Positions 1 to 63,539 of a stretch of 63,539 nucleotides of DNA are shown piece after piece. The stretch is from Haloferax sulfurifontis ATCC BAA-897 (GTDB taxonomy: Archaea > Halobacteriota > Halobacteria > Halobacteriales > Haloferacaceae). How positions within the stretch are numbered: the first letter of the stretch is position 1; each line of letters begins with the position of its first letter. Location of the stretch: the NCBI RefSeq assembly GCF_000337835.1, contig NZ_AOLM01000006.1, forward strand, positions 1 to 63,539, written 5' to 3'. The notes below the pieces were generated by a model. It was not told the DNA's origin. It ran no database searches and saw nothing but the letters and a program-made list of their open reading frames with translations. The translations under genes and the position numbers were made by a program.

Positions 1-286
1 CCACCGTATACCCCCCGGCCGTGCCGCCTCGGCGCCGCGGCCGCTTCCGTTGCGTCTACCGACGGACGCCGGTCGGCGAGGCGCCGACCCGCGGTGACCG
101 GATGGGTATATGGCGGTGACCGCGCGCTCACCTCGAGGTTCAGCCCCCGCACTCGTCTGTGGGGGTGCCGTCGGTGCCGCGCCGCGCCGGACAGGGTCCG
201 GCGTGAAGGCGCGGCGCGGGCACCTCGGTGACGGCGTCATCGGTCGACGTCGGAGCCGTGGCTCGAGTAGGTTGGTTCGTGAGAAT

Positions 287-324
287 CCCGCGAGTAAGGT
301 CGCGGGCGTCGGCGCGTCAGCGCC
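287..324 (+). promoter_or_regulatory. Two tandem hairpins before the RPA-like gene
   Basis: Two perfect stem-loops sit back to back 23 nt upstream of the start codon at 347. The first has arms CCCGCGA/TCGCGGG with a 6-nt loop (287-306). The second has arms GGCGC/GCGCC with a 4-nt loop (311-324). They lie in a GC-rich leader (1-346) in which I see no convincing gene. They may shape the 5' UTR of the downstream mRNA; the function is inferred. Confidence 0.5.
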
Positions 325-346
325 TTCGAAACTTGGTGAAGTTCCA

Positions 347-1246
347 ATGTCTAGTAACAACTCCAGTCGAAAGGTAGTTTCGGTGGCTGAACAGGCGTTC
401 GAGCAAGCGGATGAGACGACAGTCGATGAAGACGGGTTTGAGGTCGTCGACGAGACGCCAACGTTCCAGGCGACGGTGCAACAGGAGATCCAAGCAAAGG
501 TGGATGCGAACCACCCTGACGGGATTGCAGACACGAGCGACGAGCGGATTGACGGCGTGACGTTGGCCCAAGAAGAGCGCATTCGAGCGCGGGAAGCCGA
601 ACTCGAACAAATTAGTGCGCGTGCAGAACTGGGCTCGCAAGAGGGTCGTGAGGCGCGGTCCCGGGCGATTGCGGCCGAGCGGAGCGCTGAGCGACGGTGG
701 CAGTTCCAGAAGCGCGCGGCAAGTCTGAACCCGATGGCGGACCCCGACCGGGCAGACCCCCAGACGGAGCTCACCCAGGACCAGTTGGGCGCGGTGAACT
801 CTCAGGCAACACGGTTGGCGGAGAAATTGGATGGGTGGTCGCGAGCGGCGATCAGTCGGCGGCTGAGCGAGGCAGTGTTGGGTGGCAAGGATATGATGTC
901 GGCAACTGTGAGCGTGTTCGAGGAACTTGAGGGCGCACCGGGGACGATGGTGCCAATCGGGAAGCTTGAGGGCGTGTCGCGACGCGAAGTGTGCATTGAA
1001 GGGACGCTAACGACGGTGTGGGAGTCTGAGTCGCCGGCGATTCAGCAAGCGGGGATACTCGAAGACGAAAGCGGGCAGGTGAAGCTGACGAGTTGGAAGG
1101 CTTCAGAGGTGCCGTGGATTCGTGAGGGCGAACGCGTGCGGATTCACGGGGCGGCGCGGAACTGGTACGATGGGCGCGTCTCGATTGCCCTGACGGGGTG
1201 GACGACCGTGCACTTCCCCGAGCGCGACGCTTGGTGGGACGTCTAA
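347..1246 (+). CDS. RPA-like single-stranded DNA-binding protein (OB fold)
   Basis: A 299-aa acidic protein. Residues about 1-190 are charged and predicted helical or disordered. Residues about 205-285 form one OB fold of the haloarchaeal RPA/SSB kind, with a pattern like 'GTLTTVWES...GILEDESGQVKLTSWK...EGERVRIHGA'. Such proteins bind ssDNA in replication and repair, and plasmid-borne copies are common in haloarchaea. I chose the ATG at 347. The frame stays open back to 110, but that stretch encodes an Arg/Ala/Gly-rich sequence unlike the rest and contains the leader hairpins. No partner RPA subunit lies beside it. The general role is fairly sure; the physiological substrate is not. Confidence 0.8.
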   Translation: MSSNNSSRKVVSVAEQAFEQADETTVDEDGFEVVDETPTFQATVQQEIQAKVDANHPDGIADTSDERIDGVTLAQEERIRAREAELEQISARAELGSQEGREARSRAIAAERSAERRWQFQKRAASLNPMADPDRADPQTELTQDQLGAVNSQATRLAEKLDGWSRAAISRRLSEAVLGGKDMMSATVSVFEELEGAPGTMVPIGKLEGVSRREVCIEGTLTTVWESESPAIQQAGILEDESGQVKLTSWKASEVPWIREGERVRIHGAARNWYDGRVSIALTGWTTVHFPERDAWWDV

Positions 1247-1264
1247 CGGCGCGAGGCAGCCCTC

Positions 1265-1301
1265 TTTTTTTGTTGGTGGCCGGGCCGACCCAGGCCCCAC
1301 C
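1265..1301 (+). terminator. T7 tract followed by GC-rich hairpin
   Basis: Seven T residues (1265-1271) lie 18 nt after the RPA-like stop codon. They are followed by a hairpin with outer arms GGTGG/CCACC and inner arms GGCC/GGCC. A T-tract is a typical archaeal terminator. The same order, T-tract then hairpin, recurs between the genes at 19.5-23.4 kb and at 61.4 kb. No gene is seen from here to 1481. Confidence 0.5.
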
Positions 1302-1481
1302 GCCCCACCCTCCGCTCCGTGCTCGCAGACGCTGTGCGCGCAGCCACGACCGTGTTCATTACTAATCGCCACTCTGACATCCAACCCAGAATGGTGTATC
1401 TATTCTCTCCGCGGTACAGCGCTTGTACGTGAAGATGGAACGCTACTGTAAAGAAGTACGTCAGCAGGGACCAAGTCGATG

Positions 1482-1739
1482 TTAGCGCCAGATCCGCGAA
1501 ACAGGGTTGGGGAAGCCGTCGGTTTGCTCAACTCCGTGAACTACACTCAGGAACGCGAACGTTAAGAAGAAATGCGGATATCCTGGCGGTGCTTCGTCAC
1601 CACCCCCAAGTGCGTATACTGTTATTGCAATGCAACCCATAGCGATGAGCCAGGATTTCCATTGGTGTGCAAATGAAAGTGCGATGGTAGTGTAGCTGAT
1701 CTCATTCGCACTAGTGTTTGTGGGGGTCGGTGAGTCCAT
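1482..1739 (-). CDS. Possible small membrane protein
   Basis: An 85-aa frame starting at the ATG at 1739. Residues about 30-47 are hydrophobic, followed by a Gly/Asp turn and a second hydrophobic stretch (about 57-70). An ATTATAC box sits about 40 nt upstream of the start. I recognise no family. The frame remains open upstream of the ATG, overlapping the HTH gene on the other strand, but that part looks non-coding. It could also be a remnant. It lies between the RPA-like gene and the HTH/DUF7521 pair. Confidence 0.4.
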   Translation of the reverse strand: MDSPTPTNTSANEISYTTIALSFAHQWKSWLIAMGCIAITVYALGGGDEAPPGYPHFFLTFAFLSVVHGVEQTDGFPNPVSRIWR

Positions 1740-1917
1740 GTCGTCTACACCACATCGACCGTGGGTTCTTTGGCGTATAATACCCATCGCAGCGTTACAA
1801 TCTGCGAAATTCAGGATGGTGCCTCTGGTTCGGATATCAACCGAGGGGATTTGAAATGAGGGTCTACGCCGTTCCGAAAAGAATTTTAGATTAGCATGCA
1901 ACAGTTTGCCGAGACCT

Positions 1918-2340
1918 ATGGTCAACAAAGAGTGGAACCCACAATCTATCTTTGATTTATTTGGGGACCAACTGGCCCGACACATTCTCGTGTTAACGAG
2001 TGAGCGTGCCTTCTCAGCTGACGAACTGTCGAACATTTTGGAGGTGTCCCCACCAACAGTATACCGACGAGTGAATGAATTAGCTGAGTATGATTTACTC
2101 ACCGAGCAACAGGAGATCGATGAAGATGGACACCATTTCAAGACGTTCGAAACGACACTAAAGCGGGTCGTGTTTGAGATCGACGACGGTGGATATAATA
2201 TCGATATTCAGATGCGACAGAGCCTTGTTGACCAGTTTGAGTCGTTTTGGTCGGAGTTCGAACAATCACAGCCATCCGGGACGATTGACCTCGAAGGAAA
2301 CGCAACTGACCGGTCATTTGACGAGACAAACCATGGTTGA
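1918..2340 (+). CDS. Winged-helix transcriptional regulator of an HTH/DUF7521 pair
   Basis: A 140-aa acidic protein with an ArsR-like winged helix over residues about 10-75. The recognition-helix region reads 'SPPTVYRRVNELAEYDLL' and the wing contains 'DEDGHHFKTFE'. The C-terminal half is predicted alpha/beta and may dimerise. The start at 1918 was chosen over one 12 nt upstream because homologues begin close to the HTH. Its stop overlaps the start of the next gene, so the two are translationally coupled. A clear paralogue lies at 27427-27774 with the same kind of partner. Role: probably a DNA-binding regulator whose activity is tied to its membrane partner; that link is inferred from gene order. 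Confidence 0.8.
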   Translation: MVNKEWNPQSIFDLFGDQLARHILVLTSERAFSADELSNILEVSPPTVYRRVNELAEYDLLTEQQEIDEDGHHFKTFETTLKRVVFEIDDGGYNIDIQMRQSLVDQFESFWSEFEQSQPSGTIDLEGNATDRSFDETNHG

Positions 2341-2707
2341 ACCAGCTGAGTTTTGGACGTTCGCTATCGCAAATCTAGTGACTTTCGTCCTTGGTTCACT
2401 ACTAACTTTGTTGAGCTACTATGCCTACCGCCAAAACCGTCATAGGCCGTCATTTCGAAATGCGACGCTCGGGTTTGGGCTTTTGACACTCGGTATGCTC
2501 GTTGAGCCGGTTTATCAACTCTGGCTGAAAGGTGATTATAATCTAACTGGCCGAGAGTTGTTAGCACTGCAAACGATTGAAGGAGTCTTCCTCGGCCTTG
2601 GGTTTTTAATGTTGTTTTATTCCATATATCGACACAATATCGGGCAAGGCGATACTCGACGGACTCGGGAAGAGTTCGAGTGGTCTAACGACCGAAGTCG
2701 GTGGTGA
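2333..2707 (+). CDS. Small membrane protein, DUF7521-type partner of HTH regulator
   Basis: A 124-aa protein with three predicted membrane helices (about 8-28, 42-62, 80-100) and a charged C-terminal tail. The ATG at 2333 lies inside the last codons of the HTH gene, an 8-bp overlap. This order, a small winged-helix gene followed by a roughly 110-125-aa 3-TM protein, recurs at 27.4-28.1 kb. I place it in the haloarchaeal DUF7521-like group from its layout and from motifs such as 'LFYSIYRH'. No biochemical function is known to me. It may act as a membrane sensor or anchor for the regulator. Confidence 0.7.
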   Translation: MVEPAEFWTFAIANLVTFVLGSLLTLLSYYAYRQNRHRPSFRNATLGFGLLTLGMLVEPVYQLWLKGDYNLTGRELLALQTIEGVFLGLGFLMLFYSIYRHNIGQGDTRRTREEFEWSNDRSRW

Positions 2708-2773
2708 CCTTCCGTTTTCCACTCTCAATAGACCGACAATGTTCGGGAGCGCTCTCTCTGAGTAGGTCTAAGA

Positions 2774-2962
2774 TCACTTTGAGACGACTGTTTGTGCCTG
2801 CGGGGCATTCCGCTTTACACTTTGAATGCCACGTTTTGCACCTTGCTTTGACGCGTACCCCTCCCCTGAGTCGGCGATTATATTGCCATTTGGGACAGTG
2901 AGACGCCAGCGCCATTCTCCGGCCGTATCTTGATACAGTTCAAACCGTGAAGTGCGTGCCAT
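2774..2962 (-). CDS. YegP/HVO_2922-like DUF1508 protein
   Basis: A 62-aa protein with one DUF1508 repeat, recognised by 'FELYQDTAGEWRWRL', 'NGNIIADSGEGY' and a following helix with 'AKRGIQSVK'. The family forms small domain-swapped alpha/beta dimers. Its function is unsettled, though proteins of the group are often stress-associated. Full length for single-repeat haloarchaeal members. It is transcribed towards the DUF7521-type gene and away from the DUF502 gene. The start codon at 2962 lies at the beginning of the domain with no room for an extension. Confidence 0.85.
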   Translation of the reverse strand: MARTSRFELYQDTAGEWRWRLTVPNGNIIADSGEGYASKQGAKRGIQSVKRNAPQAQTVVSK

Positions 2963-3099
2963 GTCTATGTCTCTCTTGGCTCGCAGTTAGCTTGTGTGCA
3001 CCAGTTACGGAAGTTGAAATTCAGTAGAAGAGCTATATGACTGAACAGCTACCGAATCAACTACAGAGCCGATTGAATGATTGATACAATAGTCCTCGA

Positions 3100-3657
3100 A
3101 TGAGCGTTCTGAGCGAAAGCTTTGTTAAAGGTTCTGCGATAATCGTGCCTCTTCTAATTCTCATTGGTCTTCTTTGGTGGGTCTATTCCGTATTGAACGT
3201 GTTATTCGCAATTGAATCGATCGAGTCGCCCGCTTTACGGGGTCTCGTCACAGCAGTATTGCCACCCCTTGTCATCCTTTCCATCGGGTCGATTATGCGA
3301 ACACAGATTGGGAGGGTAGTAGATCAAACCATTCATAATTGGATTAATCGCCTTCCTGTTGTCCGTGTCATCTATAACGCGGTGAAAACAACACTTGACG
3401 TACTACTAAACCACTCAAATCGATCTCCACGAGTCGTGAGAATTACTGCGTGGAACGGTTCTCGGATGCTGGCGTTTGATACTGGGAATCGAACTGCTGA
3501 TGGCCGTGTCGTCGTGTTCATCCCTGGGTCGCCAGAGGTCACTTCCGGATTCGTTGCAGAAATCCCCCCAGAGTCCCTGATTGAGTGCGATCAGACAGTA
3601 CTAACTGCATTAGTTCGCCTCCTCAGCGGTGGCTTTGCTGAACCTGACTCTGTGTAA
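3100..3657 (+). CDS. DUF502 family membrane protein
   Basis: A 185-aa protein with two N-terminal membrane helices (about 10-32 and 45-65) followed by a beta-rich soluble domain. The family pattern is visible: 'LPVVRVIYNAVKTTLDVL' after the second helix, then 'VVVFIPGSPEVTSGFVAEI'. DUF502 proteins occur across bacteria, plants and haloarchaea and are thought to be envelope proteins; no reaction is established. It stands alone with its own upstream region, so its link to the exchanger gene downstream is only proximity. Length is in the usual range of about 180-220 aa. Confidence 0.8.
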   Translation: MSVLSESFVKGSAIIVPLLILIGLLWWVYSVLNVLFAIESIESPALRGLVTAVLPPLVILSIGSIMRTQIGRVVDQTIHNWINRLPVVRVIYNAVKTTLDVLLNHSNRSPRVVRITAWNGSRMLAFDTGNRTADGRVVVFIPGSPEVTSGFVAEIPPESLIECDQTVLTALVRLLSGGFAEPDSV

Positions 3658-3918
3658 GCCACGCTTCTCCCCGTAGAACTACTCGATAATCCGATATCGC
3701 TTCATAAATCATGTATTCAGCGTTGTAGAGCTGATTTTACCACTTCACCGCAATCACCCCGAAAACGAACGTACAGGCCCCAAAACCGCTGAGATCTACG
3801 GGTGATGTGTTATCTTGTGGTTTTTGTTCGGGTATTGCATGGGTACAGACATGACTTCTATCACCAGTAGAGACGATTGTGCACGTAATCAAGATCTGCT
3901 CACCAGTCGAACGAAACC

Positions 3919-5298
3919 ATGATCGGACGTCTTCGCCACCCGCTCGTCGCTGTTGCCGCGGCACTCTTATTGACACTCCCATTCATCGCGTTGTTCGTCA
4001 CTCACGGCTATCACCTCGACCCAGCGTCAACCCCAACAAACCCACATACGAACATTTCTCCTCCTGTCGCCGTCCTTGCTGGTGGTCTCGCAATCCTCGG
4101 TGCGGCGTTCCTGCTTGCGTGGGGTGCCGAAACCGCCGAAAAAGACGTTCCCACTGCGTTCGCTATCGCAGTTCTCGCAGTTCTCGCCGTCGCACCCGAG
4201 TACGCTGTCGACGCACTGTACGCATGGAACGCTGGTGCATTTGAGGGGACCGCACGCGGAATGGAGGCAGCCAATCTCGCCATCGCGAATATGACGGGGG
4301 CGAACCGAATCCTCATCGGCCTCGGATGGTCTGGCATCGCCCTGTTCACGATCTACCGGGCGAAACGCACCGGCGACTCAGCAGTCATCCAACGCACTGG
4401 CTTCCTCACGGACGCCGTAGCGATCGATCGTGACATCTCTCTCGAAATCACATTTCTGCTCGCAGCCACAGCGTACGCCTTTTTCATTCCGCTGGGCAAC
4501 GGGATCGGAATCGTCGACACGATCGTCTTGGTTGGACTCTTCGCTCTCTACATCCTCATCATCATTCGCGGTGATATCGAGGAGACGGACGCACATATTG
4601 GGGTTCCTGCGTATTTCCAGGCCTACTCAAAGGGGCCCCGAGTCGCAGTGGTCCTATTTTTGTTCGCGTTTTCCGGGGTGGTCATCTTCGAGGCTGTCCA
4701 CCCATTCGCGTTGGGTCTCGAAGAACTCGGCACTGCCCTCGGCGTTCCACCGTTCTTCATGATTCAGTGGCTTGCACCGCTGGCGAGTGAGAGCCCCGAA
4801 CTCATCGTCGTTGCCTATCTCGTAAACAAGGCACGCTCGACCGCCGGGTTTAACGCACTCATCTCGTCGAAACTCAATCAGTGGACACTGCTTATCGGAA
4901 CCCTTGCGATCGTGTATTCTATCGCCGCCGGTCAGATTGGGACGCTTTCGTTCGATCAAAAGCAAGCTGCCGAGATCTGGATTACTGCTGCTCAGAGCCT
5001 CTTTGCGCTCGCTATTCTGCTGAATTTCGAGATCAGCATTCGTGAGGCAGTGACACTGCTTGTCCTGTTTGTCTCACAGGTCGTTGCTGAGTTCTATGTC
5101 ATCCAAACGTATGCCGAGCCTGCCGCTGCAGACATTGGTCTTCTTATTTTGTACGGCTACACTGGTGTCTATACCTTCTTTGGGATCGGGTTGTTTCTCA
5201 TGCGTACGGGTAGTGTTCGTGAACTCATTGCGCACACTGTCTCTGATATTCGCACAGCTATCGGCCGTGATACTACGCAACCAGACAGGGTTGATTGA
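3919..5298 (+). CDS. Sodium/calcium exchanger (CaCA) family protein
   Basis: A 459-aa polytopic membrane protein with about 11-12 helices. Two inverted alpha-repeats are visible. The first has 'VAPEYAVDALYAWNAG' and 'NMTGANRILIGLGW'. The second has 'ASESPELIVVAYLVNKA' and 'LISSKLNQWTLLIG'. The paired acidic residues after proline (PE) are the cation-binding positions of this superfamily. It should exchange Na+ or H+ for Ca2+ or a related cation across the cytoplasmic membrane; the exact ion cannot be read from sequence. A loop between the halves carries acidic residues. It precedes the K+/Na+ transport island, which suits an ion-homeostasis role. Confidence 0.85.
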   Translation: MIGRLRHPLVAVAAALLLTLPFIALFVTHGYHLDPASTPTNPHTNISPPVAVLAGGLAILGAAFLLAWGAETAEKDVPTAFAIAVLAVLAVAPEYAVDALYAWNAGAFEGTARGMEAANLAIANMTGANRILIGLGWSGIALFTIYRAKRTGDSAVIQRTGFLTDAVAIDRDISLEITFLLAATAYAFFIPLGNGIGIVDTIVLVGLFALYILIIIRGDIEETDAHIGVPAYFQAYSKGPRVAVVLFLFAFSGVVIFEAVHPFALGLEELGTALGVPPFFMIQWLAPLASESPELIVVAYLVNKARSTAGFNALISSKLNQWTLLIGTLAIVYSIAAGQIGTLSFDQKQAAEIWITAAQSLFALAILLNFEISIREAVTLLVLFVSQVVAEFYVIQTYAEPAAADIGLLILYGYTGVYTFFGIGLFLMRTGSVRELIAHTVSDIRTAIGRDTTQPDRVD

Positions 5299-5362
5299 AC
5301 AGTAAATGTTGATGATTCGAGTACTATCTCAAGAACATGGTACACGTGAACTCGGGTGTGTC

Positions 5363-5422
5363 TTGACATCCTCCCCGCCGTTCACGGAGGGGATTCCCAC
5401 GGCACCGCACCGTGGGTTGTAG
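5363..5422 (-). mobile_element. Orphan IS200/IS605-type TnpB right end (omegaRNA-like scaffold)
   Basis: Read on the minus strand, this segment has a perfect hairpin CCCACGG/CCGTGGG with a 7-nt loop (5396-5416). It is followed by GGAATCC and a second hairpin that ends GGGGAGGATGTCAAG (5363-5395). That order matches the 3' end seen downstream of haloarchaeal tnpB genes, which doubles as the omegaRNA scaffold. No tnpB frame lies to its right, where the element body should be. It is therefore a remnant or a non-autonomous derivative. The match is from memory of such ends, not from a search. Confidence 0.55.
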
Positions 5423-5526
5423 AGTAAAATTGAGTATAGGACGCGAACCGGTCATTAGTTCAGCACTCAATGTGGGAGAATAAATCGCTACGTACAGGGA
5501 ACTCACTTATCGCTCAGTACAGAAGG

Positions 5527-5800
5527 TTAGTCATTCAGTACCGCCGTCCTTTCCGCCCTCTGCATCATTGATGATTGGTAGCATCCTCCAGCGACAGATA
5601 ACAAAACTCCGCCGAGAGCAGTGAGATACCAGCCGAGCTCCGGAACGAATATGGAGTTAAATCCAGCGAGCGACGAGTCGGATAGATAAGACGCACAGTA
5701 TCTCAGCGTCCGGGAGAAGGTCCGGGTTGATTTTCAACCACGGGAGGTACGCTCCGACTGAAATTGTTGTCACACCTCCCGTCAACGAGAATCTTGTCAT
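5527..5800 (-). pseudogene. Frameshifted small membrane protein gene
   Basis: From an ATG at 5800 the frame encodes 'GVTTISVGAYLPWLKINPDL', which looks like a membrane segment and loop of a haloarchaeal protein. The frame then degenerates. In the next frame, from about 5700, it continues 'YLSDSSLAGFNSIF' and then a hydrophobic helix 'LGWYLTALGGVLLSVAGG' up to a stop at 5527. One small indel near 5695 would join the parts into about 91 aa. It lies between two TnpB-end-like sequences. The product is unrecognised; the pseudogene call is an inference. Confidence 0.4.
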
Positions 5801-5925
5801 GGAGCGATTGAGCGGCCATAGTTCTTCAAAAACGGAGATGGCTAAACGCTTGTGTATGCTCAACCCCAGCTTTAATCGTGAGTATTCGCCTACTGCCTTG
5901 AGTAGTTAGAACGGAAGTCCACACT

Positions 5926-5960
5926 GGAATGTCGCGCTCTTCAGGGCGTGGTAGCTGACT
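5926..5960 (+). mobile_element. Weak second TnpB-end-like sequence
   Basis: The plus strand reads GGAAT, then a GCGCTCTTCAGGGCG-type hairpin, then TGGTAGCTGAC. This resembles a degraded version of the GGAATCC/hairpin/GGATGTCAC terminus of haloarchaeal tnpB elements, in the opposite orientation to the copy at 5363-5422. The similarity is partial, so this could be chance. Confidence 0.3.
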
Positions 5961-6004
5961 CGAGTTGTACTTTGACTGATGCTGGAAGCACAATGTGCGG
6001 TGTG

Positions 6005-6151
6005 TCAGAATTCGTAGCAGGCGATTTCGACCGAACCACAGTTCGGACACTTCTCTTGCTCTGGGAAGACACACGTCCCACAGTCTCGACACTCGTACAG
6101 GGTACTCTCATCGCTTCTTCTTGTTCGCCGAAGCAGCTCAAGTAATCCCAT
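6005..6151 (-). CDS. 48-aa zinc-ribbon microprotein
   Basis: A small intact gene: ATG at 6151, stop at 6005. The product is 48 aa, with a basic, leucine-rich N-terminus ('MGLLELLRRTRRSDE') followed by a zinc ribbon made of CRDCG and CPNCG pairs and ending 'ACYEF'. Small CPxCG zinc-finger proteins of this size are common in haloarchaea, and some affect biofilm formation, motility or stress responses. It is transcribed leftward, as is the Lrp-RCK gene, but about 120 nt separate them. DNA, RNA or protein binding cannot be decided from the sequence. Confidence 0.75.
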   Translation of the reverse strand: MGLLELLRRTRRSDESTLYECRDCGTCVFPEQEKCPNCGSVEIACYEF

Positions 6152-6268
6152 CCGTGCTAGTGCTGGCACCCCAAAACACATTAACGTTTCTTAGAACACT
6201 ACCCACTATATAAACGGCTCAATCGCTTGGTGTAGTTGCTTGTGGATTTGTTCCGCATTTTCGCAATG

Positions 6269-7012
6269 TCACTGGCCAGTGAACGCGGTCAATGTCTCTT
6301 CAGTAACCCCGGATCGGGAATGAATCGTCACGAAATCGCTCTCCTTGATCAGGGTTTGGCCAGTTGGCGTAATGGTTCCTTCATCACGATTGATTCGGAC
6401 GACCAGCACATCCGAGGGAATGAGTCCTACTTCGTTCGCTTCTTGAAGCGTTTTCCCAGCGATCGGTGCATCTTCTCTAACAAGAATTTCCACGACATCT
6501 GCATCCCCAGCCAGTCCCGCAACACCTGTGACGGGGGACGCTAGTTTTTCATCTCGAGGACCGAATGGGGCATATGGGCGGAAATATTCTCGGTGGACCA
6601 GGTCTTCGTCATCAATTTCAATACCGAGGGACGTAATCCCCTGTGCGATTCGGGTGAGATCATCGGTGTCTGTCCCAACGACTGTAATCCGGAGATCACC
6701 TTTGCCGGACATGATCTCTCGAACATTAATTACGCCCGGCAAGTCGAGGACTCGCTGGGCCATCTCTTCGCGATCCCGGGAACCCGTACTGCAGACGTAA
6801 TGGTTTGTGAGTCGTCCGCTGACTTTTTGGTAATCAATATCAGCATGATAGCCTCTGATTACACCTGCCTCTTCGAGTCGGCGGATCCGGTTCCGCACGG
6901 TCGGTGCCGAGACGTCAACTTTCTCTGCGATATCGGGTGCGGACGTGTGACGGGCTTCCTGTGACAAATAATAGAGGATCCGTTCGTCAATCGTATCGAT
7001 TTGAAGGGTCAT
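6269..7012 (-). CDS. Lrp/AsnC-type regulator fused to RCK_C (TrkA-C) domain
   Basis: A 247-aa one-component regulator. Residues 1-60 are an AsnC-type HTH ('DERILYYLSQEARHTSAPDI', 'VSAPTVRNRIRRLEEAGVI'). Residues about 65-145 are an Lrp ligand/oligomerisation domain. Residues about 165-247 are an RCK_C domain ('VVEILVREDAPIAGKTLQEA...GQTLIKESDFVTIHS'). RCK_C domains bind small ligands and normally gate K+ channels and transporters. The gene is divergent from the zinc-ribbon/UspA/APC/TrkA/TrkH series, which it probably controls. A TATA-like TTTATAC lies just upstream of its start, so the transcript may be almost leaderless. The ligand is unknown. Confidence 0.88.
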   Translation of the reverse strand: MTLQIDTIDERILYYLSQEARHTSAPDIAEKVDVSAPTVRNRIRRLEEAGVIRGYHADIDYQKVSGRLTNHYVCSTGSRDREEMAQRVLDLPGVINVREIMSGKGDLRITVVGTDTDDLTRIAQGITSLGIEIDDEDLVHREYFRPYAPFGPRDEKLASPVTGVAGLAGDADVVEILVREDAPIAGKTLQEANEVGLIPSDVLVVRINRDEGTITPTGQTLIKESDFVTIHSRSGVTEETLTAFTGQ

Positions 7013-7259
7013 ATTTATACTTCGAGATAGGCTCCGATATAACTTTTAAATTACTCTTGGTATTCGTTTGGATTCGATAGGTAATCCAGTAATCAAACGA
7101 GAACTGAATAACTGAAATCACCCTTAGCAGGGAGAAGAGGCCACAGACCAAGTGATGAACGATAAGAAGGATATTCGAGATTATTTTTGGGAATCGTTTA
7201 GAAATTCGGTGAATATTTATCTCTGCGGAATGTGGGGGACAAATATGACCTCGTTGTGT

Positions 7260-7294
7260 ACTCGCGTTTCTTCGATGAGACACGAAACGCGAGT
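7260..7294 (+). promoter_or_regulatory. 11-bp perfect inverted repeat
   Basis: ACTCGCGTTTC and GAAACGCGAGT flank a 13-nt loop, about 70 nt before the zinc-ribbon gene that heads the transport series. It could be an operator for the divergent Lrp-RCK regulator or a 5' UTR hairpin. The remaining part of the 353-bp gap between 7013 and 7365 shows AT-rich promoter-like sequence but no convincing gene. Confidence 0.45.
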
Positions 7295-7365
7295 GGGGAA
7301 CTTAGGAATAGATTCACTCTGTAAACCAGATGAGTCCCATGTCGCTGTAAGTGGGTGTTGAGAGT

Positions 7366-7821
7366 ATGGGTGACGCAGATAATCGCGGAGTACCCCCTAA
7401 TAACCTCTCTGAAGCACTTGTTCAGCAACTCAATTCGCTGGGGCTCCCTGAATTAAAATCCGTACTTTCGTACGTGGAGCACCGTATCGAAGCGCTTCGA
7501 ACCCCGATCGAAGAGGAAATTGAGACGACAGCTGCTGGAGAGGTCCTCAAAATAGAGAACCACGGTGCATACGCGCTCGTGCGAAAACACCCTCCCAAAT
7601 CGGACGGTTCCGGTGTGAGTACGGATCGTGTATCACTCTATCACGTCCGCCGAGAGCATCGGATGGACGGGACACAATCCTTGCATTGGGCATATCTTGG
7701 AGACGTTCATAATGCCGAGCAGCTTCGGTGTGGATCCTGTGGAGGGATCCTCGACAAGGAAGCAGCTGTCTGCCCTCATTGTGGTACTGAGAATCCGAAC
7801 AATGTCGAGACGGAAGAATAA
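7366..7821 (+). CDS. Zinc-ribbon protein heading the K+/amino-acid transport cluster
   Basis: A 151-aa protein. Residues about 10-50 are helical ('LSEALVQQLNSLGLPELKSV'). The middle, about 60-115, is beta-rich and includes 'SLYHVRREHRMDGTQSLHWA'. The C-terminus is a zinc ribbon with CGSCG and CPHCG pairs. The ATG at 7366 was preferred to a GTG 15 nt upstream. The stop precedes the UspA gene by 2 nt, so the two are co-transcribed. Related proteins occur beside transport genes in haloarchaea. The function is unknown; a regulatory or adaptor role in the cluster is inferred from position. Confidence 0.75.
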   Translation: MGDADNRGVPPNNLSEALVQQLNSLGLPELKSVLSYVEHRIEALRTPIEEEIETTAAGEVLKIENHGAYALVRKHPPKSDGSGVSTDRVSLYHVRREHRMDGTQSLHWAYLGDVHNAEQLRCGSCGGILDKEAAVCPHCGTENPNNVETEE

Positions 7822-7823
7822 TC

Positions 7824-8243
7824 ATGTCAAAATCAATTACAAAACATCTCGTTGTCCCGGTTGCAAACGAAGAGGACGCACGTGAAACTGCACGAGTACT
7901 TGATAGCTATGAATATGGACAGGTAACTGTCGTTCACGTCATCGAGAAGGGAGGGGGAGTACCAGACAAGTTACCCCTCGAACAAGCAGAACTGCGGGCT
8001 TCGGACGTATTTGGGGCGTTTCGTGGATTCATTCCGGAGGCCGACACGGAAACTGCATACAGCAGAGATGTCGTTGCTGCGATCATCGACGTCGCAGCCG
8101 ATGTGGATGCGAGTGCTATCGCATTTCACCCGCGGGGAGGGAGCCGTCTCGTTCAGTTCTTATCGGGTGATACAGCGCTCAAGCTAATCACAGATGCAGA
8201 CCGTCCGGTCATTTCGCTCCCAGAACAGACTGAAAATAAATGA
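7824..8243 (+). CDS. Universal stress protein (UspA) family
   Basis: A 139-aa single-domain Usp fold: 'HLVVPVANEEDARETA', 'VTVVHVIEKGG' and the C-terminal 'ADVDASAIAFHPRGGSRL...RPVISLP'. Usp proteins are cytoplasmic alpha/beta nucleotide-binding proteins that often modulate transporters. The canonical ATP-binding G2xG9xG(S/T) signature is only partly kept here, so ATP binding is uncertain. It sits 2 nt after the zinc-ribbon gene and 61 nt before an APC permease that itself carries two Usp domains, which points to regulation of that permease. Confidence 0.85.
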   Translation: MSKSITKHLVVPVANEEDARETARVLDSYEYGQVTVVHVIEKGGGVPDKLPLEQAELRASDVFGAFRGFIPEADTETAYSRDVVAAIIDVAADVDASAIAFHPRGGSRLVQFLSGDTALKLITDADRPVISLPEQTENK

Positions 8244-8304
8244 ATGCTTCCATGGTGCAAAAATGTGCAACACGGAATAACGCACACGGCGGGGGAGGTT
8301 TCCT

Positions 8305-10581
8305 ATGAGTGAGGCTGAACAGGAGCTCGCCCGCGACCTCGGCTTCCTCGAGGCGTACACCATCGGGTTGGGGACGATGATCGGTGCCGGGATTTTCGTC
8401 CTCCCAAGTATCGCTGCTGAGCAGGCAGGCCCCGCAAGTATGCTCTCGTTTTTCGCTGGGGGTCTGGTTTCGTTGTTGGCAGCTCTTTCTCTCTCGGAAC
8501 TCGCAACCGGGATGCCAAAAGCTGGTGGTAGTTACTACTACGTCAACCGCGCGCTGGGATCGTTCTTCGGGAGTATCGTCGGCTGGGGGATGTGGGCTGG
8601 ACTGACGTTTGCGTCGGCCTTCTACATGATCGGCTTCGGTCAGTATCTGCTTCCGGGGCTTGGACAGTATATTGGGTTCCTTGCCGGATGGGGAGACGTT
8701 GGCATCTCTATCGCGGCACTCGTGATGGCAGCCTTGTTGACTGCAGTCAACTACTATGGGGTCAAAGAAACCGGTGCGCTCCAGAACGTCATCGTCCTCA
8801 CACTTGTTGGACTTATCATCGTGTTCCTCGGGTTAGGTATCCTTAGTGGTCCGACTCTTGGTGAATTTAATCCAAACGGTTGGCCGGCCGTTGCAGCGAC
8901 GATTGGGACAGTTTACGTCTCGTTCATCGGTTTTGAGGTCATTGCAACCAGTGCCGAGGAGATCAAGAATCCGAGTCGAAATCTCCCGCTCGCAATGATA
9001 GCGGCTGTAGTGACCCCGACGCTGATGTACGTTGGGGTAATGTTCGTCTCCACGGGGACACTCTCGATCGAGGCCCTTGCTGGCTCACAGATCCCGGTTG
9101 CTGACGTGGCAACCGAATTCATGGGTTCAATCGGTGCGCTAGTGATGATTGTCGGTGCTGTCCTTGCGACTGTCTCGAGTGCGAATGCGAGTATTCTCTC
9201 GGCCGCCCGAGTTAATTTCGCGATGGGCCGAGACCGAATTCTCGTCAACTGGCTCAACGAGGTTCATAACCGGTTTAGAACGCCGTACCGGGCGATTACA
9301 GTCACGGGAATTATTACACTCGTGTTGATCGCGATCGGTGTCGGAATTGGGACCCTCGCAGAGGTGGCCAGCTTCATGTATCTCGTGACGTACGCTCTCG
9401 TTCACGTTGCTGTCGTCGTATTACGTCGCGCGGACCCTGAGGCGTACGAGCCATCTTTCAAAATCCCAAGCGTCCTGTACCCTATCGTGCCCGTCTTGGG
9501 GTTCGCCGCTTGCCTCGTGATTCTCGTCCAGATGAGTTTCATTGTTCAGGCGATTGGCGGCGTGATCGTCGTCTTCGGTATGCTCTGGTACCTCTTTTAC
9601 GCACGGGACCGAGCACTCAGCGAAAGTCTTGTTGGGGAAGCAATTGCTCCCGAACCGACTGCGATGGTGAACGGTGAGGGACGATATCGTGTCGTTGTCC
9701 CGGTTGCGAATCCGAAGACCGAGCGTGACCTGCTGCGAATGGCTGCGGCGAGTGCACATGCTCATGAAAGTGAACACGCTGAGGTAATCGCGGTAAACGT
9801 CATCGAAGTCCCACGCCAAACCTCACTTTCTCAGGACCTCACCTTCGAGGAAGAACGAGTCGACCGCCAACGAGAACTACTGGACTCTGCTCGGGACATC
9901 GCCGCTGACCTCGATATCGGACTCAGGACTCGTGCGATTGTCGGCCGTAATGCTGGGTCTGTCATACTTGACGTCATCGAAGAGGAAAATGCTGATCACG
10001 TCCTGCTTGGTTGGCAAGGTACCCGAAGCAGGCGTGAACACGTCCTCGGGTCGACGATTGACCCCGTTATTGGACGCGCACCATGTGACGCAACGCTCGT
10101 GAAACTCGGTCCGGAAGATGGTCGCGGTGAGGGAGATATCATGGTACTTGCTGGTGAGGGCCCCCACGCACCGGTTGCTGCCCAACGTGCTGCTGAATTC
10201 GTTGCTGCGGCTGATGAGGCATCCCTGACGCTCCTCAACGTGCAGTCCCCAGAGAGCGATAGTGACGAAGAACTCTCGCCGACCGAACGTGGTGAAGCAG
10301 TAATCTCCGAGTTAGCTGAACGCGCCGGAATCGAATACATGTCTTACGATGCGAAGGTGTCTGTGGCCGAGAATACTGAGCAAGCCATCATTGAAGCTGC
10401 TCAAGATTACGATACGGTTTGTGTCGGTGCGACGCGGGCGGGGACGATTTCACAGGCAGTATTCGGATCACTCCCAGAGAAAATCGGTGCAGAACTAGCT
10501 CAAACAGTCGTGATGGCACGTGGAGAAGAAGAATCGCCTATGTCAATTCGTGAAGCCCTGATGCGGAGACTGGAGGTCTAA
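8305..10581 (+). CDS. APC-family amino-acid permease with two C-terminal Usp domains
   Basis: A 758-aa protein. Residues about 10-440 form an APC permease with about 12 helices. The substrate-site loop of helix 1 is visible ('YTIGLGTMIGAGIFVLP'), as is 'PKAGGSYYYVNRALG'. Two Usp domains follow at about 450-605 and 610-745 ('YRVVVPVANPKTERDL'; 'IMVLAGEGPHAPVAAQRAAE'). The permease should import amino acids or similar solutes with a cation, and the Usp domains probably sense nucleotide or stress state on the cytoplasmic side. The stop is 5 nt before the trkA-like gene. Fusions of this type are known in archaea; the substrate is unknown. Confidence 0.9.
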   Translation: MSEAEQELARDLGFLEAYTIGLGTMIGAGIFVLPSIAAEQAGPASMLSFFAGGLVSLLAALSLSELATGMPKAGGSYYYVNRALGSFFGSIVGWGMWAGLTFASAFYMIGFGQYLLPGLGQYIGFLAGWGDVGISIAALVMAALLTAVNYYGVKETGALQNVIVLTLVGLIIVFLGLGILSGPTLGEFNPNGWPAVAATIGTVYVSFIGFEVIATSAEEIKNPSRNLPLAMIAAVVTPTLMYVGVMFVSTGTLSIEALAGSQIPVADVATEFMGSIGALVMIVGAVLATVSSANASILSAARVNFAMGRDRILVNWLNEVHNRFRTPYRAITVTGIITLVLIAIGVGIGTLAEVASFMYLVTYALVHVAVVVLRRADPEAYEPSFKIPSVLYPIVPVLGFAACLVILVQMSFIVQAIGGVIVVFGMLWYLFYARDRALSESLVGEAIAPEPTAMVNGEGRYRVVVPVANPKTERDLLRMAAASAHAHESEHAEVIAVNVIEVPRQTSLSQDLTFEEERVDRQRELLDSARDIAADLDIGLRTRAIVGRNAGSVILDVIEEENADHVLLGWQGTRSRREHVLGSTIDPVIGRAPCDATLVKLGPEDGRGEGDIMVLAGEGPHAPVAAQRAAEFVAAADEASLTLLNVQSPESDSDEELSPTERGEAVISELAERAGIEYMSYDAKVSVAENTEQAIIEAAQDYDTVCVGATRAGTISQAVFGSLPEKIGAELAQTVVMARGEEESPMSIREALMRRLEV

Positions 10582-10586
10582 CCAAT

Positions 10587-11276
10587 ATGTACATTATCAT
10601 CATCGGCGCTGGCGATATCGGAACACCACTTATCGACATTGCAACGCAGTCAGGCAACGAGGTTGTTGTCATTGAACGTGACGAGGGACGTGCGAATCAA
10701 GCTGCTAACCAGTTTGATTGTTTGGTACTGCACGCCGACGCCACGACGAAAGATACGCTGATAGACGCTGGTGCTGAACGGGCCGATGCGCTCATTTCGA
10801 CGACAGACCAGGACGCAACGAATGTAATGACGTGTCTTCTCGCAAAAGAGTTCAAAATCCCAGCGATACTGTCAGTCGTCCACAATCCGGAGCACATGGG
10901 GTTATTCGAACAGATTGGCGTGAACACAATGGAGAACCCCCAACAGTTGATCGCCGACTACCTCTATCGAGCTGTAGCACGTCCAGCAATCGTTGACTAC
11001 ATGCGGATCGGTGAGGAAGCTGAAGTCTTCGAGATAACAGTCACAGACGGGGCACCAGTCGCAGGAAAAACACTCCAAGAAGCCGCCCAAGCAGGGCTCC
11101 TGACCGATGAAATGCTCGTTGTCGCGATCGAGCGTGACGAGAACGAACACCCCATCACGCCTCGTGGGAATACAGTCATCAAAGTGGGAGACCTGTTGAC
11201 CGTCTATTCTGGAGTTGGCGCTGACCCTGAAATCACTGACATCTTCGGCCACTATGAAGACCATGCTGATTTCTAA
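10587..11276 (+). CDS. trkA: TrkA family K+ transport regulatory subunit
   Basis: A 229-aa cytoplasmic KTN/RCK protein. Residues 1-120 form a Rossmann domain with GAGDIG at the nucleotide loop and an acidic residue after the second strand ('VVVIERDEG'), typical of NAD(H) or adenosine-nucleotide binding. Residues about 140-222 form RCK_C. It assembles as a ring on TrkH and gates K+ flow. It lies 5 nt downstream of the APC-Usp gene and 37 nt upstream of trkH. Single KTN-RCK length is usual for archaeal TrkA, half the length of the duplicated E. coli protein. Confidence 0.92.
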   Translation: MYIIIIGAGDIGTPLIDIATQSGNEVVVIERDEGRANQAANQFDCLVLHADATTKDTLIDAGAERADALISTTDQDATNVMTCLLAKEFKIPAILSVVHNPEHMGLFEQIGVNTMENPQQLIADYLYRAVARPAIVDYMRIGEEAEVFEITVTDGAPVAGKTLQEAAQAGLLTDEMLVVAIERDENEHPITPRGNTVIKVGDLLTVYSGVGADPEITDIFGHYEDHADF

Positions 11277-11313
11277 CACATCGTCTGTCTTGCTAAGGAG
11301 AGATCGATAAGCT

Positions 11314-12861
11314 ATGAACAGGTCCGTTGCAACAGTCGGACGAGACCTCGGGCGTATCTTGGAAGCACTCGGTGGGCTGATGTGCGTCTCGCTTGTCGTT
11401 CCGGTCGTCTGGAGAGAGTATTATGCACTTCCCGCACTCCTCATCTCGGCAGCGATTCCATTGGTGGCCGGTCATATCTTGTATCAAACATTCAGAGAAG
11501 CTGATGCTCCCAGTCGGCTCCACGGAATGATTGTTGCTGCATTGGGTTGGGCTTCGGTAGGCGTCTTCGGCTCGCTCCCATTTCTCCTGATTGCGTGGAG
11601 TGTTCAGCTCGGTATCCCAGGCTTTGGCCCCGCTCAAACAGCGACACTTGCAGCGTTTACTGACCCACTTAATGCCATTTTCGAGAGCATGAGTGGATTC
11701 ACCGGGACTGGTCTCACCATGACAGACAATGAAGAGGTACTGCCACGCACACTTCAGTGGTGGCGAACCTTCACCGAATGGGTCGGCGGCGTCGGTGTTA
11801 TCGTTTTGACGACGGCGATTCTTTCGCGCCCTGGCAGCGGGTCGCTGACACTATATGAAAGCGAGGCTCGTTCCGAGAAGATTCACCCGAGCATCGTTTC
11901 GACCGTCCGGACCATCTGGTGGATTTTCATCTTATTCACGTTTGTCTCCATTCTCGCACTGTGGTTGGCTGGAATGCCGATTTGGGGTGCGATCAATCAC
12001 GCGATGACCGGCCTCGCGACTGGTGGCTTCTCAATTACCGACAACTCGATTGCGACCTACGACAGCGTCGCGATCGATTTCGTATTGATTCCGATTATGC
12101 TGCTGGGAAGCATCGCGTTCCCGGTCCATTACCTTATCCTTCAGGGGGACCTTCGGAATTTCTACACCGACCTCCAGACTCGGTGGGTGTTCGGCTACAT
12201 GGGTCTCGGATCTGCCCTCCTGTGGGGCTTCCTGTACTTCGGAGGACCGTATCAGACGCCATTTGCTGCCCTACGATACGGTCTGTTTCAGTTCGTCTCG
12301 GCGGCTACTTGTACCGGGTTTCAGACCGCTGTAGATTCGACCAACGTCGCCCTCGGGCGGTGGCCGTCGTACGCTCAACTCACAGTCACGTTTGGGATGT
12401 TCGTCGGGGGTGCAGCAGGATCTACCGCAGGAGGTATCAAGCTTATTCGCGGATTGACACTCTCGAAAGGAATCCGGTATTACATCGCGGATGTCTTTTA
12501 TCCCGAAACTGCGGTCCGGCGACTGAACATCAATGGACGACGACTGAATGAAGAAGAGGCCAGTCGGGAATTCATGGAGGCGGCTATTATTGTCGTTCTC
12601 TGGATTACGTTCCTTGTTGTCGGTACCTTCGTCTTGCTACTCACGCTTCCACCTGCAGAGTACTCGCTCGCTAATGTCGTGTTTGAGGTTGCTAGCGCAC
12701 AGGGGAACGTAGGACTCTCATCGGGAATTACGGGACCTGAGTCGCTTCCCACAATTGGAAAAGTCACATTCCTCTTCAATATGTGGATCGGGCGGCTCGA
12801 AATCATTCCAGTTCTCGTGATGCTCCGAAGTATCTTCCAACGTGGAGGCATGTATTCATGA
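11314..12861 (+). CDS. trkH: TrkH family K+ uptake channel subunit
   Basis: A 515-aa membrane protein with four M1-P-M2 repeats. All four pore-loop signatures are visible: 'GFTGTGLTM', 'GLATGGFSI', 'TCTGFQTA' and 'GSTAGGIK'. The glycines form the K+ selectivity filter. It should mediate K+ uptake, essential for the salt-in strategy of haloarchaea, under control of the TrkA subunit encoded just upstream. Its stop codon overlaps the start of a 67-aa membrane protein by 4 nt (ATGA), so that small protein is translationally coupled and may be an accessory subunit. Confidence 0.95.
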   Translation: MNRSVATVGRDLGRILEALGGLMCVSLVVPVVWREYYALPALLISAAIPLVAGHILYQTFREADAPSRLHGMIVAALGWASVGVFGSLPFLLIAWSVQLGIPGFGPAQTATLAAFTDPLNAIFESMSGFTGTGLTMTDNEEVLPRTLQWWRTFTEWVGGVGVIVLTTAILSRPGSGSLTLYESEARSEKIHPSIVSTVRTIWWIFILFTFVSILALWLAGMPIWGAINHAMTGLATGGFSITDNSIATYDSVAIDFVLIPIMLLGSIAFPVHYLILQGDLRNFYTDLQTRWVFGYMGLGSALLWGFLYFGGPYQTPFAALRYGLFQFVSAATCTGFQTAVDSTNVALGRWPSYAQLTVTFGMFVGGAAGSTAGGIKLIRGLTLSKGIRYYIADVFYPETAVRRLNINGRRLNEEEASREFMEAAIIVVLWITFLVVGTFVLLLTLPPAEYSLANVVFEVASAQGNVGLSSGITGPESLPTIGKVTFLFNMWIGRLEIIPVLVMLRSIFQRGGMYS

Positions 12862-13061
12862 AATTGGGTGAGCTCCCATTCATTTCCTACGTGTTTGAGG
12901 CCGGTGCGGATAACCGAATCTTTGACTCGTTACTGCTCCTTGGGCCACTCGTTATCGGGTTGGTCGTCATCCTCGGTCGGTCATTCATAACTGAGAGCAT
13001 TGCCGTCGCGTATATTGCCGTGTTCGTGGCGTATGTTTTGTATCAGGGGACCCGGGGGTGA
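12858..13061 (+). CDS. 67-aa membrane protein coupled to trkH
   Basis: Starts at an ATG inside the trkH stop (ATGA overlap). The product has two predicted membrane helices (about 24-41 and 46-63) separated by a short polar turn with 'RSFITES'. I recognise no family. Strict coupling to trkH suggests an accessory subunit or assembly factor of the K+ transporter; that is inference from position only. Two more unrecognised membrane proteins follow before the Na+/H+ antiporter gene. Confidence 0.7.
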   Translation: MKLGELPFISYVFEAGADNRIFDSLLLLGPLVIGLVVILGRSFITESIAVAYIAVFVAYVLYQGTRG

Positions 13062-13080
13062 CGACCCTACAAAACAACAA

Positions 13081-13491
13081 ATGGACAGTGAAATCCCCCC
13101 GCGTTCAACCCGTGCTCGTATTGTTGGAGTCCTTGAGTGGTGGCTACGGTGGTCGGCTATCTGGGGCTCCCGTGGAATGCTCGTCAGCACTACTCTCTTT
13201 ATTGGCTATGTCGGGATTGGTTGGGGTCTTACAGTAGTCAAGAGCACATGGGCCCCACCAAATTTTCTCTCGGTGACGAGAGATCCAGGGTTCTATCTGA
13301 CAGGTACTCTCGTATCCTTGTTCGTCGTGCAAGCGACGGTGTCGCTCATTTTATATCATTTTCTCACCGGTTTCGAAGACGACCGGTCGCAATTCGTCGT
13401 CTTAATGAGCTACGTCGGGCTCGGATCTGGAGCGACTGCATTACGGTTTCTTCTCCCGCCCAGTCTTGCGTTTCTGCTGAACTCGTTCTGA
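13081..13491 (+). CDS. Hypothetical membrane protein
   Basis: A 136-aa protein with three to four predicted helices (about 34-54, 71-92, 98-120) and a basic, Trp-rich N-terminal segment ('VLEWWLRWSAIWGSRG'). The ATG at 13081 was chosen because the upstream in-frame extension overlaps the preceding gene. It is 19 nt after the trkH-coupled small protein and in the same orientation, so probably in the same transcript. No family recognised. It resembles other small haloarchaeal membrane proteins found beside ion transporters. Confidence 0.65.
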   Translation: MDSEIPPRSTRARIVGVLEWWLRWSAIWGSRGMLVSTTLFIGYVGIGWGLTVVKSTWAPPNFLSVTRDPGFYLTGTLVSLFVVQATVSLILYHFLTGFEDDRSQFVVLMSYVGLGSGATALRFLLPPSLAFLLNSF

Positions 13492-13533
13492 CCCGACAAT
13501 CATGTTTTACACACGGCACCTAATATTTCAATA

Positions 13534-13740
13534 ATGAGCAAATCTACGCAGCAAATTGAGCCAACCCATCGATGGATACGGCCCATCATGCTGGCAGGAC
13601 TGGTCTGTATTCTGATTGGGGTAGCCATCCTTTCTTTCGCACAGAATCACACGGTACTGACCGATGTTGGAAATCTCATCGGATATCTGGGGTTAGCTCT
13701 GTTTTTGCTCACATTTCTGGTTCGTATCTCCATTGAGTGA
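13534..13740 (+). CDS. 68-aa two-helix membrane protein
   Basis: A short polar N-terminus (about 15 aa) is followed by two membrane helices (about 18-36 and 47-65), ending 'LVRISIE'. No family recognised. It sits 42 nt after the preceding membrane-protein gene. A TAATATTTCAATA stretch just before the ATG could serve as a promoter. Co-directional with the K+ transport genes. Confidence 0.65.
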   Translation: MSKSTQQIEPTHRWIRPIMLAGLVCILIGVAILSFAQNHTVLTDVGNLIGYLGLALFLLTFLVRISIE

Positions 13741-13857
13741 TCTCCAATCCAGGTCAGTATCACTTTGAATGGAGAAACTCCGCTTGCGATCGGCTCGTTG
13801 CCAGAGTCCCCTTTTATTTAACCCTCCCATCAGTAACGTCGACTTGGTGTTTGAATC

Positions 13858-15723
13858 GTGACTGCTGGGTCTGGGATCATTCCACTTGTAGTAATCATCC
13901 TTGGGCTCGGTGTCGTTGCTCAGATGTTAGCCGATCGGCTCTCGATACCGAGTGTTCTCTTCTTGATCCTCGCAGGCATTGCTGTTGGGCCTGAGGGTCT
14001 GAACCTAGTGGGTCTTGACTCGTTCGGTGGCCCAGAACCGCTCTCCGGTATCGTCGGCATATCAGTCGCGATTATCGTCTTCGAAGGCGCATTTCATCTC
14101 AAAATTGACAAACTCCAGCAAGCCCCACGTGAAGCGTTCCGACTGGTTACAATCGGCGCGCTTTTCACGTTTGTCGCTACGGCTACTGTCGTTCGATTCG
14201 CCTTAGGTGTACCATGGTCGCTCTCGTTTCTTGTCGGCGCGCTCCTTATTGCAACTGGACCAACGGTAATCACACCCATCTTAAACGTAATCTCAGTTCG
14301 CGACCAAGTCGGAGCAGCTCTCGAAACGGAAGGAATTGTGAACGACGTGACGGCCGCGATTCTCGCCGTTGTCATCTTTGACCTTGCTGTACTGGGTGAC
14401 ACGGGACTTACGGCCCTCCTTGAGTCGTTCGTTGCTCGACTCGGAGTTGGCGTTCTAGTAGGGGGAGTCACAGCCGCAGTCATCTGGTATCTCCTCAAAC
14501 ATCTCGATTTGACGCCCTCGAATGCCGTACAGAATGCGCGGCTGGTCGTCCTCATCGGTGCAATTGCAACGTATGGTCTCGCAGAAGCAATCGCACCGGA
14601 AGCTGGAATCGCGGCTGTCGCCGCTGCAGGCCTCATTCTTGGGAATTCAGACCTTCCGCACGAAGACGAAATCGAGGCATTCAAAGGAGATATCACACTG
14701 ATTGTCCTCTCTTTCGTGTTTATCTCACTCGCGACGTTGTTATCCTTCAGCGAACTCGTTTCGCTCGGGCTGGGTGGGATACTCGTCGTCGTGGCTGTGA
14801 CCCTCGTGATTCGCCCTATTGCCGTGTTGTTCTGTACCTATGGAGAGCGATTCACGTTTCGCGAGCAGTTGTTCATGAGCGCTGTTGGCCCCCGCGGAAT
14901 TATTCCAGCCAGCGTTGCGACACTATTTGCACTCGAACTTCGCTCGACGAGTCCAGAGCAGGCCACTGTTCTCGTTGGGTCGGTATTTTTAGTTATACTC
15001 ATGACAGTCGTTTTCGAGGGTGGTTTTGCTCGCCACATCGCACAAGCACTCAACGTACTTCCCATGCGTGTAATCATTGTTGGCGGAGGGCGCGTCGGTC
15101 GCGGCCTCGCCGAACGACTGGAGGATCGAGGTGAAAACGTCGTCATCGTCGATAAGGAAGAAGATGCCGTGGAAACAGCACGCAATGCAGGATTCAGTGC
15201 TCATCAGGGCGATGGGACTGACACTAGCGTACTCAAAGCAGCGGGAATCGAGAATGCCAAGATTGTGGCCGCGGCCACAGCAAACGATGACGCGAACCTC
15301 CTCATTGCACAGCTTACGAACACGAACTACGATGTCGAAACGGTGATCGCTCGAGTAAACACACCGGGCAACGTGGAAGCGTTTGAGGAACTGGGAGTCC
15401 GAGCGATCTCGGCGAACGACGCGATCGCTCACGAGATGGACAACGCCATCGAGCGCCCTGCACTGTCGGAGTGGATGACAGAACTCGGCCGTTCCGGTGA
15501 CGTACAGGAAATTGAGGTCACATCAGATCGATTAGTAGGGAAGTCCATCAAGGAGCTCGATGAATACCTTCCAGATGGAGTGCTAATTGCGCTCGTCAGC
15601 CGGAGCGGTAATTCTCAAATCCCCACTCCCGAGTTAACGCTCCAACGTGGGGACCATCTCACATTCGTTGGCCGTCGCGACGCAGTCCATGCTGCAATCG
15701 AGCGGTGTCATCCTAATCCGTGA
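13858..15723 (+). CDS. Na+/H+ (CPA1-type) antiporter with C-terminal TrkA-N and TrkA-C domains
   Basis: A 621-aa protein. Residues 1-395 form a 12-13-helix cation/proton antiporter. The motifs 'LIATGPTVITPIL' and 'EGIVNDVTAAIL' match CPA1/NhaP-type pore helices, the ND pair being the ion-binding site. Residues about 403-520 are a TrkA-N Rossmann domain (GGGRVGRGL), and about 535-620 an RCK_C domain. Cytoplasmic ligand binding should gate ion exchange. The start is a GTG at 13858. Together with TrkAH and the exchanger at 3.9 kb it balances K+ and Na+. Na+ rather than K+ as the driven ion is inferred. Confidence 0.9.
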   Translation: MTAGSGIIPLVVIILGLGVVAQMLADRLSIPSVLFLILAGIAVGPEGLNLVGLDSFGGPEPLSGIVGISVAIIVFEGAFHLKIDKLQQAPREAFRLVTIGALFTFVATATVVRFALGVPWSLSFLVGALLIATGPTVITPILNVISVRDQVGAALETEGIVNDVTAAILAVVIFDLAVLGDTGLTALLESFVARLGVGVLVGGVTAAVIWYLLKHLDLTPSNAVQNARLVVLIGAIATYGLAEAIAPEAGIAAVAAAGLILGNSDLPHEDEIEAFKGDITLIVLSFVFISLATLLSFSELVSLGLGGILVVVAVTLVIRPIAVLFCTYGERFTFREQLFMSAVGPRGIIPASVATLFALELRSTSPEQATVLVGSVFLVILMTVVFEGGFARHIAQALNVLPMRVIIVGGGRVGRGLAERLEDRGENVVIVDKEEDAVETARNAGFSAHQGDGTDTSVLKAAGIENAKIVAAATANDDANLLIAQLTNTNYDVETVIARVNTPGNVEAFEELGVRAISANDAIAHEMDNAIERPALSEWMTELGRSGDVQEIEVTSDRLVGKSIKELDEYLPDGVLIALVSRSGNSQIPTPELTLQRGDHLTFVGRRDAVHAAIERCHPNP

Positions 15724-15813
15724 CTAAAGCTGACGTGACGGCAGGGCTGTAACCGACTTCCCTGATCAAGTCTACCGACTGGTTACGAGCGGCGATTTTT
15801 AAGCCAACAGCTC

Positions 15814-15922
15814 TGTTGAATCCTTCAGCGTTGACATTGAGGTGAGGCGGTCTTTCCACAGGTTTCTACGGATTTGGGAACTCGGTCTTCAGTAGATCGC
15901 CAGACTTCGAGAGGGTTCAACA
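15814..15922. repeat. MITE-like segment with 10-bp terminal inverted repeats
   Basis: TGTTGAATCC at the left and GGGTTCAACA at the right form inverted repeats with one mismatch around a 109-bp segment. It is a possible trace of an insertion sequence. No transposase coding is evident. It lies in the 256-bp gap between the antiporter gene and the PadR gene. Confidence 0.3.
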
Positions 15923-15979
15923 AAGTCTGAACAATGATTTGGCGCTGGCTCTACTCACGGACTCGTCTCGTCGTAGCAG

Positions 15980-16264
15980 TCAGGTTGTGATCTCGCTGGT
16001 ATACTGCTGTTCCCAGTCGTCGCGGGCTTCGATTTCCCGGCGACCGCGAGCGGTGATCGCGTAGACGTTCGTTCGGCGGTCCTTTTCGCCTTTGTCGAGG
16101 AGGCCTTTCTCGACGAGCGTATCGAGGTTGGGATACAGCCGGCCGTGGTGGATCTCGGTCTCGTAGTAGTCCTCGAGTTGGTCTTTGATTGCAAGCCCGT
16201 GTGGCTCGTCCAAGCCGGCGGTGACGTACAGCAGGTCGCGTTGGAACCCGGTCAAATCGTACAT
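15980..16264 (-). CDS. PadR family transcriptional regulator
   Basis: A 94-aa winged-helix protein with the PadR core: 'FQRDLLYVTAGLDEPHGLAI', then a recognition region with 'HHGRLYPNLDTLVEKGLLDK', and a wing 'RRTNVYAITARGRREIEARD'. The HGRLYPNLDxL signature is diagnostic. It is a short haloarchaeal PadR without the C-terminal dimerisation domain of longer members. It is divergent from the double zinc-ribbon gene, with about 115 nt between, so it may regulate that gene or itself. Ligand unknown. Confidence 0.88.
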   Translation of the reverse strand: MYDLTGFQRDLLYVTAGLDEPHGLAIKDQLEDYYETEIHHGRLYPNLDTLVEKGLLDKGEKDRRTNVYAITARGRREIEARDDWEQQYTSEITT

Positions 16265-16348
16265 TTTGCTGCCCGCAGCTAGTCTGAGAATACATATACG
16301 TTTGTTGGCCTCCAGTCGGGTTTCAGAGTGGCCTCGCTGGACGAACGT

Positions 16349-16356
16349 TTATATTG
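16349..16356 (+). promoter_or_regulatory. TATA box of the zinc-ribbon gene
   Basis: TTTATATT lies with its centre about 26 nt upstream of the ATG at 16379, the archaeal TATA-to-start distance for a leaderless transcript. It supports 16379 rather than the in-frame GTG at 16328 as the start codon. Confidence 0.5.
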
Positions 16357-16378
16357 GAAGGTACAGCCACGACGCGGT

Positions 16379-17230
16379 ATGCCGCCCTCCCGTGACCCGA
16401 CCGCGGAATTTCGACCGTATGGCGAAGCGACGCAGATTCCCGACGTACAGCTGGAACCCGATCACGCCGAGCACGGCGACGTGATTCCGGAGCGTGACTA
16501 CCCCGCAGGTGACGATCTGGACACAGACATCTGTCAGACCTGTGAGCGGGCCATCCATCGGACCCAGAGCCAGTGTCGGTTCTGCCTCGAACAAGACGTT
16601 TCGGGGCCAGACCGCGCCTCAGGTCCCCGCGAGCAATCACTCCACGGCATCATCTGTCTGCTCGTTCCGTCACAGTCATCGCAGGGTGCACTCGCAAAAG
16701 GGACTGCAGCCACACGATTACTGCAGCGTTCTCACTCGTCCCCCATCGATGAGTGTACACTTGTTGCAGCGCTCGAACAGCCGATCGCGGAGCCACTCCG
16801 AACTCGATGGGGTCACCTCCCGGACGTCGTCCCAGCGACTGGGTCGCGTGCGGGTGGGTTCGTAGCGAAAGCACGGTCAGTCTCGCTGTGGTCCGCTTCT
16901 CCTTCGACGGAGAGTTCTTTTTCGCGATGGTACGATGCTGCTGGGACGCAGATTACTGAGGACTCCCGTCGTGAATGGTTGCTCTCGGACTCGGAGACGT
17001 GGATTGTCCCGGCGATTGCGCTTCGGCGAGCGTCTCCCAACTCTTCACCATCACAGTTGTCGTCAACCCCGCCGACACGGCAATTGCTCCGCTGTCAGTC
17101 GTGTGGTAAGCAGACACCGCACCGGTTCGACTCACGCGACGACAGTCCACCCGCAGTGTGGGCTGGTGAGCCTGTCTGGCAGTGCTCCGTGTGTCGGACA
17201 CCGCAGTACGGACCTGATCCAGATACCTGA
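16379..17230 (+). CDS. Double zinc-ribbon haloarchaeal protein of unknown function
   Basis: A 283-aa protein with two cysteine clusters: 'CQTCERAIHRTQSQCRFC' near residues 54-71, and a C-terminal pair of CQSCG and CSVC at about 240-270. Between them lies a poorly conserved Ser/Arg-rich region. A leaderless start at 16379 is supported by a TATA box. Some haloarchaeal proteins of this layout carry the database label 'biosurfactant protein 1'; I recall that from memory and see nothing in the sequence that proves such a role. The gene is divergent from padR and convergent with the histidine-kinase gene. Confidence 0.65.
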   Translation: MPPSRDPTAEFRPYGEATQIPDVQLEPDHAEHGDVIPERDYPAGDDLDTDICQTCERAIHRTQSQCRFCLEQDVSGPDRASGPREQSLHGIICLLVPSQSSQGALAKGTAATRLLQRSHSSPIDECTLVAALEQPIAEPLRTRWGHLPDVVPATGSRAGGFVAKARSVSLWSASPSTESSFSRWYDAAGTQITEDSRREWLLSDSETWIVPAIALRRASPNSSPSQLSSTPPTRQLLRCQSCGKQTPHRFDSRDDSPPAVWAGEPVWQCSVCRTPQYGPDPDT

Positions 17231-17410
17231 TATTGGTACGGAGACGGTTCAGAGGGTTCCGTTGCGTTCCTTAGAGCTAACAGAAATCGTGTGACATAGA
17301 GAGGGTGCATTCATCACAGAAGGCTCGTTTATTCGATCTCACCCTCCTGAACTAACGGTGAGTAGGACTGCTGTGGTTAGCAGTGGCGCGGCCTGGGACT
17401 GCCAGTTGTT

Positions 17411-19060
17411 TCACGCCACGGTTTCGATACCGAGAATCTCGAAGCGAGCACCGCCAGTGTCACTCTCGGTCACCTGTACTGTCCACCCATGGGCAGCGAC
17501 CATCTCGGCGACAATAGCAAGCCCAAACCCGGTCCCACTCTCTCGCGTCGTATACCCCGGCTCAAACACCGAATCACGGTCCTCAACGGGGATACCGGGC
17601 CCATTATCCGCCACGTAAAACCCCACTCGATCAGGAAGCACCCCCACCGTAACGGTCACATCGGGCCCACCGTGGTCAAGGGCATTCCGAAACAGGTTCT
17701 CGAACAGTCGCTGTAGCCGTGCCGTATCTGCCTTGAACTCTACGTCGTCAGCCACTCGTAAGTCGGCGGTGGCTGTCTCAACCATCCCCCAACTCTCCGT
17801 TGCAACCGATGAAAGTAACACAGCGTCCCACTGCTCAACCGGTCGTCCCTCGCGGGCAAGCGTGAGGATTTGGCCAATCAGGTCATCCATCCGGTCAAAT
17901 GCTCGCTCGACAGCTACTGCATGCTCATTTTCTTCCGCTACGCATAGTTCCTCGCACAGTAACTCGAACTGGCCTGTGGCCACGTTGAGTGGATTGCGGA
18001 GGTCATGGCTCACTAGACTAGCGAACTGGTCGAGGCGTTCGTTCTGCCGTTCTAATTCCTCACGGTACCGCTCACGCTCGGTCACGTCGGTGAGGACGAT
18101 GGTTTGACCGAGCCCCGACTTCACTGTCCCATACGGCGTCTCAGTCACCCGATAATAGCGTGTAAAATCCGACTGTTGGACCGGCAGAATTGGGTCGTCG
18201 CTGTTGAGACAGGCAGCCACATGCGGGAGTGCCTGCTCCAACTGAGCCCCCTCAGCACCGTTGAGCGTGGGGAATACGGTCCGCGCCGCGTGGTTCGTAT
18301 CCCGGATGTGGTTGTCCGCGTCGAGTGCGATGATGGGTTCGTCCCGTTCGCCGGCCAGTTGGACGGCATCAAACTGGTCGATATAGGCAAACGCAACACC
18401 GACGGCGAACACAGCGACTCCCAGAGGCTCGTAGGTGATGTCGATGAGGTAGGACGTGGTGTACCCAATAATATCTAGCACGACTGGGAGGCCCGTGATT
18501 CCGACGAGTGCGAAGAGTGGGCGTGTGTCATAGTCGATTTGGGTAAACAGTTCTAGGAGCATGAAGTAGCCGACGAAGGCGAGTGCGTACGAGAAAGCCA
18601 TCGCGGTCCAGTGGAGTGGCCCGGTAGCCACGGAGAGATGGGGGAAAGGGGTGGTGACGGCGGTGGTTGTGAAGTATTCCTGGTGGAGAGGGTTGGTGAT
18701 TTTCACCGCGACGAGGACGACGTAGACGCCGACTGCGAGGCGGCGATACGTCGGATTGTGGTGGTAGGTTCGACCGGTGTATGCAGAACAGAAGTAGAGC
18801 CAAGCTCCGACAGCGGCGAGACCTACCACCAGTCCGAGCGTATACCAGCCGAGTTTGAGGACCGGCGTGGGGGAAACAAGAAAGCCGACCTGTGCGGTCG
18901 CCCAGCTACCACTAGTTAGGAGGAGTGCCCACAGGCCGCGTCGCGTGTCGGAGTCGGTGATTTGGTGGAGGCGTGTGAGGCTTGCAAAACAGGCGAGGGC
19001 GGCTACAGCGAAGGTACCAACATAGAGGAGGAAGAGCGGCGATGTTGGTACGGCTGCCAT
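17411..19060 (-). CDS. Membrane histidine kinase, 7TM-PAS-HisKA-HATPase
   Basis: A 549-aa sensor kinase. Residues about 5-225 contain seven membrane helices of the 7TM histidine-kinase N-terminal type. A PAS-like domain follows at about 235-330 ('EPIIALDADNHIRDTNHAAR'). HisKA begins near 340 with the phospho-acceptor in 'FASLVSHDLRNPLN'. HATPase_c spans about 430-545, with the N box ('LFRNALDHGG'), G1 box ('VADNGPGI') and G2 region ('GTGFGLAIV'). It should sense a membrane or extracellular signal and autophosphorylate. No response regulator is adjacent, so it is an orphan kinase, which is usual in haloarchaea. Confidence 0.92.
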   Translation of the reverse strand: MAAVPTSPLFLLYVGTFAVAALACFASLTRLHQITDSDTRRGLWALLLTSGSWATAQVGFLVSPTPVLKLGWYTLGLVVGLAAVGAWLYFCSAYTGRTYHHNPTYRRLAVGVYVVLVAVKITNPLHQEYFTTTAVTTPFPHLSVATGPLHWTAMAFSYALAFVGYFMLLELFTQIDYDTRPLFALVGITGLPVVLDIIGYTTSYLIDITYEPLGVAVFAVGVAFAYIDQFDAVQLAGERDEPIIALDADNHIRDTNHAARTVFPTLNGAEGAQLEQALPHVAACLNSDDPILPVQQSDFTRYYRVTETPYGTVKSGLGQTIVLTDVTERERYREELERQNERLDQFASLVSHDLRNPLNVATGQFELLCEELCVAEENEHAVAVERAFDRMDDLIGQILTLAREGRPVEQWDAVLLSSVATESWGMVETATADLRVADDVEFKADTARLQRLFENLFRNALDHGGPDVTVTVGVLPDRVGFYVADNGPGIPVEDRDSVFEPGYTTRESGTGFGLAIVAEMVAAHGWTVQVTESDTGGARFEILGIETVA

Positions 19061-19609
19061 AGCGGGCGTATCTGAGGAACGACTAATAGTCTACCGATAT
19101 AGACGGTGACGTAGTGTGGATCACCTGCGAGACATGCGCTCTGTATTCAGCACGGGTTGAGAAATATCATCGGAAAATGACGAGCCGATGGCGTTAAGTC
19201 TGCATATATTTTGAGCGACTCAGCGCTCTCAGGCGGATATTATACCGGGGACCGACTTGCACCCTGAGTTTAGCATGGTTTCACCGATTTATCAGCGACT
19301 GTGGATTCAGCAGAGTCAATGTGATGTATCCTCTACAGTAGTCCACGATTTTACCGGCTGTTGTTGCATCGCGTCGACGACGTTGTCAGCTCACTTGAGG
19401 AATACCGTGGCGTACTACTGGTTAGTAAACAACATTGTCACGTGCAACAGTCACCCGTGAAATTGGGTCCTACTGTATAGGGACCCAAGAGCACCCGTAC
19501 TCGTGATTTCTGGTGTGTCGTGGTGGGTTGTGTTTGTGTGCGCCGCCGATGGGCGCCGGCGCAGGGGGTCGGACAGACTTCGACTCCTGAGTTGGCGAGG
19601 TGACGACGA
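19061..19609. other. 549-bp gap with one hairpin, no clear gene
   Basis: Mostly AT-richer than its flanks. It contains a perfect stem-loop TTGGGTCC/GGACCCAA with a 10-nt loop at 19463-19488. A 52-codon open stretch ends at 19480 and includes 'LLLHRVDDVVSSLEEYRGV', which could be a gene remnant, but it has no good start codon. This gap marks the left edge of the mobile-element-like block. Confidence 0.4.
19539..19563 (+). repeat. GC-rich intergenic hairpin, copy 1
   Basis: Arms TGCGCCG/CGGCGCA, preceded by the T-rich TGTTTGTG, 46 nt before the gene at 19610. First of the series of intergenic hairpins in this block. Confidence 0.45.
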
Positions 19610-20101
19610 ATGCACCAGGTAATCTACGCACTCGTGACCGCATCGACAACAGATGAAGCCCTCTCACGAGCCGCCGACGTGTTCGATCAACTTGTGGGGG
19701 CCGCCCCGCAGGCCGAAGCGGTGTTCGATTACTATGTGACGTTCGATGACGATTCAACAACGGTCGCCGGCAGCGCCCGCTGGGGTGACCTCCCGATTGC
19801 AGTCCCCGTTGCCTCGGAGGACGGCCAAGAACTGCTTGAGCGCGGCTGGCAGGCGACCACTCGTGAGTTCGAGCGGAATCTCGAGCGTATTCGAGAGGGC
19901 GTTGACGACCTTGACGCTGCGGCGATCATGCGCGATGAGGACCTCGTCAGGCATGCGTGCCACAATCTCGGGGCGTACCGCGGACCGGCGGTGTACCTCT
20001 ACGACGAGTTTGCTGACGGCGTTCGGCATCGCGAGCGGCTTGAGCAACTCGTCGGGTCCAACGACCATCTGTGGATCGTTCCCGCTGATGTCCATTACTG
20101 A
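19610..20101 (+). CDS. Haloarchaeal mobile-element protein of unknown function
   Basis: A 163-aa acidic protein without membrane helices. It starts 'MHQVIYALVTASTTDEAL' and has a mixed alpha/beta pattern. A helical middle contains 'RDEDLVRHACHNLGAYRG' and a C-terminal strand reads 'NDHLWIVPADVHY'. I do not recognise an assigned domain. Proteins like this are typical of haloarchaeal plasmids and integrative elements, where they travel with ArdC-like and SWIM proteins, as here. It is followed after 18 nt by an 86-aa gene, probably in one transcript. Confidence 0.7.
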   Translation: MHQVIYALVTASTTDEALSRAADVFDQLVGAAPQAEAVFDYYVTFDDDSTTVAGSARWGDLPIAVPVASEDGQELLERGWQATTREFERNLERIREGVDDLDAAAIMRDEDLVRHACHNLGAYRGPAVYLYDEFADGVRHRERLEQLVGSNDHLWIVPADVHY

Positions 20102-20119
20102 CTTTGGAGGCTGTGCCCG

Positions 20120-20380
20120 ATGGAACTCCTGAGAGAGACGCTTCCTGATCGTGGTCTCGCTGTTCGACTCGTCGTTGACGACGCAACTGCCAAGTATCGA
20201 GTTGAGTACACGCCGTTGTCTGGCGGTGTGATGACCGACGAGTGGACTGTGTTCGGTGGGTCCGTCGGCTACGATGCGTCGGTGTTTGCAACTGGCGCTG
20301 CTGCACGTGCGTTTGTTGAGCGCGTCCGAACGGTCTCACACGACGACGTCCTCGCGAGGTTAGCAGCAGACACAGACTGA
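20120..20380 (+). CDS. 86-aa hypothetical protein
   Basis: Soluble alpha/beta protein ('LPDRGLAVRLVVDDATAKYR', then 'DEWTVFGGSVGYDASVFATG' and a C-terminal helix). No domain recognised. It follows the 163-aa gene by 18 nt and ends just before intergenic hairpin copy 2, so the two genes form a short unit. Codon use matches its neighbours. Confidence 0.6.
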   Translation: MELLRETLPDRGLAVRLVVDDATAKYRVEYTPLSGGVMTDEWTVFGGSVGYDASVFATGAAARAFVERVRTVSHDDVLARLAADTD

Positions 20381-20414
20381 GCGACCGAGTAGTCTGGTGG
20401 TGCGCTTGGTGTTG

Positions 20415-20445
20415 TTTTTGCGCCGCCCGAAGGGGCGGAGGCGCA
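20415..20445 (+). repeat. T-tract plus GC hairpin, copy 2
   Basis: T5 tract, then arms TGCGCC/GGCGCA with an inner GCCC/GGGC stem. It lies 34 nt after the previous stop codon and only 7 nt before the 28-codon leader frame. It may terminate the upstream unit, fold in the leader RNA of the downstream one, or both. Confidence 0.55.
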
Positions 20446-20452
20446 GTAACAG

Positions 20453-20539
20453 ATGCCGATTCCAACATTCGCAGTTGAGTTGTCCCGCGTTCACCACCAG
20501 TCGCCCGCGATGCTCGCCAGGGAGGTGAGTATTCGATGA
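20453..20539 (+). CDS. Possible 28-aa leader peptide
   Basis: An ATG at 20453 opens a 28-codon frame ('MPIPTFAVELSRVHHQSPAM...') whose TGA overlaps the ATG of the zinc-ribbon gene (ATGA). It begins 7 nt after hairpin copy 2. The exact stop-start overlap suggests translational coupling. The peptide itself has no recognisable motif, so it could also be chance. Confidence 0.35.
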   Translation: MPIPTFAVELSRVHHQSPAMLAREVSIR

Positions 20540-20931
20540 GTCTCGAACGCGTGTGCCGTCACGACGAGGCACTGTTCGAGTTTCTGTGGTGTCCGGTGTG
20601 TGGCACGGAAGCGTTCACGCACATTCCCTTCGAGGGGGTGTTCTGCACAGAGTGCAATACCAGTGTGACGTGTCGTGAGTCGCCTGAATCGCGTGGTTAC
20701 GATGAGGCGGTCATCATCACATTCGACGCAACAACGACGTGGAATCTCCACATCGACGAGAAACTCCGTCGGCCGCTTCCCGACGACGAAGCACAAGTTA
20801 AGATTCTCGGTGCGCCCGGTGACTACCACGTCGATTGGTGGGCACCAACCACGACCGAAGACTGGACGCCAGTCGAGCGCAACGAGTTCGCTGACGAATC
20901 CGAACCCGAGGCGGTGTCGCACCTCGCATAG
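20536..20931 (+). CDS. Zinc-ribbon protein of mobile-element type
   Basis: A 131-aa acidic protein. Residues 18-52 hold a zinc ribbon with CPVCG and CTECN pairs; the second half is beta-rich ('IITFDATTTWNLHIDEKLRR') and ends in an acidic tail. I know this layout from hypothetical proteins on haloarchaeal plasmids but not its function. The start is set by the ATGA overlap with the small upstream frame. Hairpin copy 3 follows 41 nt after its stop. Confidence 0.65.
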   Translation: MSLERVCRHDEALFEFLWCPVCGTEAFTHIPFEGVFCTECNTSVTCRESPESRGYDEAVIITFDATTTWNLHIDEKLRRPLPDDEAQVKILGAPGDYHVDWWAPTTTEDWTPVERNEFADESEPEAVSHLA

Positions 20932-20972
20932 CGTCGATCGAGAGACTCCTCGGTACCCGCGCGACATCGAGA

Positions 20973-20999
20973 TTTTTTGTGCCCGTGATGGGTGCGGGC
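20973..20999 (+). repeat. T-tract plus GC hairpin, copy 3
   Basis: T6 tract, then arms GCCCG/CGGGC with a 9-nt loop. It ends 30 nt before the start of the next gene at 21030. Confidence 0.5.
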
Positions 21000-21029
21000 T
21001 GAAGACACAGTCCGTGTGACGTGATTTCC

Positions 21030-21368
21030 ATGAGTCACCAACAGACAGAGTCAGACGTCTCGATCGACGAGATTCCAGTTGATCTCGAACTCGTGCATCG
21101 TTCGGAGTTCACCCGAGCCGACGTTCCCGATGAAATTGAGTCGATAACGTGGGCTCTCTTGAGCGAGCAACCACCGATGAACCCACTGGTCGTTCTCAAA
21201 GCGGCTCGCTGGTGGTACATCCACGGCGCAGGTGAGTCTGACCCCGTGTACTGCTGGGCGATTGAGTGGGTTCGACACCTCACGACCGGCGAAGCGACTG
21301 CCAGCGGCCTGTTCGGCGAGTGCCGACAGTACCTTCGTAGTCTCGAACGCGAGGACACCGACCAGTAA
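21030..21368 (+). CDS. 112-aa hypothetical protein
   Basis: An acidic soluble protein ('SDVSIDEIPVDLELVHRSEF' near the N-terminus; helical C-terminal half with 'RWWYIHGAGESDPVYCWAIE'). The ATG at 21030 was preferred to a GTG 9 nt upstream. No domain recognised. Placed directly before the ArdC-like gene and separated from it by hairpin copy 4. Probably an element-specific protein of unknown role. Confidence 0.65.
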   Translation: MSHQQTESDVSIDEIPVDLELVHRSEFTRADVPDEIESITWALLSEQPPMNPLVVLKAARWWYIHGAGESDPVYCWAIEWVRHLTTGEATASGLFGECRQYLRSLEREDTDQ

Positions 21369-21381
21369 GTCGTCCCGCCTG

Positions 21382-21410
21382 TTTTTGTGCGCCCCAGAGG
21401 GGTGCGGCGC
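21382..21410 (+). repeat. T-tract plus GC hairpin, copy 4
   Basis: T5 tract, then GCGCCCC-AGA-GGGGTGCGGCGC, 13 nt after the preceding stop and 32 nt before the ArdC-like start codon. Confidence 0.5.
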
Positions 21411-21441
21411 GTCCTGGAGGGACGCGTCAGAACTGAAAGCA

Positions 21442-22371
21442 ATGGCAACAACGAGTTCCCCGTCGGTGTCGTTCGACGAGACCGACACCCGACACGACGA
21501 GATGCATCGTACGATCGAACAGTGGCTTGCGGACCTCGCTGCCGACGTCGACAACGCTCGGGCGAGCGAGCAGTTCCAGGCGTGGCTGGACATCCAGAGC
21601 CGGTTCCACGACTACTCTCACCGCAACACCCTCCTCATCAACCTCCAATGCCCTGAGGCGACGAAGGTCGCCGGCTACCGGACGTGGCAAGAAGAGTTCG
21701 ACCGACACGTCGATGAAGGTGAGTCAGCGATCTGGATTTGGGCGCCGATCATCACGACGCAGTGTCCCGAGTGTGGGAACGCACCGAGCTATCACGAAAA
21801 CAGCGAGTGTGAGTACGACGAGACGCCTCCCGAAGAGTGGTCAGAGGGGCTCGTGGGGTTCAAGCCCGCTCCAGTCTTCGATATTTCGCAGACAGAGGGC
21901 GAGCCACTCCCGGAGCTGGACACGGCGGCGACCGGTGAGCCTGACACGCTCGTCGATGATCTCACCAATATTGCGTCGGACCTCGGTGTAACCGTCCGCA
22001 TCGTCGATCCCGACGGGTGGCGACATGGGGAGGCAAAGGGCGTCTGCCAGTCGCGGAGTGTTCAGGACCTCACCCCACTCGTGGAAGTGAAGGACCGGTC
22101 GAACCGCGCGGACCTCGCGTCGACGATCATCCACGAGTACGCCCACGCGATTTTGCACTTCGACATAACCGACGCAACTGAGCGGGCGAAACGTGAGGTC
22201 GAAGCGGAGGCCGTCGCGTACGTCGTCGGTCGCTATCTCGGCTTGGATACGAGTGGGTCGGCGTTCTACCTCGCGGCGTGGCAGGACGACGAGACGGACG
22301 TGCTGCAAGAGCGACTGGGTCGGATTAGTGGGACGGCCGGAGAGATTCTGTCGATACTCGACGCGGTCTAA
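21442..22371 (+). CDS. ArdC-like antirestriction protein with zinc metalloprotease domain
   Basis: A 309-aa protein. Residues about 20-105 match the ArdC N-terminal ssDNA-binding region ('FHDYSHRNTLLINLQ', 'VAGYRTWQEEF', 'ESAIWIWAPI'). A Cys cluster follows (C108, C111, C123), probably binding zinc. Residues about 170-300 are an M78/ImmA-like metalloprotease fold with HEYAH at 231-235 and a third-ligand glutamate in 'VEAEAVAYVVG'. ArdC proteins protect incoming plasmid DNA from host restriction, so this marks a mobile element. The ATG at 21442 sits right at the domain start; the longer frame covers the neighbouring gene and hairpin. DNA protection here is inferred. Confidence 0.85.
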   Translation: MATTSSPSVSFDETDTRHDEMHRTIEQWLADLAADVDNARASEQFQAWLDIQSRFHDYSHRNTLLINLQCPEATKVAGYRTWQEEFDRHVDEGESAIWIWAPIITTQCPECGNAPSYHENSECEYDETPPEEWSEGLVGFKPAPVFDISQTEGEPLPELDTAATGEPDTLVDDLTNIASDLGVTVRIVDPDGWRHGEAKGVCQSRSVQDLTPLVEVKDRSNRADLASTIIHEYAHAILHFDITDATERAKREVEAEAVAYVVGRYLGLDTSGSAFYLAAWQDDETDVLQERLGRISGTAGEILSILDAV

Positions 22372-22392
22372 TCCGTCTGCCGTCCGGCGTGG

Positions 22393-22416
22393 TTTTTGAT
22401 GCCCCCGAGGGGTGCG
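22393..22416 (+). repeat. T-tract plus GC hairpin, copy 5
   Basis: T5 tract, then CCCC/GGGG arms in GCCCCCGAGGGGTGC, 21 nt after the ArdC-like stop and 21 nt before the SWIM-protein start. Confidence 0.5.
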
Positions 22417-22436
22417 CGCAGTGCGCGTTAGCTATC

Positions 22437-22844
22437 ATGACACCTGTCCTCACAAAATTCGATCCACCTGCACGCGTCCTCAAGCGGGCGCAGTACGAGG
22501 CGTTCGCGTTCGAACTACTTGACGGCGATATCCGCGTGCGAAACGAGAGCTATGCCGACCCGGCTGCGCACGAGTACCGGGTTCGAATTCGGGATGGCGT
22601 GCCTGATTCGTGTTCGTGTCCCGCTGACGCAAGTAGTGACAGTCCGTGTAAACATCGGATTGCAGTCGTGATTCGACCACGAGTACTCGACCTCGCCGTG
22701 CAGATGCGTGTCGTCGCAGATGGTGGGTCAACATCGAGCGGCGATGACGAGACAACAGACCTGCCCTGCGAGTGTGAACAGTTATCTGAAGCTCTTCCCT
22801 GTTGGAACTGCGTTGATGCTGGGCGGCGCAACCTATCTGAATAG
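22437..22844 (+). CDS. SWIM zinc-finger protein
   Basis: A 135-aa protein. A beta-rich N-terminal half includes 'YRVRIRDGVPDSCSCPADAS', followed by 'SPCKHRIAVVI': together these give the SWIM signature CxC...CxH. The C-terminus adds a second Cys cluster (CECEQ...CWNC). SWIM domains bind DNA or protein partners; stand-alone SWIM proteins are frequent on haloarchaeal plasmids. The ATG at 22437 is preferred, since upstream codons run through hairpin copy 5. It lies 66 nt after the ArdC-like gene. Confidence 0.85.
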   Translation: MTPVLTKFDPPARVLKRAQYEAFAFELLDGDIRVRNESYADPAAHEYRVRIRDGVPDSCSCPADASSDSPCKHRIAVVIRPRVLDLAVQMRVVADGGSTSSGDDETTDLPCECEQLSEALPCWNCVDAGRRNLSE

Positions 22845-22877
22845 TCGTGTGAGGTTTCGTACGTCACCAGGTACTCG

Positions 22878-23063
22878 TCAGTCTTCGGACTGCTGGGCTG
22901 CGGCGTACTCACCAGCAAACTGCTCGCGCATCTCTCGACGGAGCAGTTCACTCATGACTTCGTAGACGACCGGCTGGGGATACTTGTCGAGGAGGTGTTG
23001 GACGTCAGCTGCACATCTGCTTTTTTCAGTCGCAAAATTCGCCGTCCATGGTGAGCTACTCAT
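22878..23063 (-). CDS. 61-aa hypothetical protein
   Basis: A small soluble protein, mostly helical ('CAADVQHLLDKYPQPVVYEV', then a charged helix 'SELLRREMREQFAGEYAAAQ'). It is convergent with the SWIM gene. No family recognised. The helical, charged C-terminus and acidic end fit a haloarchaeal small protein, but coding status rests only on composition. Confidence 0.5.
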   Translation of the reverse strand: MSSSPWTANFATEKSRCAADVQHLLDKYPQPVVYEVMSELLRREMREQFAGEYAAAQQSED

Positions 23064-23387
23064 ACCAGATAGTAATTTGTTGTCTCAGTTAACTGTTCGC
23101 CTGGTGAGAAATTCCTACTAACGCAAGCCCAAACTGTGACTCACAGATATCCAGCAACACGAGTATCGAGTGTACGAAACTCGGTGGGCACGAGGCCCAC
23201 GAGGGAGTTATCAAGGGGTGGGCGCGGATGGCTTGGTACGCGATTTCGCGCCCGTTGCAGAACAGGGCACGTCTTGTGTGACACGACGAGCCTGCAACGG
23301 TAATCCACCTGCGAGCATGTTTGGTATTGTGGTTCAGTCATTTAATGACCGTCAACCGAAGCCAACCTGTTCGAGACGACAACGGCG
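23064..23387. other. 324-bp gap before the TFB-like gene
   Basis: Several frames stay open because of high GC, but none has a recognisable product or a consistent start. A GTGGGC..GCCCAC inverted repeat occurs around 23187-23202. No gene is called. Confidence 0.4.
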
Positions 23388-23414
23388 TTTTTTGGCCCCT
23401 GACGGGTGCGGGGC
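23388..23414 (+). repeat. T-tract plus GC hairpin, copy 6
   Basis: T6 tract, then GCCCC/GGGGC arms with a 10-nt loop, 29 nt before the start of the TFB-GIDE chimera. Confidence 0.5.
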
Positions 23415-23443
23415 GCGGCGTGATGCGTCTCGTGGTGTTCGAG

Positions 23444-24169
23444 ATGTCGACACGAGATGTCTACGAGCGACAGTTCGACGAATCGTGCGGCAAATCCTGT
23501 GGAAACGCCTCTTGTCCGGAGTGTGGCGGCCAAGTCATTACCGACGCTGGTGAACGGCGGTGCCAGTCGTGTGGACTCATCATCGACGGGCATGGCATCG
23601 ACCACGGTCCCGAGTGGCGGTCGTTCGAGCGCGAGGAGCGAAGACGAGTGGGCGCGCCGCGAACGCCGACGCGGCATGATCACGGCCTCGCGACCGAAAT
23701 CGGCCGACACGTCGACGCTAACGGGACCCCAATCCCAGGCGAGCGACGACAGCAGCTCTCCCGGCTCCGCACCCAGCACAGTCGGAGTCGGTACCAATCG
23801 AGTCGTGAACGTCGGCTCGCACATGGGTTGGACGAAGTCCGGCGACTCGCCGGCGTACTCGACCTCCCGGATGGCGTTGATATCGGCCCGTTGAGCACCG
23901 GCGAGCGTCGGCGCTATCTCGAGGGCACACTCGAACCAGGCGAGGACGTCTATCTCCTTGGAACCGCTAGGGAGACCGAGACGGGCTGGGACAATCGCGG
24001 ATACGTAATCGACGAGCCGACGTCCGACGGTGATTTCATCCTCTCGGACAAGTCGGAGGCCACGCTGATAGAGGAGGGACGGAGTAGTGGCCTCGTCTTT
24101 CTGGCCGCTGGCGCGCTCATGATCGTGATAGGGCTGGCTTCACTCCTCTCGCCATTTCTACCGATATGA
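23444..24169 (+). CDS. TFB N-terminus fused to GIDE-like membrane domain
   Basis: A 241-aa chimera. Residues 1-60 match the N-terminus of haloarchaeal TFB: 'MSTRDVYERQFDE', a zinc ribbon (CPECG...CQSCG) and 'IDHGPEWRSF'. Residues 60-143 continue as the TFB linker and first helix of the core ('HGLDEVRRLAGVLDLPDG'). Then both cyclin folds are missing. Residues about 155-241 instead resemble the end of haloarchaeal GIDE proteins: 'LEGTLEPGEDVYLLGTA', 'FILSDKSEATLIE' and a C-terminal membrane helix. TFB recruits RNA polymerase; this protein lacks TBP and BRE contacts but could reach the membrane. The ATG at 23444 matches TFB starts; another lies at 23423. A single continuous frame argues against a sequencing slip. 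Confidence 0.75.
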   Translation: MSTRDVYERQFDESCGKSCGNASCPECGGQVITDAGERRCQSCGLIIDGHGIDHGPEWRSFEREERRRVGAPRTPTRHDHGLATEIGRHVDANGTPIPGERRQQLSRLRTQHSRSRYQSSRERRLAHGLDEVRRLAGVLDLPDGVDIGPLSTGERRRYLEGTLEPGEDVYLLGTARETETGWDNRGYVIDEPTSDGDFILSDKSEATLIEEGRSSGLVFLAAGALMIVIGLASLLSPFLPI

Positions 24170-24295
24170 GAGTAGCTAGCACTACTATTACTATTATTCA
24201 ACTATGGAGCTAACTTGTTGAATTCGATACCGGCGTCGGGATCTGCGTTTAAGCGTGTCGAGGCTTTTTTCCCACACCCGCGGTGATTGAGAGTG

Positions 24296-25063
24296 ATGGC
24301 CCTCCAGCTCATCGACGCGATTACTGATGGAACCAGACGAGTTCTGACTCGAACCGGCGGCGTCCTATTGATACTCTTGCTCGCCCAGCAGATCCTGCTC
24401 GTCACGTCGATCAACACCTTGTTGGCCTCCGAAGCCCTGCCCGCGGCAGCCGACGTGATCGGACTGACCATACCTGTCTCTGGAACCGTTGCGGGTGCCA
24501 TACTGCTCGGGACGTTCCTCTTCAGTGGCGTCTACTTCGTGGTCCTCTCCCGCGCGTTCGCACGGCCGCTGTCGCGGCTCTCTTCGTTCCCGACAGAACT
24601 GTACACTCGACGGGTCGGTCGAGCCACGCTCTCGACGCTCGTCGGCGGTATCGTCGTGTTCATCGTCGTCATGATTGGATTCGCCTTTCTGTTCCTGCCA
24701 GGACTGTTCCTCGCGGCGTGCTTCCTGGTCTTCATCTTCGCGGTTGGCGTGGAAGATCGAGGCGTGATTAGCGCACTCAAGCGGAGTTGGAGCCTCTCGA
24801 AGGGAAATCGGCTCCGTCTAGTCGCAATCGTCCTCATCTCCGGGATCGTCGGCGCGTTCGTCGGTGCCGTTCCGGCACTCTTCCAGCTGGCAGGTGCCTC
24901 CGCACTCGGTGACGTCGTGTCCGTCGTTATCAACAGCGTTCTGTTCACGTTCGTCTACGGCATCACGGCGGCGGCGTACCTGCAGCTCGCTCGGGGAGAT
25001 GGTGGTTCCGGTGGTCCACGGTCGTCAGCGCCTACGAGCACCGGCCCTGATCCCGAGATATAG
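24296..25063 (+). CDS. DUF7847-type membrane protein, copy 1
   Basis: A 255-aa protein with about six membrane helices and a disordered, Gly/Ser/Pro-rich C-terminus. The family marker is 'VGVEDRGVISALKRSWSLSK' followed by GNRLRL, a cytoplasmic loop before the last two helices. Two paralogues lie at 26330-27181 and 31861-32616. Such proteins resemble the DUF975/DUF6159 group of membrane proteins of unknown function. The ATG at 24296 was chosen over a TTG 9 nt upstream. It has its own T-rich leader. Function unknown. Confidence 0.75.
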   Translation: MALQLIDAITDGTRRVLTRTGGVLLILLLAQQILLVTSINTLLASEALPAAADVIGLTIPVSGTVAGAILLGTFLFSGVYFVVLSRAFARPLSRLSSFPTELYTRRVGRATLSTLVGGIVVFIVVMIGFAFLFLPGLFLAACFLVFIFAVGVEDRGVISALKRSWSLSKGNRLRLVAIVLISGIVGAFVGAVPALFQLAGASALGDVVSVVINSVLFTFVYGITAAAYLQLARGDGGSGGPRSSAPTSTGPDPEI

Positions 25064-25203
25064 CTCGGTTTCGACGAAGGATTACTCCTGCATGTTGAGT
25101 AGCCCAGCCATCGTCGAGGATGGCTTTCTGGGTCTCGCTCATGCGGGCAGGCACTCCTATAGAGAAGGAGAGAGTCGACAGGACGGCCACGTCTAAGGGT
25201 CGA

Positions 25204-25626
25204 TTAGAGGATTGGACGGAGGCTAAATCGTCCGATAGTCCGATCGAGTCCGAGTCTGAGTACTGCCTCCGCGAGTATGATCATCAGAACGAATCCAAGG
25301 AGGATGGGCCAGACGGTGAGGTACGACGAGAGTGGATGGAGATGCGTACCGTAGAGCCACTGATATATCGTCTCCCCCAGCACCCAGAGCGTCGCGAGTG
25401 GTGCTGAGATGAGCGAGAGACGGCCGAACAGATAGAGAGGAACGGCTGCTGTGAGAAACATTCCGACCAGAGCGTACCCGAAGCCGACGACGACCATGAG
25501 GCTACTTCCAGAGGAGAAATACACGCCGGCCGAGAAAAGCCACGAGATGACGATGATCGCGTATAGGCCACCGCCGAGAGCAGCGGCGGTGCGTGCGTCA
25601 CGGAGACTGATGGAGGGAAGAAGCAT
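25204..25626 (-). CDS. Four-helix membrane protein, single-repeat relative of the 59-kb protein
   Basis: A 140-aa protein with four helices (about 15-35, 43-62, 66-88, 104-125). The pattern 'AVPLYLFGRLSLISAPLATL' followed by a final helix and basic end closely resembles the C-terminal half of the 281-aa protein at 59446-60291 ('AVPLYLLVRHRLFAPATLLT'). That protein has two such halves. No function known. Same orientation as the next membrane-protein gene at 25746. Confidence 0.65.
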   Translation of the reverse strand: MLLPSISLRDARTAAALGGGLYAIIVISWLFSAGVYFSSGSSLMVVVGFGYALVGMFLTAAVPLYLFGRLSLISAPLATLWVLGETIYQWLYGTHLHPLSSYLTVWPILLGFVLMIILAEAVLRLGLDRTIGRFSLRPIL

Positions 25627-25745
25627 ACAGACGATATCCGCTTCCGATGTTAGTCAATTGCTCGGTGCCTCTCCAGTTCTGCGTGATTCGTAGAACGACC
25701 TCATTGATAGTTTCCGTGAGGCCAGTAGAGACGAAGAGCCCCCAC

Positions 25746-26096
25746 TCATACCGAGGTCTCTTCAAATAGCCTGCGGTCGACTTCCCATCCAACCCCGAGA
25801 CTACCGATGACAGCGAGGGCACCGAACCATGGGAGGAGCGCGTGGTCCATGAGTGACAACAGAATCCCGGCTGCGAACAATCCCCACTGCAGCGACTTGC
25901 GCTGTTCACCACCCTTATAGTGAGAGACAACCGACGGGAGGAGCAATAGCCCGGCAAGTACCCCACCGACGAAACTCGTTCGAATGGAGACTGTGCCGAT
26001 TGTCAGTGTCGAGAAGCGGGTGACTATGATTGCTCCCCCGCTGACGAGTCCGAGAAACATCGTGAGACGGACGACCCATGAATTGAGTGAAGGCAT
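25746..26096 (-). CDS. Hypothetical membrane protein
   Basis: A 116-aa protein with four predicted helices; the pattern is 'RLTMFLGLVSGGAIIVTRF', 'SFVGGVLAGLLLLPSVVSHY', then two more. No family recognised. It lies between the single-repeat membrane protein and DUF7847-type copy 2, all on the minus strand but with separate gaps of 120-230 nt. Confidence 0.6.
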   Translation of the reverse strand: MPSLNSWVVRLTMFLGLVSGGAIIVTRFSTLTIGTVSIRTSFVGGVLAGLLLLPSVVSHYKGGEQRKSLQWGLFAAGILLSLMDHALLPWFGALAVIGSLGVGWEVDRRLFEETSV

Positions 26097-26329
26097 CGCG
26101 TCTCAGTAACACTCCGTGCGTGAATAAACACTGTGTCGAACCAAACTTCCCTTTAGAGGCAATCGAATCGCAATTCACTCCTGAACCCGCATGTGGGTTG
26201 AGGTGGGGGTATCCTCTCTGCACTCAGCGCCGTGAAATTTCTCAATCTGATAACTTACTATGTCGTCGCTCTCTACCCCATTAAACGAATTCGGGCCACT
26301 CTAATGTGGCCAGACTTGCTATTCGCTAA

Positions 26330-27181
26330 TCAGTCCCAAACCAATTTCTCATCCGCGGTGGAGATGCATTGTTTGTACGCACGCGCCATGATTGCTAGCA
26401 TTACCAGACTAACTACCGCGCTTTCGAGGATCGATATACTGTTTGCGAGAAACTGAGGAAGATGTTCGAAGAGCAAATACGAGAGCGGAATTTGGACAAG
26501 CATCGGGACTATTGTGAGAAGGAATAACTGGCCACGTACACCTTTAGTGAGTCGCCAGCTTCCTTTGATAGCACTAATCACGCCCTTGTCCCTGACGGCG
26601 ATCTCTTGCCCTGTGAATAACAGACTTACGCCGATCAGAGCGCCCGGAACGAGCAATACGAATACTATCCCCCCGAGAATAATCTTTCCCGGTAGTGAAT
26701 CAGCAAGCCCAGAGACGAATCCATCGGTAACGAGCGATAATCCACCAAAACTGATGACCAGAGAAAGGATCGTAACGATAAGAACAGAGAGTGCAACGGC
26801 CCACGACGCGAGAAAACTATGAACGCTTGCCCATCCTAATCTGTGGAAAATGTACTCTTCAGGTATTTTTTGAGTATTTTCGCTCACTAACGTTCGATTG
26901 GCGATCACCCGTATCGGAATTGTCAAGATACCACCGGTTAGTCCAGCGATGAGCGCTGCGGGTGCAGCGACGAGCGACTGCATTTCGGTACCCGGTGAGG
27001 AAGCGGCGGATGGTGCGGTAGGAACAGCGGGATTTAGCGGAAGGTATGTCGTTGTGACCAACCGGACGATTCCGGCTTGTAACACCGACCCGAGAATCAG
27101 AGCAAGGAGAAGAATCAGGCCATTTCTCGTTGCTACTCGTGACACCCCATCCGAGATACTGCGACGTAGGCTGAGAGTCAT
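26330..27181 (-). CDS. DUF7847-type membrane protein, copy 2
   Basis: A 283-aa paralogue of the proteins at 24296 and 31861. The marker loop reads 'IAVRDKGVISAIKGSWRLTK' and is followed by hydrophobic helices. Six membrane helices are predicted, with a longer extracellular loop rich in Pro/Ala/Ser after the first helix. I chose the ATG at 27181, which begins 'MTLSLRRSISDGVSRVATRN' like its paralogues; an ATG 21 nt upstream is possible. More AT-rich than copy 1, so the copies probably arrived or diverged separately. Function unknown. Confidence 0.75.
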   Translation of the reverse strand: MTLSLRRSISDGVSRVATRNGLILLLALILGSVLQAGIVRLVTTTYLPLNPAVPTAPSAASSPGTEMQSLVAAPAALIAGLTGGILTIPIRVIANRTLVSENTQKIPEEYIFHRLGWASVHSFLASWAVALSVLIVTILSLVISFGGLSLVTDGFVSGLADSLPGKIILGGIVFVLLVPGALIGVSLLFTGQEIAVRDKGVISAIKGSWRLTKGVRGQLFLLTIVPMLVQIPLSYLLFEHLPQFLANSISILESAVVSLVMLAIMARAYKQCISTADEKLVWD

Positions 27182-27426
27182 ATTGAAACGCCGAGTTGTC
27201 ACCCTGATAGTTCAACCGATGTTACTTTGGATTGTTCAGTTGAGGGAAAGGTGAGTGTCGGCCCGTGACAAGGCCGACATTCGCCTGGAGGGATGGGTGC
27301 GCACAGCGGGGGGAACTGCTGTGGGCATCTATACTGTTCGGGGGGATAAGCATAGTCCAAGTGGATGAATTTCCAGCTCGGAAAATCAGAGGCCTCTTTT
27401 ACTGTATTGTATTTGTACCAATAGAT

Positions 27427-27774
27427 GTGAGTGAGGACTGTCCGACAGTCGAGGTACTCGCACTCCTCGACGACTCGTACGCTCGGGATATCCTCACTGC
27501 TACGAGTGAACGACCGATGTCCGCTAAAACCCTGAGCGAACAATGTGGTGCGTCGTTACCCACGATATATCGACGTGCCGAGCGACTTGTCGACTGTGGT
27601 CTCCTCGAGGAACGTACCGAGTTGGCCGAAGACGGACATCATTACAGTATCTACGAGGCTCGACTCCGTCGCCTCTCGGTGGAGTTGGAAGATGGTGAAC
27701 TGCACGTCAATCTCGAAGAAGAGCGCGAACCCGACGTCGCTGACCGGTTCACAGATATGTGGGAGGGAGTATAA
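27427..27774 (+). CDS. Winged-helix regulator of second HTH/DUF7521 pair
   Basis: A 115-aa paralogue of the regulator at 1918. Shared features: 'YARDILTATSERPMSAKTLS', 'LPTIYRRAERLVDCGLLEER' and the wing 'EDGHHYSIYEARLRRLSVEL'. I chose a GTG at 27427: a TATA-like TACTGTATTGTATT lies about 25 nt upstream, giving a leaderless transcript. The longer frame back to 27265 encodes sequence without homologous pattern. The stop overlaps the partner's start (TAATG). It heads a run that continues with an SppA-like protease, which it may control. Confidence 0.8.
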   Translation: MSEDCPTVEVLALLDDSYARDILTATSERPMSAKTLSEQCGASLPTIYRRAERLVDCGLLEERTELAEDGHHYSIYEARLRRLSVELEDGELHVNLEEEREPDVADRFTDMWEGV

Positions 27775-28112
27775 TGAACAAACTACTCTTACAGATGGCC
27801 GTTGAACAAGCAGCGATCGACTACCTCGTCCTGCTCGCATTGACGCTCTTGGCCATCACGATGAGTGTGTTCATCGTCTTTCAGGCGTACCGTGGATCTC
27901 GACGAAACGATAGTCGACGCATGTTTTTCCTCGCACTCGGGCTTGCCTTTCTGACGGTCGTTCCCTTCTCGCTCTCACTCGTGTTGACTGCTGTCGGTCA
28001 ATCTTTCCAAACTGGCCCACGAATGTACTCATTCTACCTTCCGGTTTCGACTCGTATCGTCGAACTTTGCGGACTCGCTAGCCTGCTCTATTCCCTGTAT
28101 ATCGAGGCCTGA
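27774..28112 (+). CDS. Small membrane protein, DUF7521-type, second copy
   Basis: A 112-aa protein with three membrane helices (about 16-38, 48-72, 90-110), shared with the 124-aa protein at 2333. The ATG shares its A with the TAA of the regulator gene, so translation is coupled. A basic patch between helices 1 and 2 ('YRGSRRNDSRR') faces the cytoplasm if the N-terminus is outside, and could contact the regulator. No function known. The SppA-like gene begins 110 nt downstream. Confidence 0.7.
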   Translation: MNKLLLQMAVEQAAIDYLVLLALTLLAITMSVFIVFQAYRGSRRNDSRRMFFLALGLAFLTVVPFSLSLVLTAVGQSFQTGPRMYSFYLPVSTRIVELCGLASLLYSLYIEA

Positions 28113-28222
28113 TTGCACCATTGAAGACTACTGATTGAAATACGGTCTGACATTATGCCGATTTTCTCGCTCAGTAAAACTGCTCAGGGGATTATCTCCT
28201 TTTCTCGTGATTCGTCTAATGT

Positions 28223-29158
28223 ATGGTCCCCATACGAAAACAGACTCGAACTGCAATCTATGTGGTTGCGGTCGTAGCGGCTCTCATCACTGGCGGGGTC
28301 TTAGCCCCTGTCGCGTGGGAGTATACGTCCGCTCCTGATGGAACAGTCGCTGTTGTCACCCTTGACGGTGCGATAACTCCCGCTTCGGCAGAAAGGGTCA
28401 TTCAAGACTTACATCAAGTACGTAATAACGATAATGTTGATGCCGTCGTCCTCCGGGTCAATTCGCCTGGGGGAACGGTGGCCGCGAGTGAGTCGCTCTA
28501 TCTAGCCGTCAAAGAGACGGCAGACGAGAAACCGGTCGTTGCGAATGTCGCCGGCCAGGCAGCCTCGGGTGGATACATGGCAATTCTAGGTAGCGACTAC
28601 GTCTATGCCACACCGAGTTCCCAGCTTGGGAGCGTTGGTGTCTATGGTTCAGTCCCTCCGATCCAACTCAGTAATATCGAGGGAATCGTTACGACGGCTC
28701 CGACCAAGGGAACAGGAGGGACGGCTGAAGAGGTACGACACAGTGTCGAACGAATGAAACAGACGTTCGTCGGCCTGGTACTAGAAGAACGTGGAGACGC
28801 ACTTACTGTGAACAGAGAGACAGTCAGCCGTGCGAAGGTATACAACGGAATTATTGCTGTCGAAAATGGGTTTGCAGATGGGATTGGCGGTCGACAGGCT
28901 GCTATCGACGAGGCTGCCGAGCGAGCAAATATTGAGGACTATCGCGTCGTAACACTGGAAAACAACGGTAAAACATCGAATACTAACACCTCTCTGTCGT
29001 TCGAGAACATCGATACGCCGCAGTATCTCGCCCTTCATGGCGTGCCTGATGAGAAGGCAGTCACCCCCCTCGAAGTCGCTGATACGAACAGAACCACTCA
29101 GTCGATGACTGAAGATAAAACGGGTACTTCAGCCCAGTTTGTGGAGGCAAGTCAATGA
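28223..29158 (+). CDS. sppA: SppA-like S49 signal peptide peptidase
   Basis: A 311-aa serine protease. Residues 11-33 are an N-terminal membrane anchor. The S49 domain (about 40-235) shows 'DAVVLRVNSPGG', then 'GQAASGGYMA' with candidate nucleophile Ser115. A lysine in 'TAPTKGTGG' (Lys162) lies at the spacing seen in archaeal SppA, giving a Ser-Lys dyad. The C-terminal tail is Thr/Ser-rich and likely disordered. SppA degrades cleaved signal peptides and membrane-embedded peptides, with its active site outside the cell. Its stop overlaps the DUF4350 gene start by 4 nt, so the two act together. Confidence 0.88.
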   Translation: MVPIRKQTRTAIYVVAVVAALITGGVLAPVAWEYTSAPDGTVAVVTLDGAITPASAERVIQDLHQVRNNDNVDAVVLRVNSPGGTVAASESLYLAVKETADEKPVVANVAGQAASGGYMAILGSDYVYATPSSQLGSVGVYGSVPPIQLSNIEGIVTTAPTKGTGGTAEEVRHSVERMKQTFVGLVLEERGDALTVNRETVSRAKVYNGIIAVENGFADGIGGRQAAIDEAAERANIEDYRVVTLENNGKTSNTNTSLSFENIDTPQYLALHGVPDEKAVTPLEVADTNRTTQSMTEDKTGTSAQFVEASQ

Positions 29159-30192
29159 ACCCGCGAGATATCGCCGGTAGTCTATTCACATTTGCTTTAA
29201 TCACAGTGGTCATCGTCGGTGCGGCCGGCGCAGGACCACTCCTCTTCCAACACGAGCAATCGACACACGATACCGGATTGCCGGATTCGTTCTCACCCGG
29301 TAGTACCTCAGTCCAGACGTCAGCTGAGGACGGTGAGGTTGTTGTCAACTCTAGAAGTACGGGAAAGGTAGTCGTCATCGATCTGGCTCACGGTAATGAT
29401 CAGACAACTGAGCAAGTACGGACTCTCGAACGTGTCCTCATTGAAAACGGACATGAAGTCCAATTCCATGGAGACCCCAGTGGCTCGAGTTCGACTAACT
29501 CTATGACCCGAGGAAATGAAGATGCAGACCTAAACGCGTCTCTGCGTGGAGCAGATGCCTACGTGGTTATCAATCCCGAAGAACAGTTCGACGCAGACGA
29601 GGCAGCGGGCGTAAAGACGTTCGCGGAGGCTGGCGGACGAGTTCTCGTCCTCTCAGATCCCGAGTCTACGAACCTGGTTCAGGCACTTCTTTCATCTTTG
29701 GTTGGTGGAGGGGGCCAGGGTTCACCCAGTCCGCTCGCACCGATGGCGAGTCAATTCGGTGTCGGTGCTGGCTCGGGCTACTTATACAACATGGAGAAGA
29801 ACGACGGAAACTTCCAGACGATTTACGCGACTGGAGCCGAAGGATCGCTTGCTGAGGGAGTCGATCAGGTAAGTTTCCACCGGACTGCTCCCGTGGTCGC
29901 ATCCAGCGATGCATCGATCGCTCTCCAAACGAGTGCCGACACAGAGCTGTCGGACGGTGGCACAGCCAAGCGCTATGCTGTCGCTGCCCAGAGTGGAAAT
30001 GTTGCACTCGTCGGGGATACGTCTTTCTTGGAAGGAGCGAACCTTCGAGATGCGGATAACGAGGTATTCGTGGGTAATCTCGCCGAGTTCCTCGTCGGTG
30101 GTAGTGTCGAGGAAGACGCCCTCGAGCCGATGGCCGAAGGAGAATCATCTCCTGAGCAATCACAGGCGAATCGAACGACATCATCCGCCTAA
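29155..30192 (+). CDS. DUF4350 domain protein coupled to SppA
   Basis: A 345-aa protein with an N-terminal membrane helix (about 8-28) and a large extracellular domain. The DUF4350 region (about 70-310) has a GATase-like pattern: 'VVVIDLAHGNDQTTEQVRTL', 'DAYVVINPEEQF' and 'GGRVLVLSDPE', later 'VALVGDTSFLEG'. No catalytic Cys is evident, so it probably binds rather than cleaves. The C-terminus is acidic and Ser/Gln-rich. Translationally coupled (ATGA) to the SppA-like gene, which suggests a complex or a shared substrate at the outer face of the membrane. An intrinsic-type terminator follows. Confidence 0.8.
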   Translation: MNPRDIAGSLFTFALITVVIVGAAGAGPLLFQHEQSTHDTGLPDSFSPGSTSVQTSAEDGEVVVNSRSTGKVVVIDLAHGNDQTTEQVRTLERVLIENGHEVQFHGDPSGSSSTNSMTRGNEDADLNASLRGADAYVVINPEEQFDADEAAGVKTFAEAGGRVLVLSDPESTNLVQALLSSLVGGGGQGSPSPLAPMASQFGVGAGSGYLYNMEKNDGNFQTIYATGAEGSLAEGVDQVSFHRTAPVVASSDASIALQTSADTELSDGGTAKRYAVAAQSGNVALVGDTSFLEGANLRDADNEVFVGNLAEFLVGGSVEEDALEPMAEGESSPEQSQANRTTSSA

Positions 30193-30228
30193 GCAGGCCA
30201 TAGAGGGAAGTCACTGTCACACAATATG

Positions 30229-30256
30229 GGCTGTGCTACACAGCCAGTATTTTTTT
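30229..30256 (+). terminator. Hairpin plus T7 terminator
   Basis: GGCTGTG/CACAGCC with a 3-nt loop, then AGTA and seven T residues, 37 nt after the DUF4350 stop. Bacterial-style intrinsic layout, which archaea can also use through the T-tract. Confidence 0.65.
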
Positions 30257-30392
30257 GCACTGTTCAGATTAGTCGTCATCTTCTACCGCGCTGACTGTAC
30301 TAAATACAGGAAATATTGTGCCGAGCGATTTTCAGGTAGCCTACGACTATAATGCAAAGAGATATACCCCGCTTGTTAATACGAATCCGTGT

Positions 30393-30566
30393 ATGCCCTC
30401 CCCATTCGAAAGCCCGGCCCTCCGTTACGGTCTCAGCATCATCAACGCCGCAATCATCGCAGGCATCGCGTTTACTCTGCTCGAGGGTACGATACGGTGG
30501 GTTGCACTGGGCATCGCCGTGCTTGAGGTAGTGATCACACCGCAGATTCTGAAACAGGCAGTGTAG
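30393..30566 (+). CDS. 57-aa two-helix membrane protein
   Basis: ATG at 30393; N-terminal 'MPSPFESPALRYGLSI', then two membrane helices (about 14-30 and 35-50) and 'TPQILKQAV' at the end. I recall similarly patterned small proteins in other haloarchaeal genomes but know no function. The frame extends upstream to 30318 with less plausible sequence. It stands alone between the terminator and the CPBP gene. Confidence 0.6.
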   Translation: MPSPFESPALRYGLSIINAAIIAGIAFTLLEGTIRWVALGIAVLEVVITPQILKQAV

Positions 30567-30801
30567 AAAAATCCGGACTGGGCCGCTTTTCAACTGAATT
30601 TTTCGGCCTCTGTCTCTAAGTCGGTCCAAGCGGCTAAGCACGGACCACTCGGACAACTAATCTAATACCTCGGTCATACGGTGGATGGAGTCTATCGAGC
30701 AGCCAATTGCTATCATCGGTATTCGGTCGGCGGACAGGCCTGGTAAGGGTGCTGAGTGTCGCGATATGTCCGTCACGAGAATGAATCCAGACCGCTGTCT
30801 G

Positions 30802-31779
30802 TCACTTCTCTGCACCGTTGTCGTCGGGAGCACGCCGGTCAATGCCTGTTCGAAGAGTCCCGTCGTGAAGATATACCCACCCGACGGTGAACAAGAGCGC
30901 AACGCCGAAGCGGAGAATGGTGAGCGTGTTCGAGTTCCAGAACCCTCCAGCTGTCACGCCGATTCGGAGCAGTGCTGGGAAGGAAGTCCCCGCCGAGAGT
31001 TGTGAGCTGACCTGAAACAAAAAGCCATTCGAGAGGTTGTACGCGAGATGAATGCCGACGGGAAGTGCGATGTGACCCGTGAGGACATATGCAGTCGACC
31101 ACGCCAGACCGAATAGAGCCGCTGAGAAGATCAATTGCAGGCTTCGCCCTTCGGTTCCGCCACCGCCCGCAAAGATGACGTGACTGAATCCGAACACGAC
31201 AGAACTCGCTCCAATCGTACCGATCATTCCAAACTGACGTCTGTCGAGACGAGCACTCAGTCCCTCGGCGAGATTCTGGATCATGACGCTCCGAAAGAGC
31301 ACTTCCTCATAGAGGACGTTCGAGATCTGGCCAAAGATGATCGCGATGATTACGAGTCCCGTCGACCCGCCTGCGACGCTGGCAAACACCTCCGTAATAG
31401 TCCCGTATCCCAGGGCGACGCCGACAGCTATCGGAGCCCCCGACATGAGAATCCCACCGATTAGTCCGGCACCCAGGTCTGTCACCCATCGTCGACTACG
31501 AGCGATACCGTATGATGAGAGTGGACGCTGATCAACTCGCGTGGCGACAGCCAGAACGACGCCGAGTGCGAGCAGCATCATAACTCCGATCGCGAACTGA
31601 TCAATCCAGGCAGCGTACTGGATCTGTAACTGTGTTACGAGGAGACGTAATACAATTAGCGAGACGAAGAGTACGAGAACGGCGAGAGCGAACGGGACGA
31701 ATGCCCTCCATGTGGCGCGTACTCGATTATCATTGGAACCATACAGTAAACGGTGGGCGTGTACGGAAACAGGTTTCAT
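30802..31779 (-). CDS. CPBP family intramembrane glutamic protease
   Basis: A 325-aa protein with eight or more helices. The three CPBP motifs are present: EExxxR in 'LYEEVLFRS', FxxxH in 'FGFSHVIF' and HxxxN in 'GIHLAYN'. These form the active site of Rce1-like proteases (family M79/CPBP), which cleave prenylated or other membrane peptides. Haloarchaeal genomes have many CPBP genes, and some family members act in bacteriocin immunity or maturation. It starts at an ATG at 31779 with a charged N-terminus. It is followed upstream by DUF7847-type copy 3 in the same direction. Confidence 0.9.
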   Translation of the reverse strand: MKPVSVHAHRLLYGSNDNRVRATWRAFVPFALAVLVLFVSLIVLRLLVTQLQIQYAAWIDQFAIGVMMLLALGVVLAVATRVDQRPLSSYGIARSRRWVTDLGAGLIGGILMSGAPIAVGVALGYGTITEVFASVAGGSTGLVIIAIIFGQISNVLYEEVLFRSVMIQNLAEGLSARLDRRQFGMIGTIGASSVVFGFSHVIFAGGGGTEGRSLQLIFSAALFGLAWSTAYVLTGHIALPVGIHLAYNLSNGFLFQVSSQLSAGTSFPALLRIGVTAGGFWNSNTLTILRFGVALLFTVGWVYLHDGTLRTGIDRRAPDDNGAEK

Positions 31780-31860
31780 ATGTCTGTATTCTCGCGAGTG
31801 TTTAGTCTTGGAAGGAAACTCTCTGAGTCAGAAACTATGTCGTTTTTCCGTCTTCTCAGA

Positions 31861-32616
31861 TTATGCTTGCATCCCGTTCCTATCGAGCTGATTGAATGCT
31901 TCAATCCAGATTCCTAACATGAGAATCGAGAGAGGCATCACAACGAAATTCATCACATACGCCCCGATAGTTGACCCGACAACAGAGGTGATTGCTGGCC
32001 CGAGGAACATTGAACTCGGAATCATAACCACTAGAAATGCGATGAAAACGATGATCAGCAGCCCGAATAGTTTGAGCCAGTTACCACGAGTCATCGCCCA
32101 GCTCTCTCGGAACGCATCGATGAAGCCACGATCTTCGATCGCGATTAGGAACGGTACGAATAAAAACGCCACGTAGGCGATAATACCGGGGATAAAGAGC
32201 AAGATCGAGCCAACGGAGATGACGATGGTGAGGACTATCCCCCCAAGCAACGAATTGGCAAGTACGTATCCGATATTTCTCGTGAGGTAGTTCGAATTAA
32301 GTCGGTTGGTATTGGCGTTTATCGTTCTGATAGCAAATACTCCGTACCAGGTCAATGCAAGAAAACAGATTACTGCACCGATTCCGAGCACCGAAAGCGG
32401 TGCGGTCGTTCCGAAGAACCCACCGGAAGTAGTCACCTCCATCCCTGTTGCTTCGTTGACTATCCCCGAGTCTTGGAGATATTTGAGAAAAATGCTATTG
32501 ATGATTAACTGCCAGGCTAGCCCAAGTACCGTATATCCTGCGAGCAATGCAACTCCGGTTCGATTCGTCACCCGTTCAATCCCTCCAGTGATGGAGGAGG
32601 CAATCTTCAGTGCCAT
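31861..32616 (-). CDS. DUF7847-type membrane protein, copy 3
   Basis: A 251-aa six-helix protein, third paralogue in the window. The marker loop reads 'IAIEDRGFIDAFRESWAMTR' followed by GNWLKLFG. N-terminal 'MALKIASSITGGIERVTNRT' aligns with the N-termini of copies 1 and 2. It lies 81 nt before the CPBP gene on the minus strand and is divergent from the first ABC cassette. Function unknown; the family may organise or sense membrane state. Confidence 0.75.
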   Translation of the reverse strand: MALKIASSITGGIERVTNRTGVALLAGYTVLGLAWQLIINSIFLKYLQDSGIVNEATGMEVTTSGGFFGTTAPLSVLGIGAVICFLALTWYGVFAIRTINANTNRLNSNYLTRNIGYVLANSLLGGIVLTIVISVGSILLFIPGIIAYVAFLFVPFLIAIEDRGFIDAFRESWAMTRGNWLKLFGLLIIVFIAFLVVMIPSSMFLGPAITSVVGSTIGAYVMNFVVMPLSILMLGIWIEAFNQLDRNGMQA

Positions 32617-32714
32617 ACCGGAGGGTTGTCGGTTGTATATGTAGTGCTGGCTCTAATTTTCTGAGTCAGAACATTGGCGTTTCACATTATTATGCCAGTC
32701 TGAGGTTTTTCAAT

Positions 32715-33629
32715 ATGGCTGCGATAGATGCCACTGACGTATCCAAACGATATCGAACGGAAGTCGCACTCGATCAACTCGATCTGACCGTTGAAGAGGG
32801 TGAAACATTCGGGTTTCTCGGTCCGAACGGAGCCGGTAAATCGACCTTCATTAATGTGCTCCTCGATTTTGTAAAACCCACCGAAGGGTCAGTCGGAATT
32901 TTCGGATACGACTGTCAGAAAGATGGTGTCGCGGCACGAAACCGAATCGGTGTATTGCCCGAAGGTTACTCAGTCTTTGACCGGCTCACAGGTCGTCAGC
33001 ACATCGAATATGCAATTCGATCAAAAAATGCTGACGACGCACCTCTCGATATTTTAGATCGCGTGGGAATTCGGGAAGATGCTCACAGGAAGGCAAGTGA
33101 GTACTCGAAAGGTATGGCACAGCGCCTCGTGTTAGGGATGGCGCTCGTCGGAGAGCCTGACCTATTGCTTCTCGACGAACCCAGTACCGGCTTGGACCCA
33201 AACGGAGCAGCGGAGATGCGACAGATTCTCCGCGAAGAAAACGAACGGGGTGCGACGATCTTCTTCTCGAGTCACATCTTGGAGCAGGTCGAAGCCGTCT
33301 GTGACCGTGTCGGAATCCTCCAGAATGGTAAACTCGTCGCAGTCGACACAATCGAAGGCCTTCGTGACGCTCTCGGCGGTGGAACGAAGCTGGCGATCAC
33401 TGTCGATCAACTTCGAGAAGGGACGATATCAGAGATCAAAACCATCGATGGCGTTGAAACTGCAGTTGCACACGACGATACGTCACTCGAAGTCACCTGT
33501 TCGAACGAGGCAAAGATGGATATCATCGTCGGGTTGCGTGACGCTGGTATCGATGTCGTGAATTTCCGGACTGAGGAAGCATCGCTTGAGGATATGTTCA
33601 TCAAATATACCGATGTTGGACAGCGATGA
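32715..33629 (+). CDS. ABC transporter ATP-binding protein (cassette 1)
   Basis: A 304-aa NatA/CcmA-type ATPase. Walker A 'GPNGAGKST', signature 'YSKGMAQR', Walker B 'LLLLDEPSTGLDPNG' and the switch His in 'FFSSHILEQV' are intact. The C-terminal 80 residues form the small domain usual for ABC-2 exporters. The ATG at 32715 begins 'MAAIDATDVSKRY'; the longer frame upstream is not supported. Its stop overlaps the first permease start (ATGA), and a second permease follows the same way. Cytoplasmic, energising export of an unknown substrate. Confidence 0.93.
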   Translation: MAAIDATDVSKRYRTEVALDQLDLTVEEGETFGFLGPNGAGKSTFINVLLDFVKPTEGSVGIFGYDCQKDGVAARNRIGVLPEGYSVFDRLTGRQHIEYAIRSKNADDAPLDILDRVGIREDAHRKASEYSKGMAQRLVLGMALVGEPDLLLLDEPSTGLDPNGAAEMRQILREENERGATIFFSSHILEQVEAVCDRVGILQNGKLVAVDTIEGLRDALGGGTKLAITVDQLREGTISEIKTIDGVETAVAHDDTSLEVTCSNEAKMDIIVGLRDAGIDVVNFRTEEASLEDMFIKYTDVGQR

Positions 33630-34435
33630 CTTGGAAAACGATTGCCCACAGAGACCGAAAATTGACGGTAAGTGCTCGGTCGGTGAAGATACTGCTCGCT
33701 TTGCTTGTTTTCGCCGTTCTCCTTGCCGGATATCTCTATCCAGTGGTGGGTACGAAGCCTATTACTACGGCTCGATTCAGTGGGTTTCTCATTGATCCCA
33801 TCACGACGATGCTTCCATTTATCGGAGTTTTACTTGGCTATAACGCGGTCGTGAGTGAGCGAGAAACGGGTTCAATATTGTTGTCGTTATCCTTGCCCCA
33901 AAGTCGAAAAGATGTCGTCATCGGTAAGTACACGAGTCGAACTGGCATTTTGGCAGTAACCATCGCGTTTGCGATGGTTGGTGCTGGCCTCCTCGTCGTA
34001 TATCCGTTTGGTGAACTCAACCTACTGCCGTTTCTCGCGTTTACGGTGTTGACTATTCTTTTCGGTGCTGTCTGGAGTGGAATTGGTATCGCAATCTCAA
34101 TAGCTGTCGCTACCAAACGAAGAGCAGTCACCCTTGGATTCGGACTGGTATTTCTATTCGCTATCGTATGGGATATGATATCTACTGCCCTTGAAATCGG
34201 CTTAAACGCCGCTGGCGTTATTGATGGTCGACTTCCAGGCCCAGTACGATTTTTGTTCGCTCTTGAGCCAGGACACAGTTACGAAAGTGTGACGACAGGG
34301 TTCATCGATCCGAGCACTACGATTGATGGGCCGTGGTATCTCAACGAGTGGGTAGCGTTGTTGCTTTTGATTTTCTGGACTGTCGGACCAGTGGGACTCA
34401 CATACCTCCGGTTTGTAGGGCGTGATCTCGCATGA
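33626..34435 (+). CDS. ABC-2 type permease (cassette 1, subunit 1)
   Basis: A 269-aa protein with six membrane helices. The ABC-2 coupling region is visible as 'LGYNAVVSERETGSILLSLS' and 'SRKDVVIGKYTSRT', which contacts the ATPase. Coupled by 4-nt overlaps to the ATPase before and the second permease after. It is a paralogue of that second permease, so the exporter is a heterodimer. Related to the NosY/CcmB-like family common in haloarchaea. Confidence 0.9.
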   Translation: MTWKTIAHRDRKLTVSARSVKILLALLVFAVLLAGYLYPVVGTKPITTARFSGFLIDPITTMLPFIGVLLGYNAVVSERETGSILLSLSLPQSRKDVVIGKYTSRTGILAVTIAFAMVGAGLLVVYPFGELNLLPFLAFTVLTILFGAVWSGIGIAISIAVATKRRAVTLGFGLVFLFAIVWDMISTALEIGLNAAGVIDGRLPGPVRFLFALEPGHSYESVTTGFIDPSTTIDGPWYLNEWVALLLLIFWTVGPVGLTYLRFVGRDLA

Positions 34436-35250
34436 GTTGGCTGGATATTGCATACAAAGATATTGAGGACTCCAGCAGATCGGTGACTGTGTGGCTTCTG
34501 TTCGGATTATTGACGGTCCTTATGGTGGGATACACAGTCGCCCATACATATCTTGGGAAGCCAGAGTTCGTGCCACTCATTGGGGGTCTGGCTGGCTTGG
34601 TCGCTACGACCTTACCGGTATTTGGAATCCTCTTGGGATACAAGTCCATCGTTCACGAGCGGACGAGTGGGAGCCTCTTCCTTACGTTGGGATTCCCGAA
34701 CTCTCGTAAGGATCTCGTCGTCGGAACCTTCGTTGTTCGCACAATCGTCCTACTCGGTCCGACGCTCGGATCGCTCACTATTGCCGGGGCTCTCGGTGCA
34801 TATCTCTATGGAACTGAAGGGGCACTCCTCTATCCGTGGTTCTTGTTCGCAACTGCACTCTACGGGACGGCGTTTATCGGGATCGCTATCGGACTCTCGA
34901 TGTCTACAACCGTCGACCGATGGATTACTCTCGGATCGGTTGGTAGTTACGTTCTCCTAGTGTTATTCTGGAACGGATTTCACTCGCTGACGCTGCTAAT
35001 CCTTCATCGATTCGACCTTACTGTATTGAGTGATATGCCGAACTGGGCCCTACTATTCCAGCTGTTAAAACCCGGTGAATCGTACTACCGACTCTTACGA
35101 CTCGGGTTCGACACTGGACAGGCAGAACGGTACCTCGGTAGTAGCGCGCCGTTCTACGTGGACTGGTGGATGGCGATTCTATTGCTAGCTCTGTGGTGCT
35201 TCGGTCCAATCGGACTCGGCTATCTACGGTTCAAAACAAGCGATTTGTGA
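34432..35250 (+). CDS. ABC-2 type permease (cassette 1, subunit 2)
   Basis: A 272-aa, six-helix permease with 'LGYKSIVHERTSGSLFLTLG' and 'SRKDLVVGTFVVRT', the same coupling motif as the preceding subunit. Begins within the stop of that gene. The C-terminal end 'PIGLGYLRFKTSDL' parallels 'PVGLTYLRFVGRDLA' of its partner, supporting gene duplication. Last gene of the ABC operon. Confidence 0.9.
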   Translation: MSWLDIAYKDIEDSSRSVTVWLLFGLLTVLMVGYTVAHTYLGKPEFVPLIGGLAGLVATTLPVFGILLGYKSIVHERTSGSLFLTLGFPNSRKDLVVGTFVVRTIVLLGPTLGSLTIAGALGAYLYGTEGALLYPWFLFATALYGTAFIGIAIGLSMSTTVDRWITLGSVGSYVLLVLFWNGFHSLTLLILHRFDLTVLSDMPNWALLFQLLKPGESYYRLLRLGFDTGQAERYLGSSAPFYVDWWMAILLLALWCFGPIGLGYLRFKTSDL

Positions 35251-35436
35251 AAACTGGGAGAAAGAGTTTCTCACGAGCAGGGAAACTCATCATCCTAAAT
35301 CTCTCCTTGATTTCCCAGGTTTGGCCGAGTTTGCAACCAGGAATTCTCACCGATTTCATCTCTAAGCCACCGAGAAGGCTCTGTTGAGCCCCATCGATCC
35401 GACACATATCCTATTGAAACTGTGGGTAACATAAGT

Positions 35437-35817
35437 ATGAACCTAACACTTTATATCGCATCCTTCGGCATTTTTGGTATGGCCCTCCACGACAGCTTTG
35501 ACTACTGGAGTCTCATCGCTACGTTCGTCGTACTGGTACTGGTCTTGATACTCGTGCTCGCGCAGCCCCCACTTTCGAGGACATTAGCCCTCCTGCTCGG
35601 TGTTGCTGTCTTTGCGGCTGGGATGTCTATCAATATCCGCGAGGGTATTCCGTCGTATAACCGACTTCTCGGCGTCTATATCGGTATCTTCGGCCTCGCT
35701 GAAATGACGAGTGAGGGTTGGAATCTCGTGAGCGCAGCATTGGTCGTGATTGGTTCCATCTCTGTCCTTGAGCTCGCTTACGAGCGCGTGACGGGGCGCT
35801 CCGCCGATATTGTTTGA
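35437..35817 (+). CDS. Four-helix membrane protein
   Basis: A 126-aa protein with four predicted helices (about 5-22, 30-46, 50-68, 98-118). No family recognised. The ATG at 35437 was chosen over a GTG 15 nt upstream. It lies 186 nt after the ABC operon, with its own AT-rich upstream region, so it is probably a separate unit. Possibly a membrane stress or accessory protein; nothing firmer can be said. Confidence 0.6.
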   Translation: MNLTLYIASFGIFGMALHDSFDYWSLIATFVVLVLVLILVLAQPPLSRTLALLLGVAVFAAGMSINIREGIPSYNRLLGVYIGIFGLAEMTSEGWNLVSAALVVIGSISVLELAYERVTGRSADIV

Positions 35818-36002
35818 CAATCCCTCAGCCTTGTGTAGACGCAGATCAACAGTTCGTTCTTTTCGGTAGTGATACCACGAATCTACTGCTCGGTGTGGGT
35901 GTAAATCCCACAAAACCAGAGGTCCATTCCGTCGCTCTGTCTTGTCGGTGACTGGTAGTGCTAGCTGATCCACTTCCACGAACTACGTAACACCCTCACG
36001 GC

Positions 36003-36434
36003 TTAGACAGAAGTTTCGCCGCTACCGCCGACCGATCCTTGCGTGACAAGCAGATATGAGACGACGAACGAGACGACGAATAGCGGTGGAAGAGCCATGA
36101 CCTGCGTCACCGGGTCTGGCGGCGTAACGAATACGCCGACCACAAACGAAAGCAGGACAGCTAGCGAGTAGGCGGTGACCAACCGTTCACGCCGGTCGGT
36201 TGGTTCCGTCCGTGACTCCCAGTCGTTCCGAACATAGCGAATCCAGATGTAGTAGATCAGTCCGATACCTGCGACGAGAAATATGAATGTCCAGAGCGCC
36301 GACCCATTACGTGTCCTGGCCTCCGCGCGGGCCCAGTAGCTCAACGCGACCAAATTCCCGACGTAGATAACGGCTGTCAGCGCGAAAGCCACACCCAACA
36401 AGGATGGTTCAATAAGGATCGGAACGAGTTGCAC
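36003..36434 (-). CDS. Four-helix membrane protein
   Basis: A 143-aa protein: helices at about 8-30, 45-65, 85-105 and 112-130, with a charged loop 'RNDWESRTEPTDRRERL'. The pattern 'ALWTFIFLVAGIGLIYYIWI' is like haloarchaeal envelope proteins of unknown function. Convergent with the 126-aa gene. No firm family assignment. Confidence 0.6.
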   Translation of the reverse strand: MQLVPILIEPSLLGVAFALTAVIYVGNLVALSYWARAEARTRNGSALWTFIFLVAGIGLIYYIWIRYVRNDWESRTEPTDRRERLVTAYSLAVLLSFVVGVFVTPPDPVTQVMALPPLFVVSFVVSYLLVTQGSVGGSGETSV

Positions 36435-36567
36435 GATTCACCGTCGTCCTTAGACAAGGATAGACTTTCTGTGAAAAAGTAGACTCAGTCGCTTGCGTGG
36501 TACGTTATAGTTCGAGACGACAACTTAATGTACAAAATTCATATGTCTTGAAGCAGGTCGAGAAACC

Positions 36568-36732
36568 ATGGTCCTCAAAGATACCCGCCTCACCCTCCTG
36601 TTTGTCGTCTTAGGGACGACTCTCTGGCTCATTTCAGGCCAATTCACCGACAGCGAATGGATTCAGTGGGCGATACTCATTGGTGTCGGCGTCGTCATTC
36701 CGACGATACTTACTGAAATATCCGGTTCATAG
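36568..36732 (+). CDS. 54-aa two-helix membrane protein
   Basis: A short gene with ATG at 36568 and TAG at 36730. The product begins 'MVLKDTRLTLLFVVLGTTLW', has a polar loop 'GQFTDSEWIQW' and a second helix ending 'PTILTEISGS'. Two membrane helices. Third-position composition looks coding. It is convergent with azlD. Function unknown. Confidence 0.6.
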   Translation: MVLKDTRLTLLFVVLGTTLWLISGQFTDSEWIQWAILIGVGVVIPTILTEISGS

Positions 36733-36754
36733 TTGCCCTGTACTCCCGATCTCG

Positions 36755-37066
36755 TCAAATCAAATTTCGGAATAGTAGAACAGACCCCACTCCACAGACG
36801 AGTGCGAGAAACACGTTCTCTGTTCGCCACACTATGAGGAGGACAACAGCGGCGGCACTCCATTCTGCTGGTCCAGATGTAGTTAACTCTGGGCCGAGAA
36901 TGGAGAGTACTATCGCACCAGGCAGTATTTCGAGTCCTGATTCGAGCCGCTGTGAGAGGTTGATGCGGCTAAGCAACCACAATCCACCTGCTTTCGTCAA
37001 ATATGTCGTGACGCTCATTCCGACGATTACAGCGACAACAAATGGGTCCAATTGAAGATTAGTCAT
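36755..37066 (-). CDS. azlD: AzlD family branched-chain amino-acid transport protein
   Basis: A 103-aa protein with four helices. The AzlD pattern is present: 'TYLTKAGGLWLLSRI' near the N-terminus and 'LEILPGAIVLSILGPEL'. AzlD is the small partner of AzlC in branched-chain amino-acid efflux. The start codon lies inside the azlC gene end (8-bp overlap), as is usual for this pair. The C-terminus is hydrophobic to the end. Confidence 0.88.
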   Translation of the reverse strand: MTNLQLDPFVVAVIVGMSVTTYLTKAGGLWLLSRINLSQRLESGLEILPGAIVLSILGPELTTSGPAEWSAAAVVLLIVWRTENVFLALVCGVGSVLLFRNLI

Positions 37067-37787
37067 CGAATCGAATCACCTCCAGCAAAAATCCAGCGAA
37101 TCCGCCGAGAAGGATGTACCAACGTCCCGGTAGAAACTGCGCACTAAGAACAGCGATAGTGAACGCCGTTCCCCATGGAAGTACGCTTGATCGCCCCTCC
37201 CAGAGTTCTACGGCGATAGCAACGAAGACAGCAGTCAGAACGAAATCAAGTCCATACTCGGTTGGATCACCGATAACTCCACCTGCAACAGCACCGATTA
37301 TCGTTGCGAGTATCCAGAACGACCAGATTGTGAGGCCACTTCCGAGAAGATAGGCGCCCTGTTGTTCCCCGGACTTGAGCTTCCCCATCGTGAGTGCCCA
37401 ATTTTCATCGGCTGTGAAGAAGACGCTCACATAGGCTTTGAGAGGAGACAGCTGCTTGAACCAAGGACGAAGTGCCGCTCCCATAAGCACGTAGCGAAGG
37501 TTAACGATAGCTGTCGTTCCGATAACTGTACTCACCGAAAGAGGGGTTTCCCATAGCTTGATAGCGATCAGCTGTGCTGCGCCTGCGAGGACAGTTGCGC
37601 TCATAAGTCCGGACTCGGCAATACTCAATCCTGCTTGTCGAGCAAGGACTCCAAAGACGATCCCATAACCAGCCACGCCAAGAGCGACAGGGATACATTC
37701 GAGAAAGCCAGCTCGAATACCCTCTAGAGAAAATTGAACGGCTTCATCGACAGTAGTAGATGACGATGTCGTAGTATCAGTACCCAT
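37059..37787 (-). CDS. azlC: AzlC family branched-chain amino-acid permease
   Basis: A 242-aa permease. After a Thr/Ser-rich N-terminus it shows the AzlC start 'FLECIPVALGVAGYGIVFGV' and then 'SATVLAGAAQLIAIKLW', 'IVNLRYVLMGAALRPWF' and 'FTADENWAL'. With AzlD it exports leucine, isoleucine, valine or analogues. I set the start at 37787; the frame remains open further upstream, but that extension overlaps the palindrome and the end of the regulator gene. The upstream ArsR-like gene probably controls the pair. Confidence 0.9.
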   Translation of the reverse strand: MGTDTTTSSSTTVDEAVQFSLEGIRAGFLECIPVALGVAGYGIVFGVLARQAGLSIAESGLMSATVLAGAAQLIAIKLWETPLSVSTVIGTTAIVNLRYVLMGAALRPWFKQLSPLKAYVSVFFTADENWALTMGKLKSGEQQGAYLLGSGLTIWSFWILATIIGAVAGGVIGDPTEYGLDFVLTAVFVAIAVELWEGRSSVLPWGTAFTIAVLSAQFLPGRWYILLGGFAGFLLEVIRFDD

Positions 37788-37870
37788 ATCTATCCCTTTG
37801 GTGGAGGCTCCAGTTGATAGATTGAACGACCATAGTAGATCTGTGAAGAAGAAAAACACCGTAAAGATTC

Positions 37871-37888
37871 GGAGAAACTGGTTTCTCC
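37871..37888 (-). terminator. 18-bp palindrome between regulator and azlC
   Basis: GGAGAAAC-TG-GTTTCTCC, located 9 nt after the ArsR-like stop. On the minus strand it is followed by a T-rich stretch, so it may end the regulator transcript. It could also be an operator in front of azlCD. Confidence 0.45.
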
Positions 37889-37896
37889 AGTGGTGG

Positions 37897-38244
37897 CTAT
37901 TCTTCTGTGAGAAGCCGTTTCTCACTCAGAACACTCTGGACGAGTTCCGCACCACGTTGAGATAAAATGTACTTTCCTTCACAAGGACGCACAAGATCTT
38001 CCAGCTGTCGAAGATGGTAGTTGAACCTACCCTTATCCTGAATTGCAATTGATTTCCGTAGTTCCGTGTATGAAACCGGTCTCGACTGGTCAAATAAATG
38101 TGTGAGAATTTCAAGCCGAGTGGGGTGTGACAGAACAGCGAAAGTGTCGGTTGCGCCTTTAAGTTCGGAGGGATCTATGACATTATCCGATTGGACCTCC
38201 GTTCCTAACTCACCATCAGGCCAGAGCCAGTTTGGAATTGCCAT
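37897..38244 (-). CDS. ArsR-like winged-helix regulator
   Basis: A 115-aa protein. The HTH spans about 25-105: 'DTFAVLSHPTRLEILTHLFD', 'PVSYTELRKSIAIQDKGRFN', then 'YHLRQLEDLV' and 'EGKYILSQRGAELVQSVL'. This is the haloarchaeal ArsR-like type with the 'KGRFNYHLRQL' recognition helix. A TATA-like AAATTTATAG sits about 25 nt before the ATG at 38244, implying a leaderless mRNA. It lies directly upstream of azlCD on the same strand and is the natural candidate for their control. Confidence 0.85.
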   Translation of the reverse strand: MAIPNWLWPDGELGTEVQSDNVIDPSELKGATDTFAVLSHPTRLEILTHLFDQSRPVSYTELRKSIAIQDKGRFNYHLRQLEDLVRPCEGKYILSQRGAELVQSVLSEKRLLTEE

Positions 38245-38483
38245 AATGTGAGCAATTTTTTGAAACACTATAAATTTATCAGAGTTCTACGAGGGTGTCA
38301 TAGAAGACTTCTCACACCTACACAGGGATCGTTCAAAGCAGAGTCTGGTAAGAACCAGCACGGACTCTCTTGGTGTAAAATCGTGAGGGGCGATACCAGT
38401 ACCAGTAGCAGCCGCGTGTGTTCCGTCTGTATGTGGCGCTCCTGTGTCACCGTCTCTCGCTGAGCAACCGACAGCGGCGCATC

Positions 38484-39308
38484 TCATACAATCTCCAATC
38501 CGTTTGCCAGCGAGAGGCTGGCGATAACCGCAAACCCACCCGAGGCCAGTCCGTACTTTAGGAGCTGCCGGCGAAGACTTCTACTGAATTCAGCAAACCC
38601 TTGATCCGAAAGTAATAGCGGGGTCTCGTCGCTTCCCTGGAGCACGGGGGTGCCCTGATCAACCGTGACTTCCCCGCAGACCGCCAGCATCTCACCGTCA
38701 AGGATAGCTCTCGCCTCGAAATACTCATCGTCTCGGCTCTCGGCGGCGGCATCTGCACCGAAGAGACCCTCTACATCGGCAACGGAGTTGGCGATCCAGT
38801 GGTCCTCCAGATGGATGTATTGCGATCTCCAGCTACGCTCCGACAACCGGGTCGATACCGTCCACTCCGGAGACACTGTTGTGATATCGGCGCTGTCGTG
38901 GGTCTCAGCCAACCAGTCTGTGTTGATACGAATCTCGCGCTGACCATCGTCGACCGAAAACGTTCCGGCCTCAATCCCGGATGCATACGTAATCATATTC
39001 ATATCTGCTCCGGGCTCTTCGGCATCAAGATTGTAGTTATAGGACTCGGATTCCTTGAGCCGCCACACGTACGCACCAATCGACTTCGCCTCATTGATCG
39101 GAAAAGAGTTGCTTAGTGGCGGTGAGTTCCTGACGTTTACCGTCCCCTCTATGGCGATGGTCTCGCCATCGACGAGCGTTGATGGACTCTCGTCTTCGAT
39201 TGCCGACACAGATCGGTAGAGTATCCCGGCGGTGATGGCTCGGTAGCCCAACCACAAAGAGGTAGCAAGTAGAAGTATCCCGACAATAGTACTCACCGCT
39301 TCAACCAT
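38484..39308 (-). CDS. GIDE-domain membrane protein (E3 ligase-like fold)
   Basis: A 274-aa protein: N-terminal membrane helix (about 5-25), a GIDE domain at about 40-230 ('GETIAIEGTVNVRNSPPLSN', 'GAYVWRLKESESYNYN', 'HLEDHWIANSVADVEGLFGA'), then 'TPLLLSDQGFAEF' and a C-terminal membrane helix. GIDE is the intermembrane-space domain of eukaryotic MUL1/MAPL; haloarchaeal members lack a RING, as here, so no ubiquitin-ligase role is implied. Its C-terminal part is the region found fused to TFB at 23444-24169. The ATG at 39308 follows a TATA-like TTTATATA by about 25-30 nt. Confidence 0.8.
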   Translation of the reverse strand: MVEAVSTIVGILLLATSLWLGYRAITAGILYRSVSAIEDESPSTLVDGETIAIEGTVNVRNSPPLSNSFPINEAKSIGAYVWRLKESESYNYNLDAEEPGADMNMITYASGIEAGTFSVDDGQREIRINTDWLAETHDSADITTVSPEWTVSTRLSERSWRSQYIHLEDHWIANSVADVEGLFGADAAAESRDDEYFEARAILDGEMLAVCGEVTVDQGTPVLQGSDETPLLLSDQGFAEFSRSLRRQLLKYGLASGGFAVIASLSLANGLEIV

Positions 39309-39523
39309 ATTCGTCTGCACCGCTTGGATGTACTTTATATATTGGGGGAAGGAATCCCTTAGGGAGCCCGTTCGGCCAGTTCACATCAGCCGTCCTTGCC
39401 ACCACCAGCGTCACCGCCGTAGCTCAACGTGCGAGCAGAGTCTCACGGCTGATTTGCCTCTGAGATCGTGAAATTAAATCACCGTGGCAACGCTTCTATG
39501 ACACCCTGGAGTTGTACTGTTAT

Positions 39524-39880
39524 TCACGTCTCGGGGGCTGCAGTCGATGTCTGTTCAAGGGCGATCCCCGCATAGACACCGCCAATCCAGATTCCACCTA
39601 AGAGAAGCATTACTGTCAATCCTTCAGTGAGAAGCGAACTGTGTTGCGGAAACAGCATTATGATCGGGGTGAGGACTCCGAGGATCGTATACCAGAATTT
39701 ATTGTGAGAACCTGACCACCGGGTCCGATATTGTGGAAATGCGAGAAACCCGTAGCCACTGATCGTCCAAACCAGCGTGAGAACGATCCCGATCCACAGA
39801 TCACCCTGCTTGAAACCAAAACTGTAGCCGAGCAACACACCGACTCCGACTCCGGAAACCAACGATAATCGCTTATTCAC
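39524..39880 (-). CDS. Membrane protein at the end of ABC cassette 2
   Basis: A 118-aa protein with four helices (about 5-25, 27-45, 66-82, 88-108). I chose a GTG start at 39880, giving 'VNKRLSLVSGVGVGVLLGYS'; the frame extends upstream into the permease gene but that part reads as non-coding. It lies 74 nt after the permease stop, so it may belong to the same transcript. No family recognised. Confidence 0.55.
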   Translation of the reverse strand: MNKRLSLVSGVGVGVLLGYSFGFKQGDLWIGIVLTLVWTISGYGFLAFPQYRTRWSGSHNKFWYTILGVLTPIIMLFPQHSSLLTEGLTVMLLLGGIWIGGVYAGIALEQTSTAAPET

Positions 39881-39954
39881 AGGTAGTGAACACAATTCGA
39901 CGGTCGAGTGATAAGAGCTTCTCTCGGAGGTTGATTTCGAGTCCCTGAGAGGGG

Positions 39955-41580
39955 TCAATCGAGGACGTAGCGTCGATATATCCGCTGTGAATACCAGTAC
40001 GAGAGGATGGGAAGACCGACCGTCGGAAGGAGGTACACACTGAGCCCAACGACAAGAATCCCAGTCACGATCAGATTGCCAGTGAGCCCGAACCAAGTAA
40101 TCCCGAGCCCGATGAACGTTCCCCCCATCACGACGAACGAATACGCAATGAGTACGAGCGTCGACGGAGCGACGGTCTCTGCGCCCCAGAGTTCACGTTC
40201 CTCGTAGATCGGATACGCACAGCCGAGTCCCAGAGCGAACAATGCAGCCATGAGGCTGAACCAAGCCCCGACGGTCGCGAATGTAATCCCGTAGAGTGGT
40301 CGTGTTCCGGCTGCGATGCTGGCGAGCGGAACGAGGATGGCGAACGGTAGGCCGACAGCGAGGCCTGCGAGCACCCGTCCGCGGAGAAACGTTCGGGGAG
40401 TCGTCTCGGTGAGGAGCACCAGCGGGAACTGCGGGCGATCGTCACCGAGGGGATTCAGTCCGAACGTTGCTCCAGATAAGTACACCCCGAATAGAACGCC
40501 CGTTCCTGCAACGAGTAGCGGGAAGCGCTCGCCCGATGAACTCTGGAAGAACGTCCCGGCCATCGGTCCCACCAGGAAGACCAGCATGAGCAGGTGCGAG
40601 AACTCCTGCGGATGCCGGACGGCCCGAAGGAGGTATCCCCAGGCGATGCGGCCCGCCTTGGTCCACGAGAACGGTTTCGGGGGTGAGAATCCCCCCGACG
40701 ATACGGCCGTCTCCGACGACGTGTCCGTTGTGCCAGTGCGAACCGGATCATCGGTGAACCAGAGTGCTGTCGCTTGGCGCTCGGCGACAGCCAGACCGAC
40801 CGGTGTGAGCGCGATCCACGTCACGAGGACGACCACTGCCATCGGCGTGACCGTGATCGAAACCGGTGTACCGATCAAGCTGAGAGTAAGGTAGTCGACT
40901 AGCGGGGCGAACGAGAGGAGAGACAGCAGGGTTTCGATTGAAACAGTCCCGGTGACGAGATATCGCGCCGCGACCTGCGAGAGGATGACGATGCTGATGA
41001 GTGCGAGCACACCGCCTACTTTGAGCATGCGACGAACGGTCGGCAGTCGCCGGAGAACGCGGAGAACACCGATACCCACGGCGTAGCCCCAGACGGCCAT
41101 ACAACAGACAATCGGTACGACTACGATGCCCGCCGTGACGAGGAAGATCGGTGAGCCGAGGCCGACCGCGAACGCTCCGGCGATCGCGACGAGTGGAATT
41201 CCGAACCAGAGCAACAGCCTCCCGATTTCCGCGGTGATGAGACCGACGACGACGGCTCGGGGATGTACGGTTGTGAGGAGGAGATCCTCGGTATCGACGC
41301 TACCGAGACGCTCCATGGTACGTAACGCACCGAGCAGGAAGAGACCGACCGGGAGGAGTGTCGCCGCTGGCTCGAAGTACGGTATTGTGGCAATTGACCG
41401 GGCGCTCCGCCCGAGCACGTAGATCGGGGGAAGCAGAAAGAGCAGGTTCCCGCCGAAGAACAGGAGGGCAACGGCGAGACCGAGGATTCGTCTAGTGTCT
41501 CGGGCATAACCACGGACGCTTCGAATGAATTCAGCACGCCCGATGCGTCCGCCGTGGCGAAGATCCTGGCGCAGATTCAT
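39955..41580 (-). CDS. Large ABC exporter permease (cassette 2)
   Basis: A 541-aa protein with about 14 helices, beginning with a short basic N-terminus ('MNLRQDLRHGGRIGRAEF'). It is twice the length of a typical ABC-2 permease and looks like two fused halves joined by a soluble loop at about 285-315 (Thr/Ser/Gly-rich). Such long permeases are common in haloarchaeal exporters with a single NatA-like ATPase. Its start overlaps the ATPase stop by 4 nt. Because the ATPase gene is frameshifted, this exporter may be non-functional unless the two ATPase parts are both made. Confidence 0.85.
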   Translation of the reverse strand: MNLRQDLRHGGRIGRAEFIRSVRGYARDTRRILGLAVALLFFGGNLLFLLPPIYVLGRSARSIATIPYFEPAATLLPVGLFLLGALRTMERLGSVDTEDLLLTTVHPRAVVVGLITAEIGRLLLWFGIPLVAIAGAFAVGLGSPIFLVTAGIVVVPIVCCMAVWGYAVGIGVLRVLRRLPTVRRMLKVGGVLALISIVILSQVAARYLVTGTVSIETLLSLLSFAPLVDYLTLSLIGTPVSITVTPMAVVVLVTWIALTPVGLAVAERQATALWFTDDPVRTGTTDTSSETAVSSGGFSPPKPFSWTKAGRIAWGYLLRAVRHPQEFSHLLMLVFLVGPMAGTFFQSSSGERFPLLVAGTGVLFGVYLSGATFGLNPLGDDRPQFPLVLLTETTPRTFLRGRVLAGLAVGLPFAILVPLASIAAGTRPLYGITFATVGAWFSLMAALFALGLGCAYPIYEERELWGAETVAPSTLVLIAYSFVVMGGTFIGLGITWFGLTGNLIVTGILVVGLSVYLLPTVGLPILSYWYSQRIYRRYVLD

Positions 41581-42361
41581 CCGTCACCCTCGGCTGTCGC
41601 CCCGGCGGCGACGTCGACGTCGCTAGTGACAGCGAGGAAGGCGTCTTCGAGCGTACTGCCCGCTCCGGTCTCGGCACGTTCTTTCACTTCGTCCGGCGTG
41701 CCCTCGGCGACGAGTCGCCCTTCGAAGAGAACGCCGACAGTGTCTGCAACTTCCTCGACGACGGGGAGAATATGTGTCGAGAGGAAAACGGTCGTTCCCG
41801 TGTCGGCGAACTCGGTGATCGACTGACGGATGGTTCGTGCGGCCCGGGGATCGAGCCCACTCGTCGGTTCGTCGAGAAAGAGAACGTCCGGGTCGTGAAG
41901 GACGCTCTGGATAAACGCTGTTTTCTGCTTCATTCCCTTGAGTACGAACTGATTCGCTTCCCGGCATCGTCTGTGAGCTCGAAGCGATCGAGGTGCGAAT
42001 CGATATGTTTCCGAGCAGCTTCAGGGGGAATGTCTCTGAGGTCGGCGACGTACTCGAGCTGCTCGCGGGCACTGAATTCCTCGTACAGCGGTGGTGTTTC
42101 GGGGAGATAGCCGACGTGTGGAACGAGTGCACGGCGATCCTCGACGGGCGTCCCGGAGATACGAGCCTCGCCTGAAGTAGGAGTTGAGAGCCCGGTCAGG
42201 AGACGCATGGTAGTAGTCTTCCCGGCGCCGTTCGGTCCGAGAAAACCATAGACCGTTCCGGCCGGTATGGATAGCGAGATTCCGTCGAGTGCGGTCTCGG
42301 AGCCGTAGATTTTCGTCAGATCGATCGCTTCGATGGCGACCGAACTAGTTGTGGAGGGCAT
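41577..42361 (-). pseudogene. ABC ATPase of cassette 2, split by a frameshift at the signature motif
   Basis: The first frame (42361-41930, 143 aa) has Walker A 'GPNGAGKTT' and runs to 'KRISSYSRE', then stops. The second frame (41933-41577, 118 aa) begins 'MKQKTAFIQSVLHDPD' and carries Walker B 'VLFLDEPTSGLDPRA' and 'LSTHILPVV'. Together they would read SSYSKGMKQKT, the normal ABC signature region. A 1-nt loss in the serine codon near 41939 explains the break. The break itself creates an ATGA overlap, so the second half could be translated by re-initiation. It may be a true pseudogene, a sequencing error, or a split two-chain ATPase. Confidence 0.85.
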
Positions 42362-42429
42362 GGAGACTACAGGATAGTTCTGAGAAGCGCCCCCTATACG
42401 TTACGGACATCGAGGATACCGGTTTGAGG

Positions 42430-43101
42430 TCAGACCTCCGCCTCAGATGGCGAATCCCCACGCTGCTCGATCCGCTCGTACAGGTAATACGAGTAGACTA
42501 CCGTCGTGGCGGCGGTCAGGAGGGCCGGCACGACGAGGAAGTAGATGGCGTAGTCACCGAACAGGAGTCCGATCAGCGTCAGTATCGCGGTGAGCTTGAA
42601 CAGTCGTCCTCCGAGTGCATGCGTCCGACTCCAGACCTCTTCGCTGCTCAGCGTCCATGGCGTGCGGATACCGACGAACCAGTTACGTCTCGCGTGTGTC
42701 ACCAGGACACCACTGTAGTAGAGAAGGCCGGCGGCTGCGACGAGAATCAGGTAGACGAAGTCGAACTCGTACCCGAGATTGAACGCGACGATCCCGGCGT
42801 GAACGAGGAACATATACCCTGTGAAGATGACGACGAACCAGTCGTAGTAGGGACGGAACTCGGTGATGTTCTCTCGAAGTGGATCGATTCGGGGGATGAC
42901 GGCAAACACGACGACGAGGCCCGCCGTCAGTGCGGGAATGAGCCACAGTGCGACCATCTTTGACATCGTTCCGTTCGGGTCGCCGGTCGCGTTCCAGTTC
43001 GAGACAACCTGGTCGGGAAGTGACGGCGCCGCGATGAGACTCACGAGGCCCGAGAGGATGACGAACCCGGCTGCCAGCGCGAACCGACCTCGAGTGTTCA
43101 T
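42430..43101 (-). CDS. SdpI/DUF1648 family membrane protein
   Basis: A 223-aa protein with six helices. The DUF1648 N-terminal part is recognised by 'LPDQVVSNWNATGDPNG', and the SdpI region by 'RNWFVGIRTPWTLSSEEVWS' with 'HALGGRLFKL'. In Bacillus, SdpI is the immunity protein and signal receptor for the SdpC toxin peptide. In archaea the role is not established. It sits between a 57-aa glycine-zipper gene and the frameshifted ABC exporter, all on the minus strand, a context that would fit immunity or export of a small peptide. That is inference. Confidence 0.88.
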   Translation of the reverse strand: MNTRGRFALAAGFVILSGLVSLIAAPSLPDQVVSNWNATGDPNGTMSKMVALWLIPALTAGLVVVFAVIPRIDPLRENITEFRPYYDWFVVIFTGYMFLVHAGIVAFNLGYEFDFVYLILVAAAGLLYYSGVLVTHARRNWFVGIRTPWTLSSEEVWSRTHALGGRLFKLTAILTLIGLLFGDYAIYFLVVPALLTAATTVVYSYYLYERIEQRGDSPSEAEV

Positions 43102-43242
43102 ACGAGTGGTACGACAGCGTCACAGATAACTTGGCGTCCTGGACGGGTCATTCGATTGTGGGGCGGGGCGGTCAGGAGTGTGAAGACGACCCGGCGTAGA
43201 TACGGTCACAACACCACTCTACCGCTCTGGAGATGTCCCTGT

Positions 43243-43416
43243 CTACCGGCTCGCCAACGCGGCGCCGATAGCGATACCGATGCCCATCCCGATGGCGATA
43301 CCCGATGCAATATTGTCCATCGCAACTCCGAGTGCAACGCCAATACCAGCCCCAATCGCAATACCCACACCCATCATCTTCCCATCCACGCTGTCGTTCG
43401 CTTCGTCTGAGCCCAT
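43243..43416 (-). CDS. 57-aa glycine-zipper membrane peptide
   Basis: ATG at 43416, TAG at 43243. A polar leader of about 13 residues ('MGSDEANDSVDGK') is followed by two glycine-zipper helices: 'MMGVGIAIGAGIGVALGVAM' and 'IASGIAIGMGIGIAIGAALA'. GxxxG packing suggests oligomerisation in the membrane. Similar Gly-rich small proteins occur in haloarchaea and actinobacteria without known function. It precedes the SdpI-like gene by 141 nt on the same strand. A leader-plus-hydrophobic-core layout resembles class II bacteriocins, but no processing site is evident and the resemblance may be superficial. Confidence 0.7.
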   Translation of the reverse strand: MGSDEANDSVDGKMMGVGIAIGAGIGVALGVAMDNIASGIAIGMGIGIAIGAALASR

Positions 43417-43536
43417 TAGCACCGATGACGGAGAGTACTACGAAATACTACTCGCTACGCAGCACAGAAATGTGGTGCTCCGCCGGGCAGCGTTCTCTCC
43501 CCGTGATTTATCTCGTGAAAACGAGTAGCCAGCACC

Positions 43537-44364
43537 ATGCCCTCCAAGTACAGACGTAGTCTCGACATCACGACCGAGAGCCTCGACGTGTTCAGACAGC
43601 ATACGAGCCTTGCGGTACTCCCCGCCCTAAGCCTGCTCGCTGTGGGCAGTGCGTTCGCCGTCCTCACCGCCGTCGCGTTCCAGTTTGGTATTGTTGACTC
43701 GCTGTTCACCAACGACCTCTACAAGTACGGAGCGCTGTTCTGCGCGTTTGCGATCTCCTCGAGCGTGGCGACGTTCTTCAACGCGGCCGTCGTCCACTGT
43801 GCGTCACGGGTCTTCGACGGCGAGCAGACGTCTGTCCGAGACGGGCTCACTGCTGCGTGGCGTGTCCGGCGGCAGATTGCGCTCTGGGCGGTCGTCGCGG
43901 CGACCCTCGGCACTGTGCTCTACATCCTCGACGAGAAGTTCGGAGCAATCGGCAGCGTTGCACGACTCGTGTTCGATCTCGCGTGGGCGCTCCTGACGTA
44001 CTTCATCGTCCCCGTCATCGTTCTGGACCACGAGACGGGGATTCGGCGACAGCTCCGCCGAAGCGGCTCCCTCTTCACGGATACGTGGGGTGAGAGCGTC
44101 TCCGCAACGCTCGGCGTCAGTCTCATCTTCCTCATCGCAGCCCTCCCCGGCCTCGTGCTCTTGGCCGTCGGCTACTTCGTGCTTCACGGAGCCATCGCAG
44201 CAGGCGCCCTCGTCGTCGGTGGGCTCATCGTCGTCGCCGCAATTGTTGGTTCTCAGACCGTTACGGCTATCGTCAGGACGGCGCTGTATCGCTACGCGAC
44301 GACGGGTGAGCGCGTCGGGCCGTTCGAAGCGCGAGAGCCGGCTTCCGTCTTCCCCGAGAAGTGA
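43537..44364 (+). CDS. DUF6159 family membrane protein
   Basis: A 275-aa six-helix protein. The DUF6159 pattern is visible: 'LAVLPALSLLAVGSAFAVLT', 'SSSVATFFNAAVVHCASRVF' and 'FIVPVIVLDHETGIRRQLRR' followed by SGSLFTDTWGE. That last loop resembles the 'EDRG...SW' loop of the DUF7847-type proteins, so the families may be distant relatives. Its stop overlaps the start region of the MBL-like gene. Function unknown. Confidence 0.85.
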   Translation: MPSKYRRSLDITTESLDVFRQHTSLAVLPALSLLAVGSAFAVLTAVAFQFGIVDSLFTNDLYKYGALFCAFAISSSVATFFNAAVVHCASRVFDGEQTSVRDGLTAAWRVRRQIALWAVVAATLGTVLYILDEKFGAIGSVARLVFDLAWALLTYFIVPVIVLDHETGIRRQLRRSGSLFTDTWGESVSATLGVSLIFLIAALPGLVLLAVGYFVLHGAIAAGALVVGGLIVVAAIVGSQTVTAIVRTALYRYATTGERVGPFEAREPASVFPEK

Positions 44365-44366
44365 CG

Positions 44367-45080
44367 ATGCCGATGTACGATCGGGGAGCGCCGGAAGATC
44401 CCGTGATCATCGATCGGTGGTCCGGCGGCCTCGGATGGCTCGCATACCCCGATGAAACCGGGATGCGAGCAAGTCACGCGTTCGTCGGAGACAACGGCGG
44501 TGTCTGGGTCGTCGACCCGCTGGACGCCCCCGGAATCGACGACGAACTCGAGACGCTCGGTGAGGTGACTGGCGTCGTCGTTCTCTCGAACTACCACGCC
44601 CGCGATGCCGATACCTTCGCTGCCCGCCACGACGTTCCGGTCTTCCTCCCCCAGTGGCTCTCTCGTGTAGCCGAGCAAATCGAGAATCCCTCCGAGTACG
44701 TGGTCGAGAATATCGGAACCTCTGGATTCGAGATCCGTCGTTGTGCGCCGTTTCCTGGGTGGGACGAGGCTATCGCGTACCGCGAAGCTGACGGAACGCT
44801 GTACGTCCCGGACGTGCTGGGAACAGCACCGTTGTTCACTGTCGGAGAGGAGCGACTGGGGACGTACCTCCTGTGTCGTCTCTTTCCACCCCGGGGCGCG
44901 TTCGAAGATGTCTCACCCGAACGAATTCTCGTCGGGCATGGAACCGGACTGTTCGAGAACGCACCGACTGCCCTCACAGACGCACTCGCTGGAGCGCGAC
45001 GGCGGTTTCCCGCAGCACTCCTGCAGAACGGCTGGGGACAAATTCGGGCGCTAACAGCGGCACTTGGGAGTGGTCGATGA
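44367..45080 (+). CDS. MBL-fold-like protein lacking the HxHxDH motif
   Basis: A 237-aa soluble protein with the beta-lactamase-like strand pattern: 'VWVVDPLDAPGIDDEL', 'GVVVLSNYHARDADTFAARH', 'VPVFLPQWLSR', 'TLYVPDVLGTAPLFTVGEER' and 'ILVGHGTGLFE'. The metal-binding HxHxDH is replaced by YHARDAD, so at best one metal site is kept. It is close to haloarchaeal proteins annotated as MBL-fold hydrolases. The start could be the GTG at 44361 or the ATG at 44367 or 44373. Coupled to the DUF6159 gene. Catalysis is doubtful. Confidence 0.7.
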   Translation: MPMYDRGAPEDPVIIDRWSGGLGWLAYPDETGMRASHAFVGDNGGVWVVDPLDAPGIDDELETLGEVTGVVVLSNYHARDADTFAARHDVPVFLPQWLSRVAEQIENPSEYVVENIGTSGFEIRRCAPFPGWDEAIAYREADGTLYVPDVLGTAPLFTVGEERLGTYLLCRLFPPRGAFEDVSPERILVGHGTGLFENAPTALTDALAGARRRFPAALLQNGWGQIRALTAALGSGR

Positions 45081-45204
45081 TTGGATTCTCAGGGATGCAC
45101 AGCGAAAATCCTGCCTCGTACCGATTACCCTGCTCAATTGACCACGGAACGATAGAGATGCCAGAGCGGGTGGTTTCTGACGACTACTCCCGGTTTCGTT
45201 CGTA

Positions 45205-45651
45205 ATGCCCTCCATTCTCTCGGTTGCGATCGGGAGCTTCGTCGGATTGTGCGTCGGGATGGGCGTTCTCTGCTCGCCGATGCTGGTGAGTTCGAACTGT
45301 CGACGACTCTTCGACTCAGGGCCGTTCGACTACATCGTCTTCAACTACGTCGGAGGAATGGGTGTCTTCACCTTCATCCACGTCGCCCTCATCTTCGCTG
45401 GTGCTCTCGTGAACTACGTCGTACGGGTGCAGATCAGTTGGTGGTTTCTCGGAGTAACACTCGTTCTCGCTGGCGGCGGGTGGATAATTGGGAGTGTTGT
45501 AGTTCCGCGATACGGCTGGTGGCAACCGACCGAATCTGGCTTGGACGGTCGAATCGTCCTCGCTGTAACGGCAATTTGGTACGTCGTCTGCACGCTGATC
45601 CTTGCCGCTCTCTTCGCGTTCGCGTGGTTTCTGGCGTATTATCCCGGCTGA
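45205..45651 (+). CDS. Four-helix membrane protein
   Basis: A 148-aa protein with helices at about 4-25, 48-70, 78-98 and 120-143. The loop 'VVVPRYGWWQPTESGLDGRI' separates the last two. No family recognised. It stands between the MBL-like gene and the hairpin-rich leader of ABC cassette 3. ATG at 45205 follows directly on an AT-poor upstream region of 124 nt. Confidence 0.6.
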   Translation: MPSILSVAIGSFVGLCVGMGVLCSPMLVSSNCRRLFDSGPFDYIVFNYVGGMGVFTFIHVALIFAGALVNYVVRVQISWWFLGVTLVLAGGGWIIGSVVVPRYGWWQPTESGLDGRIVLAVTAIWYVVCTLILAALFAFAWFLAYYPG

Positions 45652-45721
45652 GGAGCGTCGTGGAGACGATATACCCCGCCGACAACACAAGATACAGCCA
45701 GCTACAATCCAATTGGGAAGT

Positions 45722-45832
45722 ATGGAACGTTCAGATTCGGACTTCCAGTCGGACGAAGATGAGAATGACGATGCGCAGATTAACAAACCACTCGACCGCC
45801 TAATCAATTTTCTTGCGACATATCTCCCGTGA
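45722..45832 (+). CDS. Possible 36-aa acidic peptide
   Basis: An ATG-started frame encoding an acidic stretch ('SDFQSDEDENDDAQINKPLD') and a short amphipathic end. Composition suits a haloarchaeal protein, but the frame is short and has no recognisable family. It ends just before the CGGGG/CCCCG hairpin at 45840. Confidence 0.25.
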   Translation: MERSDSDFQSDEDENDDAQINKPLDRLINFLATYLP

Positions 45833-45839
45833 ACCACCT

Positions 45840-45944
45840 CGGGGATTGACCCCGAAGCACTCGTCTTGCTTATCCGTAGAGCTGTCTCTTACGGATAGTA
45901 CAGGTCGAGTGCCTCGTCGTTTCCCTCGATGAGGCACACTCGAC
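45840..45944 (+). promoter_or_regulatory. Three consecutive hairpins before ABC cassette 3
   Basis: CGGGG/CCCCG (45840-45854), TATCCGTA/TACGGATA (45871-45897) and a long imperfect stem GTCGAGTG..CGAC (45904-45944). A TATA-like AGATATATC follows at about 45947-45955, about 25 nt before the ATG at 45979. The first could end upstream transcription; the two nearer the promoter are candidate operator sites. Confidence 0.45.
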
Positions 45945-45978
45945 AAGATATATCACTCATGTAGAATTAGACAGATTA

Positions 45979-46869
45979 ATGCGTTGGTCCCCGCTTGCTC
46001 GCAAAGAAGCCCGAACAGTCGCGACCTCCAAGGGCGTCTGGCTGCTCGCCGTCCTCCTCGTCCTCTGGGGCTATCGGCCCAGCTACGTCGGCTGGGATGG
46101 CCTCGGGTCGAATATAACCGCTGGATACGTCCAGGTCGCGGGAACAGTGCTCCTCCCGCTCGGCGTTCTCCTCCTGAGTTACCAGTCGATCGTCGGTGAA
46201 CGAACCTCCGGGAGCGTCAAGTTCGTTCTCGGACTCCCCTTGACGAGGACTGATGTGCTCCTCGGAAAAGTCGTCGGACGGACGGCCGGTATCGCAGGGC
46301 CGGTCTCCGTCGCCTTTCTCGTCATAGCTGGAATCGGACTGGTCGACCACGGACTCTTCGATCCGTTCCTGTTCCTCGGTACTGTCATCGTGACACTCCT
46401 GTACATCGGTGTACTCGTCTCGCTAGCTGTCTCAATCTCCGCCGTCGTCAGCAGAGCGGTGACGGCCGCCGGAGCCGTCTTCGCGGGAGTCTTCCTCCCG
46501 CTCGTCCTGTTCTGGACACGAATCAGTACGACTGTGTTCACGCAGATGACCGGGATTCCCGTCAATCCCTTCGAACCGCCGGCTTCGGGGCCGCTGTTCT
46601 TCCTACTTCGGCTCTCCCCGGCGGGTGCGTATCACGTCGTCTCGAACTGGCTACTCGGCGTCGGCAACTCCGCGAACATGTACAGCCACGTCCTCACGAA
46701 ACTCCAGCCTCAGACGTCGACGAACGCGTACGTCGTCGAGGCGACGTTCCCTCCCGGTACGGCCCCAGTCTACCTCCACGAGGCCGTCGGTCTCCTCGTA
46801 CTCCTCGCCTGGCTGGTCGTCCCGCTGGGACTCGCTCGCCACCTCTTTACGCGAGATGATGCGGTGTGA
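45979..46869 (+). CDS. ABC-2 type permease (cassette 3)
   Basis: A 296-aa six-helix permease. The ABC-2 coupling motif is 'LSYQSIVGERTSGSVKFVLG' with 'TRTDVLLGKVVGRT'. A large extracellular insert (about 195-260) precedes the last helix and carries 'YSHVLTKLQPQTSTNAY'. Here the permease gene comes first and the ATPase second, the reverse of cassette 1. A TATA box about 25 nt upstream suggests a leaderless start. The stop overlaps the GTG of the ATPase gene. Confidence 0.9.
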   Translation: MRWSPLARKEARTVATSKGVWLLAVLLVLWGYRPSYVGWDGLGSNITAGYVQVAGTVLLPLGVLLLSYQSIVGERTSGSVKFVLGLPLTRTDVLLGKVVGRTAGIAGPVSVAFLVIAGIGLVDHGLFDPFLFLGTVIVTLLYIGVLVSLAVSISAVVSRAVTAAGAVFAGVFLPLVLFWTRISTTVFTQMTGIPVNPFEPPASGPLFFLLRLSPAGAYHVVSNWLLGVGNSANMYSHVLTKLQPQTSTNAYVVEATFPPGTAPVYLHEAVGLLVLLAWLVVPLGLARHLFTRDDAV

Positions 46870-47624
46870 GCGACGTCGCGATTCTAACCGAGGGGCTGAC
46901 GAAGCGCTACGGATCGATGGCCGCCGTCGAGAACCTCGATCTCGCCGTCAAGCGTGACGAGATCTACGGCTTCCTCGGTCCCAACGGGGCTGGAAAGTCC
47001 ACGACTATCGGTATCCTCATGGACTACATCCGACCCACCGATGGCCGTGTCCGCGTCCTCGGCCGTGATCCACTGACAGACGTCGTCGACGTCCACGATC
47101 GGCTGGGCATTCTACCCGATCGATACAGCCTCTACGACGGCCTCACCGCGCGTCGACACCTGGAGTTCATCATCGACACGAAACGGGCCGGTGATAGCCC
47201 GGAGACGCTCCTCGATCGAGTGGGACTGGAGGACGCGGTCGACCAGTCCGTGGCAACGTTTTCACAAGGGATGGAGCAGCGACTGGCGCTCGCGATGGCG
47301 CTCGTCGGCGAGCGGGAACTGCTCGTCCTCGACGAACCGTTCACCGGGCTCGACCCACACGGCGTCCGGACCGTCCGGGAGATCGTCCACGAGGAGAACG
47401 AACGTGGGGTCGCCGTGTTCTTCTCCAGTCACGTGCTCGGGCAGGTCGAACTTGTCTGCGATCGGATCGGTATTCTCCACGAGGGGCGGCTCGTCGCTGA
47501 GGGCTCTATCGAGGAACTCCGTACTGAAACGGGCGTCGGACCAGACGAGACGGTTGAGGAGATATTCGTCTCGGTGACGGACGGACACGTTCCTGTAGAG
47601 GAAATCACGGAGGCCGACCGATGA
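46866..47624 (+). CDS. ABC transporter ATP-binding protein (cassette 3)
   Basis: A 252-aa NatA-like ATPase with Walker A 'GPNGAGKST', signature 'FSQGMEQR', Walker B 'LLVLDEPFTGLDPHG' and switch His in 'FFSSHVLGQV'. All catalytic residues are present. It starts at a GTG overlapping the permease stop and ends overlapping the start of a Tat lipoprotein gene. The C-terminal regulatory domain is shorter than in cassette 1. Confidence 0.93.
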   Translation: MSDVAILTEGLTKRYGSMAAVENLDLAVKRDEIYGFLGPNGAGKSTTIGILMDYIRPTDGRVRVLGRDPLTDVVDVHDRLGILPDRYSLYDGLTARRHLEFIIDTKRAGDSPETLLDRVGLEDAVDQSVATFSQGMEQRLALAMALVGERELLVLDEPFTGLDPHGVRTVREIVHEENERGVAVFFSSHVLGQVELVCDRIGILHEGRLVAEGSIEELRTETGVGPDETVEEIFVSVTDGHVPVEEITEADR

Positions 47625-48196
47625 GGCGACGGACGCTGCTCGGCGCTGCCGCCGCGTCGATGGCAAGTCTTTCGGGCTGTCTGGGGGCGACCGAGTACAC
47701 CGTTACGGACGTTCGGGTGGGTCAGTCATCAGCTCCCGTCGGACTAGATGTCAGTATCACGGAGCCTAACGCCGTCATTGAGCACCCTGCCCGTCTCGAA
47801 TTCACGGTCACGAATCAAGGAGAAGCGCCAATACGGGTACGGAACACGGGTATCTGGCCGTTCGGACTACTGGAACTCGTCCCCTCGCTCGAGACCGAAG
47901 AGGCCGGGGGGACGCTCCTTTGGACGAGTCGATACGAGGAGAGTCAGTACGTCGATGCAACGAGTCGCAGTAACTACGGCACGGAGGACACGCCGCTGAT
48001 CCACACACTCGAACCAGGCGGAACTGCCAGCGAGACGTACGAACTTCACGGTGACGACATCCGTGGGGCGGGAACCAGGTACGTTCGGGGCGAGTTCGAG
48101 CCTCCGATCCTCGAATATTCGACCCAAGAATCCGAAGCGTGGCAGTCGTTCCTGCCGGAGGTCACGGTCACCCTCGAGAAGACCGGCCACCTCTGA
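47621..48196 (+). CDS. Tat-exported lipoprotein linked to ABC cassette 3
   Basis: A 191-aa protein beginning 'MRRRTLLGAAAASMASLSGC': a twin-arginine motif, a hydrophobic core and a lipobox LSGC with the lipid-anchored Cys at position 20. The mature part is beta-rich ('VIEHPARLEFTVTNQGEAPI', 'LIHTLEPGGTASETYELHGD'), like an immunoglobulin-type surface domain. It overlaps the ATPase stop (ATGA), so the exporter and lipoprotein are made together. It may be an accessory receptor or a protected surface target. Substrate unknown. Confidence 0.85.
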   Translation: MRRRTLLGAAAASMASLSGCLGATEYTVTDVRVGQSSAPVGLDVSITEPNAVIEHPARLEFTVTNQGEAPIRVRNTGIWPFGLLELVPSLETEEAGGTLLWTSRYEESQYVDATSRSNYGTEDTPLIHTLEPGGTASETYELHGDDIRGAGTRYVRGEFEPPILEYSTQESEAWQSFLPEVTVTLEKTGHL

Positions 48197-48437
48197 AATG
48201 GCCCACTCTGTATGGTTCGAGCAATCTACCCGCGTGGTTCGGGTATTGACAAGAAGTGGGTTCAACCTACAGAGAGATGTATTCAGCAGTCGGTCGCACT
48301 TCGTTCTAGTGAATTCTCGACTAAATGGCCGCGATCCGAGGTTGCGTCAGAATCTGTTCAAGCAGATCTCGAATTGAGAGAGGATCCAGATCTCACAGAC
48401 CACAATCGGTATCGGAAATAATGAGTATCCTATTGTC

Positions 48438-48650
48438 ATGGGGACAGTTCGGGACTATTTGGAGGAAGCCAATCACCCGAATGTTCGGGGTACAGTTGTC
48501 ATATTGTTAGGAGCAGGGTTTGCATTGCTGATGTTCCTCAACAGTCCCGGTTTTACCAATCCGTACTATCTGTTCGGGGTTGGGATAATGATATTCGCGG
48601 TTATCTGGGCCGCAATTACGCTCATTTTCTGCGATCAGACAACCTATTAA
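48438..48650 (+). CDS. 70-aa two-helix membrane protein
   Basis: N-terminal amphipathic stretch ('MGTVRDYLEEANHPNVRG') followed by two membrane helices (about 18-36 and 42-64). No family known to me, although the soluble N-terminal segment plus two helices is common among haloarchaeal small membrane proteins. The 241-bp gap before it (48197-48437) holds one weak open frame that I do not call. Confidence 0.55.
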   Translation: MGTVRDYLEEANHPNVRGTVVILLGAGFALLMFLNSPGFTNPYYLFGVGIMIFAVIWAAITLIFCDQTTY

Positions 48651-48692
48651 AGCTGCTACTCACCCACCGTCTCGAACGATTGGCTCCAGGGG

Positions 48693-49337
48693 TCACCGGC
48701 ATCCCGAGTGGTGCTGCTCCATGAAGAATTGCTCTAGCACCCGTGCGGCCCCGCGTCGAATCGTCTCGCTGACTGTCGAGGGGTCTACCCCGAGCGTGTC
48801 GGCCACCTCGGCCAGCGTACATTCTCGTGGCACCTCGAAATAGCCCATCCGCTCGGCAACCGTGAGGCACTCCAGTTGCCGGCCGGTGAGCGGGCCTCCC
48901 CCTTCCTCACGATGGGTGACCGACAGCAGTTCGTAGCAAAACCCACTCACGTCCAGGCGGTCGCCGAATGCGTCGAACTCCTCTCGAGTCGCGGTAACGC
49001 CGAACGTCATCACACCGTCCTCGACGACCAGCGGGAACTCGGGGAGGAGTGAACTCGCCCCGAGGAACTCGAAGAGTGCCTGATCGCGCGTCACGTACTT
49101 CGAGAGCGCACGCTCGGCGTCGCAGTGCAGCCGTTCGTGTTCGAGGATGTCCGGGTGATCGCAGATAGCCTCGGTGACTGCCATCGGATCTTCGGCCTGC
49201 GTCTCACCGAGTTCGAGCGTCCGGTCGTCCAGTGGGACGCCCGTGAGGAGCCGGAGGGTCGCGTCCGGGAACGCCCGAGACACTTCAGTGATCCAGAGCT
49301 CTTCGCGGAGCCACAGGCGGAACCGAGCCTGAATCAC
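48693..49337 (-). CDS. Bacterio-opsin activator-like HTH regulator
   Basis: A 214-aa protein of the haloarchaeal Bat/HTH_10 group. Residues 1-145 are an alpha/beta sensory-type domain. The C-terminal HTH_10 is clear: 'LTGRQLECLTVAERMGYFEV', then 'TLAEVADTLGVDPSTVSETI' and a basic helix. These regulators bind promoters; the prototype Bat activates bacteriorhodopsin genes, but most members control other targets. No PAS or GAF domain precedes it, so it is a short form. Convergent with the 70-aa gene; target unknown. Confidence 0.88.
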   Translation of the reverse strand: MIQARFRLWLREELWITEVSRAFPDATLRLLTGVPLDDRTLELGETQAEDPMAVTEAICDHPDILEHERLHCDAERALSKYVTRDQALFEFLGASSLLPEFPLVVEDGVMTFGVTATREEFDAFGDRLDVSGFCYELLSVTHREEGGGPLTGRQLECLTVAERMGYFEVPRECTLAEVADTLGVDPSTVSETIRRGAARVLEQFFMEQHHSGCR

Positions 49338-49433
49338 CGGCTGTCCCTCGTGTCGACTGGCTGCTCACACGTCACACCTCCTGCGTGGTAGCGGCGGCGT
49401 ATAGCAGTTGTCCACCCGTTGGGCGGCAAGTCG

Positions 49434-49928
49434 TTACGCCAGTTCTCGCCTCCAGAGTAGAACTGAGTAGAGCGCCCCGACCACGACCACGAGTATTAGT
49501 GCGAGCAAGACGGCGAACGCGAGGTAGCCAAACAGCGGGTTCGCGTAGGGGAGTATCACGTCCCCCGGCGGTTCGACCGCCCACGGTGAGAGGTGGAAAA
49601 ACACCAGCATCCCGGCACCGAGCGTCATCACGACGGTCCAATAGCGCGCGCTGGCCCGGCCGGTGAGCGAGAGCGTGAACCCCAGCACCACCAGCGGGTA
49701 GATGGCGAGGCTGTAGGTGAACGGATTCACTTCGGGAGTGATAGGCCAGCCGACGTGGTTGCCCCGTATCACATGGTCGAGGTGGTGGGTCAGTCCGAGG
49801 AGCGTCGCCACGGCGAACACGAGGTACGCACGCGGGCCGAGAGTGCTCGTCTGCGGGGTATTGGTGGCCGTCTCGGGAGACGTCTCGGCAGATCGGTTCG
49901 AGTGGGTCGTTCGGGTCATCTTGTCCAT
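49434..49928 (-). CDS. Four-helix membrane protein
   Basis: A 164-aa protein with a Thr/Ser-rich N-terminal tail of about 30 residues and four helices (about 32-50, 68-86, 92-112, 130-152). 'LLGLTHHLDHVIRGNHVGWP' contains a His-rich loop between helices 1 and 2, which could bind metal or heme. An ATG 9 nt downstream of the first is equally possible. Separate from the Bat-like gene by about 100 nt. Family not recognised. Confidence 0.65.
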   Translation of the reverse strand: MDKMTRTTHSNRSAETSPETATNTPQTSTLGPRAYLVFAVATLLGLTHHLDHVIRGNHVGWPITPEVNPFTYSLAIYPLVVLGFTLSLTGRASARYWTVVMTLGAGMLVFFHLSPWAVEPPGDVILPYANPLFGYLAFAVLLALILVVVVGALYSVLLWRRELA

Positions 49929-50056
49929 ATGAATCGTTCGGTCATCTCGGTGAGAATGTTAGCCCAACATGTTGGGTGAATCTGGAAACGCCTGCTCACG
50001 GACTGGGTAGGTGTGACGATGAGTAACAACGGCAGTAGCGTACTCGGGATGGATTG

Positions 50057-50380
50057 ATGAGCGTACGAAGTATCTGGTCGCGCTCGCGCCAGCAACTCGG
50101 ACACCTCGTCCTGGCGACGGTGTTGGGAGTGTACCTCTATTCGCCGGTGGGAGACGTCCCGAGCGTCGAACTCGTGGTACAGGTGCTGGTGTTTCCGGCG
50201 CTCGCGCTCTCTGGCTTGCTGATGTGGAAGGGACACCGGATTGGGGAGCGAGTGGGTCCACCTTACGTACGACCGCTGGCAGGTGTCGATCGGGAACGAA
50301 CAGCGGTACGGTACGCAGACAGGAACTCGGTCGGTGGATGCTGCGTGCCAGCCACCAATCCCGGACGAACTGGTGGTTGA
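50057..50380 (+). CDS. Small membrane protein with doubtful C-terminus
   Basis: 107 aa. The first 70 residues form a basic start and two helices ('LGHLVLATVLGVYLYSPVGD', 'LVFPALALSGLLMWKGHRI'), which look like a genuine haloarchaeal membrane protein. The last 35 residues are Arg/Gly/Cys-rich and look like out-of-frame reading, so a frameshift near 50265 is possible. Convergent with the DUF1648-like gene. Confidence 0.5.
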   Translation: MSVRSIWSRSRQQLGHLVLATVLGVYLYSPVGDVPSVELVVQVLVFPALALSGLLMWKGHRIGERVGPPYVRPLAGVDRERTAVRYADRNSVGGCCVPATNPGRTGG

Positions 50381-50488
50381 CGACCCCATCCGGGGTGCTG
50401 CGTGACAATGATAGACTCCTGCAACGTGCTGGAGAGGATGCCATTGCGGCCAGCGGGTCTGGTCACCTGCGGTACACGCCTCGCAGGG

Positions 50489-50893
50489 TCATCCAGTGGT
50501 GGCTCCGATACGTGCGCCGTACGTCGCCACGAGGATGGCCACGGCGCCGGGCGCGATGGCGAGGAGTGGGTTCTCGAGGAGGCTGAGGTTGAGTGCGACC
50601 TGGAGGTAGGCTACGCCCGCGACCACGCTCAAGCCGGCCCGTGGGCCGAGTCGGACCTCCCACCCTGCGATCACGGTCCCACCACGGAAGTAGCCGAACG
50701 CGAGAAGGGCGATGGCGGGTGTCAGGAGGACACCAGGGAGTGCCGGGACGACGGTGTTCGGAGAGCCGTCGGCGGCCCAGTGGATGGCCACCTCTGCGGG
50801 GAGCACCGGGAGCGTGAGTAGTCCGAGGACGAGCGAGAGGGCGACCGCGGTGAGCGACCCGACGTCGGCCAGCCGGAGAGTGCCTGTACTCAT
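50489..50893 (-). CDS. DUF1648-like membrane protein
   Basis: A 134-aa protein with four helices. The DUF1648 signature is 'LPAEVAIHWAADGSPNTVVP' after the first helix. It lacks the SdpI C-terminal region of the protein at 42430-43101, so it is a single-domain form. It is divergent from ABC cassette 4 with about 180 nt between the starts. As with SdpI, a link to peptide stress or immunity is possible but unproven. Confidence 0.75.
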   Translation of the reverse strand: MSTGTLRLADVGSLTAVALSLVLGLLTLPVLPAEVAIHWAADGSPNTVVPALPGVLLTPAIALLAFGYFRGGTVIAGWEVRLGPRAGLSVVAGVAYLQVALNLSLLENPLLAIAPGAVAILVATYGARIGATTG

Positions 50894-51074
50894 GGTCGCG
50901 GGAGGGTTCGAGCGGTGAATAGGCGTTTCTGCAACTGTGGGGAGTCGCGGTGTCGTCGATCTTGATGCTTACGAGGCCGGTGGCCGATCCCGAGCGTCGA
51001 AACGGCTCTAACGAGTCTCATACTGTAATTGAGAACTTGAGAACGATAATGTTTTGTATTTTTGAAAGTGACTG

Positions 51075-52013
51075 ATGACTATGCCCGACGCACAGACGGC
51101 GGCGGACGGTGCGGTAGCCGACACGACGGACGACGACACGGGCCGTGGCGGGCCGCCGGCCGTCGTTGTCGAGGACCTGCATTTCACCTATCCGGGGAAC
51201 GACGAACCGACCCTGCGGGGACTGGACTTCACTATCACGGAGGGCGAGGTGTTCGGCTTTCTCGGCCCGAGCGGGGCCGGCAAGAGTACCGCACAGAAGG
51301 TCCTAATCGGCTTGCTGGAGGACTACGACGGGCGAGCGAGCGTGTTCGGGCGCGAGGTGAGCGAGTGGGGTGGGGCGTACTATCAACGCGTCGGCGTTTC
51401 CTCCGAGTCGCCGAACCAGTATCTGAAACTGACCGGGCGGGAAAATCTCGAACTGTTCGCGGCGCTGTATGACGGCGAGACGCGCGAACCGGAGGACCTC
51501 CTCTCGATGGTTGGGCTGCTCGACGCCGCCGACCAGCGTGTCGAGGCCTATTCGAAAGGGATGCGGATGCGCCTGAACTTCGTCCGGGCGCTGGTTCACG
51601 ACCCAGACCTACTGTTCCTTGACGAACCGACCTCGGGGCTGGACCCGACGAACGCCCGGAACGTCCGCGATATCGTCCGCGACCTGCAGGCCAACGGGAC
51701 GGCGGTGTTCCTCACGACCCACGACATGACTGTCGCCGACGACCTCTGTGACGAGGTGGCGTTCATCGTCGACGGAGAGATCTCCGTCGTGGACGCGCCA
51801 GCCGCGCTGAAGAAGCGCCACGGCGCGCCACTGGTCGAGGTGGAGTACCGCAGCGATGGCGTGCTGGAGACGGCACAGTTTGATCTTGAGACCATCGGGA
51901 CCGACACCGCGTTCGACCGATTGCTGGCCGCGACACGGGTCGAACGCATCCACTCCAGTGAGGCCACGCTGGAGGATGTCTTCATCGCGGTCACCGGCCG
52001 GGAGCTGGTGTAG
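51075..52013 (+). CDS. ABC transporter ATP-binding protein (cassette 4, drug-export type)
   Basis: A 312-aa ATPase. An acidic, disordered N-terminus of about 28 residues precedes the ABC domain: Walker A 'GPSGAGKST', signature 'YSKGMRMR', Walker B 'LLFLDEPTSGLDPTN', switch His in 'FLTTHDMTVA'. The C-terminal 70 residues form the small domain that ends 'LEDVFIAVTGRELV'. The closest type I know is the fluoroquinolone-export ATPase of actinobacteria. The permease gene follows with no gap. ATG at 51075 or, 6 nt on, 51081. Upstream AT-rich DNA (TTTTGTATTTTTG) could be the promoter. Confidence 0.93.
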   Translation: MTMPDAQTAADGAVADTTDDDTGRGGPPAVVVEDLHFTYPGNDEPTLRGLDFTITEGEVFGFLGPSGAGKSTAQKVLIGLLEDYDGRASVFGREVSEWGGAYYQRVGVSSESPNQYLKLTGRENLELFAALYDGETREPEDLLSMVGLLDAADQRVEAYSKGMRMRLNFVRALVHDPDLLFLDEPTSGLDPTNARNVRDIVRDLQANGTAVFLTTHDMTVADDLCDEVAFIVDGEISVVDAPAALKKRHGAPLVEVEYRSDGVLETAQFDLETIGTDTAFDRLLAATRVERIHSSEATLEDVFIAVTGRELV

Positions 52014-53483
52014 ATGTCCGTCTCCACGATGCTGCGCTGGGACAGCCGCCTGCAATTCCGCTACGGCTTCTACGCCGTCTACGCCATCGTCACGATGCTG
52101 TTCGGATTAGGCCTGAGCGGCCTCCCTGAGTCGGTGCGGACGGCCACACTGGTGATGGTGCTGTTCGCCGACCCCGGCTTCCTCGGGTTCTACTTCGTCG
52201 GTGCACTCGTCCTGTTCGAGAAGAACGAGGGGGTGCTACACGCGCTGGTGTCATCCCCGCTGAGTGCGGACGAGTATCTCGTCTCGAAGACGCTCTCACT
52301 CTCGTTCATCGCCAACCTCGGCGCGCTCGTCATCACGCTGTTCGTCCACGGCTCGGCGTTCCAGCCCGTCTGGTTTCTGCTCGGGCTGGGGCTGACCGCG
52401 GGGCTATTCGTCCTAGTCGGCTTCGTCGCCGTCGCCCGATTCGACTCGCTGAACGCCTACTTCCTGACTGCCATCGTCTACATCGTCCCGCTTTCGCTCC
52501 CGCTCCTCGACCACTTCGCGGTGGTCGAGAGCGCGCTGTTCTACCTGTTTCCGACACAGGCCTCGCTCGTCCTCATCGGGGCGGCATTCGAGGCGACGCC
52601 CGCGTGGGAACTGGCATACGCCGTCGGCTACCTCCTCGTCGGTATCGGCGTCGCCTACGTGCTGGCGCGTCGAGCCTTCGAGCGCCATATCGTTCGTGAG
52701 ACCGAACGGAAACCGACGGCAGAGGTGGAACGAGGGAGTCTGCTCGCCGGGCGGTCGCTCGGCCCCGTCGCCACGCTCGCCGTGACCGACCTCCGCAACT
52801 GGATCCGCGACCCGCTGCTCGTCTACATCGGGCTCTCGCCGTTCCTCCTCGGCCTGCTGGCTCGATTCGGCGTCGCGCCGATAGACGCCGCCGTCGGCTT
52901 CGTCGACCTTGCCGCCTACTCGGACGAGATACTCGCCGCGTTCCTGTTCACCCCCGCCGGCACGCTCGGGTTCGCGGCCGGCTTCTTCATGCTCGAAGAC
53001 CGCGAGCAGGGCGTCCTCCAGGCACTCCGAGCAACGCCGCTCACTGGACGGGGCTACCTCGCCTACCGCGGCGCAGTGTTCCTCGGCCTTGCGTTCGTCT
53101 CGACGCTTGTGATGGTGCCGCTGGTCAACCTCGGGACGCTCCCGCTGGTCCCGTACCTTGCTATCGCGCTCGTCGCCTCGTTGCACACCGCGGTCGCGGG
53201 CCTGTTGATGGCGAGCTTCGCGGCCAACACCGTCGAGGGTGTCGGCGTGAGCAAACTCCTCGGATTCCTCATCATCGCGCCCGTCGCGGCCATTGCGCTC
53301 GTCGCCGAACCGCTTCAGTTCCTTGCCGGCGTTCTCCCGCCGTACTGGGCCGCGAAGGCGACCGTCGCGGTGCTGGGCGGTGCGGCGCTCGGCGCGATCG
53401 GGAGCTACCTCGCAGTCGTCCTCCTCGTTCAGGTGGCACTAATCGCCGGCCTCCTCCGGCTGTTTCTCCGACGGGCCGATTGA
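52014..53483 (+). CDS. ABC exporter permease (cassette 4, fused two-half form)
   Basis: A 489-aa protein with 12 helices in two homologous halves. Each half has a similar coupling segment: 'VLFEKNEGVLHALVSSPLSA' in the first and 'MLEDREQGVLQALRATPLTG' in the second. This equals two ABC-2 permeases in one chain, as in fluoroquinolone-type exporters where they are separate. It starts immediately at the ATPase stop. The TetR gene follows in the same direction. Expected to export a hydrophobic drug or lipid-like compound; substrate unknown. Confidence 0.9.
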   Translation: MSVSTMLRWDSRLQFRYGFYAVYAIVTMLFGLGLSGLPESVRTATLVMVLFADPGFLGFYFVGALVLFEKNEGVLHALVSSPLSADEYLVSKTLSLSFIANLGALVITLFVHGSAFQPVWFLLGLGLTAGLFVLVGFVAVARFDSLNAYFLTAIVYIVPLSLPLLDHFAVVESALFYLFPTQASLVLIGAAFEATPAWELAYAVGYLLVGIGVAYVLARRAFERHIVRETERKPTAEVERGSLLAGRSLGPVATLAVTDLRNWIRDPLLVYIGLSPFLLGLLARFGVAPIDAAVGFVDLAAYSDEILAAFLFTPAGTLGFAAGFFMLEDREQGVLQALRATPLTGRGYLAYRGAVFLGLAFVSTLVMVPLVNLGTLPLVPYLAIALVASLHTAVAGLLMASFAANTVEGVGVSKLLGFLIIAPVAAIALVAEPLQFLAGVLPPYWAAKATVAVLGGAALGAIGSYLAVVLLVQVALIAGLLRLFLRRAD

Positions 53484-53547
53484 TGACGGAGACGACTCCC
53501 CGGTCGGAAACTCAGGACATATCCGTTCCTGATTCGTGGAATGAGAT

Positions 53548-54153
53548 ATGAAGGGGTTCACCGACGACCAACGCGAGCGCATCCAGGAAGACCTGCTTGA
53601 CGCCGGGCGTACACTGTTCGCGCAGTATGGGCTTGGCAAGACGACTATCGCCGACCTGACCGGCGAGGTCGGCATCGGGACGAGTACGTTCTACCAGTTT
53701 TACGACTCGAAGGAGGCGCTCTATCTCGCCGTCCTCGACGCGGAGGGTGAGGCTATCGCCCGCCGACTGACCGAGGAAGGCGTGACAGAGGGCGACGACC
53801 CGGAGACCGTCGTCCGAGAGTTTCTGCGCTTCCTGTTCGACGAGATTGAGACAAACCCGCTGGTCCGCCAGCTCATCGTCTCCGACGAACTCGACCGGCT
53901 ACGCGAGTACCGGACGCCCGAGGAACGCGAGATCGAGCGAGCCGAGGAGGTGGCAGCCATTCGGGCGTTCACAGACCCGTTCGTGGAGGCCGGCGCGGTC
54001 CACGGTGATGACCCCGAACTCGTCGCGCGTGCCGTCGGCGCGGTGCCGTACCTTACCCTCCACGAAGAGGATATCGGGGTGGACCACTACCCCGAGGTCA
54101 GGGATTTCGTCATCGACACGTTCGCGCGGGGGCTGGCAGTGAGCGAAGAGTAG
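53548..54153 (+). CDS. TetR/AcrR family regulator of ABC cassette 4
   Basis: A 201-aa protein. The TetR HTH occupies residues 8-55: 'LLDAGRTLFAQYGLGKTTIA', 'GIGTSTFYQFYDSKEALYLA'. The C-terminal ligand domain is all-helical. It lies 64 nt after the permease gene and is co-directional, so it probably forms part of the operon or has its own promoter, and represses the exporter until a ligand binds. No clear palindrome could be fixed in the promoter region by eye. Confidence 0.92.
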   Translation: MKGFTDDQRERIQEDLLDAGRTLFAQYGLGKTTIADLTGEVGIGTSTFYQFYDSKEALYLAVLDAEGEAIARRLTEEGVTEGDDPETVVREFLRFLFDEIETNPLVRQLIVSDELDRLREYRTPEEREIERAEEVAAIRAFTDPFVEAGAVHGDDPELVARAVGAVPYLTLHEEDIGVDHYPEVRDFVIDTFARGLAVSEE

Positions 54154-54161
54154 GGGAGTAT

Positions 54162-55253
54162 TCAGTCGAGGGTTCTCGACTCCTCGCCGACGCGAAAGCC
54201 ATAATTGCGGAGCGTCCGCTTGACTGTGGACGCGTCGAACAGTTCGTGCCCGTGAGCGACACCTGTCGGGTACTCTGTATCGAGAAGCGCCGCGGTGAAT
54301 GCGGCCGCAACGAGCGCCGTTGCCCGTCCCTGGTCGTGGCCGCGGACCCACCTGCGAATGGTGCTCTGACGGCCCTCGTTGGTTCCGGATACAGCCGCCA
54401 CCACGACGAACGGGTCGCCACCGAGCGGCGAGCGGTCGGCCGCCGTCACCAGTCCATCGACCACACGATTACGGCCGAACCGCTCGACGAGCGTTCCGGT
54501 CACCCCCGTCCGAGCGCCGGCGACGAGGAGCGCTGTCGCCAGCCGCGAGTCGTAGCAGAGCCACGTTCCTACCGAGGGGAACCCGGTCGTCCGAGCGAGC
54601 GCGTGCTGGTCCGCGAGATCGTAGCGGTAGAGCCGTCGTCGGCCGTGGCCGGGGAGTGTCACCGTCCACGGCTCCGAGAGCGCGGCCACGAGACGGTCGG
54701 TGCCGTTCTCGCGGATCGCGAACCTCCCGTACGAGCGGTCGACCGCCCACTCGTACGTGTCCCGTCCCACGTCCTCCCCGACACCGAGGAGGACACCCAG
54801 TCTGACACGCTCGACGTCGTCCAGACGGTTGGCGGCGTCCACTGCGAGGAGGTTCGTCACACCCGGTGAGAGCCCGACGCTCAGGACGGCCGTCGCGTCC
54901 CCCTCGCGGGCCACCTCGTCGAGTCCCTCCACCGCGCGATGGAATTCGTCGGACGGCGAGAGGTCGACATAGTCGACGCCGCGTTCGAGCGCTGCTCTGG
55001 CGAAGGCCGTGTCATCCGTCGTCACACAGACGACGACACAGTCCGCACTCTCAAGCGCCGGGCCGAACGTTGAGGGGGCGTTGAGATCCACCGTTCCCGG
55101 AACGACACCGTCGTGATCGGCGGCGAACGCAGCTGCCCGGTCGGGTGAGCGACCTGCGGTGACTACACGATAGCCGCCACGGTCAGCGAGCGTCCGACAG
55201 ACGGTACGGCCGACGACGCCGTAGCCACCGACGACGAGGACTTCGTAGGTCAA
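54162..55253 (-). CDS. Saccharopine dehydrogenase-like NAD(P)-binding protein
   Basis: A 363-aa protein. Residues 1-120 are a Rossmann fold with 'VLVVGGYGVVGRTVCRTL' and 'RVVTAGRSPDRA'. The following domain has 'CVTTDDTAFARAALERGVDY' and 'SVGLSPGVTNLLAVDAA', typical of saccharopine dehydrogenase/reductase-like proteins. Such enzymes reduce or oxidise amino-acid-derived substrates or saturate isoprenoids; the substrate is unknown. I used a TTG at 55253 because no ATG or GTG lies near the Rossmann start and the upstream frame overlaps a likely promoter (TATAAAACG). Convergent with the TetR gene. Confidence 0.85.
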   Translation of the reverse strand: MTYEVLVVGGYGVVGRTVCRTLADRGGYRVVTAGRSPDRAAAFAADHDGVVPGTVDLNAPSTFGPALESADCVVVCVTTDDTAFARAALERGVDYVDLSPSDEFHRAVEGLDEVAREGDATAVLSVGLSPGVTNLLAVDAANRLDDVERVRLGVLLGVGEDVGRDTYEWAVDRSYGRFAIRENGTDRLVAALSEPWTVTLPGHGRRRLYRYDLADQHALARTTGFPSVGTWLCYDSRLATALLVAGARTGVTGTLVERFGRNRVVDGLVTAADRSPLGGDPFVVVAAVSGTNEGRQSTIRRWVRGHDQGRATALVAAAFTAALLDTEYPTGVAHGHELFDASTVKRTLRNYGFRVGEESRTLD

Positions 55254-55434
55254 CGAACCACCCGTGGAAGGTGACGTGTGCCGAGGGCGAACGTCTTGTG
55301 AGGGTCCATAGCCGAGAGCGCGTGAGGAGAAGGTATAAAACGTTGGAAACAAATTGTTCTCGTGTTCTCAACGTAAGATGATGGGCAGGTCCCGCCGAGG
55401 CCGTCGGGAGACAACCGGTAGATTCAATAGAAGA

Positions 55435-55469
55435 TGTAAAGTATACTTTACTGTAAAGCAAGCTTTACA
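55435..55469 (+). promoter_or_regulatory. Tandem palindromes before the DUF2178/XRE pair
   Basis: Two near-identical palindromes follow one another: GTAAAGTATACTTTAC (55436-55451, perfect) and TGTAAAGC-AA-GCTTTACA (55452-55469). Both share the half-site GTAAAG. They end 20 nt before the ATG at 55489 and overlap the likely promoter. This is the expected layout of an operator for the XRE repressor encoded downstream. Confidence 0.75.
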
Positions 55470-55488
55470 TTCGATCGAAACATCCATC

Positions 55489-55887
55489 ATGTCCCCGAAT
55501 ACCAGCACCGAACGCACGTATCGACTCCTGTATATCGGCCTCTGGGCGCTTTCCGGCGTCGCCCTCGCAGGCGGCATCGTCGCGGGCTACGAACTCGTCG
55601 GCGTCAGCGCGTTCGTCGTGCTGGCGCTCGCAGCGCTGCTCACCTTCCGCCGCTACGACGGGCCGTTGTTCGACGAGCGCGACGCCCGCCAACAAGGTGC
55701 CGCGAGCAAGCGTACCCTCGGTGTGATGGGCGTCGTCTCGGCACTCGTCTTCCCTGGTATGACCGCGCTGTGGGCGCTCGGCGTCGTCGAGTGGCCGCTC
55801 TGGCTCACCCCTATCGCATTCTTCGTCGCCGTGCTCGCGTTCGTCCACGTCGGCAGCACGATGTACGAGTCCGCGCGCGCCGCATGA
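55489..55887 (+). CDS. DUF2178 family membrane protein
   Basis: A 132-aa protein with four helices. The DUF2178 marker 'DGPLFDERDARQQGAASKRT' lies in the cytoplasmic loop between helices 2 and 3. Start chosen at 55489, just after the tandem palindromes; the open frame upstream runs through the operator. It overlaps the XRE gene by 4 nt (ATGA). The pairing DUF2178-XRE is common in bacteria and archaea; the membrane protein may sequester or signal to the repressor. Function unproven. Confidence 0.85.
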   Translation: MSPNTSTERTYRLLYIGLWALSGVALAGGIVAGYELVGVSAFVVLALAALLTFRRYDGPLFDERDARQQGAASKRTLGVMGVVSALVFPGMTALWALGVVEWPLWLTPIAFFVAVLAFVHVGSTMYESARAA

Positions 55888-56075
55888 ACAACGCCGTCCG
55901 TGAACGGCGTGAGGAACGCGGCCTTACACAGGGAGAACTCGCTGCGCACGTGGGCGTCACCCGCCAAAGTATCAACGCCATAGAACGTGGCCGGTACGAT
56001 CCGAGCCTCGAACTAGCGCTGAAACTCGCGGGAGAGTTCGACTGCGCCGTCGAAGACCTGTTCTGGCTCGAGTAG
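55884..56075 (+). CDS. XRE family HTH repressor, minimal form
   Basis: A 63-aa protein consisting only of an XRE HTH: 'VRERREERGLTQGELAAHVG', 'VTRQSINAIERGRYDPSLEL' and 'DCAVEDLFWLE'. It belongs to the YozG/'DUF2178-associated' type of small regulators. Coupled to the DUF2178 gene. The tandem GTAAAG palindromes in front of the pair are its likely binding sites, which implies autoregulation. Confidence 0.92.
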   Translation: MNNAVRERREERGLTQGELAAHVGVTRQSINAIERGRYDPSLELALKLAGEFDCAVEDLFWLE

Positions 56076-56116
56076 CCGGTGTTAGTAGAAACCGCGATTC
56101 CCTTTCCAGCCATCTC

Positions 56117-56263
56117 ATGAGTTCTGGTGTTGGACAATTGATTCAGGAACTCCCAGCCACCAGCTACGGCCACCGTCTGAGTGGACAGATTCAGGGACAG
56201 GACGCAGATGTCACGACATCGTGTTACCGCGCAATTTTCTACACCGATCGCGACGACGAGTAA
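56117..56263 (+). CDS. Possible 48-aa protein or gene fragment
   Basis: An ATG at 56117 opens 48 codons ('MSSGVGQLIQELPATSYGHR', later 'CYRAIFYTDRDDE') to TAA at 56261. Composition is plausible for a haloarchaeal protein and the acidic end is typical. No family recognised. It could be a fragment. It lies in the 258-bp gap after the XRE gene. Confidence 0.3.
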   Translation: MSSGVGQLIQELPATSYGHRLSGQIQGQDADVTTSCYRAIFYTDRDDE

Positions 56264-56333
56264 CCGATACGTGCGTTCTATTCAGCACGGCCCAAACATC
56301 AACAACGGTGAATTTCGACAGAGCCACCCGTGT

Positions 56334-57446
56334 TCAGGTGTCAGTCCTGCGATCAAGGCGGTTGATTCGGTCCCCGAGCGCGACGTTCACCGAGAGTGGG
56401 TTTGGGACACGCCGTCGTGTTGGCGTCATCGCGTGGGTCTCGGCGTATCTATCGAGTGCCTCGGCGACAGTGGTTGCGCCGACCTGCTCGGCTGCATACT
56501 CGTCGGCTAACCTGACCCCTCTACGGGAGAGCCAGAATCCGACCAGAAGTGCCCCGAGCGATACGCCGAGGATGGGCCATCTCGGGCCGACACCGGTTAC
56601 CGACGCGACAAGCGCAACTCCGGCAGCGATTGCGGTACTCATACGAATCTCTAACACGTGCGAGTTCAGACGACCTGCCTCTATCGCTAACAGTGCTGTC
56701 GCCGTTTCGTCGTCAAAGGCGTCCAGGAACGTGCTCGTGATGAATAGTCGTCGATACCCCGGTGGCCCACGAACGAGGGTGCTGGCCGTCTCCTCGTCGT
56801 CGGTATCGAGAACAAGCGCATCCCGAACCTCGAGACCAGCACGGGTACGGAGGGTAGCGATTCGGTCAGCCACCTCGTCGGTCGCGTCGATCGTCGAGCG
56901 AAGGACCGGAACGATCCACGGAGAGGCGTACAGGAAGACAACACCCATGATTGCGAGGCTGATCACGAGCACGAGCGGTGATGCGCCTGACGGCACGAGC
57001 TGGAGCGGTGCAATTACCACCGCCACGACGACGCTCAGTCCGAGGACGTAGCGGGCCATCTTGACGAGGGCGTGGCCCGTCGACAGTTCGATGTCGCGTA
57101 CCTCTCGAACACCAGGTATCGTGGGTGCGTAGCTCGCAAGCCAAACGAGTCCCGCAGCCGAGAACTCGACGATGTTTGTGAGGATACTGCCGAGAACACT
57201 CGGGAGGCCCGGAAGGTTCGCCACAAGAGCAGGCCCAAATCCGAGGAGCGCGAGAACGCCGTATGCGAGTAGCGTTATCGGGAAGAGCACGACGGCGTAC
57301 AATAGACGGAACTTCCCGACAGGGTTCGATAGTCGACTCACGACGGCGTTTCCGATCGTCCCGATGATCGTGCCGAGGAGGACGAAGTCGAGGAGGGCGG
57401 CGACCGCGGGGCCAGGTTGTGGCGGAGCGGTCTGGAGGGCGACCAT
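56334..57446 (-). CDS. M48-like membrane protein without the HExxH active site
   Basis: A 370-aa protein. N-terminal half: four to five membrane helices. The M48 region begins after about 190 ('VLDTDDEETASTLVRGPPGY' and 'RLFITSTFLDAFDDETATAL'). Where M48 peptidases have HExxH, this reads 'LLAIEAGRLNSHV', so both zinc-binding His residues are absent. The downstream third-ligand region is retained as 'RLADEYAAEQVG'. The fold is therefore M48 but zinc catalysis should be lost. It may act as a regulatory pseudoprotease. ATG at 57446 chosen; a further in-frame start lies 66 nt upstream. Next to an unrecognised 349-aa membrane protein on the same strand. Confidence 0.75.
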   Translation of the reverse strand: MVALQTAPPQPGPAVAALLDFVLLGTIIGTIGNAVVSRLSNPVGKFRLLYAVVLFPITLLAYGVLALLGFGPALVANLPGLPSVLGSILTNIVEFSAAGLVWLASYAPTIPGVREVRDIELSTGHALVKMARYVLGLSVVVAVVIAPLQLVPSGASPLVLVISLAIMGVVFLYASPWIVPVLRSTIDATDEVADRIATLRTRAGLEVRDALVLDTDDEETASTLVRGPPGYRRLFITSTFLDAFDDETATALLAIEAGRLNSHVLEIRMSTAIAAGVALVASVTGVGPRWPILGVSLGALLVGFWLSRRGVRLADEYAAEQVGATTVAEALDRYAETHAMTPTRRRVPNPLSVNVALGDRINRLDRRTDT

Positions 57447-57533
57447 ACCCGTACCCTCTTGAGAAAATGGCAAAATCGTGTCGAAGTGTGGAGAGCCAAG
57501 ATCAGTTCGCACTGGATGGCTCGTGACGACTGC

Positions 57534-58583
57534 TCAGCTGTCCCCACTGATCCCGTGTGAATGTGAACATCCGAATACGATCCCATAGAGAAGTGGTATC
57601 CCTCCCGTGATCAGTCCCACAAGTACTGCGATACCGCCGAGAACTCCTCCGATAACCCCGAGGGTGAGTACACCAGCCCCAACTGCAAGACCCGTCACGA
57701 GCCCCGTGAATCCGATCAGGACAGCCCAGCGCCTCTGATAGACGAGGACCCCGGCGACCACTCCAGAGGCAACCACGAGCGCACTCACTGGACTGGTGAC
57801 GAACCGGGACGTGGAGCCGCTCTCGAACAGGAGCGTTCCGAGCAATGCGACGGGGACGGCGAGCGCCGTCACGACGAGCGCACGACGTACCGTCAGGAAC
57901 CGGTCTTCTAGCGGGTTCCGATGGTGATAGGCAAGCAGTCCGAGCGCGACAGCGACGTACCCACGGCCGACTGGCGTGAAGACGTATCCGAGGAACCCAC
58001 CGAGGAGCTTCGACGCGATCGCGGTGTCACTCTCCGGCGCCACGGCGTAGTACGTTCCCCCACGACGATAGATTCCCCGCTCGACGTTCCATCCAGTCGT
58101 TGAGCCCGATTCGATCACGGACCGGACCTGGGAGGATGCAGTGTTATATGATGACGAGATGTTCGAAAGGACCGTCTCTGCAGTGGCTGGAGACATCTGC
58201 ACGCGAACGAAGGTGGTCTCCTCGTTCGCAGTTAAGTTCCAGTGATAGTACACTCCGTCGTAGATGACGTATGTCGCCTCCGTATCGTCGAGCAATATAT
58301 AGAGTTCTGGTGGAACGTTCCCCTGAAAGGAGCCATTCATGGCTGCCCGATCGATTGGCCGGCGGACGGCCGCCGATTTCCCGCGAAGACGCTCGTCGAG
58401 ATCGACAACATGTCGAGAGGCGTCGGCGACCTGACTGGGATTCTCCTCTGGATGGACGGCGGTTGCGGTGTAGGTCACTTGCATATCCGTCAACGCTGCG
58501 TGGAACGCGAAGCTACAGACGACTCCCACGAGGAGAAGTCCGAAAATCGCGAGAGTACGGATGGATGGCCTGGAGGGCGGCAT
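57534..58583 (-). CDS. Membrane protein with extracellular N-terminal domain
   Basis: A 349-aa protein: helix at about 9-30, a soluble, Thr/Ser/Asn-containing extracellular part (about 35-185, including 'TYVIYDGVYYHWNLTANEET' and 'NVERGIYRRGGTYYAVAPES'), then five to six helices and a short His/Cys tail. No family recognised. The start was placed at 58583; 12 nt upstream is another ATG. It lies about 90 nt before the M48-like gene on the same strand, so the two may be co-transcribed. Confidence 0.65.
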   Translation of the reverse strand: MPPSRPSIRTLAIFGLLLVGVVCSFAFHAALTDMQVTYTATAVHPEENPSQVADASRHVVDLDERLRGKSAAVRRPIDRAAMNGSFQGNVPPELYILLDDTEATYVIYDGVYYHWNLTANEETTFVRVQMSPATAETVLSNISSSYNTASSQVRSVIESGSTTGWNVERGIYRRGGTYYAVAPESDTAIASKLLGGFLGYVFTPVGRGYVAVALGLLAYHHRNPLEDRFLTVRRALVVTALAVPVALLGTLLFESGSTSRFVTSPVSALVVASGVVAGVLVYQRRWAVLIGFTGLVTGLAVGAGVLTLGVIGGVLGGIAVLVGLITGGIPLLYGIVFGCSHSHGISGDS

Positions 58584-58918
58584 CGACTCGAACAATTTTA
58601 ATCGGGAGACTTAAAAACGTCCCAAATAACTGCTGCCTCACAGCCAGCATCGGACGTCAGTCCGTTCTATACAAAGACCGGAGGTGTTGGTATCGTACTC
58701 TCTCCGTTTCAACCGTATCCAAACGCCATCACGGCGGAACGGCCGACCGTTGCCCAACGAGGAGAGATTGGTACTCCAGGCGACGGTGGCGTCTAGATCG
58801 GTCAAGACGGGCGGCGTCAACACTAGTGGGTGTCTCAGTGTATTGAAATCGTGACGAGACAACCACGAAAGATCCGTCCAACAGAACTATTTTTGTCTCT
58901 CTACGGGTTGTGCCAGGT

Positions 58919-59323
58919 ATGAAGCAGTCTCAGTTCCTCTACCTCGGGATTCTTGATCTAGTCCTCATTTCAGGTCTCGCAGCCGTCTTCGGTCTTGCTG
59001 TCCTGGGCACGAGTCCGATCGTTCTTATAGGAATCGCTGGTCTCGGTGCAATCCTCGCTGGAACCATTTCAGAACTGTCACTGGGCCCGATTACACTTTC
59101 GTGGCGCTACCTCGTTGGCCTGTCGTACGTGACGTTCGCACTCATGTGGCCAGCCATCTACGCACCGGATATCGTCGCAGGAACCGCTTCCAGGCAGGAT
59201 CTCTTTCTGTTCGTGGTGACGACGATCGGAGCCTTCTCACTGGCGTTTTACGGTATCGACATCGCGAGAGGCGGTCACCATTTCTTCGTCCAACAGAACG
59301 TCGAGCGAGTTATCGGGTTGTAA
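58919..59323 (+). CDS. Four-helix membrane protein
   Basis: A 134-aa protein. Helices at about 6-26, 30-50, 60-80 and 95-112; ends with a soluble 'FFVQQNVERVIGL'. The ATG at 58919 was preferred to a GTG at 58910. The pattern is familiar from haloarchaeal hypothetical proteins but I know no function. A TATTTTTG stretch about 30 nt upstream may be its promoter. Confidence 0.6.
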   Translation: MKQSQFLYLGILDLVLISGLAAVFGLAVLGTSPIVLIGIAGLGAILAGTISELSLGPITLSWRYLVGLSYVTFALMWPAIYAPDIVAGTASRQDLFLFVVTTIGAFSLAFYGIDIARGGHHFFVQQNVERVIGL

Positions 59324-59445
59324 CGTCGTTCCGGTCGTTGCATCACTTGAGTCCGAGAACGAGTCCGGTCTCAGTCGACCATTCGATTCGAGCAACGGAC
59401 AATTGCGGGGCAATACAGAAACGGAAGGCGAGAGCAAGCGTACGT

Positions 59446-60291
59446 ATGTCCTCCAGACATCATCTCCTGAGTAGTCTCCTCGTAGGGGCGCTTCATGCGG
59501 GCTGTCTCCTCCTCGTCGCCCTCGAACTCGGATACTCGGTCGGCCCGTCGAACTACTCGATTGTCGGACTAAGCTGGCGCTACGGTGGTCTCGTCGTCGT
59601 CGCCGCAGTTCCGGTCTGGCTCGCGCTCCGATACCGCCTCGTCGCCCCACTGGTCGCCCTCGCAGTGACGACGGGCTACGTCCTCGGGATGGAACTGACG
59701 CCACCCGGCCCGACCTTCCGAGACGTCGCCGAACTCGAGCGACTGGCCGAACCGACTGGGATCATCATCGTCGAGAACGGCCTGTACATCGTTCGCTACA
59801 TGGTCAACGCGTCGGTCTGGACCATCGGCTTCCTCTTTGTTGGGTTGCTCGAGTATGCCATCAGAACACGCTGGGAACGGCTCCCGGATGTGTCCAGGCC
59901 GATTTCATGGCTATCGATTCCTGCTCCCGAGCGACGAGCGGTGGGTATCGCCGCAATCGGGGGGCTCCTTCACGCCGCAGTGATGGTGTGGTTCGCGTAT
60001 CGGCTCGGAGTGACGATCTCCGGCGGGGTCGAGGTGCTGCTGTACCTGTACGGGGCAGTCGGGATGTGGCTACTCGCCGCGGTTCCGCTGTACCTGCTCG
60101 TTCGTCATCGATTGTTCGCACCAGCGACCCTGCTGACCGTGTTCGTCCTGAGAGACGTTCAGGCGGAGTTTGCGGCCAATCCGGATGATCCTCATGCGTT
60201 CTATTTCGGTGCGTGGTTCATCTTCCTTGGACTCGTCCTCATCGTAGGTGGTATCGAGTACGGATTCCGCCGGATCGGTGACTATCGTTGA
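59446..60291 (+). CDS. Internally duplicated eight-helix membrane protein
   Basis: A 281-aa protein of two repeats of about 130 residues. The halves align: 'LLVGALHAGCLLLVALELGY' with 'AIGGLLHAAVMVWFAYRLGV', and 'AAVPVWLALRYRLVAPLVAL' with 'AAVPLYLLVRHRLFAPATLL'. Each half has four helices. The 140-aa protein at 25204-25626 equals one half. No known function. ATG at 59446 fits the first helix; the open frame upstream is in another gene's shadow. Confidence 0.7.
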   Translation: MSSRHHLLSSLLVGALHAGCLLLVALELGYSVGPSNYSIVGLSWRYGGLVVVAAVPVWLALRYRLVAPLVALAVTTGYVLGMELTPPGPTFRDVAELERLAEPTGIIIVENGLYIVRYMVNASVWTIGFLFVGLLEYAIRTRWERLPDVSRPISWLSIPAPERRAVGIAAIGGLLHAAVMVWFAYRLGVTISGGVEVLLYLYGAVGMWLLAAVPLYLLVRHRLFAPATLLTVFVLRDVQAEFAANPDDPHAFYFGAWFIFLGLVLIVGGIEYGFRRIGDYR

Positions 60292-60334
60292 ACGAGGAGG
60301 TCAGGGAAAGCGAGGATTTCGTTCGTGTCCGATC

Positions 60335-60784
60335 TCAACTATTGGCAACGGGAGTCGATCCGTCAGGCTGTCTGCCGGCCAACCAGCCCCCAATTCGAGC
60401 GCCGACTTCACCGATGAGCGCAGCGATTCCGAATCCGAGAATTGCAACCCCGATAGTGAACCCGACTGTGAGAACGGTCGCGCTCGACACAAACCAGGCT
60501 GGGCCGTCCAATCCAGACGTGGCCACAAGAATGTCGGAAACGACCCAGAGCACTGGAAGTCCGCCAAGTAGCCCGACCCGGGTTCCGGTCCCGCTGCTCT
60601 CAGCGCCCGCTCGCGTGGCCAGATAGCCGGCGAGAATACCCCCGAACAACACTGCTCCAAGTGACAATTCGGCTCCTGTTTGCCAGTAACTGAGAGTGGT
60701 GAACGGGAGAGCGGCCAATCCACCGATGAGGGCATACTTCCATTGTGTCGATTCGTGCTGGGGAGGGGGACCATTTTCAGACAT
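60335..60784 (-). CDS. DUF5518 family membrane protein
   Basis: A 149-aa haloarchaeal protein with four helices. DUF5518 pattern: 'WKYALIGGLAALPFTTLSYW', then 'LFGGILAGYLATRAGAESSG', 'TRVGLLGGLPVLWV'. Short charged N-terminus with Pro/Gln. Function unknown; DUF5518 genes are frequent in haloarchaea. Convergent with the duplicated membrane-protein gene, 43 nt away. Confidence 0.85.
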   Translation of the reverse strand: MSENGPPPQHESTQWKYALIGGLAALPFTTLSYWQTGAELSLGAVLFGGILAGYLATRAGAESSGTGTRVGLLGGLPVLWVVSDILVATSGLDGPAWFVSSATVLTVGFTIGVAILGFGIAALIGEVGARIGGWLAGRQPDGSTPVANS

Positions 60785-60990
60785 CGCGTCTCGATTACAG
60801 ATTGAGTCAAGCGATATATGAAAATGTCGGTAGAGTGACCTCCCAGGAGTTCATTCGTGTAATAGTGGAACGGCCAGAGGAACAGGAAGAAGCACCGTGG
60901 TCTGACGTGGAAGGGGCTACTCCTCAAAGGTGAGAAGCGTGTCCTAGAACAGACCCCAGACTGAGTGTCATCGGTTGATTGTATAGTTCT

Positions 60991-61299
60991 GTGATCGCTG
61001 GATCCCCGCCTGAAAGCACGGAATGCGCTTGGTTATATGTCCTCCTCGCACTCGACCCAGGAGATTCCATCTCCGGCGTCACGCGGAAGATCGACGAGAA
61101 CCGGGAGACGATTCGGCGCGTCGTGAATCGCCTCGAAGAGGCGGGATACGTCGTGTACGATGATGGCCTCCAGCTCGTCGATCAGACAATCCGAGACGGT
61201 GGTCTCGAGCATCAGATCCATCTATCAGATCAAGTGGTCTCACACCGGAACAGCGACTCGAACCGCCAAACTCCCGACTCATCAACGCGGGGATCGTGA
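60991..61299 (+). CDS. Winged-helix protein of mobile-element type
   Basis: A 102-aa protein with one winged helix at about 8-60: 'CAWLYVLLALDPGDSISGVT', 'ENRETIRRVVNRLEEAGYVV'. The C-terminal third is Ser/Asn/Gln-rich and probably disordered. I placed the start at a GTG (60991); a TTG at 60979 also opens the frame. Its stop overlaps the GTG of a 40-aa frame. The following hairpin and DUF6166 gene match the style of the 19-24 kb block. Confidence 0.6.
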   Translation: MIAGSPPESTECAWLYVLLALDPGDSISGVTRKIDENRETIRRVVNRLEEAGYVVYDDGLQLVDQTIRDGGLEHQIHLSDQVVSHRNSDSNRQTPDSSTRGS

Positions 61300-61418
61300 C
61301 GATTCACGATATGGAGACACTGCGAGCGTGTGTCGCCTACGAGAACGCAAATCAACAGCGTGTTCGGATTCTTCGCCAGCTCAAGCAGCAGGCCGACGAA
61401 ATCCGTTCAAAAGACTGA
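61296..61418 (+). CDS. Possible 40-aa protein coupled to the HTH gene
   Basis: A GTG at 61296 overlaps the preceding stop (GTGA). The product contains 'METLRACVAYENANQQRVRI' and a charged helix 'LRQLKQQADEIRSKD'. An internal ATG at 61311 gives 35 aa. Helical and plausible as a small partner of the HTH protein. Family unknown. Confidence 0.4.
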   Translation: MTIHDMETLRACVAYENANQQRVRILRQLKQQADEIRSKD

Positions 61419-61438
61419 ATCACTGCTCGTGGAGGTTG

Positions 61439-61461
61439 TTTTTCACCCCTAAGGAGGGGTG
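61439..61461 (+). repeat. T-tract plus hairpin, copy at 61.4 kb
   Basis: T5 tract, then a perfect 7-bp stem CACCCCT/AGGGGTG with a 4-nt loop, 30 nt before the DUF6166 start. Same layout as the copies in the 19-24 kb block, suggesting a common origin for both regions. Confidence 0.55.
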
Positions 61462-61490
61462 CGGGGTATTCGACGACCCGCGTTCGACAC

Positions 61491-62173
61491 ATGAAGACGA
61501 ATTCTACCGACGATCCCAGAACAGACGTACAGACTGCGAGCGACCCCAGCCCGATGAACAGAGACCACGTCGAGTATGTGGGGATGCGCGTCGACGACAG
61601 ACCGGTCGTACTCAATCTCACGGAACACGAGCGACTCGTCCCCGACCGAAGCCTCGATCTCGTACGACAGCGCCTGTCTGGATTCGAATGGGGCGACACT
61701 GGCAGCGGTTCGGCACAGCTCGCCTGTGGACTCCTCCTCGATTACTACGACGACGAAGCCGTCGCCTACAAGCACTACATCCAGTTCCGCGATGACGTGG
61801 TGAGCCAGTTGGAGTGCAGTGGACCAGCCAATTACTGGCATCTCACCGGCGATGACATCGAAGCCGCACTCGCGGGCGTCACCAAGCACGAAGCGCTCAC
61901 GCCGGATGGTGGAACGCCAACCCCGTCACTTCCAGTAAACTGGAGTGCCGTGAATCGGTCAGAACGGACAGTCTTCCAGCGGCGAGACATCACTACGTCG
62001 TCCTCGGTGACGGGACCGAGGAGTGGCTGCTCCTGCTCTGTGCGCAGGGCGATCGTGCGTATCCCGCCCCGCTCGACAAGCGAACCGTTCCGATTGAGGA
62101 GGATCCTGCTCCCGCCGTGCGGGAACTCGTTGCCGAAAGCAACGACCTCGTCGAGCCGGAGGAGGATGCGTGA
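61491..62173 (+). pseudogene. DUF6166 gene with frameshifted C-terminus
   Basis: The first about 165 codons are good sequence: the DUF6166 domain reads 'YVGMRVDDRPVVLNLTEHER' and later 'LLLDYYDDEAVAYKHYIQFR', up to 'SERTVFQRRDIT'. Then the frame turns Ser/Arg-rich. From 61988 another frame gives good haloarchaeal sequence: 'HHYVVLGDGTEEWLLLLCAQ' to 'NDLVEPEEDA' and TGA at 62171. A single lost base near 61986 would fuse them as one protein of about 227 aa. Alternatively the second part was once its own gene. DUF6166 proteins are typical of haloarchaeal plasmids; function unknown. Confidence 0.75.
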
Positions 62174-62194
62174 GTCTCGGCGGGGCGCGACGAT

Positions 62195-62326
62195 TCATGA
62201 CCAGCGATTACCCTCGAAATCAGCGATGATGGGGGCATGGTCGCTGTATTCCTTACCGTCGTGGTCGTAGTAACATCGATTCACCTCGAAGGATTCTGAG
62301 GCGAAGATATGATCGGCACTGTCTAG
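62195..62326 (-). pseudogene. C-terminal fragment of an endonuclease/exonuclease/phosphatase (EEP) protein
   Basis: A 43-codon minus-strand stretch ending at TGA 62195 encodes 'SADHIFASESFEVNRCYY' and 'EYSDHAPIIADFEGNRWS'. The SDHAPIIADF end is the catalytic C-terminal motif of the EEP (DNase I-like) superfamily. A stop codon lies just upstream in the frame and there is no start, so this is a remnant of a much larger gene, cut at about 62326. Confidence 0.75.
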
Positions 62327-62345
62327 TTAGGCCAGTTTGAGAAGC

Positions 62346-62389
62346 GAGCAGTTCGTAGATCTAGTGCTTTGCTTGACCTAGAACTGCTC
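62346..62389. repeat. 9-bp perfect inverted repeat
   Basis: GAGCAGTTC and GAACTGCTC around a 26-nt centre; allowing a one-base bulge the arms extend by TAG/CTA. It lies between the EEP scrap and the truncated integrase and could mark a recombination breakpoint. Confidence 0.3.
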
Positions 62390-62418
62390 ACAGAGCCGTT
62401 GGAAACGGCGAATTATGA

Positions 62419-62946
62419 ATGTTGGCAGCGAGAGCGGACGGCGAACGCCCTGACGGGCGTCGCCGTCCAGTTCCACGCGACCAGGTGGTCTTGGATGCAG
62501 AGGACCCGCATCTGTCGTTCGGTGACGGAGAGCGGAAGAACGGTCCTGGTGAAGTGACGTTGTTGTATGGTGTTGGCGTCGTAGCTAGTCGGATTGATGC
62601 ACTCTCTGACCGTGGGAGCTGGAACAGGTATTTGTTCCCCTCTCGGTCGTCGTCTACGGGACACGTGTCTGTGAGTACGGTTCGTCGTCGATTCAAGCAA
62701 CTGGCTGACCGTGCTGGAGTGGTTGTTGATGGGGAGACTCCAACTCCGAAGATGGGCCGGCGGTTCTGGTACTCGGCGTATCAGGGGGCTGTTGCTGAGG
62801 TTCTAGAGGGACTGGAGGGAGTTGCTGAAGACCAGGGGAGTTCGTCGACGGAGGTTGTGCTTCGGAACTATCTGTCGAGAGAGCAAGAGCGGAAGGCCCG
62901 GCAAAGGAAGATGGCGGGAAGATTATCTGAAGCGTTTCATCAATAA
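62419..62946 (+). pseudogene. Tyrosine recombinase (integrase) lacking its N-terminal part
   Basis: 175 codons that match the C-terminal half of haloarchaeal phage-type integrases: 'YLFPSRSSSTGHVSVSTV', 'PTPKMGRRFWYSAYQGAV' and 'AEDQGSSSTEVVLRNYLS' with the presumed catalytic Tyr in RNYLS. The N-terminal SAM-like domain and the first catalytic Arg box are missing; upstream DNA does not encode them in any frame I checked. The ATG at 62419 is probably fortuitous. It is the scar of an integrated element, directly beside the CRISPR array. Confidence 0.75.
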
Positions 62947-63143
62947 ATCCACGAGAGTAGTCAACCTGTGTATTCGAGTTTTTCAGGCCATTACCTCACT
63001 AAATCCGTGGTATACCCAACTCGAGCGGGGATAAACCTGGACAGAGTGTACATCCTTGATATTAGGTAGATGAAATAAATCCATGGACTCCTCACAGCCG
63101 TTCAGATTGGCACATATAGAACCACGGCGGTGTGGTCAGCGGC
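62947..63143. other. Trailer-side flank of the CRISPR array
   Basis: About 200 bp between the integrase remnant and the degenerate repeat. AT-richer than its surroundings, no gene seen. Because the array is oriented to the left, this is the leader-distal side, so no leader promoter is expected here. Confidence 0.4.
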
Positions 63144-63178
63144 GATTTCGAACCAACTGTTGTGGACTTCTACTGGAC
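63144..63178 (-). repeat. Probable degenerate terminal CRISPR repeat
   Basis: 35 nt starting GATTTCGAACC and ending CTACTGGAC, about 60% alignable to the repeat. It is followed by exactly 35 bp before the first clear repeat, the same length as spacers 1 and 2. Trailer-end repeats often decay in this way. Confidence 0.4.
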
Positions 63179-63213
63179 AAGATAATGGGGCCTCGATTCG
63201 CCCGGCCACAGCG

Positions 63214-63539
63214 GTTTCAATCCCGTTCTGGGTTCTATTGCCCTGCGACCTGGTCCACTCGGAGCAATGCAAATTGATATATCTGTTTCAATCCCGTTCT
63301 GGGTTTCTATTGCCCTGCGACCCCGTCGACGGGTGCGGATGACTCGGACGAGAGCGGTTTCAATCCCGTTCTGGGTTTCTATTGCCCTGCGACCCGTTCT
63401 CGCCCGCGCCCGCATAGACGACGAGGCGGTGTTTCAATCCCGTTCTGGGTTTCTATTGCCCTGCGACGACATCGACGACGAGACGGTAACGCTTCGGGAC
63501 GTGGTTTCAATCCCGTTCTGGGTTTCTATTGCCCTGCGA
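63214..63539 (-). CRISPR. CRISPR array, leader-distal end, five repeats visible
   Basis: Repeats at 63214-63249 (36 nt, one T missing), 63285-63321, 63357-63393, 63431-63467 and 63504-63539 (cut by the window edge). The 37-nt unit starts GTTTCAATCCCGTTCTGG and ends CCCTGCGAC. Four spacers are 35, 35, 37 and 36 bp. Read on the minus strand the repeat ends in GATTGAAAC, the usual 3' end of many archaeal type I and III repeats, so transcription should run right to left, with the leader and any cas genes beyond the right edge. The imperfect leftmost repeat fits the distal end. No cas gene is in the window; subtype cannot be fixed. Confidence 0.93.

Follow-up and report, generated by a model that had tools for sequence, protein, structure and literature searches.

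A TFB zinc ribbon joined in frame to the C-terminal part of a GIDE-family membrane protein in a single Haloferax strain: a probable product of recent illegitimate recombination

The reading frame at positions 23444-24169 (+) of the window, by which we mean the whole stretch of 63,539 nucleotides that was analysed (Haloferax sulfurifontis ATCC BAA-897, contig NZ_AOLM01000006.1, positions 1 to 63,539), combines the beginning of a TFB gene with the end of a GIDE gene. Judging from the DNA and from intact relatives of both genes, it is very likely the product of a recent illegitimate recombination, in which an accessory, plasmid-type TFB gene was joined in frame to the 3′ part of a GIDE gene. The chimera is probably genuine, apparently recent, confined to a single strain, and without a selected function. 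It is composed as follows.

23444-24169 (+): chimeric open reading frame of 241 aa, TFB N-terminus and GIDE C-terminus (reading frame, Pfam)
23444-23871 (+): TFB-derived part, with the N-terminal segment, zinc ribbon, reader/linker and first helix of cyclin repeat 1 (92-94% amino acid identity to intact Haloferax TFBs)
23854-23871 (+): junction zone common to both parents, LDLPD codons in the same frame (individual parent pairs have 9-14 exact bases in common)
23854-24186 (+): GIDE-derived part, corresponding to the final 40% of a GIDE protein of 257 aa plus ∼20 nt beyond the stop codon (90-91% nucleotide identity to Natrinema hispanicum)
24089-24151 (+): predicted C-terminal membrane helix, residues ∼216-236 (hydropathy; helix 203-238 in a low-confidence model)

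The frame runs for 241 codons without interruption and ends in TGA. It begins with the residues M-S/A-TRDVYERQFDE, as intact Haloferax TFBs do, and the start codon is therefore credible. Pfam matches the zinc ribbon family Zn_Ribbon_TF (PF08271) at residues 24-61 (E 2.6e-11, above the Pfam cut-off); the zinc-ribbon cysteines C24, C27, C41, and C44 (CxxC...CxxC) are kept, and the ribbon can also be aligned to solved TFIIB ribbons. The second Pfam match, to GIDE (PF12483), spans residues 157-228 (E 9.3e-6, 25.6 bits against a cut-off of 23.6) and profile positions 86-155 of 160. No match to the TFIIB cyclin repeat (PF00382) was obtained in the chimera, whereas an intact relative (L074) has two. 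Kyte-Doolittle scanning detected a strong hydrophobic segment at residues ∼216-236. The AlphaFold2 model, calculated from a shallow 14-row alignment, has a mean pLDDT of 44.8, and the sole structural point we draw from it, at low confidence, is that its C-terminal helix (203-238) appears to agree with the hydropathy peak. The frame, Pfam, and hydropathy analyses corroborate the architecture proposed in the sequence-only reading, namely one uninterrupted frame with a TFB ribbon, a GIDE-type part, and a membrane helix, with both TFB cyclin folds absent.

When genome contigs from 84,980 species were scanned, residues 1-145 of the chimera were found to be 92-94% identical to six Haloferax TFB loci, found in H. 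marisrubri, H. denitrificans (two), H. gibbonsii (two), and Haloferax sp. Q22, all of them full length (308-312 aa). The two copies in H. denitrificans ATCC 35960, which whole-genome comparison places in the same species cluster, are both intact. In the intact TFB L074, which contains the ribbon and two TFIIB repeats, the repeats begin at residue 122, and therefore only the first helix of repeat 1 is left in the chimera. Compared with haloarchaeal TFB (PF08271 and two PF00382 repeats; NF001658), and specifically with its accessory plasmid-type paralogues, the chimera is alike in the N-terminal segment, ribbon, reader/linker, and first helix of repeat 1, but keeps only ∼143 of 310 residues and lacks both cyclin repeats, which provide TBP and BRE binding. 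The genome that carries the chimera contains about ten other TFB matches. The orthologous TFB of Haloferax alexandrinus pBNX82-4 (L110, about 7050-8000) is unannotated and carries a frameshift and an in-frame stop; since it was broken independently, the accessory TFB is dispensable.

In the same scan, residues 139-241 proved 93% identical to the GIDE protein of Natrinema hispanicum and 86% identical to that encoded by a Halomicrococcus gelatinilyticus plasmid; plasmids of Natribaculum longum and N. breve also carry the GIDE part, at 86% identity. In Natrinema and Halomicrococcus the GIDE frame is open over 257 aa, and the GIDE sequence of the chimera is absent from each of 14 other Haloferax genomes. 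The chimera shares with haloarchaeal GIDE-family membrane proteins the last 103 of 257 residues, including the Pfam-matched stretch and the C-terminal membrane helix, at 86-93% identity, which together with the above-threshold PF12483 match upholds the GIDE similarity that had been proposed for its C-terminal part. In contrast to haloarchaeal GIDE, which has membrane helices at both ends, the chimera is without the first membrane helix and the N-terminal 60%, and this missing part holds the majority of the positions that haloarchaeal GIDE proteins conserve. An intact haloarchaeal GIDE (L080) matches the same part of PF12483 (positions 86-152) and has no other significant Pfam domain. The family name 'E3 ubiquitin ligase' derives from eukaryotic members, and literature searches for the function of haloarchaeal GIDE returned nothing relevant.

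DNA homology to the Haloferax TFB loci ends at 23871 (for single loci, between 23865 and 23875) and that to the GIDE loci begins at 23854, so that the two overlap in CTCGACCTCCCGGAT, in which LDLPD is encoded by both genes in the same frame. Among 525 in-frame TFB/GIDE registers, the junction register is the longest exact match for L077 and L080 (12 nt) and one of the two longest for L074 and L080 (11 nt), and L077 has a 14-nt exact match at the junction with L081 or L112. This pattern is what a homology-guided illegitimate join would predict. Intact relatives of both parents exist, and homology switches sharply from one to the other within a short shared sequence, as expected of a microhomology chimera. 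We found neither the exact donors nor an unfused allele of the same strain, the nearest relatives being 87-92% identical at the nucleotide level, and no empty site. Wild-type Haloferax volcanii is documented to join ends at microhomologies of 3-5 bp (PMC2700283), and in strains whose CRISPR self-targeting is enhanced, deletions arise through microhomology end joining (PMC7521656); we infer that this process may have been the route to the present junction.

The flanks of the junction differ in their affinities, as seen from the following features.

20408-23871 (+): accessory Haloferax cluster on the upstream side, comprising ArdC/IrrE-like, SWIM zinc-finger and TFB genes and collinear with loci of other Haloferax (DNA comparison, Pfam)
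23388-23410 (+): copy of a T-run/GC hairpin element, 56 nt 5′ of the chimera start codon (repeat search)
24246-26293 (+): block on the downstream side, with 84.6% identity to a Salinirubellus plasmid, L109 (DNA comparison)

Up to 3.5 kb of upstream sequence is collinear between the window and the Haloferax TFB loci; the Pfam matches of the ArdC/IrrE-like gene are weak to borderline. Downstream of the junction, homology to Natrinema reaches 24186, ∼20 nt beyond the stop codon, and for the block at 24246-26293 the other Haloferax genomes give only short, chance-level matches. Because the upstream side is shared with Haloferax and the GIDE part and downstream side are of foreign type, the fusion point is the border between Haloferax accessory DNA and DNA like that of other haloarchaeal genera. 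The intact Haloferax TFB loci are followed by other genes, not by GIDE.

Several further observations concern this region. The block at 24246-26293 and another at 43209-46531 are 85% and 92% identical, respectively, to neighbouring parts of the Salinirubellus plasmid, and we regard the two as a likely sign of imported mosaic DNA. Synteny of positions 62470-62913 with H. denitrificans was considered as a return to the same replicon and rejected, as this sequence is dispersed. In H. denitrificans and Haloferax sp. Q22, the segment at 23078-23336, which here lies upstream of the TFB part, recurs (about 76%) on the downstream side of the intact TFB. The T-run followed by GCCCC-NGAN-GGGTGCG occurs in four copies, at 20974, 21384, 22394, and 23388 (+), against 0.03 expected, each ∼43-56 nt 5′ of the start codon in four consecutive genes; in other Haloferax it likewise precedes these genes, and it has no Rfam match. 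It may be a leader or promoter element of the accessory gene cluster.

Whether the same fusion occurs in other genomes was a question raised by the sequence-only reading, and the answer is that it was found in this one only. Contigs from the 84,980 species contained no fused relative, and no other TFB-GIDE fusion was detected in 170 genomes of the family or 392 of the order, in the latter of which the best whole-protein matches cover residues 1-145 or 138-241, never both. The same one-sided coverage was seen among 72,556 plasmid records, which held no fusion; phages and viral contigs gave no match to it, and literature searches for a described TFB-GIDE fusion returned nothing relevant. A conserved fusion family was rejected on this basis, with no fused relative in any collection searched. 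An old, domain-shuffled family that is simply rare in databases is extremely improbable: the databases are incomplete, which leaves it some room although nothing positive speaks for it, and against it each part is >90% identical to an unfused relative and a fused relative was not found. A unique junction in a draft genome of 29 contigs could also mean that two unlinked loci were wrongly joined during assembly. However, misjoined intact loci would leave their other halves elsewhere, and these halves are absent from an assembly rated 99.5% complete. Nothing similar to the missing N-terminal 154 residues of GIDE was detected in this genome, and for the missing C-terminal 166 residues of TFB it has only ordinary paralogues (full-length identity ≤45%) together with a single piece of 70 residues at 70%. 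The exact stretch shared by the known parents (up to 14 nt) is also shorter than usual assembly k-mers, and the junction lies ∼24 kb inside a 63.5-kb contig. Of the two signs of an artefact or dead chimera named in the sequence-only reading, a fusion seen nowhere else is present; the other, an assembly error at the junction, finds no support here and is highly improbable. On sequence grounds, the join is probably real. The 70-residue piece (C28:209819-210028) is a TFB core fragment in a short frame, 70% identical to the accessory TFB, and represents another TFB remnant.

The open frame, the intact zinc cysteines, the low dN/dS of both parts against intact relatives (0.04-0.07 for TFB, 0.09-0.13 for GIDE), and the lack of visible decay are signs against a recent accident. 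However, a very young fusion would show the same low dN/dS, and with a single copy age and constraint are therefore inseparable; dN/dS was discarded as a functional test, as the low values in both parts reflect the history of the parents and are uninformative on the time since fusion. We favour a chance chimera because both parents are intact elsewhere, the junction lies in microhomology, the fusion occurs in one genome only, and its 3′ part is like that of other genera. Of the options previously offered for this frame (a membrane tether, a competitor of TFBs, or a deletion chimera), it is therefore the last that the evidence favours, though not in the form of a simple deletion fusing two neighbouring genes on a single Haloferax replicon: TFB and GIDE were nowhere seen side by side, and GIDE is missing from the 14 other Haloferax genomes. 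Tethering and competition gained no positive support.

A functional tethered ribbon would be made from the TFB promoter, insert through its C-terminal helix, and sequester RNA polymerase through its ribbon, its role being that of a negative regulator or of a cofactor like TFB3. The open frame, intact zinc cysteines, and conserved upstream region are consistent with this role, but its restriction to a single genome, the loss of the 60% of GIDE that contains its first membrane helix along with the majority of conserved positions, the poor confidence of the model (mean pLDDT 44.8, shallow alignment), and the other TFB matches in the genome make it very unlikely. Sulfolobus TFB3 is likewise a TFB paralogue in truncated form, with the zinc ribbon retained and the DNA-binding core missing (PMC2246294, PMC5817253). 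However, TFB3 is without a B-finger or membrane helix, is found in several Sulfolobus species, and is UV-induced, whereas the chimera is a single-strain fusion; of the marks of a TFB3-type, ribbon-only protein it shows the retained ribbon and lost core, and not the orthologues in several species. There is a slim prospect that we have caught a newborn gene just after an in-frame microhomology join, with a membrane-anchored TFB ribbon, expressed from the old TFB promoter, sequestering RNA polymerase at the membrane. The simplest reading, and a probable one, is a silent or decaying relic, a subset of the recombination explanation, in which the fusion is transcribed and its product is unstable, has no effect, and will be lost. 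In its favour, both domains are cut and in H. alexandrinus the orthologous TFB has already become a pseudogene; against it, no stops or frameshifts have appeared so far. A weak dominant-negative effect is possible in principle.

The window was also thought to contain an intact GIDE gene at 38484-39308. The protein encoded at 38484-39320 (-) is a membrane protein of 278 aa that has hydrophobic segments close to its two ends; a Pfam search admitting E values up to 1 assigned it to no family, and its profile match to four haloarchaeal GIDE proteins is collinear but weak (13.7% probability, E 0.002). At best, it may be a very divergent GIDE-like protein, and the name 'intact GIDE gene' is unwarranted.

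In the recombination that we propose, a Haloferax accessory plasmid-type TFB gene would have been broken after about codon 140 and joined in frame, within the short stretch that encodes LDLPD in both genes, to the 3′ 40% of a GIDE gene. The GIDE donor would be of the kind found in other haloarchaeal genera, on imported haloarchaeal DNA. Translation would yield a C-terminally membrane-anchored product with the TFB ribbon and reader/linker, lacking the TBP- or DNA-binding core. Such a product would be unable to act as a TFB, and would at most compete for RNA polymerase, or else be unfolded and degraded. As a clean example that can be dated, the chimera illustrates how a general transcription factor carried on a plasmid is broken and becomes fused in frame with an unrelated gene through a short shared sequence, in a genus, Haloferax, known for microhomology end joining. 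If the product is made and binds RNA polymerase at the membrane, it would represent a new TFB-paralogue architecture and a natural dominant-negative.
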